Of a stretch of 32,054 bases of DNA, positions 1-32,054 are shown piece after piece (positions within the stretch are counted from its first letter, which is position 1; each line of letters begins with the position of its first letter). Origin of the DNA: Candidatus Nomurabacteria bacterium RIFCSPHIGHO2_01_FULL_36_23 (GTDB taxonomy: Bacteria > Patescibacteriota > Minisyncoccia > Phycocordibacterales > UBA9973); the NCBI GenBank assembly GCA_001786745.1, contig MFTF01000011.1, forward strand, positions 1-32,054. Reading direction: 5' to 3'. The notes under the pieces were generated by a model. It did no database searches. It was not told the DNA's origin and worked only from the letters and a program-made list of their open reading frames with translations. The position numbers and the translations under genes are program-made.

Positions 1-1
1 T

Positions 2-85
2 TCTGTTTCTGATATTAAAAACAATGTTACAAATAGAGCAAAAGAGCTTGCCGAGCGTGCCTTTACAAAAATTTGGAATTTTTAA
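2..85 (+). CDS. C-terminal fragment of an upstream protein (SVSDIKNNVTNRAKELAERAFTKIWNF*); possibly a DNA methyltransferase
   Basis: Frame 2 is open from the window edge to a TAA at about 83-85. Methyltransferase identity is only guessed from the downstream restriction-enzyme-like ORF. Confidence 0.35.
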   Translation, partial: SVSDIKNNVTNRAKELAERAFTKIWNF

Positions 86-144
86 GTTTCGGAATATGTT
101 ATTCGAATAGTTGACTTTTGTTTGTATTTGATCAAAGATGGGAT

Positions 145-369
145 ATGGAAACTAATAAAAAATTAAAAACATATGCTTGTAAATATTGTAAATATATAAG
201 TGAAAGTATTGGTATTTCTACAATAGAATCACACTATTATTCTTTTTATATAAATACAGACCAATGGAAAGATTTTTATGGTAGTGAAAGCATAGATTCA
301 CAGAAATACTTTTGTATAAATTGTAATAAAAAAATTAATACTAAAATAGCAAATAGTTTAATTTGTTAA
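145..369 (+). CDS. Small zinc-ribbon-like hypothetical protein
   Basis: Two CxxC pairs (CKYC ... CINC). ORF track starts at TTG 118; ATG at 145 gives METNKKLKTYACKYC. Confidence 0.4.
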   Translation: METNKKLKTYACKYCKYISESIGISTIESHYYSFYINTDQWKDFYGSESIDSQKYFCINCNKKINTKIANSLIC

Positions 370-377
370 ATAATTAA

Positions 378-767
378 AATCTAAAATTACTCGATAAACC
401 TAAACAAAGTTCTGTTAGAGAAAAAAGTTACCAACCAGATTTGGAATGCGATGATTATATTTATGAAGTAAAGGGTAGAAATTGGAGTACTTCTGGTACT
501 GCGGGAGAAAAAATATTGGGTGTTCCCTTGAAATATGGAGAATTGCCAAATTTATATAAAAAACCACTTCAAATTGTTTTAGTTGGATATCAGGAATATG
601 AAGCTAGACAAGGTTTTGCCTTCGGTGATTTACTAGATAAAAATAATCAAACTTCAGAATTGAAAGAAAGTTTGGCCTTTTATAAAGAACATGAGATTGA
701 ATATATTGCTTTTACAGATATATTAAAAAAGATAGGATTTCCTGATGGTTGTTGGAATAAAAAATAG
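378..767 (+). pseudogene. Probable C-terminal remnant of a type II restriction endonuclease (PD-(D/E)XK-like)
   Basis: Frame is open upstream of the TTG at 441 back to a stop at 375: KLLDKPKQSSVREKSYQPDLECDDYIYEVKGRNWSTSGTAGEKILGVPLKYGELP. PD...EVK resembles a PD-(D/E)XK core, but there is no good start codon and the N-terminus is missing. Confidence 0.5.
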
Positions 768-837
768 CTAATTTTAGTTTTCCACACCCACTTGACTTTT
801 TATGTTGATTTTTGATATAGTAGAGGTACTAAGCTCA

Positions 838-867
838 CTGCCACTGTCGCAAGACAAGGGCAGTTTT
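838..867 (+). terminator. Rho-independent-terminator-like hairpin
   Basis: CTGCCaCTGTCgcaaGACAaGGGCAG followed by TTTT, between two + strand genes. Confidence 0.5.
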
Positions 868-891
868 CGTTTACATGATATAATCTATTGA

Positions 892-1461
892 ATGAGTGCA
901 GAAAGAGTAAAAATTTACATAGATGGAGGTAACACATATAAAGCTCTATTTAAGGAATCTAAAAATTCTAAAGATAACTCTTTAATACCCAGAACTGTAC
1001 CTTCTGGAAAAATATTTAGTTTTAAAGAATTTGCTCTTTTTCTTTCTTCTAATAGAAATCTATGCGGCAAAGCATATTATGTTGGAATTGTCAGAAATTA
1101 TGATCATGCTAAAAAGTCAAAAAATATGGTTATCAAGCAACAGAAATTTCTAGCGGCACTTGAAAATGATGGATTTATAATAGAGAGAGGAAAAATCGTC
1201 TATGATCACGAAATCAGAGAAAAAGGAGTTGATGTTAAAATAGCAATTGATATCGTTATTGATGGAATTGAAGATAAATATGATACAGCTATTATTGTTA
1301 GTTCTGATACTGATTTAATACCGGCTATAAAATATGTTCAATCAAAAGGTAAAAAAGTTGAATATATAGGATTTTCCAATCATACTTCTGTGGGTTTAAT
1401 AAAAGAATGTGATAATCAAAGAGTTTTTGTAAGTGCTGATTTACAACAATTCATTATTTGA
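892..1461 (+). CDS. NYN domain protein (LabA/DUF88-like, PIN-like nuclease fold)
   Basis: VKIYIDGGNTYKALF ... VDVKIAIDIVIDG ... DTAIIVSSDTDLIPAIKYVQSKGKKVEYIGF is characteristic of NYN/LabA proteins. Confidence 0.85.
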   Translation: MSAERVKIYIDGGNTYKALFKESKNSKDNSLIPRTVPSGKIFSFKEFALFLSSNRNLCGKAYYVGIVRNYDHAKKSKNMVIKQQKFLAALENDGFIIERGKIVYDHEIREKGVDVKIAIDIVIDGIEDKYDTAIIVSSDTDLIPAIKYVQSKGKKVEYIGFSNHTSVGLIKECDNQRVFVSADLQQFII

Positions 1462-1490
1462 TGACTATATCTTCGATTAAAATAACTCCA

Positions 1491-1512
1491 ACGGCGTCCC
1501 AGTACGGGAGCC
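1491..1512. repeat. Intergenic hairpin repeat, copy 1 (ACGGCGTCCCAGTACGGGAGCC)
   Basis: Matches 4181-4202 except G/A changes. Forms GGC(g)TCCC-AGTAC-GGGAGCC hairpin. Confidence 0.7.
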
Positions 1513-1542
1513 AAATAAGTTTTTTTTGCTATAATAGACCCA

Positions 1543-4137
1543 ATGGATAAAGTAAAATTTGTCGAGAATCCGTGGTCTCTGGAGCCAGAGAATATTTTTG
1601 CTGACCTCGAGACGTCTCCACAAGGATTATCGGAACAAGAAGCTCTACGCCGATTAAAAATTTACGGGAAGAATATTTTTCATAAACAAGAGAGACAAAG
1701 CGCAGTCGCCATTTTTCTAAAACAGCTTACAAACCCCCTCATTTTTATTTTAATTGCGGCGGCAATCATTACAACGGTACTTCAAGAATGGACTGAAGTT
1801 GTCGTGATTACACTAGCAGTGCTTATAAATACGGGTTTGGGATTTTACCGCGAGTATCATGCGGAAAACACTCTTGAAAAGTTAAGTAGCTTTATCAAAG
1901 ACCGTTCGCGAGTTATTCGCGACAATCATGAAGCAGAAATTGACTCAGAAATGCTGGTGCCGGGAGATGTGATAAAGCTTTCTTATGGTAGCCGAGTATC
2001 CGCGGATGCGAGAATTATAAATGCCAACAATATAAGTACTGACGAGTCCATCTTGACCGGAGAATCGACCCCGGTACAAAAGTCCGAAGAGGTTAAACTA
2101 GTTTCCGTTTCTGTTTCCGAACGCACCAACATGGTGCATGCAGGCACTCTAACCATTGACGGTTTTGCGACTGCTATTGTTATTTCAACAGGCGATAGAA
2201 CAGAAATAGGGAAAATTGCCGGGTTGGTTTCCGGTATTCATAGGGTCAAAACCCCTATTCAAAAAGGTTTGTCCCGATTAGCATGGGTTATTTTTTCGAT
2301 TGTTGTCATGATAGTTGTCGGTATTTTTATTCTGGGTATTTATCGCGGAGAATCAATTTCTGGCATGTTGGTTCTTTCTGTTGCCGTAGCGGTGGGTGCC
2401 GTGCCGGAAGCTTTACCCATTGCTCTGACGGTTATTCTGTCTATTGGAGCGGAACGTATTGCAAAAAAGCGCGGAATTGTGCGCACTCTCGTTGCGGCGG
2501 AAACACTCGGTTCAACAAGTGTAATTATGACGGACAAGACAGGCACTCTTACTGAAGCAAATATGCGTTTGGTTGGGATCTATAACGTAAACAAACTTGT
2601 GTCCGGGGATACCAGGCCAATGGACTATAGTGAAAACGATCAGAAAGTTCTCGAAATGGCGCTTGCCAATGTGGATGTCTTGATTGAAAATCCAGAAAGC
2701 GAAATATCGGCATGGATTTTTAAAGGAAAACCCTTTGAGGTTAATATCATTAAAACTGCAAGAGACAACGGGCTTGATGTTTCTCGTTTTAGCATAAATG
2801 GAAATTCGCAAATTTTAATCCCATTTAATTCTTCACATAAATTTTCCGTATCAATGCTTGGCAACCTTTTTATAATTATGGGAGCGCCGGATGTGTTGCT
2901 TTCAAAATCAAAAATGGATGCCTCAACATATAATAAAATTGAATCATGGATAACCAAAGCGAGCGAAGAAGGAAAAAGGTTAATTGCGATTGGTAAAAAA
3001 TCATCCGTGATTACCTCGGTCTCCAAGATGGAAAATATTGAATTTATCGGCATCTTGGCTTTTCGTGATCCGGTGCGTAAAGAGGTACCAGCGGCGATAA
3101 GGAGCATTGAATCACTCGGCACGCGTATTGTCATGGTTACGGGTGACTTGAAAGGCACCGCCATTTCCGTTGCACGCGAGATTGGCTGGAATATTGCTGA
3201 ACACGAAGTGCTCACGGGTCACGATTTACAAACCATTTCCAACGAGATCTTGCTTGATACTATTCCATCAATTAAAGTTTTTGCTCGAGTAACACCAGAA
3301 GATAAATTGCGCATTGGTCTCCTGTACCGCAAGCTCGGCGAAGTCGTAGCCATGACCGGAGACGGAGTTAATGATGCGCCGTCACTTAAAGCCATGGACA
3401 TCGGGGTAGCGCTCGGATCCGGCAGTGACGTAGCTAAGAGTGCGGCCGACCTCGTGCTTCTGGATGATAATTTTCAAACCATTAGCATGGCTATACACGA
3501 AGGGCGTAGAATTTTAGTGAATGTCCGTAAGACATTTGTCTATCTTATGTCGAACTCACTGGACGAAGTATTTGTTATCGGCGGGAGTTTGCTAGTGGGT
3601 ATTGCGTTACCCCTCTCGGCGCTTCAAATTATTTGGGTTAATTTATTTACCGGCAGTTTACCGGCGCTTGCCTTTGCCTATGATGAAGACTTTGACCATG
3701 AAATGTCGAAGAGACATACTCTAAAATCTATTTTTACCCGTGAAGTGAATATTCTTACATTTGGTATTGGTATATTTAGTTCGTTGCTGTTATTTCTTAT
3801 GTATTATGCTCTAATACATTTTGAGGTTGCGCTTCCTCTGGCGCGATCGGTGTTTTTTGTATGCTTTGCCTCCTATATTCTCGTTATCGCTTTCTCATTT
3901 CGTAGTTTACATAAACCGTTGTTTTCTTACCCTGTGTTCTCAAACAAGAAACTTAATCAAAGCGTGCTTCTTGCCGTCATAGTACTGGTTGCAACCATGG
4001 TGATACCGTCATTTCGTGAATTATTTGAACTGGCGCCAGTTCCGCCTGTTTGGTTGTGGTTCATTGCCGGATGGCTTATTCTAAATGTGCTTTTGGTTGA
4101 ATTCGCGAAATATCTATTTAGGACGAAGAGAAGTTAA
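1543..4137 (+). CDS. P-type cation-transporting ATPase (Ca2+-type/MgtA-like)
   Basis: TGES, PEALP, DKTGTLTE and TGDGVNDAPSLK motifs; N-terminal cation ATPase domain; multiple transmembrane segments. Confidence 0.95.
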   Translation: MDKVKFVENPWSLEPENIFADLETSPQGLSEQEALRRLKIYGKNIFHKQERQSAVAIFLKQLTNPLIFILIAAAIITTVLQEWTEVVVITLAVLINTGLGFYREYHAENTLEKLSSFIKDRSRVIRDNHEAEIDSEMLVPGDVIKLSYGSRVSADARIINANNISTDESILTGESTPVQKSEEVKLVSVSVSERTNMVHAGTLTIDGFATAIVISTGDRTEIGKIAGLVSGIHRVKTPIQKGLSRLAWVIFSIVVMIVVGIFILGIYRGESISGMLVLSVAVAVGAVPEALPIALTVILSIGAERIAKKRGIVRTLVAAETLGSTSVIMTDKTGTLTEANMRLVGIYNVNKLVSGDTRPMDYSENDQKVLEMALANVDVLIENPESEISAWIFKGKPFEVNIIKTARDNGLDVSRFSINGNSQILIPFNSSHKFSVSMLGNLFIIMGAPDVLLSKSKMDASTYNKIESWITKASEEGKRLIAIGKKSSVITSVSKMENIEFIGILAFRDPVRKEVPAAIRSIESLGTRIVMVTGDLKGTAISVAREIGWNIAEHEVLTGHDLQTISNEILLDTIPSIKVFARVTPEDKLRIGLLYRKLGEVVAMTGDGVNDAPSLKAMDIGVALGSGSDVAKSAADLVLLDDNFQTISMAIHEGRRILVNVRKTFVYLMSNSLDEVFVIGGSLLVGIALPLSALQIIWVNLFTGSLPALAFAYDEDFDHEMSKRHTLKSIFTREVNILTFGIGIFSSLLLFLMYYALIHFEVALPLARSVFFVCFASYILVIAFSFRSLHKPLFSYPVFSNKKLNQSVLLAVIVLVATMVIPSFRELFELAPVPPVWLWFIAGWLILNVLLVEFAKYLFRTKRS

Positions 4138-4180
4138 GATTTTCTGACCTTATTAATTACAAGCCACTAAGATGGTACTA

Positions 4181-4202
4181 ACAGCGTCCCAGTACAGGAG
4201 CC
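4181..4202. repeat. Intergenic hairpin repeat, copy 2 (ACAGCGTCCCAGTACAGGAGCC)
   Basis: 20/22 identity with 1491-1512; the two copies flank the ATPase gene. Confidence 0.7.
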
Positions 4203-4269
4203 CTGATGGTTGATTTGCAAAACTTGGTATATAATTAAAGTATTATAATTTATTGTTCACAACATTTTT

Positions 4270-4635
4270 ATGACAAATGAAAAAAAGTTTGAATGGATTT
4301 TAAGAATTGGTGTAGCGGGTGAGTTTCTTGGTCACGGCGTGTTTGCTGTTTTGGGTAAAGCTGACTGGATAAAGTGGACCGAACAGCTGACTGGATTTGA
4401 TACAGCAACAGCTACCATATTTATGACTATTGTGGGGGTAGTTGATATTTTACTGGCTATTCTTGTGATTTGGAAACCGATTCGACCATTATTGCTCTGG
4501 ATGGCTTTTTGGGGTTTCTGGACTGCTCTCGTTCGTCCGCTTGTGGGTTTGCCGACATGGGATTTCATAGAAAGATTTGCTAATTGGGCCGCGCCGCTTG
4601 CGCTTTATTTCTTTTACAGAAGCAAGAACCAGTAA
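4270..4635 (+). CDS. DoxX-like small integral membrane protein
   Basis: 121 aa with about 4 hydrophobic segments; RIGVAGEFLGHGVFAVLGKADW resembles DoxX-like families. Confidence 0.6.
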   Translation: MTNEKKFEWILRIGVAGEFLGHGVFAVLGKADWIKWTEQLTGFDTATATIFMTIVGVVDILLAILVIWKPIRPLLLWMAFWGFWTALVRPLVGLPTWDFIERFANWAAPLALYFFYRSKNQ

Positions 4636-4693
4636 ATAATCATAATCTTTGATTGTTCAAAGAAATGATTTTCGTGCTATAATTATAATTATT

Positions 4694-5488
4694 ATGGAGT
4701 TGTCGTCATTAAAAGAAATTACTAACCTTAATGGCAAAGTTGTCATTGTTACCGGCGGTGCCATGGGCATTGGTTTTGGTATTGCATATCGCTTGGCTGA
4801 AGCTGGAGCTAATGTGGTCATTGCTGATATTAATGAAGAAGTTGGCAATACTGCAACCAGGGAATTAAATAATAACGAGTGGAAAGCAGAATTTATAAAA
4901 ACTAATGTTGTTGAAGAGAAAGATGTTAAGGATGCGATCGATTTTACGTTAAAAAAATACGGTGGCATTGATATTCTTGTCAATAATGCCGGTATTTATC
5001 CAATTATCTCTGTCATGCAAATGCAACCAGCAGATTTTGATAAAATTTTATCGGTTAACCTTAAGAGTGTTTTCCTTTTTACCAAAGCTGTTGCGGAAGT
5101 AATGATTAAACAAAATAGAGGCGGAAAAATTATAAACATCACGTCGGTTGACGCATTACATCCTTCTTCTGTGGGACTGGCGGTTTATGACGCATCAAAA
5201 CACGGCGTTTGGGGATTTACCAAGAATACTGCGCTAGAACTTGCGCCACATAACATTCAAGTCAACGCCATTGCTCCAGGCGGTATTGCTACTCCAGGTA
5301 CTGGGGCTGGTAAATCTGTAACCCCTGAAATGGAAGCAATACTTAAAAAATTTTTAGAAAAAATTCCAATGAAACGTATGGGTAATCCTGACGACATTGG
5401 CAAAGTCGCGCTGTTTCTCGCTTCCGACCTTTCAAGTTATATGACTGGTTCACAGATAGTTGTAGATGGGGGAGTTTTACTATCATAA
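4694..5488 (+). CDS. SDR family oxidoreductase
   Basis: VVIVTGGAMGIGFGIA nucleotide-binding motif, NNAG, YDASK active site, C-terminal GSQIVVDGG. ATG at 4694 is preferred over the track start at 4649. Confidence 0.93.
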   Translation: MELSSLKEITNLNGKVVIVTGGAMGIGFGIAYRLAEAGANVVIADINEEVGNTATRELNNNEWKAEFIKTNVVEEKDVKDAIDFTLKKYGGIDILVNNAGIYPIISVMQMQPADFDKILSVNLKSVFLFTKAVAEVMIKQNRGGKIINITSVDALHPSSVGLAVYDASKHGVWGFTKNTALELAPHNIQVNAIAPGGIATPGTGAGKSVTPEMEAILKKFLEKIPMKRMGNPDDIGKVALFLASDLSSYMTGSQIVVDGGVLLS

Positions 5489-5511
5489 TTACTAATTAAA
5501 GTATTTTCAAC

Positions 5512-5533
5512 AGCGCCGAATATAGCGCTTTTT
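5512..5533 (+). terminator. Rho-independent terminator after SDR gene
   Basis: AGCGC-loop-GCGCT followed by TTTTT. Confidence 0.65.
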
Positions 5534-5616
5534 GTTTGTTAATAAGTAACATGGTTGTTTTAAGTGTTTATTTGATATAATGACAATGGATAAAGTATTT
5601 TAGAGAGGAGAATACA

Positions 5617-5913
5617 ATGGAGCCACTCACTCTAGAGCAGTTCCTTGAGTATGTAAAGGTGGCGGCGTACTATCTTTTTCTTGAACGTCAGAAGAACTCT
5701 CAGTTCAATGGGAGTTCTTTCAGCAAGATGGAAATTCTATTTCGTCGCGAATTTGGTCGCTGGCCGACCAAGCACGAAATGGCAGAAGAAGATTGGAATT
5801 ACGCCAAATGGGCTGTTGCTCAAAGGCACTTCCTTTTAGGAGATATATTTTTTCGAACGCCCCGACCGGAGGTTCGGGGCACTCACTTTTTTACCACTAT
5901 ATGCTATAATTAA
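5617..5913 (+). CDS. Hypothetical protein
   Basis: 98 aa ORF with a strong Shine-Dalgarno (AGAGAGGAGAATACAATG). Last ~17 codons are read through a terminator-like hairpin. Confidence 0.55.
   Translation: MEPLTLEQFLEYVKVAAYYLFLERQKNSQFNGSSFSKMEILFRREFGRWPTKHEMAEEDWNYAKWAVAQRHFLLGDIFFRTPRPEVRGTHFFTTICYN
5859..5880 (+). terminator. GC-rich hairpin (GCCCCGACCGGAGGTTCGGGGC), terminator or palindromic element, inside the 3' end of ORF 5617
   Basis: GCCCCGA/TCGGGGC stem with inner CC/GG, followed by a T-rich tract (ACTCACTTTTTT). Confidence 0.6.
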
Positions 5914-5948
5914 GTAAGGTAATTTTTAAAATTAACTCAAACAAAATT

Positions 5949-6347
5949 ATGAAAGGATTTAAATCAAATATTGAAAAAGATACTTTAGCAAACAATAATT
6001 TCCGTAAGGTGTTATATACTGGAAAGCATAGCCAGTTGGTGTTAATGTCCCTAAATCCTCAAGAAGAAATTGGCATGGAAATTCACTCAGACAACGATCA
6101 ATTTTTCCGCTTTGAACAAGGGCGAGGCAAGTGCATTATTGACGGAAATGAATATGAAGTTGGTGATGGGGTGGCTATTGTTGTGCCCGCTGGATCTTCA
6201 CACAATGTCATTAATACTTCGGACACAGAACAGCTGAAATTCTACACTATCTATTCTCCGGCGCATCATAAAGACGGAATCGTGCGCGAAACAAAAAAAG
6301 AAGCGGAAACGAACGGAGTGGAATTTGATGGTATTGTCACGGAATAG
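5949..6347 (+). CDS. Cupin domain protein
   Basis: GMEIHSDNDQFFRFEQGRGKCIIDGNEYEVGDGVAIVVPAGSSHNVINTS has the cupin 1 and cupin 2 motifs. Confidence 0.9.
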   Translation: MKGFKSNIEKDTLANNNFRKVLYTGKHSQLVLMSLNPQEEIGMEIHSDNDQFFRFEQGRGKCIIDGNEYEVGDGVAIVVPAGSSHNVINTSDTEQLKFYTIYSPAHHKDGIVRETKKEAETNGVEFDGIVTE

Positions 6348-6397
6348 TTTTTTAGAATGTGATATAATGAATGGCTTATTTTATTAATAATAAATTT

Positions 6398-6817
6398 ATG
6401 AATAAACAAAAAATCGTAAACATAATGCTTCGTTTTGCTATGGGTTTTATTTTTCTCTGGGCGTTTTTTGATAAAGTTTTTGGTTTGGGATTTGCAACAA
6501 CTGCGGATAAGGCGTGGATTCGTGGAGGATCGCCAACTACTGGCTTTCTTGCCAATGCAGTGCAAGGTCCTTTTAAAAATCTTTTTCATGGTCTTGCGGG
6601 AATGCCCGTTATTGATTGGCTCTTTATGCTTGGGCTTTTATTTGTGGGTTTAACTCTTATTTTTAAGAAATACGTGAAATGGGGATGTGCGACCGGCGTT
6701 ATAATGCTTGCTCTAATGTATTTAGCTTTACTTTGGCCAGCAAACAATCCAATTATTGATGACCACCTTGTGTATATTTTAGTGCTGATGCTTATTGCTT
6801 TTAAAAGTGAAGAATAA
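6398..6817 (+). CDS. DoxX-like integral membrane protein
   Basis: Four hydrophobic segments; LRFAMGFIFLWAFFDKVFGLG and GLLFVGLTLIF are DoxX-like. Start at 6398 preferred because a TATAAT at 6363-6368 sits right before the upstream ATG at 6371. Confidence 0.65.
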   Translation: MNKQKIVNIMLRFAMGFIFLWAFFDKVFGLGFATTADKAWIRGGSPTTGFLANAVQGPFKNLFHGLAGMPVIDWLFMLGLLFVGLTLIFKKYVKWGCATGVIMLALMYLALLWPANNPIIDDHLVYILVLMLIAFKSEE

Positions 6818-6846
6818 AAAAATTACCGCCAGAGGCGATCAAATAT

Positions 6847-6972
6847 ATGGCAAAAAGAAGCACCACGCTTAGTCCTAAAAAAAAATCAAGACATTCTCAT
6901 AAAACCAAAAAAAGACTCGCAATCAAGCAACTTATGCTTGAGAAAAAATCTATTGGCTGGATTTTAAATTAA
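6847..6972 (+). CDS. Very small basic protein (41 aa), not in the ORF track
   Basis: Direct translation: MAKRSTTLSPKKKSRHSHKTKKRLAIKQLMLEKKSIGWILN*. Strong Lys/Arg composition, unlike random AT-rich DNA. Confidence 0.45.
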   Translation: MAKRSTTLSPKKKSRHSHKTKKRLAIKQLMLEKKSIGWILN

Positions 6973-6976
6973 GCAA

Positions 6977-8908
6977 TTAAAACTTTGTGCCACGAAGAAG
7001 CGCTTTTGTCAGGAGATTAAGTTCAATCGTGGCGACGCCGACGACTTTATCACCGCCGCCATAATATAAATATAAAAGTCCTTTGCGTTTTACCATTCCA
7101 CATGGGAAAACCACATTATTGACTATACCAATTTTCTCATACGATTCTTCGGGTTCAAAAATTGGATCAGTCGTGCGAGCAAGGACGAGGGTTGGGTCTT
7201 TTTTATCAAGAAGGACAGCGCCAACACGATATGTATTATGGTTTTTAGAAATTCCATGATATAGAAGAATCCAGCCATATCTGGTTTTAATTGGAGGAGC
7301 GACAATACCTACTTTAACGCTATCCCATGAATTTATTTGAGGACCAAAAATGCGGATACATTTTTTTATGGTATCAGTTTTAAAATCTAGAGAATGCAGA
7401 TAGTCGCCACATATTTGGTCGCCAACCCGATGAAAAATAAAATAACCTCCGTTGATTTTTTCAGAAAAAAGACAAGTATCTTTATCGTCAAAACCAACGG
7501 GGGTAATAACCAGCGGTTTTTCCCATTTCCAATCGTGCGCGATAAAATTCTTTTCAGAAATTGAAGTAACGGCAACGCGTGGCGGACCGATACCATCAAA
7601 TGCCGTGTAGCACATATAAATATTTTTTCCTATTTTTGTCAACCGCGGATCTTCACAGCCTGAATTTTCCCCCGCAATTTTTTTTATTTCAAAATTTTCA
7701 CGCGGTATATACACGGGTTCAGGCAGTCTTTGATTAATGGTTGTTCCATTATTGCTTTTAGCATAACCAATTGTGGAAGTATTTTCATTTGATTGCGCGC
7801 GATAGAGAATATGTGTAGTTTTGCCAATGGCAATTGCGGCTGGATTGAAGGTTGCCTTGGTTTCCCAGGGATGCTCTTCTATGGGTAAGATGATAGGGTT
7901 TTCTTTCGCCCTCTTAAATTGCCACTGCTGTTTGGTTTTTGGATGAATTGTTCCTAGAAGATCAGTGATACTAACGTGGGCTTTACAGATAGTTGTATCT
8001 GTGGCACCATAATAAATAGTGAGTTTATCTCCCAAAAGAGTAGCTCCACTTGGAAAAACAATATTATTAACATGTCCGGAAAGTTCATATGTTTCATTTG
8101 GCGCAATAATCGGTCCATGAGTGTGCCCGATTATTTTTTTAGGGTCATTAAGGTCAAGGAGAAGCGCCTCAATACCGAAGATACGATCAAGATGTTCCGG
8201 GTGCGGAAAATAATTTTGGATATATGAATATATTAAAAGCCAGCCATATTTTGTTTTAATTACCGGAGCGCCGACTTCAATATAGTCGTATGATGTGCGA
8301 CGAGGATTGATAGCATATTTATCTATATTGGCATGCCATTTTTCCCAAAACTCAGGGTTCCAAAAATCTTCCACTTTATCCGCTTGAGCAATGGCAATTT
8401 GGATTGAAGGTTCATCGGTATGAGCAGTCAAAATCAATGTGACCTTACCATTTATGCGCTCCGGAAAAAGAGCCGCCGCTTTGGCATTAAAGGGAGTGAC
8501 GAGATGTCGTTCGTCTATTTGCTTTAAGTCTTTAGAGATTGCTACCGCAATTTTAATATTTGCAGCCGAAAATGGATAATCTCCAAGGGCAGTATAAAAA
8601 ATATAATAACGACCCTCAAAGAATGTTATGCGCGGATCTTCACAACCAAACTTTTCCCATTCTTCTTTGGGTGTAATAAATTGCCTACGTTCTTCAAAAT
8701 GCGTGCCGTCTTTGCTCTGTCCGATACCAATGACTGAAATTTGTTCAGGGGTACGCAGTTTATCCGGCGCCGAAATAGCGCGATACACGCCATAAAATAT
8801 TCCACCCCTTTTAATAACACTCATATTAAAAGTGGCAAAAGCTTCCCAATAATGGTCTTTATTGGGAGTTAGTATTGGGTTATGATGAGAGCGTTTTACG
8901 ACAAACAT
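6977..8908 (-). CDS. Tandem GH130-like protein (beta-mannooligosaccharide phosphorylase family), two fused domains
   Basis: Two repeats each with HNPIL/ENPII, (F/S)GCEDPR, LFPERINGK/LFSEKINGG, VNNIVFPSG/VNNVVFPCG and YYGATD/YYGGGD motifs. Confidence 0.85.
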   Translation of the reverse strand: MFVVKRSHHNPILTPNKDHYWEAFATFNMSVIKRGGIFYGVYRAISAPDKLRTPEQISVIGIGQSKDGTHFEERRQFITPKEEWEKFGCEDPRITFFEGRYYIFYTALGDYPFSAANIKIAVAISKDLKQIDERHLVTPFNAKAAALFPERINGKVTLILTAHTDEPSIQIAIAQADKVEDFWNPEFWEKWHANIDKYAINPRRTSYDYIEVGAPVIKTKYGWLLIYSYIQNYFPHPEHLDRIFGIEALLLDLNDPKKIIGHTHGPIIAPNETYELSGHVNNIVFPSGATLLGDKLTIYYGATDTTICKAHVSITDLLGTIHPKTKQQWQFKRAKENPIILPIEEHPWETKATFNPAAIAIGKTTHILYRAQSNENTSTIGYAKSNNGTTINQRLPEPVYIPRENFEIKKIAGENSGCEDPRLTKIGKNIYMCYTAFDGIGPPRVAVTSISEKNFIAHDWKWEKPLVITPVGFDDKDTCLFSEKINGGYFIFHRVGDQICGDYLHSLDFKTDTIKKCIRIFGPQINSWDSVKVGIVAPPIKTRYGWILLYHGISKNHNTYRVGAVLLDKKDPTLVLARTTDPIFEPEESYEKIGIVNNVVFPCGMVKRKGLLYLYYGGGDKVVGVATIELNLLTKALLRGTKF

Positions 8909-8912
8909 AAAA

Positions 8913-10049
8913 TTAAATTTTAATAGCTTGGTTTTTTAATTTTACTGTCTTGTGTTTTTTAAGATCTTTCAATAAATCTGCAAGTTTAATTGTTGCAACG
9001 CCAATAACTTTATCTGCTCCGCCGTAATAAACGAAAAGTACGCCATCCTTTACCACTGCCCCGCAAGAATATACCACGCCCCATTTATATCCATTATTCT
9101 CATAATATTCTTCCGGTTCAAGGAGTGGATTTTGTGAACGGTAAAGGATCTTAGTTGGATCGTTTAAGTCCAGAATCATGGCAAAAAGTTTATAGCGATT
9201 GAGGTCGTGTTCTTCTATAGCATGGTATAAAATAAGCCAGCCCAATTCTGTCTTTATTGGAGATGGTCCCACTCCGCGCATACCTTTTTCTCTTAATTGC
9301 CAACGAGGGTCGCCATCATGAACACTATGTATAAATTTTTTCCCATCTAACTCGTCTAAACTATCAAAATATGTAATTAAAATTTCTGGAGAAATACCGT
9401 GAAGTATCGCAAATTTACCATTTATTTTTTCTGGGAAAAGAACCCAGTTTTTGTGAATCTCGCCGGGCGGAGAAATTAAAACCGGATTCTTCCAATTCCA
9501 TTTTTTATTTTCAAGGTCTTCTAGCTTTATAGAAGTAAGCGCTATCCGCAATGATCCCCAGCCGTCAAAAGCGGTATAAAGCATATAAACGATATCACCT
9601 AAAAGTGTCAAACGTGGATCTTCACATCCGCCATTCCATCCTCCGCCTGAAATATAATCAATAGGCAAAAGAGATTTATCAGCTTTTGTAAAATTATTAG
9701 CTCTTCGGTAAATAAAATAGGGGAGACGCTCGTCAATGTTATAACCATCTTGGCTGGCTGCATATCCTAACACTGAAGAATCATTATTTCCAATCGCTCG
9801 ATAAATGAGATGAATTTTACCATTGGCAATAAAAGCAGAAGGATTAAATGTCGCTTTTGATTCCCAGGGATATAACCGAGGCGTAATTATAGGATTATGT
9901 AGGGCTCTCTTTAGTTCAACTGATACCTTCTTTTTCCCCAACGCTTTAAGTCGGGACTTTTTTACTGTTTTTTTCATTATTTTTTTTCCCGACGCTTTAA
10001 GTCGGGACCCCGACCCCTTGGGGCGTCGGGGTTTTTTAAGCGCGACCAT
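8913..10049 (-). CDS. GH130-like glycoside phosphorylase, single domain
   Basis: HNPIITPRLYPWESKATFNPSAF, GGCEDPRLTLLGDIVYMLYTAFDG, LFPEKINGKFAILHG, YYGGADKVIGVA. The Lys/Arg-rich N-terminus is encoded by palindromic repeats, so the true start may be internal. Confidence 0.85.
   Translation of the reverse strand: MVALKKPRRPKGSGSRLKASGKKIMKKTVKKSRLKALGKKKVSVELKRALHNPIITPRLYPWESKATFNPSAFIANGKIHLIYRAIGNNDSSVLGYAASQDGYNIDERLPYFIYRRANNFTKADKSLLPIDYISGGGWNGGCEDPRLTLLGDIVYMLYTAFDGWGSLRIALTSIKLEDLENKKWNWKNPVLISPPGEIHKNWVLFPEKINGKFAILHGISPEILITYFDSLDELDGKKFIHSVHDGDPRWQLREKGMRGVGPSPIKTELGWLILYHAIEEHDLNRYKLFAMILDLNDPTKILYRSQNPLLEPEEYYENNGYKWGVVYSCGAVVKDGVLFVYYGGADKVIGVATIKLADLLKDLKKHKTVKLKNQAIKI
9937..9956. 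repeat. Palindromic repeat CCCAACGCTTTAAGTCGGGA (degenerate copy)
   Basis: Near-identical to 9988-10006; encodes SRLKALGKK within the GH130 N-terminus. Confidence 0.75.
9988..10006. repeat. Palindromic repeat CCCGACGCTTTAAGTCGGG
   Basis: CCCGAC-GCTTTAA-GTCGGG stem-loop; encodes SRLKASGKK in ORF 8913-10049. Confidence 0.8.
10008..10037 (+). terminator. Strong GC hairpin with T-tract (CCCCGACCCCTTGGGGCGTCGGGGTTTTTT)
   Basis: CCCCGAC/GTCGGGG stem with inner CCC/GGG, followed by six T on the + strand. Lies in the cupin-GH130 junction of the minus-strand operon. Confidence 0.65.
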
Positions 10050-10386
10050 ATTTGTCTTCTAATCTTATAACATCGTCCTCCTTGAATTTTCCAAAAGAAA
10101 TTTCCAAAATTTCAGCATCAGTATCAACGGAATGAACGCGATGATTTGTTTTTGGCGGTATTTCAAACTCATCACCCTTTTTTGCATATCTGATGGATTC
10201 TCCTATTGTAATTTCCGGATTTCCTGAAAGAATTTTCCAAAACTCATTTCGATTATTATGATATTGCAAACTAAAAGCTTCTCCCTTTTTTACAAAAATA
10301 AGTTTTACCGTTGAGGGATTATTATAAGTGAACTGCCGAAAATTTCCCCATGGTCGTTCTTCTTGAAATATTTTAAATTCTGCCAT
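10036..10386 (-). CDS. Cupin, mannose-6-phosphate isomerase type II-like
   Basis: ERPWGNFRQF ... VKKGEAFSLQYHNNRNEFWKILSGNPEITIG ... IPPKTNHRV matches the C-terminal cupin of type II PMI/GMP proteins. Confidence 0.85.
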   Translation of the reverse strand: MAEFKIFQEERPWGNFRQFTYNNPSTVKLIFVKKGEAFSLQYHNNRNEFWKILSGNPEITIGESIRYAKKGDEFEIPPKTNHRVHSVDTDAEILEISFGKFKEDDVIRLEDKYGRA

Positions 10387-10413
10387 TATCTGATTATATA
10401 ACTAAATAATCTT

Positions 10414-11181
10414 TTAGCCAAGCCACTTTTGTATAAGTAATGCGGTTTCTTCCGGTCCTTTTACCGCTGTGGTTTCAAAACCAGCTTCATAGACAGAATA
10501 ATCATTACCTCCCGGGAAAAGTCCGTCCCCGACAAAAATCACGTCAGATTTTTTAAGACCAATTTTATTGATAAATCGTATAAGTCCTACCGCTTTATTG
10601 AATCCTTTTGGAAGTATATCAATACTGGAAGTTCCGTTGATTAAAATACTGACTTCTGGCAATTTGGGTTCAAGCATGGCTTTGATTCTCTCTCTCTTTT
10701 TCCGATCGGGATCAAAATGGAGCTTCAGTTCTATGGGAGCCTGTTGCCCATTGGGGGTAAAAGTAATTTGAGTATCTCTATCTTCTATAATCTCGCCTAT
10801 TGGATTTGGCGGTATGCCATAAATCGGATTATCAATTACTTCTTGCAATAATTTTATAGCCCTTTCTTTTGCTTCGCTTGGCAACGGTTCTTTGTCAGTT
10901 AGCGCCCATTCTTTTTTTATTTCATTATATTCATATCTTTGACTCCCACTGGTTGGCAATAACGTAAAATTATGAATAAAAGGTATCATAGAATTATCAC
11001 GTAAAAAGGGCGGGAGAAATTGAGTCTCGAGTTGCTTAAAACTGCCCCCAGCTATGGCAATAACAATTTTTTGTTTAACGAGTTCTTTTATTAGATTCGC
11101 CATACTCTCTGTTATCAGAGTTTTACTTGCAGTAAGCGTGCCATCAACGTCAAAAGCAATAATTTTTTTATCTGGGAGCAT
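10414..11181 (-). CDS. HAD superfamily (IIB) phosphatase/phosphomannomutase-like
   Basis: IIAFDVDGTLTASK and DVIFVGDGLFPGGNDYSVYEAG, the latter resembling the PGGND motif of eukaryotic-type PMM. Confidence 0.8.
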   Translation of the reverse strand: MLPDKKIIAFDVDGTLTASKTLITESMANLIKELVKQKIVIAIAGGSFKQLETQFLPPFLRDNSMIPFIHNFTLLPTSGSQRYEYNEIKKEWALTDKEPLPSEAKERAIKLLQEVIDNPIYGIPPNPIGEIIEDRDTQITFTPNGQQAPIELKLHFDPDRKKRERIKAMLEPKLPEVSILINGTSSIDILPKGFNKAVGLIRFINKIGLKKSDVIFVGDGLFPGGNDYSVYEAGFETTAVKGPEETALLIQKWLG

Positions 11182-11188
11182 TTAATTT

Positions 11189-11656
11189 TTATATTAACTC
11201 TTTTACCTTTTTTACTAATTCTGATGAACTTCTTATTTTACCGCCTTCTCCGACATTAAAAACCATTTCAATGCCTAAACGTTGACAAAGCGCGTATTCT
11301 GGAATATTGTCCTGTTTTCTATCTCCTCCATTGGCAAAAATATGCGGACGAATCAGCTCAATCTCGCGACAGACAGATATGTCGTTTGTGTTTTCTTTAT
11401 GAGCTGTAATAAAAACTCGATCAACGAATCGAAACGATTCAATAATTTCCTTGCGGTCATTTTCTGGCATAAACGCGAATCCTTTTTTGAACCGCAACCA
11501 ATTATCATTATTAAGAATTACCACCAATTTATCGCCTAATTTTTTTGCTTCTTGAAAAAGGCGAATATGTCCTATATGAACAGGGTCAAATCCTCCGCTG
11601 ACCATTACTAATCGGTAATCTTTTGCATGAGTTTTTTTCTTATGGGAACGATACAT
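11189..11656 (-). CDS. Cytidylyltransferase-family nucleotidyltransferase (RfaE C-domain/GCT-like)
   Basis: VSGGFDPVHIGHIRLFQEAKKLGDKLVVILNND and IRSSSELV motifs. Confidence 0.88.
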   Translation of the reverse strand: MYRSHKKKTHAKDYRLVMVSGGFDPVHIGHIRLFQEAKKLGDKLVVILNNDNWLRFKKGFAFMPENDRKEIIESFRFVDRVFITAHKENTNDISVCREIELIRPHIFANGGDRKQDNIPEYALCQRLGIEMVFNVGEGGKIRSSSELVKKVKELI

Positions 11657-11707
11657 AAAAACAATTATACCATATATTTATAAATAATAAAATGATAGAA
11701 TGCATTT

Positions 11708-12313
11708 ATGATTGAATCCATGGAATGGTTGCGCGCGCTTATTCTTCAATATCCGTCATTTGAGTATATTATAATCCTTTTAGGGACGGCGCTGGGAGGG
11801 GAATTTGCTCTGTTTGTTTTGGGTTTTCTTGTCGCGCAGGGTATTTTACCTATATTTCCCGCGATCCTATTTAGTTTTTTCGGATCGTTCGCACCGAATA
11901 TTTTATGGTTTTTTTTAGGAGGAACTAATCTTATAGAAAGAATGGTTTCGCATCGCCATTCCAATGCGACCTTTTTAATCATTACCGAGGCCGTGTATCG
12001 TATTAGCAGGGGTAGTCATTTGATAGCGCTCATTATAATTAAGTTTCTTGTCGGCACTCCCGTTTTGCTTACCTTATATATCAACAAAACGTCTCTCTCC
12101 TTTAGAAAGTTTATTTATTATCAATCGGTAGCAATTTTCCTCTCTATGGTTGTTATTATTTTTATTGGTTATATTTCGGGACGCGGATTTTCCTATCTTA
12201 CGGAAATTTCTCAAAATTTATATACCGCAATAGGATTTCTCTTGCTTATTGTATTTATTATAATTGTATTTCAAATATGGTTAGAGAAAATGTTTACTAA
12301 TACAAAAAACTAA
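11708..12313 (+). CDS. DedA/SNARE-associated (VTT-like) membrane protein
   Basis: Hydrophobic 201 aa protein; GGEFALFVLGFLVAQGILPIFPAILFSFFGSFAPNILWFFLGG resembles the DedA core. Confidence 0.6.
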   Translation: MIESMEWLRALILQYPSFEYIIILLGTALGGEFALFVLGFLVAQGILPIFPAILFSFFGSFAPNILWFFLGGTNLIERMVSHRHSNATFLIITEAVYRISRGSHLIALIIIKFLVGTPVLLTLYINKTSLSFRKFIYYQSVAIFLSMVVIIFIGYISGRGFSYLTEISQNLYTAIGFLLLIVFIIIVFQIWLEKMFTNTKN

Positions 12314-12428
12314 CTTTTGCTTTACCTGTATCTTACTGATACAATGTAAATATACCCATCCCATTATATTATAAATTCAATGAATGGAACATAACCAGTA
12401 AAAATTAGTAATTAAAATTTATAATGGG

Positions 12429-12827
12429 ATGCAAATAAATTTACAAGGAAAAAATATAGAATTGACTCCGGCAATACGCGATTATGCAATCAAGCGGGTT
12501 ACAAATTTAGAAAAATTACTTTCCAAAATTGAAATAACGAGAGGGGAAGTCGCAGTCTCTTTTGAAGTTGCTAAAAATACGAAACATCATAAATCCGGCG
12601 CTGTTTTTCACGCTGATTGTTTGATTAATATAAAAGGAGAAAAGTTTTATTCCAGCGCCGATGAAGAAGACCTATATCAAGCGATAGATGCAGTCAAAGA
12701 AAATCTTTTTAGGGAAATAAGTAAAAACAAAGACCGTCGGCAGACGCTCTTTAAACGCGGAGCGGCTAGCATCAAAAAAATGCTGAAAGGTCTTTCCAAA
12801 CGGAATCCTTTTACGTCCAAATACTGA
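12429..12827 (+). CDS. hpf: Ribosome hibernation promoting factor / RaiA family
   Basis: MQINLQGKNIELTPAIRDYAIKRVTNLEKLL ... FHADCLINIKGEKFYSSADEEDLYQAIDAVKENLFREISKNK. Confidence 0.93.
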   Translation: MQINLQGKNIELTPAIRDYAIKRVTNLEKLLSKIEITRGEVAVSFEVAKNTKHHKSGAVFHADCLINIKGEKFYSSADEEDLYQAIDAVKENLFREISKNKDRRQTLFKRGAASIKKMLKGLSKRNPFTSKY

Positions 12828-13023
12828 ATTGTTTTTATCAAAAATTAGATAGTCATCTTTATCAAAAGAATACTTTGGAATTTAATTATGCAAAGTAAAG
12901 CGCGACAATGTTAAAACTACGAGAAGAGAATGCCCCATAGAAGAATTGCTTTATGAAACGGGGTGTAGTATATTATAGTAGAAGAATGTTCGCATCAGTT
13001 CAAAATAATGCATAAAGGGGGTA

Positions 13024-13224
13024 ATGAAAATGCCTCGAAAGCGGAAGATTCCTACAAACAAATTGCGGTTGCAAATGCGAAGGAAGATATTAGGAAGAGA
13101 AAGACGAGCGAGGAAGACCATCTGGTTGATAATATACAGATGGGCCAGGCGCGATCTTCTTGTAAGCAAGGAAGAAGCGCGCTCTTTCGCCGATTTAGTC
13201 GTGAGCGCTATGTTGTATGATTGA
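13024..13224 (+). CDS. Small highly basic protein (66 aa), unknown function
   Basis: AAAGGGGGTA Shine-Dalgarno just upstream; MKMPRKRKIPTNKLRLQMRRKILGRERRARKT...; followed by a terminator hairpin. Confidence 0.5.
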   Translation: MKMPRKRKIPTNKLRLQMRRKILGRERRARKTIWLIIYRWARRDLLVSKEEARSFADLVVSAMLYD

Positions 13225-13243
13225 TTGGAGGTGATCGAACAAG

Positions 13244-13277
13244 AAAAGCTCATGCGGAACATCGTATTGAGCTTTTT
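13244..13277 (+). terminator. Rho-independent terminator
   Basis: AAAAGCTCA ... TGAGCTTTTT: 9-bp stem with a T-tract. Confidence 0.65.
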
Positions 13278-13320
13278 AATTTCTAAATTGAAAATTGTTA
13301 CAAACAAGAGGTTTATTAGG

Positions 13321-13356
13321 TGTTATCAAATTTGACGGCCGTCAAAAGTGATAACA
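13321..13356. repeat. 36-bp dyad: TGTTATCA-AA-TTTGACGGCCGTCAAA-AG-TGATAACA
   Basis: 8-bp outer inverted repeat around a perfect 16-bp palindrome, in the convergent intergenic region before fmt. Confidence 0.8.
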
Positions 13357-13389
13357 TATTTGATTACCTAGCTTTTTCAACCGTTAGAG

Positions 13390-14289
13390 TTAAGTAATCT
13401 TATAATCCATTTCTTTTCCGTTTTCGGGTATGATTTTTTTAATTATAAATTGATTATTTTTTAGAATAGCGTCGGTAATTATTATTCTTTTACCATTCTT
13501 AAAAAAGAAAATTCGGGGCCAAGTAGCGTAAGCTCGGAATTTATTGTATAAAACACTTGGAGATTCTTTCTCCAAATTAATCAACCCGTCTTCTTTTTTG
13601 ATTTTCTTACAAACGGAAGCCTTGCTTCCGTTTTGTGGAGTTGCTTTAATTGTACCGCTCACAAAATCCGGCAGAATTTTTATCAGAAGTTCTCCGCCGA
13701 TTTTTATCAAGCGCTTGCGTAAATCCGAAGCTTTTTCGTCTGGAAATATTACCACTTTTTCTTGAGCAATGATGGGTCCAGAATCCATTTTTAATTCCAT
13801 TTTTTGTATAGTCACTCCTGTTTCCGTATCACCATTCAAAATAGCAGATTCCACCGGCGAAGCCCCGCGGTATTTCGGAAGCAGAGAATAGTGAATATTT
13901 ATAGAGCCCAATTTCGGCATATTTATAATATTTTCCGGTATTATTTTTCCGTAAGCGACTACGATAAACAAGTCGGGATGAACATTATTTTTCAAAACAC
14001 GCATACCAATCTGCTGATTGGTTGCTATGCTCGGCCCGTCAGCCTGTGCAATGTTTTTAAAAACAATATTCATCCCTTCTTTTAAATCTTCTGGTTGAAT
14101 GTAAGAAATATTATTTTTTTCCGCCCAAATTTTCACTGGTGGGGAAGTAACGAGCATTTTACGTCCTTGCGGTTTGTCCGGCGAAGTGACAATAAGTGAC
14201 GGGACATAGTCATTTTGTTTTAAAATCTCTAGGGTTTCCGAAGCCACATCAGGTGTTCCAAAAAACGCAAATTTTAATTCCTTATTCAT
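13390..14289 (-). CDS. fmt: Methionyl-tRNA formyltransferase
   Basis: FAFFGTPDVASETLEIL, INIHYSLLPKYRGASPVESAILNGDTETGVTIQKM, IKKEDGLINL. Start taken at MNKELKF; the track's 14325 start runs into a palindromic element. Confidence 0.96.
   Translation of the reverse strand: MNKELKFAFFGTPDVASETLEILKQNDYVPSLIVTSPDKPQGRKMLVTSPPVKIWAEKNNISYIQPEDLKEGMNIVFKNIAQADGPSIATNQQIGMRVLKNNVHPDLFIVVAYGKIIPENIINMPKLGSINIHYSLLPKYRGASPVESAILNGDTETGVTIQKMELKMDSGPIIAQEKVVIFPDEKASDLRKRLIKIGGELLIKILPDFVSGTIKATPQNGSKASVCKKIKKEDGLINLEKESPSVLYNKFRAYATWPRIFFFKNGKRIIITDAILKNNQFIIKKIIPENGKEMDYKIT
13611..13633. repeat. Hairpin inside fmt: AAACGGAAGC-CTT-GCTTCCGTTT
   Basis: Perfect 10-bp arms with a 3-nt loop. Confidence 0.75.
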
Positions 14290-14290
14290 T

Positions 14291-14980
14291 TTATTTAGGC
14301 CCGCCCGCATCGCTATGCGAAGCATTGCGGGCAGGTAGTTCCTCTTTTATATCTTTAGCATGATCAATAAAAAGTATGCCGTTTAGGTGTTCTGTTTCGT
14401 GTTGAAAAATCTGGGCGAGCAGGCCGGACGCTCCACGAGTAAATTTTTTCCCATTTTCGTCATAAGCTGTAATTGTTGCTTTTTTAGATCTAAGAGTTTT
14501 GCCATAAAACCAACGAACAGAAAGACAGCCTTCCGGCATCCACTCTTTTTCACGAGAAAGTTTTGAGATTTTCGAGTTGATAAAAATAAGGTCTTTTATT
14601 TTTTCTTTTGTTTCAATTTTTTCTACTATATTATTTTCATTTAATAATATCTCTTCTTCACTATTAATTTTCTTTTCCCCGCCTGCCTGCCCGATACGCT
14701 GAAGCGAGTCATGCGGGCGGGCATCAGCTATACTGAAAGCATTGCGGGCAGGTCTTTTTTTACCGAAATCTTTTGCGAATATTTTACCAGATACAACAAA
14801 AATCCGCAGCGCATATCCGATTTGTGGCGCTGCTATGGCTACGCCATCATCTTGGCTCTTAAGCGCGCTAGACATCTCTTTTAGTATTTTTTTAATTTTA
14901 GCGGTTTTTATTTTTTCGACGAGTACTTCCTTCGCAGTTTGACGTAAGACCCTTGCTTGTTTTTGAAGAATCTTCTTCAT
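14291..14980 (-). CDS. def: Peptide deformylase with an internal palindrome-encoded insertion and a palindrome-encoded C-terminus
   Basis: GVAIAAPQIGYALRIFVV, EGCLSV and QHETEHLNGILFIDH motifs; atypical segments PARNAFSIADARPHDSLQRIGQAGG and PARNASHSDAGGPK. Confidence 0.95.
   Translation of the reverse strand: MKKILQKQARVLRQTAKEVLVEKIKTAKIKKILKEMSSALKSQDDGVAIAAPQIGYALRIFVVSGKIFAKDFGKKRPARNAFSIADARPHDSLQRIGQAGGEKKINSEEEILLNENNIVEKIETKEKIKDLIFINSKISKLSREKEWMPEGCLSVRWFYGKTLRSKKATITAYDENGKKFTRGASGLLAQIFQHETEHLNGILFIDHAKDIKEELPARNASHSDAGGPK
14298..14335. repeat. PARNA palindromic element, short form, at def 3' end
   Basis: Minus strand CCTGCCCGCAATGCTTCGCATAGCGATGCGGGCGGG: 10-bp outer stem plus inner TGCT/AGCG. 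Confidence 0.85.
14678..14752. repeat. PARNA palindromic element, long/composite form, inside def
   Basis: 75 nt GC-rich block on the minus strand, starting CCTGCCCGCAATGCT like the short copy; multiple nested inverted repeats (CCTGCCCG/CGGGCAGG, CCCGCC/GGCGGG, CGCTtcAGCG). Confidence 0.85.
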
Positions 14981-14986
14981 TTCTTT

Positions 14987-16291
14987 TTATTTAAGTTCCT
15001 TTAAATATTCTAAAAGTTTATTTAATTTTACGGTATCTTGAGATCTGCTTAACATATCTCGCACTATGACAGAGTTATCCAGCGCCTCTTTCATTCCAAA
15101 AATAAGACTATAAGGTATGGCTAATTTCTCTGCAATAGCTAATTGAGAACCCAAACTATCTTTGGAAAGAGATTGAGCGATTGGTATATGCGCCTTGCGG
15201 AGCATTTCAATTATATTTAAACTTTTTAATTTCGCTTCAGAGCCAAGCTGGATGAAGTAAATTTTTGGTTTTTTCAGTATACGAGGTGAAAGTTTTTTAT
15301 ACCATTTTGATTCCACTACTCTATCTACTCCGATTGAAAAACCAACAGCAGGAACATCTTTCTTACCACCAATTTTTCGCGCTAAATAATCATATCTTCC
15401 CCCAGATGCCACCTGCACTGGTAATCCGTCTTTCTCTTCATTTTCTGTGTATATTTCAAAAACAGTGCGAGTATAATATGAAAGTCCGCGAACCAAATTT
15501 TTATTTATATTATAATCTATGCCCATCTCTTCCAAATATTCCAACACTTCTTTGAAGTGTTTTTTACAAGAAGGGCAGAGAAACGAAACTGCATCCGGAG
15601 CATTTTCATTTATTTCTTTGGTTTTTTCTTCTTTGGAATCCAATATGCGAAGAGGATTTGTTTTTAAACGTTTTCGATCTATCTCCGGTAAAATATTTAT
15701 ATATTTTTTATAATAATTTGTCAGTTCTCTTATATATCCATTCCTACATTCCTTATCGCCGATTGAGTTTATATCTATTGAAAGATTTAAGGCTCCAGCT
15801 TCTTCCAAAATACTCATACCAACTTTAATTACAAGCACATCCATAATACTTTTTTCACTACCCAAAGAATCTAGATCAAACTGCCAGAATTGTCTATAAC
15901 GTCCGCGCTGAGGTTTGTCATGCCTGAAGGCCGGACCATATTGATAAAACATTACGGGTTGAGGCATAGTTTGCATTCCATGTTCAACATAAGCGCGCAT
16001 TAACGAGGCAGTGTGCTCGGGTCTAAGCGCTAAATGGTCTCCGCCCCTAGTTTTAAGCGTGTACATTTCTCTGTCTATAATATCCGTGCCTTCGCCGATA
16101 CTCCTAGTAAAAACTTCTTCATGTTCCAATATCGGCGTATCAATCGGCTTAAATCCATAATAAACCGCCACCTCTTGCGCTTTCTCAAAAAAACCCTGGA
16201 AATTGTAGTATTCTTCATTCATCAGATCTCGCATTCCTTTAGGTGAGGAGACATCTTGACTTTTAAAGTTTTTATTTACTTTTTTTTTCAT
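14987..16291 (-). CDS. hisS: Histidyl-tRNA synthetase
   Basis: SPKGMRDLMNEE, LRPEHTASLMRAYVEHGM, YQYGPAFRHDKPQRGRYRQFWQFDLDSLG, VASGGRYDYLARKIGG, AVGFSIGVDR. Confidence 0.97.
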   Translation of the reverse strand: MKKKVNKNFKSQDVSSPKGMRDLMNEEYYNFQGFFEKAQEVAVYYGFKPIDTPILEHEEVFTRSIGEGTDIIDREMYTLKTRGGDHLALRPEHTASLMRAYVEHGMQTMPQPVMFYQYGPAFRHDKPQRGRYRQFWQFDLDSLGSEKSIMDVLVIKVGMSILEEAGALNLSIDINSIGDKECRNGYIRELTNYYKKYINILPEIDRKRLKTNPLRILDSKEEKTKEINENAPDAVSFLCPSCKKHFKEVLEYLEEMGIDYNINKNLVRGLSYYTRTVFEIYTENEEKDGLPVQVASGGRYDYLARKIGGKKDVPAVGFSIGVDRVVESKWYKKLSPRILKKPKIYFIQLGSEAKLKSLNIIEMLRKAHIPIAQSLSKDSLGSQLAIAEKLAIPYSLIFGMKEALDNSVIVRDMLSRSQDTVKLNKLLEYLKELK

Positions 16292-16864
16292 TTATTCAGT
16301 TTGTTTATAATCGCCCGGTAAAATATTCATATTATTTATTGGCAACAGACGCAAAAGCGCTTTGCCTATTATAAGCTTTCTCTTTACAGCTCCCCAGTAT
16401 CTTGAATCGGAACTGGCGGGCCGATTGTCGCCCATGACAAAATATTCATCGCTCTTTAATTCATAATGTATATTATTGCTTGTAATATTTTTTACAAAAG
16501 GCTGATCAAGCCTGAATCCGTCTTTATGTTCTTGGTTGATTATAGTTATCTCATCGTTTTTTATATCCACTGTTTCATTCGGGAGTCCTATTATTCTTTT
16601 AATAAAAAATTTTGTTTGATCATTGGGGTATCGAAAAACAATGACATTATTTCTTTTGGGGTCGCTTAATCTGTAAGATATTTTATCTATTATCAAATAA
16701 TTTCCATCTTCAAATGTTGGGACCATTGAAGAACCTGAAACGACAAACGGCTCGGCGACAAAAACGCGGACGGGGATAACAATGGCTAGGGCTATAAAAG
16801 CAAAACGAACAAGTTCCCAAAATGATTGCCCTGCAGTTTTTTTCTCTGTCAATTCTTCTTCCAT
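16292..16864 (-). CDS. lepB: Signal peptidase I
   Basis: VSGSSMVPTFEDGNYLIIDKISYR, FIKRIIGLPNETVDI, YFVMGDNRPASSDSRYWG. ATG at 16864 (MEEELTEK) preferred. Confidence 0.95.
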   Translation of the reverse strand: MEEELTEKKTAGQSFWELVRFAFIALAIVIPVRVFVAEPFVVSGSSMVPTFEDGNYLIIDKISYRLSDPKRNNVIVFRYPNDQTKFFIKRIIGLPNETVDIKNDEITIINQEHKDGFRLDQPFVKNITSNNIHYELKSDEYFVMGDNRPASSDSRYWGAVKRKLIIGKALLRLLPINNMNILPGDYKQTE

Positions 16865-16889
16865 TTTTGTAGTGTAGCACAAAAATTCC

Positions 16890-16919
16890 TTGACATAGTA
16901 TAAAATTATGTATTACTAT
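16890..16919 (+). promoter_or_regulatory. Putative promoter of pth (TTGACA, 18-bp spacer, TACTAT)
   Basis: TTGACA 16890-16895, TACTAT 16914-16919, ATG 6 nt later at 16926. Confidence 0.5.
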
Positions 16920-16925
16920 ATAAAA

Positions 16926-17459
16926 ATGAAACTATTAATTGGTTTGGGAAATCCCGGAAAAGAATATGAAAATACTAGGCATAATACCGGACGGATTATG
17001 ATTAGAATGATTGAAAAAAAATTAGACCAGAATAAAACTAATATAAAATTCATCACTCCTGATAATTTTATGAATAGTTCCGGAAAAGCCATAGCGCCTC
17101 TAATAAAAACAAAAAAGGACTTAAAAGATCTTGTGGTAATTTATGATGACATCGATTTACCGCTCGGGAAAATAAAAATTTCTTTCAACCGTTCTTCCGG
17201 CGGGCACAATGGTCTAAATTCTGTTATTAAGGCGCTCAAAAGCGAGGAATTTGTAAGGATTAGAGTGGGTATTTCTCCGGCTACTTCGAAGGGTATAGTT
17301 AAAAAACCAAAAGGGGAAAAAGCGGTAATAAATTTTATTTTAGGAGAATTAAAAAAATCAGAACTGGAGACACTAAAAAAACTTTCCAAAAAGGTAACCG
17401 AAGCGGTCGAAGTTATTTTTGCTGAAGGCAAAGACAAGGCAATGAGTTTATACAATTGA
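16926..17459 (+). CDS. pth: Peptidyl-tRNA hydrolase
   Basis: MKLLIGLGNPGKEYENTRHNTG, PDNFMNSSGKA, VIYDDIDLPLGKIKI, GGHNGLNSVIKAL, RIRVGI. Confidence 0.95.
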   Translation: MKLLIGLGNPGKEYENTRHNTGRIMIRMIEKKLDQNKTNIKFITPDNFMNSSGKAIAPLIKTKKDLKDLVVIYDDIDLPLGKIKISFNRSSGGHNGLNSVIKALKSEEFVRIRVGISPATSKGIVKKPKGEKAVINFILGELKKSELETLKKLSKKVTEAVEVIFAEGKDKAMSLYN

Positions 17460-17463
17460 TTTA

Positions 17464-20400
17464 TTAAATCTCCTTTACTGCTTCTATTATAATACTTTTT
17501 TCGCCGTTGCGCAAAGAAACTTTACCGGAAAAGGCAATGCATTTTTCGGCAACTAATATATCAATTGATTCTTTAAATATAGAAGGGAAAGCCACAGCTT
17601 CTATGGAATCGGTTAAATCCGCAATTCGCATAAAGGCCATTCTTTCATTATTTTTAGTAATTACCTGCCGGAGAGTTTCTATTATTCCAGCGATGGTTAT
17701 TTGCATGCCGTTGCCTATTTCTTTTTTTATTTTTTTGATGTTCATCTCTCGACTTTCTAGTTTTTCGCGAATGCGATCAAGCGGATGCCCGGAAATATAA
17801 AGTCCCAGCAATTCTTTTTCCCAAAGCAATTTTTCGGCTTGGGTTGCTTGGGGGCTATCTCGCAATTTGAATTCCGGAGCTTTCACCAAAGTTTGTTCAC
17901 CAAAAAGAGAATTTTGATTTTCACTTTGCTTTGACGATTCATGATTGTAAAGAAGCATGTCTTCTAGATTAAATAAAAGTATCCCACGTTCACCCAATTC
18001 GTCAAAACTGCCGGATTTAATTAATGCCTCCATGGATTTTTTATTTAAATTTTTATGTTTAATTCTGTCTAAAAAGTCGGTCATTGATTTAAATTTACCT
18101 CCGCCAGCTGGCGGATTTTTTCGCTCTTTTATTATACTATCGGCAATATCGGTTCCAAGGTTTTTAATAGTATAGAATCCAAATCTTATTTTTTCACTAA
18201 TGTTTTTTTCTTGATCTCTAATGACCGTGAATCCGCCATAACTCTCATTTATATTTGGAGGCAAAACCGGAATTTTCATTTTTTTGCATTCATTGATTAT
18301 TTCTGAGATTTTTTCTACATCGCCTGATTCAGCAGTGAGTATCGCGGTCATGTATTCCACGGGATAATGCGCTTTCATATAAGCCGTTTGATAAGCGACT
18401 CTGCCATAGGAAGCCGCATGCGCCTTATTAAAACCATAAGCCTGAAATGGTTCAAAAAGTTTCCAGAGTTTTTCAGCAAACTCGGGAGTTTGCCCATTTG
18501 ATATGATACCCTTGGTAAATTTTTCATACTGCGCGGCCATTTCTTTGGGAATCTTTTTTCCAACGGCCTTGCGAAATTTATCCGCTTCTTCCCAATTGTA
18601 GCCGGCAAGCTCTATGGCGCAAAACAGCAGATCGTCCTGATAAACGATAAGCCCGTAAGATTCGCCTAAAAATTTTTTCATTCGCGGATCCAGATATTTT
18701 ACAAGATTTGGATTATGTTTGCGCTTAATATATTCTGGAATTATTTCCATCGGTCCCGGTCTATAAAGGGCGACCATTGCGTTGATATCATGGATTGATG
18801 TCGGTTTTAGCTCTTTTAAATATCTTGTCATTCCGCTTCCATTTAATTGAAAAAGTCCTTCTGTTTGGCCATGAGCCAAAAGTGAAAAGGTTTTTTTATC
18901 ATCAAGCGGAATATGTTCTATGTCTATATTTATATTATAAAATTTTTTAACTAAATTTATGGCGTCTGCCAAAATTGCCAAGTTTCTAATTCCCAAAAAA
19001 TCAAACTTCAAAAGTCCGGCTTCTTCAGCGCTATACATATCGTACTGGGTAATTATTTTTCCGCCCTTCGGGTCAAATTGAGTAGGCATATAATCTGAAA
19101 TTGGCCCAGGAGCAATAACGACTCCGGCAGCATGCACGGAAATGTGCCTAACGCACCCCTCTAATTTTTTTGCCAAGTCAATTATTTCTCTAGTGTCTTT
19201 TTCATCTTTATAGCTATCTCTTAATTCAGGCACTATCTCCATGGCATGGTCTATGGTCATTGGCATACCCTGCGAACCCATGGGAATCATTTTAGAAATT
19301 CTATCACCGATGGTATAAGGATAAGCGAGAGCGCGAGAGACATCGCGTACGGCGCCTCGGGCCATCATTGTGCCGAAAGTTCCAATCTGCGCCACTCTGT
19401 CTTCGCCGTATTTTTTCTTGGCATACTCAATCATCTCATCTCGTCTGTTGTCAGCGAAATCCATATCAATATCCGGAGCTGAAGGACGGAAAGGATTTAA
19501 AAATCTTTCAAATGGAAGTTTATATTCTATGGGGTTTATATTGGTAATGCCCAAAAGGTAAGTAACCATTGATCCCGCAACTGAACCTCTGATAGCAGTT
19601 AGAATTCCATTATCTTCGGCATAACGCAAGAGATCTTCAACTACCAAAAAATAAGGCGAATATCCTTTATCAAAAATAATTTTCAGTTCATATTCTACTC
19701 GCTCTTTAATTACCTTCGTTTCCTTTATGCCAAGAGTTTTAAATCCAGCATAACAAAGCTCGCGCAATTTTTGATCAAAAGTTTTGTCACCTTCAATTTT
19801 AAAATCAGGAAAAACCCAACGACCCAACTCAAGCGCGAGATTGCACATATTGGCTACTTTTAAAGTGTTGGCGACTGCCTCTGGGATATCTTTAAAAAGT
19901 TCAATAGCTTTTTCCTCGCTAATGAAAGAGTAATCATCCTCGCCAAAAGAAAATTTATTTTCATCTTTTATATCTGAGTTTGTCTGAATGGAAAGTAATG
20001 TATCGTGCGCCTTGTTGTCATCCTCGCAAGGATAATGCGAGTCAATAGTAGCAACCAATGGAATATCAAATTTTTTGCCAAGTTTTATAATATCTTCACG
20101 GACTTTCTCATCGCCCGATATCTTGGAATGTTTTTGAATTTCCAGAAAATAATTTTCTTTGCCAAAAATTTCCTGATGCTCTTTAATTATTTTTTCCGCT
20201 TTTTCTTCATCTTTATTTGCGAGCGCGCGAGCCAATTCTCCACCAAGGCATCCGGAAAGAACTATTATTCCGTCAGAATACTTTCGCAATATTTCTTTAT
20301 CCATTCTAGGTTTGTAATAATATCCTTCTAAGTTCGCAATAGTTACAAGTTTTATTAAATTTTTATAACCTTGTAAATTCTTCGCCAACAGTGTCAAATG

Positions 20401-20670
20401 ATATCTTTTATTATCTATACCGGGGTCTTTATCTTTTCTTCCGCGATTTGCCACATATGCTTCTACTCCAACGATAGGTTTAATACCTTCTTTTTTTGCC
20501 AGTTTATAGAATTCAATCGCGCCATACATATTGCCATGATCGGTCAGAGCCATCGCCGGCATTTTAAATTTCTTTGTAAGCTCTATCAAATCCTCAAGCT
20601 TAGAAAGCCCATCTAGAAGGGAGTAGTGTGAATGGGTATGAAGGTGTATAAAAGTCGGCTCTTTTTCCAT
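17464..20670 (-). CDS. dnaE: DNA polymerase III subunit alpha
   Basis: FIHLHTHSHYSLLDGLSKLEDL PHP start, PDIDMDFADNRRDEMIEYAKKKYGEDRVAQIGTFGTM, LYRPGPMEIIPEYIKRK, YGFNKAHAASYG. Confidence 0.98.
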   Translation of the reverse strand: MEKEPTFIHLHTHSHYSLLDGLSKLEDLIELTKKFKMPAMALTDHGNMYGAIEFYKLAKKEGIKPIVGVEAYVANRGRKDKDPGIDNKRYHLTLLAKNLQGYKNLIKLVTIANLEGYYYKPRMDKEILRKYSDGIIVLSGCLGGELARALANKDEEKAEKIIKEHQEIFGKENYFLEIQKHSKISGDEKVREDIIKLGKKFDIPLVATIDSHYPCEDDNKAHDTLLSIQTNSDIKDENKFSFGEDDYSFISEEKAIELFKDIPEAVANTLKVANMCNLALELGRWVFPDFKIEGDKTFDQKLRELCYAGFKTLGIKETKVIKERVEYELKIIFDKGYSPYFLVVEDLLRYAEDNGILTAIRGSVAGSMVTYLLGITNINPIEYKLPFERFLNPFRPSAPDIDMDFADNRRDEMIEYAKKKYGEDRVAQIGTFGTMMARGAVRDVSRALAYPYTIGDRISKMIPMGSQGMPMTIDHAMEIVPELRDSYKDEKDTREIIDLAKKLEGCVRHISVHAAGVVIAPGPISDYMPTQFDPKGGKIITQYDMYSAEEAGLLKFDFLGIRNLAILADAINLVKKFYNINIDIEHIPLDDKKTFSLLAHGQTEGLFQLNGSGMTRYLKELKPTSIHDINAMVALYRPGPMEIIPEYIKRKHNPNLVKYLDPRMKKFLGESYGLIVYQDDLLFCAIELAGYNWEEADKFRKAVGKKIPKEMAAQYEKFTKGIISNGQTPEFAEKLWKLFEPFQAYGFNKAHAASYGRVAYQTAYMKAHYPVEYMTAILTAESGDVEKISEIINECKKMKIPVLPPNINESYGGFTVIRDQEKNISEKIRFGFYTIKNLGTDIADSIIKERKNPPAGGGKFKSMTDFLDRIKHKNLNKKSMEALIKSGSFDELGERGILLFNLEDMLLYNHESSKQSENQNSLFGEQTLVKAPEFKLRDSPQATQAEKLLWEKELLGLYISGHPLDRIREKLESREMNIKKIKKEIGNGMQITIAGIIETLRQVITKNNERMAFMRIADLTDSIEAVAFPSIFKESIDILVAEKCIAFSGKVSLRNGEKSIIIEAVKEI
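18100..18115. repeat. 16-bp perfect palindrome TCCGCCAGCTGGCGGA inside dnaE
   Basis: Identical to 27416-27431; encodes NPPAGGG. Confidence 0.9.
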
Positions 20671-20718
20671 TTTTATGATTATACACTTTTTGTTTATTTT
20701 TGGTATAATGATTAGGTT

Positions 20719-21720
20719 ATGAATTTAACAAGTACAGCCTTAAAAATATCTCCTCAAAAGAAAAAAGTTTTTTTTGATTTAGTAAGATTGTTTCCCTTAG
20801 CTTCTTCTTTTGTGGAGAGAAAAAATTTATTTCTAAATAAATTAAAAAGCTCAACTGGTAAAAATAAATATAAACGCTATTTAGGAGCTCCTATTAGATA
20901 TGCTGGAGGAAAAAGTCTTGCCACTGGTTTAATAGTTGAACTGATTCCGGAAGATGTTCAGCGAGTAATTTCTCCATTCATAGGAGGAGGCTCGGTTGAA
21001 GTTGCAATCGCCAGGGAATTAAAATTACCAGTCATTGGGTATGATATTTTTGACATATTGGTGAAATATTGGCAAGTACAGTTAAAAAATCCTCAAGAAC
21101 TTTACAAAAAACTCAGTAATTTAAAGCCAGATGCAAAAACTTTTAAGAAAATAAAAAATGAACTTAAAAAACACTGGAAAAAAGAAAAAGAATTGAACGA
21201 TTTGAATTTAGCCACTCATTATTATTTTAATCATAATACCTCTTATGGTCCAGGGTTTTTGAGTTGGCCGTCTTCCGTTTATATGCAAGATAAAAAATAT
21301 ATTTCAATGTTGGAAAAAGTTAAAAATTTTAAAGTTTCCAATTTAGATGTCCATTGTGATACTTTTGAAAATGTAATTCCAAAATATCAAGATGATTTTT
21401 TTTACTGCGATCCGCCGTATTTTTTAGAGGGCGATAGTAAGATGTTCAAGGGAATATATCCGCAAAGAAATTTTCCAATTCATCATAACAATTTTAATCA
21501 TGAAAAATTAAGAGATTTATTACTAAAACATAAAGGACGGTTTATATTATCTTACAATGATTGCTCAACTATTAGAGAATGGTATAAAGATTTTATGTTT
21601 ATTGATGTTTCTTGGCAATATACCATGGGTCAAGGCGAGACGAGAATTGGATTAAATAGAAAAAATGGTAACATGAGTCATGTTAAGAAATCCCACGAGG
21701 TTTTGATAGTAAAATTATGA
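20719..21720 (+). CDS. D12-class DNA N6-adenine methyltransferase
   Basis: APIRYAGGKSLATGLIVELIP, FIGGGSVEVAIAREL and FFYCDPPYF motifs. Confidence 0.92.
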   Translation: MNLTSTALKISPQKKKVFFDLVRLFPLASSFVERKNLFLNKLKSSTGKNKYKRYLGAPIRYAGGKSLATGLIVELIPEDVQRVISPFIGGGSVEVAIARELKLPVIGYDIFDILVKYWQVQLKNPQELYKKLSNLKPDAKTFKKIKNELKKHWKKEKELNDLNLATHYYFNHNTSYGPGFLSWPSSVYMQDKKYISMLEKVKNFKVSNLDVHCDTFENVIPKYQDDFFYCDPPYFLEGDSKMFKGIYPQRNFPIHHNNFNHEKLRDLLLKHKGRFILSYNDCSTIREWYKDFMFIDVSWQYTMGQGETRIGLNRKNGNMSHVKKSHEVLIVKL

Positions 21721-22487
21721 AAAAAAGAAAGGCAATGACAACTGAAAAAGCAAGATTTGTTAGAGCAGAAGGGCACAAAGACGCTCTAGAATTTGCTTTA
21801 TCTATAGGCTTAAAAAGTGATTATAAGAACGATTCACAAGCAAAAAAAGACGTCATAGATTTATCTGGAGACGCTTATTCAGTTAAAAGCGGAAATAAAA
21901 GATGGCAAATATTTTTATATCATAAAAGCAGATTTGAAACAGATGACGCTTTTCAATCCATGAATGGTATAGGTCAAATATTAATTAAATGCATAGAGCT
22001 TTATCCTGAAAATTTTGAAGATTATCAAAAAAATAAAAAATTCTATAAAGAGAAATTAAGATTTTTAATGAAAGAACTTCTTAAAAAATTTCAAGAAAAA
22101 AGACGTGTTAAAACTTTTTTGGGAAAATCTATATTTAATGGAGGAGAAGTTAATTATTGGGCGGTTAAACACAATAATATTTTTCATGTTTTTTCTTATA
22201 AAGATGTAATTGATACTTTTGCCGATAATTTAATGGTTGCTAATTCTAAAGCGAGAAGTAAAAAAGAAACTTCGGAACAAAAAGTATTATTTAAATATAA
22301 AGGTAATAATTTAGGCGAATTGGAAATGAGGAATAGTGGCCCCAATCACTATAAAGAAGTCTTATTTGTGATGAATAAATTAAAAGTATTAGATTTGCTT
22401 TTTGATAAAATTCCAATGAAAAAGAAATTAAACAATAAGGTCTTATTATACGGGGAATCGAAAAAGAAAATAGGTCGTTGGGATTAA
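21717..22487 (+). CDS. Probable type II restriction endonuclease partner of the upstream methylase
   Basis: 4-nt ATGA overlap with the methylase; KKDVIDLSGDAYSVKSGNKRWQIFLYHKSRF resembles a nuclease core (D...SVKSG). Confidence 0.65.
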   Translation: MKKRKAMTTEKARFVRAEGHKDALEFALSIGLKSDYKNDSQAKKDVIDLSGDAYSVKSGNKRWQIFLYHKSRFETDDAFQSMNGIGQILIKCIELYPENFEDYQKNKKFYKEKLRFLMKELLKKFQEKRRVKTFLGKSIFNGGEVNYWAVKHNNIFHVFSYKDVIDTFADNLMVANSKARSKKETSEQKVLFKYKGNNLGELEMRNSGPNHYKEVLFVMNKLKVLDLLFDKIPMKKKLNNKVLLYGESKKKIGRWD

Positions 22488-22504
22488 TATAATAATTTAT
22501 TTCC

Positions 22505-23563
22505 ATGAAAACAATTAAAGTTGGCATTAATGGTTTCGGCAGAATTGGCAGAGCATTTTTGAAGATTGCCTGGGAAAGACCAGAGATTGAAATCGTAGCA
22601 GTGAATGATTTAGGCGATATTGCCAATATGGCTTACTTGCTGAAATACGATACAGTTTATAGAGAATGGAAGCATCCCATTAGAGCCGAAGTCTCTAACG
22701 GGACAGGTGATAATTATATTATTATTAATGATAAGAAAGTAAAAGTTTTGAGAGAATTAGATCCGGCTAATCTTCCCTGGAAGGATTTGGGTGTTGATGT
22801 AGTAGTAGAATCAACGGGGCTATTTACTTCATACGATAAAGCGAGCGTACATATTAAAGCAGGAGCGAAAAAAGTTGTAATTACTGCTCCCGCCAAGGAA
22901 GAGGCGGGCAAGCCCGTTTCAGAAGAAATTCAAGGTGAAACTATTCTATTGGGCGTAAATGAAGAAAAATTCGGCGCTTGCGATATTACATCCAACGCAT
23001 CTTGCACGACAAATGCGGCATCACCCCTAATTGCTATTTTAGATGAGAGTTTGGGTATTGAAAAAGCAATATTAAATACTGTGCATGGTTATACCGCTAG
23101 TCAGTCACTAGTGGATGGACCAAATAAAAAAGATTTTCGGGAAGGTCGCGCGGCGGCGCAGAATATTGTGCCGTCTTCAACTGGCGCGGCTATCGCGGTG
23201 ACAAAAGCGTTTACCAAACTCACTGGTCTCTTTGATGGCATTTCTATCCGTGTGCCGGTACTGGCTGGATCAATAGTTGATATTACTTTTATTTCCAAAA
23301 AGAATACTTCTAAAGAAGAAGTAAATGATATTTTTAAAAAAGCGGCAAAAGACAAAAGATGGGAAGGCATTTTTAGCACGACAGAAGAAGATCTTGTTTC
23401 GTCTGATATTTTAGGAAGTCGTTATGGATCTATCGCTGATTTAAAAATGACGCGAGTGATCGGAGGGAATTTAGTGAAAGTGATGGGTTGGTATGATAAT
23501 GAAATGGGGTATGCATATACATTGGTCGATCATGTTATCAAAACTGGAAAAACTATTAAATAG
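22505..23563 (+). CDS. gap: Glyceraldehyde-3-phosphate dehydrogenase
   Basis: VGINGFGRIGRAFLKIA, SNASCTTNAASPLIAIL, WYDNEMGYAYTLVDHV. Confidence 0.98.
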   Translation: MKTIKVGINGFGRIGRAFLKIAWERPEIEIVAVNDLGDIANMAYLLKYDTVYREWKHPIRAEVSNGTGDNYIIINDKKVKVLRELDPANLPWKDLGVDVVVESTGLFTSYDKASVHIKAGAKKVVITAPAKEEAGKPVSEEIQGETILLGVNEEKFGACDITSNASCTTNAASPLIAILDESLGIEKAILNTVHGYTASQSLVDGPNKKDFREGRAAAQNIVPSSTGAAIAVTKAFTKLTGLFDGISIRVPVLAGSIVDITFISKKNTSKEEVNDIFKKAAKDKRWEGIFSTTEEDLVSSDILGSRYGSIADLKMTRVIGGNLVKVMGWYDNEMGYAYTLVDHVIKTGKTIK

Positions 23564-23564
23564 T

Positions 23565-24044
23565 ATGAAAATTTTTATTGGCACAGATCATGCAGGCTAT
23601 GTGCTTAAAGAAAAACTCATGTCTTCTTTAAAAGCTCAGGGGTATGAGATTATAGATAAGGGCGCTTATGAGTATAACGAGGGAGACGACTATCCCGACT
23701 TTGTTGTTCCCGTTGCTCGTGAAGTTTACAAAGACCCCAATAATGTAAAAGGTATTATCCTTGGCGCCACTGGAGAAGGAGAGGCGATTACCGCAAATAA
23801 ATTTCCCCATATCAGAGCGGTTGCTTACTATGGTCAATCAAAATGCATAGTAGATGATGAAGCAGACATTATAGTCAGATCAAGACAGCACAATAACACA
23901 AATATTCTTTCTCTTGGCGCAAGGTATTTAACGGAAGAAACAATGATGAAAGCCGTTGATTTATGGTTAAATACTCCCTTTAGCGAAGGTGAAAGACATA
24001 TTCGTCGTTTAGGGAAAATTGATCAAATAAGGATTAATGACTGA
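23565..24044 (+). CDS. rpiB: RpiB/LacAB-type sugar-phosphate isomerase (ribose-5-phosphate isomerase B-like)
   Basis: MKIFIGTDHAGYVLKEKL, DYPDFVVPVAREV, GEGEAITANKFPHIRAVAYYG, HNNTNILSLGARYLT. ATG at 23565. Confidence 0.9.
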   Translation: MKIFIGTDHAGYVLKEKLMSSLKAQGYEIIDKGAYEYNEGDDYPDFVVPVAREVYKDPNNVKGIILGATGEGEAITANKFPHIRAVAYYGQSKCIVDDEADIIVRSRQHNNTNILSLGARYLTEETMMKAVDLWLNTPFSEGERHIRRLGKIDQIRIND

Positions 24045-24792
24045 AATAATTCCGGCTATTCTGCCGAAAAATTATGAAGATTTGAAAAATAAAATTGCCT
24101 TGGTGCGCGGAATTATTCCTATTGTTCAGATAGATATTTGTGATGGAGTTTTTGTGAAAACAGCCAGCTGGCCGTTTTCATCCCGAGCGGAGTCGAGGGA
24201 TAATGTCGAATTTTTAGATAATAATTTTGATGAACATTTTAAAAAAATTTTAAATGAAGAGGAAGGAATGCCGTTTTGGGAAGATGTTGATTTTGAACTT
24301 GATCTGATGGTTGCCAATGCAGTGGAGAATTTTGATATTTATGCTAAATTGGGTCCAAAAAGAATAATTTTTCATATTGAAGCCCTCGACCGTAGCCCTG
24401 TGGGCGAGGCAGTGGGTGGCTTGGAAGAATTTAAACATTTTTTAGAAGGGATTGATAATTATGTTCGCGATGTTGTTCAAATAGGTATTGCCGTAAATCC
24501 TGATATGCCCACTGAGCAAATTTTTCCTTTAGTTAATTCTATTGATTTTGTGCAAGTGATGGGAATAAAAAAAATCGGCTTGCAGGGAGAAGTTTTTTAT
24601 AAAAAGTGTTTTGATCAAATAAAAAAACTAAAAGAGAAATTTCCCGATGCGGTAATTTCCGTTGACGGGGGAGTGAATTTTGAAACGGCCCCCGCGCTTA
24701 TAAGCGCGGGGGCTGACCGTTTAGTTATCGGTTCGGCAATTTTCAACACGGATGATATAATTGGCGCAATAGAGAGGTTTAAAAATTTGTAA
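24037..24792 (+). CDS. rpe: Ribulose-phosphate 3-epimerase
   Basis: EIIPAILPKNYEDL, VQIDICDGVFV, DLMVANAVENF, VISVDGGVNFETAPALISAGADRLVIGSAIF. Contains three palindromic segments. Confidence 0.9.
   Translation: MTEIIPAILPKNYEDLKNKIALVRGIIPIVQIDICDGVFVKTASWPFSSRAESRDNVEFLDNNFDEHFKKILNEEEGMPFWEDVDFELDLMVANAVENFDIYAKLGPKRIIFHIEALDRSPVGEAVGGLEEFKHFLEGIDNYVRDVVQIGIAVNPDMPTEQIFPLVNSIDFVQVMGIKKIGLQGEVFYKKCFDQIKKLKEKFPDAVISVDGGVNFETAPALISAGADRLVIGSAIFNTDDIIGAIERFKNL
24180..24201. repeat. Palindromic element in rpe (ATCCCGAGCGGAGTCGAGGGAT)
   Basis: Minus strand ATCCCTCGACTCCGCTCGGGAT: interrupted inverted repeat; encodes SSRAESRDN. Confidence 0.65.
24386..24412. repeat. Palindromic element in rpe (CCCTCGACCGTAGCCCTGTGGGCGAGG)
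   Basis: CCTCG/CGAGG outer arms with inner GCCC-TGTG-GGC; encodes LDRSPVGEAVGG. Confidence 0.65.
24688..24713. repeat. 26-bp perfect palindrome GCCCCCGCGCTTATAAGCGCGGGGGC in rpe
   Basis: Exactly self-reverse-complementary; encodes APALISAGA. Confidence 0.95.
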
Positions 24793-24798
24793 AATAAA

Positions 24799-25110
24799 GT
24801 GAATAGAGTGAAATTTATAAAAAATGACACATATGATTTTATAAAATCTTTTGATGATAATTTAACAACTAAAATTTTCGGTTTATTAGAAATTCTTGAT
24901 CAGCTAGGAGTGTACCTTGGGTCACCAAAGTTAAAGAAAATAACTAAAAAAATCTACGAATTAAGAATTGTGGGGAAAATTTCAGTAAGAATTTTGTGTA
25001 CTTTCTTTGGGAATGAAATATACATACTGCATGCATTTATTAAAAAAAGTCAAAAAATACCACCCAAAGAACTAGAAAGGGCTATCCACAGGTTGAGGTA
25101 CTTGCGCTAA
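24799..25110 (+). CDS. HigB/RelE-like toxin (phage-derived Gp49-like family)
   Basis: VKFIKNDTYDFIKSFDDNLTTKIFGLLEILDQLGVYLGSPKLKKI...IYELRIVGKISVRILCTFFGNEIYILHAFIKKSQKIPPKELERA. Confidence 0.85.
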   Translation: MNRVKFIKNDTYDFIKSFDDNLTTKIFGLLEILDQLGVYLGSPKLKKITKKIYELRIVGKISVRILCTFFGNEIYILHAFIKKSQKIPPKELERAIHRLRYLR

Positions 25111-25142
25111 GATAGCATATATGATATTATACATAACATAAC

Positions 25143-25409
25143 ATGAAAACATTAGCGGATTTAAAAAGAGAATTATTTAAAAGACCAGGTGTAAGAAAAG
25201 CTTATGCTGAAATGCAACCAGAATTTCAAATTATTAGTAAGCTTGCTTTAGCTCGTGCAAAAAAGGGATTTTCTCAAAGAAATTTAGCTAGAAAAATTGG
25301 GATAACCCAATCTGCCCTTGCTCGTTTTGAATCCGGTAATACTAATCCGACTCTTTCATTTATCCAAAAAATAACAAGCGGTCTTGGTTTAAAATTATTA
25401 GTTAAATAA
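25143..25409 (+). CDS. XRE-type HTH antitoxin (HigA-like)
   Basis: LARAKKGFSQRNLARKIGITQSALARFESGNTNPTLSFIQKITSGLGLKL. Confidence 0.88.
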   Translation: MKTLADLKRELFKRPGVRKAYAEMQPEFQIISKLALARAKKGFSQRNLARKIGITQSALARFESGNTNPTLSFIQKITSGLGLKLLVK

Positions 25410-25420
25410 AAAATATTTTT

Positions 25421-25450
25421 AAGTCGTTAGGCAAAACCTAAGGACTTTTT
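25421..25450 (+). terminator. Terminator hairpin related to the CGTTAGG palindromic family
   Basis: AAGTCgTTAGG-CAAAA-CCTAAgGACTT followed by TTT. Confidence 0.75.
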
Positions 25451-25458
25451 GTAGTTTA

Positions 25459-25797
25459 CTAAGCAAAAGGATCAGAGGGGGATGCTACATATTTACACAT
25501 TATTTTATAGGCCTCATAAAAATCTTTAGTAAATGGTCTTATTGCTTCATCGAATCCTTTTGACATATCTCGATGTTTAACTTTTTCAAATAATAATGTT
25601 GCTAAAGTAGGATTTTCAGCAGCAAATTTTTTATAACATTCCCTTTTTCTATAGGTTTCACCAGTCCAACTGTCCACAAAAAATAAGCTAAAATTCATGT
25701 AACGCGGACCATTTTCCGGAGTATAGACACTAAATTCTTCAAAGCTTAGAGCTTCTGGTCCTTTTTCTGGTGGCGTCATTGGTGGTTGGGGATCCAT
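25459..25797 (-). CDS. Hypothetical protein
   Basis: 112 aa ORF, Pro-rich N-terminus, no family recognised. Confidence 0.5.
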   Translation of the reverse strand: MDPQPPMTPPEKGPEALSFEEFSVYTPENGPRYMNFSLFFVDSWTGETYRKRECYKKFAAENPTLATLLFEKVKHRDMSKGFDEAIRPFTKDFYEAYKIMCKYVASPSDPFA

Positions 25798-25836
25798 ATA
25801 TAGCCATTATAACATAATGGAGTTATAATTAAGGTA

Positions 25837-26715
25837 ATGGCATTTTTATCAGACACTAAAATTAAAGAACTTGAAGTGAAAGCGAATAATATTCGTAAGT
25901 CCGTTATTGAAATGCTTATTGAAGCAAGGAGTGGGCATACAGCCGGACCACTTGGGATGGCGGATGTTTTTACGCTTTTTTACTTCCACATCCTAAAGCA
26001 TGACCCCAAAAATCCATCTTGGGAAGAACGCGACAGATTAGTGCTTTCCAACGGTCATATTTGTCCGGCGCTATACGCAACGATGGCGCACGTGGGTTAC
26101 TTTCCCATTGAGGAATTAAAAACTTTGCGCAAGTTCGGTACTCGGTTGCAAGGACATCCGCACCGAGAATATTTACCCCTGCTTGAAACTTCATCCGGGC
26201 CTCTCGGTCTCGGACTTTCACAAGCTGTCGGTATGGCGCTGGCCGATAGAATGGATCAAAAAGATAAAGATAGGTTTATTTATTGTTTTATGTCTGACGG
26301 CGAGCTGGATGAAGGAAATTCTTGGGAAGGAATTATGCTGGCTGGAAAAAATAAATTAAGAAATTTAATTGCCGTGGTTGATAGAAATAATATACAAATA
26401 GACGGTTTTACTGAAGACACAATGCCTCTTGAACCGCTAGTGGACAAATGGCGGGCTTTTAATTGGCATGTAATAGAAGTTTCAGGACATGATTTTAGAG
26501 CTATAAACGAAGCAGTAGAAGAAGCGCAAGCGGTGTATGAAAAGCCGATAGTTATTATTGCCCATACGATACCCGGCAAAGGTGTTCATGAATTTGAACG
26601 GGATTATAAGTGGCACGGTTATGACCTTAATAGTGGCAAGGCGAAAGAAGATTACACTATGGCTCTGAAAGAATTAAGAACACTAGGAGGACAAATAAAA
26701 AGTGAGCATCAGTAG
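25837..26715 (+). CDS. Transketolase, N-terminal (TPP-binding) subunit
   Basis: HTAGPLGMADVFTLFYFHIL, SSGPLGLGLSQAVGMALADRM, MSDGELDEGNSWEGIMLAGKNKLRNLIAVVDRNNIQIDG. Confidence 0.95.
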   Translation: MAFLSDTKIKELEVKANNIRKSVIEMLIEARSGHTAGPLGMADVFTLFYFHILKHDPKNPSWEERDRLVLSNGHICPALYATMAHVGYFPIEELKTLRKFGTRLQGHPHREYLPLLETSSGPLGLGLSQAVGMALADRMDQKDKDRFIYCFMSDGELDEGNSWEGIMLAGKNKLRNLIAVVDRNNIQIDGFTEDTMPLEPLVDKWRAFNWHVIEVSGHDFRAINEAVEEAQAVYEKPIVIIAHTIPGKGVHEFERDYKWHGYDLNSGKAKEDYTMALKELRTLGGQIKSEHQ

Positions 26716-26720
26716 AATTT

Positions 26721-27743
26721 ATGTTAAATCCAAATTTAAAATTAAATCCAAAAATTTTCAATGCCGATGTTGAACAAGCGCCTATCCGAAAAGGTTTTGG
26801 GGAAGGATTAGTGAAGGCAGGGGAGGCAGACAGCAATATCGTAGCTCTTTGCGCGGATTTAACCGAATCCACCCAGATGATTTTTTTTAAAGAAAAATTT
26901 CCGGAGCGTTTTGTGGAAGTTGGGGTGGCAGAGCAAAATTTGGCAACAGTCGCTTCCGGTATGGCAACCATGGGAAAAATTCCTTTTATTTCCAGTTATG
27001 CAATGTTTTCTCCCGGGCGTAATTGGGAACAAATCAGGACGACAATAGCTTATAACGATAGACCGGTGAAAATAGCGGGCTCGCATGCGGGTATTTCTGT
27101 CGGACCCGACGGGGGCACTCATCAAATGCTTGAAGATATTGCTTTAATGCGGGTGGTGCCGAATATGGATGTGCTTAGTCCGTGCGATAGCATAGAAGCC
27201 AAAAAAGCGACACTCTTGCTTGCGAAAACCGGAAAGCCGGCTTATTTGCGTTTGGCTCGAGAAAAAACACCGATCATCACTACAGAGGAGACTCCTTTTA
27301 ATATTGGCAAAGCGGAAACCTACTGGATGCCGGATGTCGGACTGGCGCAAGTGGGAATAATTGCGACCGGCGGGCTTCTGTATCGCGCAATACTTGCCGC
27401 CAAAGAATTAGAAAATCCGCCAGCTGGCGGAGAAGGAATAAAAATTAAAGTAATGAATTTGTCCAGCATCAAGCCGATAGATGTGGAAGCGATAGTGGCT
27501 CTGGCAAAAGAAACCAGGGCAATAGTAACAGTTGAAGAACATCAAGTTGCGGGAGGAATGGGTTCGGCAGTGGCAGAAGTCCTCGCGCAAAATTATCCTG
27601 TCCCAATAGAATTTATCGGCGTACAAGACAATTTTGGACAATCCGGCGCGCCAGATGAGCTCATAGAGCATTATGGTATGGGTAAAGATTCTATCAAAGA
27701 AGCAGTAAAAAAAGTGTTAGCAAGAAAAAATAGTATAATATAA
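26721..27743 (+). CDS. Transketolase, C-terminal subunit
   Basis: RKGFGEGLVKAGEADSNIVALCADLTEST, RFVEVGVAEQNLATVASGMA, SGAPDELIEHYGM. Confidence 0.95.
   Translation: MLNPNLKLNPKIFNADVEQAPIRKGFGEGLVKAGEADSNIVALCADLTESTQMIFFKEKFPERFVEVGVAEQNLATVASGMATMGKIPFISSYAMFSPGRNWEQIRTTIAYNDRPVKIAGSHAGISVGPDGGTHQMLEDIALMRVVPNMDVLSPCDSIEAKKATLLLAKTGKPAYLRLAREKTPIITTEETPFNIGKAETYWMPDVGLAQVGIIATGGLLYRAILAAKELENPPAGGEGIKIKVMNLSSIKPIDVEAIVALAKETRAIVTVEEHQVAGGMGSAVAEVLAQNYPVPIEFIGVQDNFGQSGAPDELIEHYGMGKDSIKEAVKKVLARKNSII
27416..27431. repeat. 16-bp perfect palindrome TCCGCCAGCTGGCGGA inside transketolase C subunit
   Basis: Identical to 18100-18115; encodes NPPAGGE. Confidence 0.9.
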
Positions 27744-27753
27744 ATATAAAATC

Positions 27754-28145
27754 ATGAACAAACAAAGAATTTTAAATTGGATTGGATGTTTTTGGTTACT
27801 ACTAAATTGGTTACTACTAAATTTACCAATTTTTCCTCTTCCTTTTGGGGGATCATTTCTTTTTATATTGCCTCAAAATATTTATATTGTAGTAGCATTT
27901 TTGGTTTTATTTGTAATGATGATTATAAATAAAGTTTTTACACAAAAATTACTTCTACAGCTGTATTTACCTGTGTATGTGTAATAGCTTTCGCTCTTCT
28001 ACATTCAGATAAAATTCAAGCTTATTTAGGGTCATCTACGGATGGGACACCCTATGTACTAATAATAGTTATAGTATTTATCATATTAAAACTTGGGGCT
28101 ACTATCTATAGGATATATGGGAACCTAAGAAGCAAAGCTAAATAG
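27754..28145 (+). pseudogene. Small multi-pass membrane protein interrupted by an apparent frameshift
   Basis: Frame 1 ends at 27984. From the A-run at 27944-27948 the next frame continues as ITSTAVFTCVCVIAFALLHSDKIQAYLGSSTDGTPYVLIIVIVFIILKLGATIYRIYGNLRSKAK* to 28145. Confidence 0.55.
27792..27821 (+). repeat. Tandem duplication TTGGTTACTACTAAA x2
   Basis: 15-nt unit repeated exactly, encoding WLLLN twice. Confidence 0.9.
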
Positions 28146-28158
28146 CCATCATAGAGAT

Positions 28159-28180
28159 ACATAGGAAACTCCTATGTAAG
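28159..28180. repeat. REP-like hairpin upstream of RAYT (ACATAGGA-AAC-TCCTATGT + AAG)
   Basis: 8-bp perfect arms with 3-nt loop; 22 nt identical to 28873-28894. Confidence 0.9.
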
Positions 28181-28200
28181 TATGCTATACTACTTATTAC

Positions 28201-28842
28201 ATGGCTTTAAGAAAACAAGTTTTTGCTCCAGGTGAATACTATCATTTATATAATCGCGGTACTGAAAAAAGAATAATCTTTTTAGATCAACAAGATTACT
28301 ATCACTTTTTGTTTTTAATGTACATTTGCAATACAGAAAAAAGTATTACATTGAGAAGCGTCGGTAACGGAGAATTTTTTGAACCAGGAGAAACCATTAT
28401 TGATATAGGAGCTTTTTGTTTAATGCCTAATCATTTCCATATTCTTGTTCATGAAAAAATAGAAAACGGGATTTCCAAATATATGCGCAAATTATTAACT
28501 GGATATTCAATGTATTTTAACAAAAAATATAAAAGGACTGGAAAACTATATGAGGGTGTTTTTAAATCAACTCATGCAAATAAAGACACATATCTAAAAT
28601 ATCTTTATTCATATATACATTTAAATCCAGCAAAATTAGTTGACAAAAATTGGAGAGAAAAAAGGGGTCAAGCAACTACAAAACTTTTGCATTACGTATT
28701 GCGCTATCCATACTCAAGCATAAAAGAATATCAGAGCGGAAAGTTCAAAATTATAAACCCCATTCAATTTCCAAACTACTTCAAAAAGCCAATAGATCAC
28801 AAGAATGAACTATTTGAATGGCTTAGCGCTGATCCTTTTTAA
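28201..28842 (+). mobile_element. REP-associated tyrosine transposase (RAYT, Y1/IS200-like HUH)
   Basis: GEYYHLYNRGTEKRIIF, CLMPNHFHILV (HUH), YLKYLYSYIHLNPAK (catalytic Tyr region), YPYSSIKEY. Confidence 0.93.
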
Positions 28843-28854
28843 ATTACATAGATT

Positions 28855-28894
28855 ACATAGGAGTTTCCTATGACATAGGAAACTCCTATGTAAG
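28855..28894. repeat. Inverted REP pair downstream of RAYT
   Basis: ACATAGGAGTTTCCTATG immediately followed by ACATAGGAAACTCCTATGTAAG. Confidence 0.9.
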
Positions 28895-28902
28895 ATGTTT
28901 GT

Positions 28903-29892
28903 TTATAATTTCCTCGCCTTATAGTTCTCTGGCGCGTTCTTTAAGTATTCTTCCAATTTTGGAAGCGAGAGGAGTCCCTTTTGCGCGCCGATTTCTTGAA
29001 CGACAGACATAGAGTTTATCAATCCCCAAGCAAAGGCCTCAAGAGGAGGTTTGCCTAAAGCAAGAGCGGCAGTAATAGTAGAAGAGAAAGCGTCTCCCGC
29101 GCCTGTTCGTTCTAAAGGTGGAGCAATGTCAGGATAGATTGGAAGATACCAGAGCTCACTATTCAAATAAAAATAAGCGCCATTTGGACCATCGCTTATA
29201 GAAACCATCTTAGGACCCAAAGTTGCAATACCTTTTGATAATTCTAAAATGTTTTTACTCTCTATTCCTAAAATTTTCTCCGCCTCTTCAAGGTTGCAGA
29301 AAAATATTTCTGTACGCGCGTAAATGTCTTTTAGTTTTTCAGTGCCGAATTCTATTTGAAAAGTTCCCGGTTGAAAAGCAAGCTTTACATCAGAATTATT
29401 TTTTAAATATTCAGCTATTTCTTGATGATAAGGAAGAGTATTGCCGGCTAGAGAAGTTAAATAAATCCAGGAAACTTTCGGCAATTGGATAAATTTGTAA
29501 TTAAATTCTGTATGTTTTACTAAAATTGTGCGGTCAATATCATACCAAAGAACATAATGATAATTTGTGGGTTTATTTTTTTCCTTTTTAACATATTGGG
29601 TTATGACTTTATCTTTTTCTAAAGAAGCTAGGCATTCTTCACCGTGTTTATCCTCTCCGACATGAGTAACAATGGCAGAATTTAATCCCAAACGCGCAGC
29701 ACAAACGACAGCATTGCCTCCATTGCCAACAGCCGGAATCGCTGTCACTGATTCGTAGGGAACTTTATCTCCAAAACGCAAACAAAGCTCGCAAGCATTA
29801 GTATCTATTTTGCAATGTATATGCGCGTCTTTTATTTTTATAAACGCATCTAATGCAATATCTCCAATTGCTAAAAAATCAATTTCTTTCAT
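28903..29892 (-). CDS. PfkB family carbohydrate kinase (ribokinase-like)
   Basis: FLAIGDIALDAFI, GNGGNAVVCAARLGLNSAIVTHVGEDKHGE and ERTGAGDAFSSTITAALALG. Start MKEIDFL at 29892. Confidence 0.93.
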   Translation of the reverse strand: MKEIDFLAIGDIALDAFIKIKDAHIHCKIDTNACELCLRFGDKVPYESVTAIPAVGNGGNAVVCAARLGLNSAIVTHVGEDKHGEECLASLEKDKVITQYVKKEKNKPTNYHYVLWYDIDRTILVKHTEFNYKFIQLPKVSWIYLTSLAGNTLPYHQEIAEYLKNNSDVKLAFQPGTFQIEFGTEKLKDIYARTEIFFCNLEEAEKILGIESKNILELSKGIATLGPKMVSISDGPNGAYFYLNSELWYLPIYPDIAPPLERTGAGDAFSSTITAALALGKPPLEAFAWGLINSMSVVQEIGAQKGLLSLPKLEEYLKNAPENYKARKL

Positions 29893-29929
29893 GGTATGAT
29901 TATAGCAATAAATAAGGAAAAAAAACAAT

Positions 29930-30691
29930 ATGTCTCAAAAAATAATTTTATTTCTATCATTTTTTCTTTTTTTATTTTCATATCATTTTGCATTCGCGAA
30001 TGTTGAAATCAATGAAATAATGTATGATCTCAAAACCGGCAGTGATGATGGCAGAGAGTGGGTTGAAGTTTTTAATAATTCTGACGCTCCGGCGGATTTA
30101 TCCATTTTAAAATTTTTTGAAGCAGAGACGAATCATAAACTTAAATGGATACAAGGTGATGCAAATATTCCCGCGAAGGGATATGCGTTAATTGTTTCTG
30201 ATCCTATTAAATTCAAAATTGACTGGCCAAATTTTTCCGGGATAATTTTTGACTCCAGTTTTTCGTTAAGTAATGATGGCGAAATTTTGGCCATAAAAAA
30301 CGAAGATTTATTAGTTGACCAGTATGATTATAAATCAAGTTCTGGGGGCGGGGGCGATGGTAAATCTTTACAGAAAATAAATGGATCATGGCGAGAGGCA
30401 ATACCAACACCCGGGAAAGAAAATAAAATTTCATACATACCACTTTCTCTGCCTGAAACCAAACCAACTCTGAAAAAAGCTTCTGACAAAATCGTTAGGC
30501 AAGACCTAACGACTATAACGACTATTCCTAGCGAAGAAATTGCCATGGCGCCAGAAAATAGTAGTTATTCGTATCTTTTCATCATTACTTTAATTCTTCT
30601 GCTTAGTGTCGGCGTGAGAGCAGTTTATTTCATTCGACGAAGAGGAGTTATTTCTAAAAAAGGAAATGATTTTGAAATATTAGATGAGTAA
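29930..30691 (+). CDS. Secreted, C-terminally anchored lamin-tail domain (LTD) protein
   Basis: Signal peptide; VEINEIMYDLKTGSDDGREWVEVFNNSDAPADLSILKFF is LTD-like; C-terminal TM segment followed by RRR. Confidence 0.85.
   Translation: MSQKIILFLSFFLFLFSYHFAFANVEINEIMYDLKTGSDDGREWVEVFNNSDAPADLSILKFFEAETNHKLKWIQGDANIPAKGYALIVSDPIKFKIDWPNFSGIIFDSSFSLSNDGEILAIKNEDLLVDQYDYKSSSGGGGDGKSLQKINGSWREAIPTPGKENKISYIPLSLPETKPTLKKASDKIVRQDLTTITTIPSEEIAMAPENSSYSYLFIITLILLLSVGVRAVYFIRRRGVISKKGNDFEILDE
30493..30511. repeat. Palindromic element CGTTAGG-CAAGA-CCTAACG inside LTD gene
   Basis: 7-bp perfect arms, same family as 25421-25447; encodes IVRQDLTT. Confidence 0.85.
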
Positions 30692-30795
30692 AACGCGTTA
30701 AACGCAAAAAAGTTCAAAAGTTATCCACACATTATATAATATATTTATTCTGTATTTAGTATTTATATAAACATAATGATATAATCTAGAGATAA

Positions 30796-32054
30796 ATGAG
30801 ATTACAATTTAAATTATATAAACATCTTTTTCTACCATTTTTTTTCGTCGTAGCGGGATTTTTATTTTTGGTTTTTCCGAGCAACGTAGAAGCATCGTAT
30901 TCTTATTACCGAACCATTACAGTTGATGATGCAAAAGTTCCTAATACAGACCAAGCAGCGTTTCCAGTCTTAGTGTGCGCAAACGGAACCGCTCCCTGTG
31001 ATGTGTCCGTTGCTGGACTGAATCAGAGCGGAGCAGGAGCGCATGTTACCGATGCAGAAGGGGATGATATTGGATTTTTCACGACTTCCGCCTGCACAAC
31101 CAAAGTAACAGCGTGGGAGGTTGAGAAATATACAGCATCAACAGGAGAACTCATTGCTTGGGTCAATGCTGGCACACTTAAACACGATACCACTGGCGAT
31201 ACAGTATTTTATATGTGCTATGGCGACTCCAGTGTTACTACTTTTCAAAGCACAGCCTCGTCTGTTTGGGACACAAATTATAAAGGCGTGTGGCACTTAC
31301 CGAACGGCACAACCTTGACTGCCAACGAATCCACCTCAAACCCCAATGACTGCACTATCTCTGAAGCAGTTGCGGTAAGTAGCCAGATAGACGGAGGAGC
31401 GAATTTTGACGGGGTGGATGATTTACTTGATTGTGGATCCGGTTCTTCTCTAGATAATCTGAAAGCTGGCGGCGGTGTAACCATTTCTGCTTGGATTAAT
31501 CCTAATACTATGGGTGAAGGCAATGAAGGAATTATAGTTTCTAAAGTTGGTAGTGTCGGTTGGACTTGGCGTTTTTTGTCTGGGACGACGAATGCCCTGC
31601 GATTTGCCCACACCGGGGGTACGCTCCTAGTGCGCACGATGGCGAACAGCTTAATTACCCTTGATGTGTGGCAGTATATTTTGATGACTTGGGACGGTTC
31701 AAACACGGCGGCAAACGTCCATATCTATTTGAACGGCTCAGAAGTGACGTATCAGACTACAACAAACGGCGCTACGTTAGATACAGATGCAAACGACCCT
31801 TTTATGATAGGCGCTCAAGGCGCTGGACTCAGAGATTGGAATGGTGGAATTGATGAGGCAAGGGTTTCCAATATTATAAGATCAGCCGACTGGATTACTA
31901 CGGAATACAATAATCAGAGTTCGCCAAGCACATTTTATGCGGTGGGAGCGGAAACGGAAGCCACTAATCCCACCGTCTCCACTCTCTCTCCAGCCGATAA
32001 CGCCACTGGAGTCTCGCCCACCGCCAACCTGGTTATCACCTTCGATGAAGCGGT
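30796..32054 (+). CDS. Partial large secreted protein: signal peptide, DUF2341-like region, LamG/concanavalin-like domain, start of an Ig-like (Big_5-like) domain
   Basis: Manual translation from ATG 30796 finds no stop to the window end: MRLQFKLYKHLFLPFFFVVAGFLFLVFPSNVEASYSYYRTITVDDAKVPNTDQAAFPVLV ... GVWHLPNGTTLTANESTSN ... VTISAWINPNTMGEG ... PTVSTLSPADNATGVSPTANLVITFDEA. Missing from the ORF track, apparently because it has no stop. Confidence 0.85.
   Translation, partial: MRLQFKLYKHLFLPFFFVVAGFLFLVFPSNVEASYSYYRTITVDDAKVPNTDQAAFPVLVCANGTAPCDVSVAGLNQSGAGAHVTDAEGDDIGFFTTSACTTKVTAWEVEKYTASTGELIAWVNAGTLKHDTTGDTVFYMCYGDSSVTTFQSTASSVWDTNYKGVWHLPNGTTLTANESTSNPNDCTISEAVAVSSQIDGGANFDGVDDLLDCGSGSSLDNLKAGGGVTISAWINPNTMGEGNEGIIVSKVGSVGWTWRFLSGTTNALRFAHTGGTLLVRTMANSLITLDVWQYILMTWDGSNTAANVHIYLNGSEVTYQTTTNGATLDTDANDPFMIGAQGAGLRDWNGGIDEARVSNIIRSADWITTEYNNQSSPSTFYAVGAETEATNPTVSTLSPADNATGVSPTANLVITFDEA

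Follow-up and report, generated by a model that had tools for sequence, protein, structure and literature searches.

The def gene (peptide deformylase) of Candidatus Nomurabacteria bacterium RIFCSPHIGHO2_01_FULL_36_23 contains two related GC-rich blocks, which raises the question of whether these belong to the enzyme or represent an element that settles inside genes. Palindromes that code for protein have been known from Rickettsia for over 20 years, and an initial annotation of the locus likened the two blocks to these Rickettsia palindromic elements (RPEs). The window analysed here, that is, the whole stretch of 32,054 nt (contig MFTF01000011.1, assembly GCA_001786745.1), comes from a genome of 556,503 bp in 25 contigs, designated G000. 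Its features are listed in Table 1.

Both blocks were present on the minus strand as annotated, each starting with CCTGCCCGCAATGCT, and folding relative to shuffled sequences supported their description as inverted repeats (z=-4.5 for the 36-nt copy and z=-2.1 for the other block). The frame runs intact through both, in agreement with the proposal that an insert length divisible by three keeps def open, and the motifs GVAIAAPQ, EGCLS, and HETEH are retained. The internal 75-nt block kept its annotated limits but is not a single element; it consists of a 39-nt element that carries a nested 36-nt palindrome, and with the nest removed the outer element is identical to the intact 39-nt copy in locus L034. 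The shorter copy, annotated at 14298-14335, was confirmed with corrected ends, 2 nt of the annotated span being flank. Without this tail copy the gene would read ...EELPK-stop, the tail of its orthologues. In a sequence alignment, the internal insert falls between VVSGKIF and DLIFINPKIS, the most variable loop of Def. A profile alignment, used to place the loop instead of an AlphaFold model (pLDDT 40 from a shallow alignment), matched it to a region that varies among deformylases of known structure.

Table 1. Position and strand of the features discussed, numbered along the window.
Feature	Position	Strand	Description
def, peptide deformylase	14291-14980	(-)	Unbroken ORF, 229 aa, two insertions; Pfam Pep_deformylase E=2e-37
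75-nt composite in def	14678-14752	(-)	Encodes PARNAFSIADARPHDSLQRIGQAGG; 39-nt element plus nested 36-nt element
Outer 39-nt element, left part	14722-14752	(-)	CCTGCCCGCAATGCTTTCAGTATAGCTGATG; part of the def composite
Nested 36-nt palindrome	14686-14721	(-)	CCCGCCCGCATGACTCGCTTCAGCGTATCGGGCAGG; inverted relative; boundary +/-1-2 nt
Outer 39-nt element, right end	14678-14685	(-)	CAGGCGGG; part of the def composite
36-nt element at the Def C-terminus	14300-14335	(-)	PARNASHSDAGG; between EEL and PK-stop
Short in-frame palindrome in dnaE	18101-18114	(-)	CCGCCAGCTGGCGG (PPAGG); at the site where G060 dnaE (L179) has PARNAEGIASAGG
Second short in-frame palindrome	27417-27430	(+)	CCGCCAGCTGGCGG (PPAGG) in a 345-aa open frame; family relation uncertain
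Dispersed 26-nt hairpin repeat	25421-25446 and 30489-30514		AAGTCGTTAGGCAAAACCTAAGGACT; copies 88% alike
Y1_Tnp/RAYT ORF	28180-28839	(+)	Within 28160-28893; flanked by its own palindrome TTACATAGGAGTTTCCTATG, three copies

An ordinary lineage-specific loop would suit this naturally variable position, and it would be carried by all Def orthologues without dispersed copies elsewhere. Neither is the case. When Def was aligned with its relatives, as the initial annotation had suggested, the internal insert and the tail copy were absent from all 33 other sequences (one of them partial), and a third site near the N-terminus, after KILQ, was occupied by the element in three congeners. Copies of the same DNA are also scattered over dozens of unrelated genes and over intergenic regions; these dispersed copies refute the loop explanation, whose probability we regard as negligible. 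In other congeners (L056, L092, L099, and L107), this Def loop carries PHPDPLLVKER-like peptides that a different repeat seems to encode. At the other end of def, the automatic start of the fmt ORF falls inside the element (MLRIAMRAGLNK, window 14288-14325), and the ATG near 14288 (MNKELKF) is more likely the true start.

The def copies are members of a dispersed family well beyond chance. Its members are imperfect hairpins, CCTGCCCGCAATGCT...TGCAGGCGGG, of exactly 36 or 39 nt, with the sequence CCT GCC CGC AAT GCT ... GCA GGC GGG and the in-frame translation PARNA(S/T/F)...AGG over 12 or 13 codons. The two length classes comprised 66 copies of 36 nt and 53 of 39 nt, other lengths being rare and chiefly noncoding. 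A search of the genome and of other CPR genomes, also suggested at the outset, yielded abundant copies. The 15-mer CCTGCCCGCAATGCT occurs exactly 15 times in G000 as opposed to 0 for a reversed-pattern control, and a covariance model gave 33 matches in this genome. In the G000 species, the hosts are def, efp, rpsI, nusB, frr, lepA, pheT, rplY (L25), tsaD, scpB, and ribE, together with genes for a C-terminal processing peptidase, a thioredoxin-reductase-like protein, and a histidine kinase; pnp is a host in congeners. Matches were carried by 41 of 60 separately assembled congeners (Ca. Nomurabacteria). When one genome per species was scanned for exact matches to both arms, at least 117 stretches were recovered, from many CPR lineages and from records named Lentisphaerae, Verrucomicrobia, and Kiritimatiellota, some of these latter genomes holding 9-30 copies each. 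No match was found to known RNA families or in plasmid and phage records, and a single copy was present on each of two viral contigs. Since these are metagenome assemblies and short GC-rich repeats are prone to misassembly, an assembly or binning artefact could be suspected; however, over 40 congeners with assemblies of their own, and many other lineages, contain the element as an exact unit in frame, and orthologous sites without it are cleanly empty. An artefact is therefore exceedingly improbable.

Comparison of orthologues disclosed that insertion is clean at a codon junction. In pnp, 23 congeners with a readable site are empty (e.g., AAG TAT/GAT GAC, the slash marking the junction) and three carry TAT[39 nt]GA, the DNA pair being AAG TAT/GAT versus TAT[39 nt]GAC. 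In efp, 23 congeners read like AAC AAA/GGT GAA, while G000, G012, and G019 have 36 nt there (AACAAA/GGT versus AAG[36 nt]GGA). Further empty and occupied pairs were identified in trmD, gyrA, murE, rpsI, and L156/L135, some of these gene names being assigned from a reading of the sequence. No target-site duplication was detected at the pairs compared. Coding copies are preceded by A in 58 of 98 cases and followed by G in 70 of 98 (p=3e-26). Among the flanking residues, K often stands ahead of the element and E or D behind it. The same lean was seen in noncoding copies (-1 A, p=0.012; +1 G in 14 of 36, p=0.003).

Some junctions appear to have been used more than once. The PNPase element is identical at 39 of 39 positions in G063, G033, and G008, a low divergence that is partly a matter of ascertainment because the copies were found by a search for intact elements, which is biased to conserved ones. 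Across the same carriers, synonymous differences affect 11-12 of the 19-20 conserved codons around it. The carriers fall in separate parts of the PNPase tree, with three changes forced by well supported branches. Polyphyletic carriers of an identical 39-nt element point to repeated insertion at one junction, which would be the simplest reading of these sequences; repeated precise loss, or short-tract conversion or allele transfer, could also have generated the pattern.

The element also inserts into itself. Composites of 72 or 75 nt were found in L002, L011, L014, L022, L119, L137, L163, and def, all eight in low-GC genomes and all multiples of three, and in each a related 36-nt palindrome has been inserted into one element, either in the loop or close to the right arm; nests like that of def were seen in L002 and L119. 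Dispersed copies, empty sites, and nests thus demonstrate, if indirectly, that the element is mobile. We consider it very probable that the element is a non-autonomous (MITE/REP-like) mobile hairpin of 36 or 39 nt that leaves no visible target-site duplication and prefers an A/G(A) junction.

The loop pair 16-26 of the hairpin is a standard pair in 125 of 129 copies compared with 60.6 in shuffles (A-T 57, T-A 56, G-C 8), although these counts are sequences rather than independent events and could be inflated by a few founder types. An initial alignment, which was small and had a structure that left this pair out, showed no covariation. Codon 6 contains position 16 and codon 9 contains position 26, so the peptide switches jointly between S..D, T..V, and A..A, and the covarying loop pair forces changes such as D to V. 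Because such swaps are chemically unlike, the constraint would act on a nucleic-acid hairpin, and it is this hairpin, rather than the peptide, that appears to be conserved.

Coding copies are nevertheless far from random in phase. Among low-GC CPR loci, lengths divisible by three account for 107 of 109 coding copies versus 21 of 37 noncoding ones (Fisher p=1.6e-9). One frame and orientation is shared by 99 of the 107. Of 144 distinct copies, 108 lie in one frame inside open frames of 120 aa or more. In the high-GC genomes of the Lentisphaerae, Verrucomicrobia, and Kiritimatiellota records, long open frames often arise by chance, which makes the coding context of the copies there ambiguous. This uniformity, together with the occupation of the same PNPase and EF-P junctions in separate species, is what would be expected if the peptide were a functional tag or linker recruited by selection into many proteins, the mobility of its DNA being incidental. 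The loop-pair swaps argue against it, as do the noncoding copies, the many orthologues (most of them) that lack the element, and the copies read otherwise: inverted PACNSYAESIAGR in L188 and PACNSYAVSIAGR in L128, and LPAMLRIAMQAG in frame +1 in L208. At a single position of one gene, L124 and L188 appear to carry oppositely oriented copies. A recruited tag is accordingly improbable. The exceptional phases and orientations suggest that selection, and not the insertion mechanism, sets the frame.

A mobile hairpin whose insertion is not itself frame-aware would account for these patterns. The common 36-mer, as read from its sequence, is open in five of six frames. In the prevailing frame and orientation, its 12 or 13 codons without a stop yield a hydrophilic Ala/Gly/Ser/Asp peptide, and insertions into loops or tails would likely survive selection. 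Copies in other frames, or in lengths that are not multiples of three, would persist mainly between genes. The peptide would then be a by-product and the hairpin the entity that is maintained.

How such a hairpin moves was approached through the REP sequences, which are imperfect hairpins of 20-40 bp, multi-copy and sometimes intragenic, tagged GTAG or CGTC, with Opitutus terrae and R. conorii RPE-4/RPE-6 among the examples and O. terrae holding the most intragenic GTAG repeats of its survey (PMC3733652). The element is likewise a 20-40 bp imperfect multi-copy hairpin, its DNA fold leaves a 5' CCTG tetranucleotide ahead of the stem in the place of the REP tag, and no target duplication was seen at the sites compared. 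G000 encodes 6 Y1_Tnp ORFs, and counts of RAYTs (PF01797) correlate weakly with element counts (rho=0.36). These features would fit a REP proper, moved by a host RAYT (TnpA_REP) tyrosine transposase. REPs, however, are mostly intergenic and carry the GTAG/CGTC tag, while the element is mostly intragenic in CPR and untagged: GTAG, CTAC, CGTC, or GACG occurs near an element end in 17 of 175 copies, the upstream side being A-rich. A cognate RAYT flanked by the repeat is also lacking, as no element directly flanks the RAYT in 43 RAYT loci, nor in 11 more. The nearest copies in L418 and L421 lie some hundred bases from the RAYT, and the C2 RAYT is near a copy solely because that copy sits inside efp, a site occupied too in G012 and G019. 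Several carriers have no RAYT match, such as G085 with 23 copies and G008 with 8, and G066, with 13 RAYTs, lacks the element. We therefore regard a REP in the strict sense as rather unlikely. The absence of duplication and the hairpin substrate suggest a single-strand process of the HUH/Y1 type, and movement of the hairpin by such a mechanism, with a putative enzyme acting in trans, is a tentative proposal of somewhat less than even probability.

Other palindromes were observed in and beyond the window. The Y1_Tnp/RAYT ORF with its three flanking palindromes looks like a separate REP/RAYT unit, and the 26-nt hairpin repeat is dispersed. In L003, on the minus strand, the element is immediately preceded by another GC-rich stretch resembling a palindrome, CCCCCCGAACGGTCGGGGG, upstream of RNase J. 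The dnaE palindrome CCGCCAGCTGGCGG is possibly a shortened relative of the element. As a second family it was dropped, with two copies in the genome, both within the window.

The likeness to RPEs proposed at the outset holds for behaviour. RPE and WPE repeats are palindromes found in frame in unrelated, often essential genes, at solvent-exposed sites and in hosts with small genomes, and orthologues may share the site (PMC10969869, PMC2229807, PMC3767692). The element shares the in-frame palindrome in unrelated, often essential genes, the single frame, and the variable or terminal sites. In contrast, RPEs measure approximately 100-150 bp and the element 36 or 39 nt (12-13 aa; composites 72 or 75 nt). 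It also differs in occurring in CPR and PVC-type genomes, in its exact empty sites without target duplication, and in its self-nesting. No Rickettsia or Wolbachia records were among the exact-pattern matches listed. ERIC, Correia, and QMITE1 are non-autonomous repeats able to fuse in frame (PMC2229807, PMC10969869). They are unlike the element in being approximately 100-200 bp, with terminal repeats, often with target duplication, and mostly intergenic, and the target-site duplication of a DDE-transposon MITE is missing here. Given the RPE length, the REP tag and location, and the MITE duplication, the element would be a protein-coding palindromic element outside these families. A largely open-access literature, without the original RPE papers, contained no report of such an element from CPR bacteria. 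The best reading is a selfish, protein-coding palindromic element that behaves like an RPE but is shorter and resides in other phyla. It is possible, though on balance doubtful, that one hairpin common to several phyla repeatedly enters essential genes at identical codon junctions in a target-selective and duplication-free manner, with gene bodies as its main habitat.

To our knowledge, how RPEs enter genes without breaking them has long been unexplained, partly as those insertions are old and shared. The element described here supplies dozens of near-identical copies, precisely vacant sites in closely related genomes, a shared junction filled in separate lineages, nests, and a minimal unit of 36 nt. 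Its spurious starts and odd loops are a warning for annotation. Common to CPR and PVC-type genomes, it is a source of new segments in the translation and transcription proteins of CPR bacteria.
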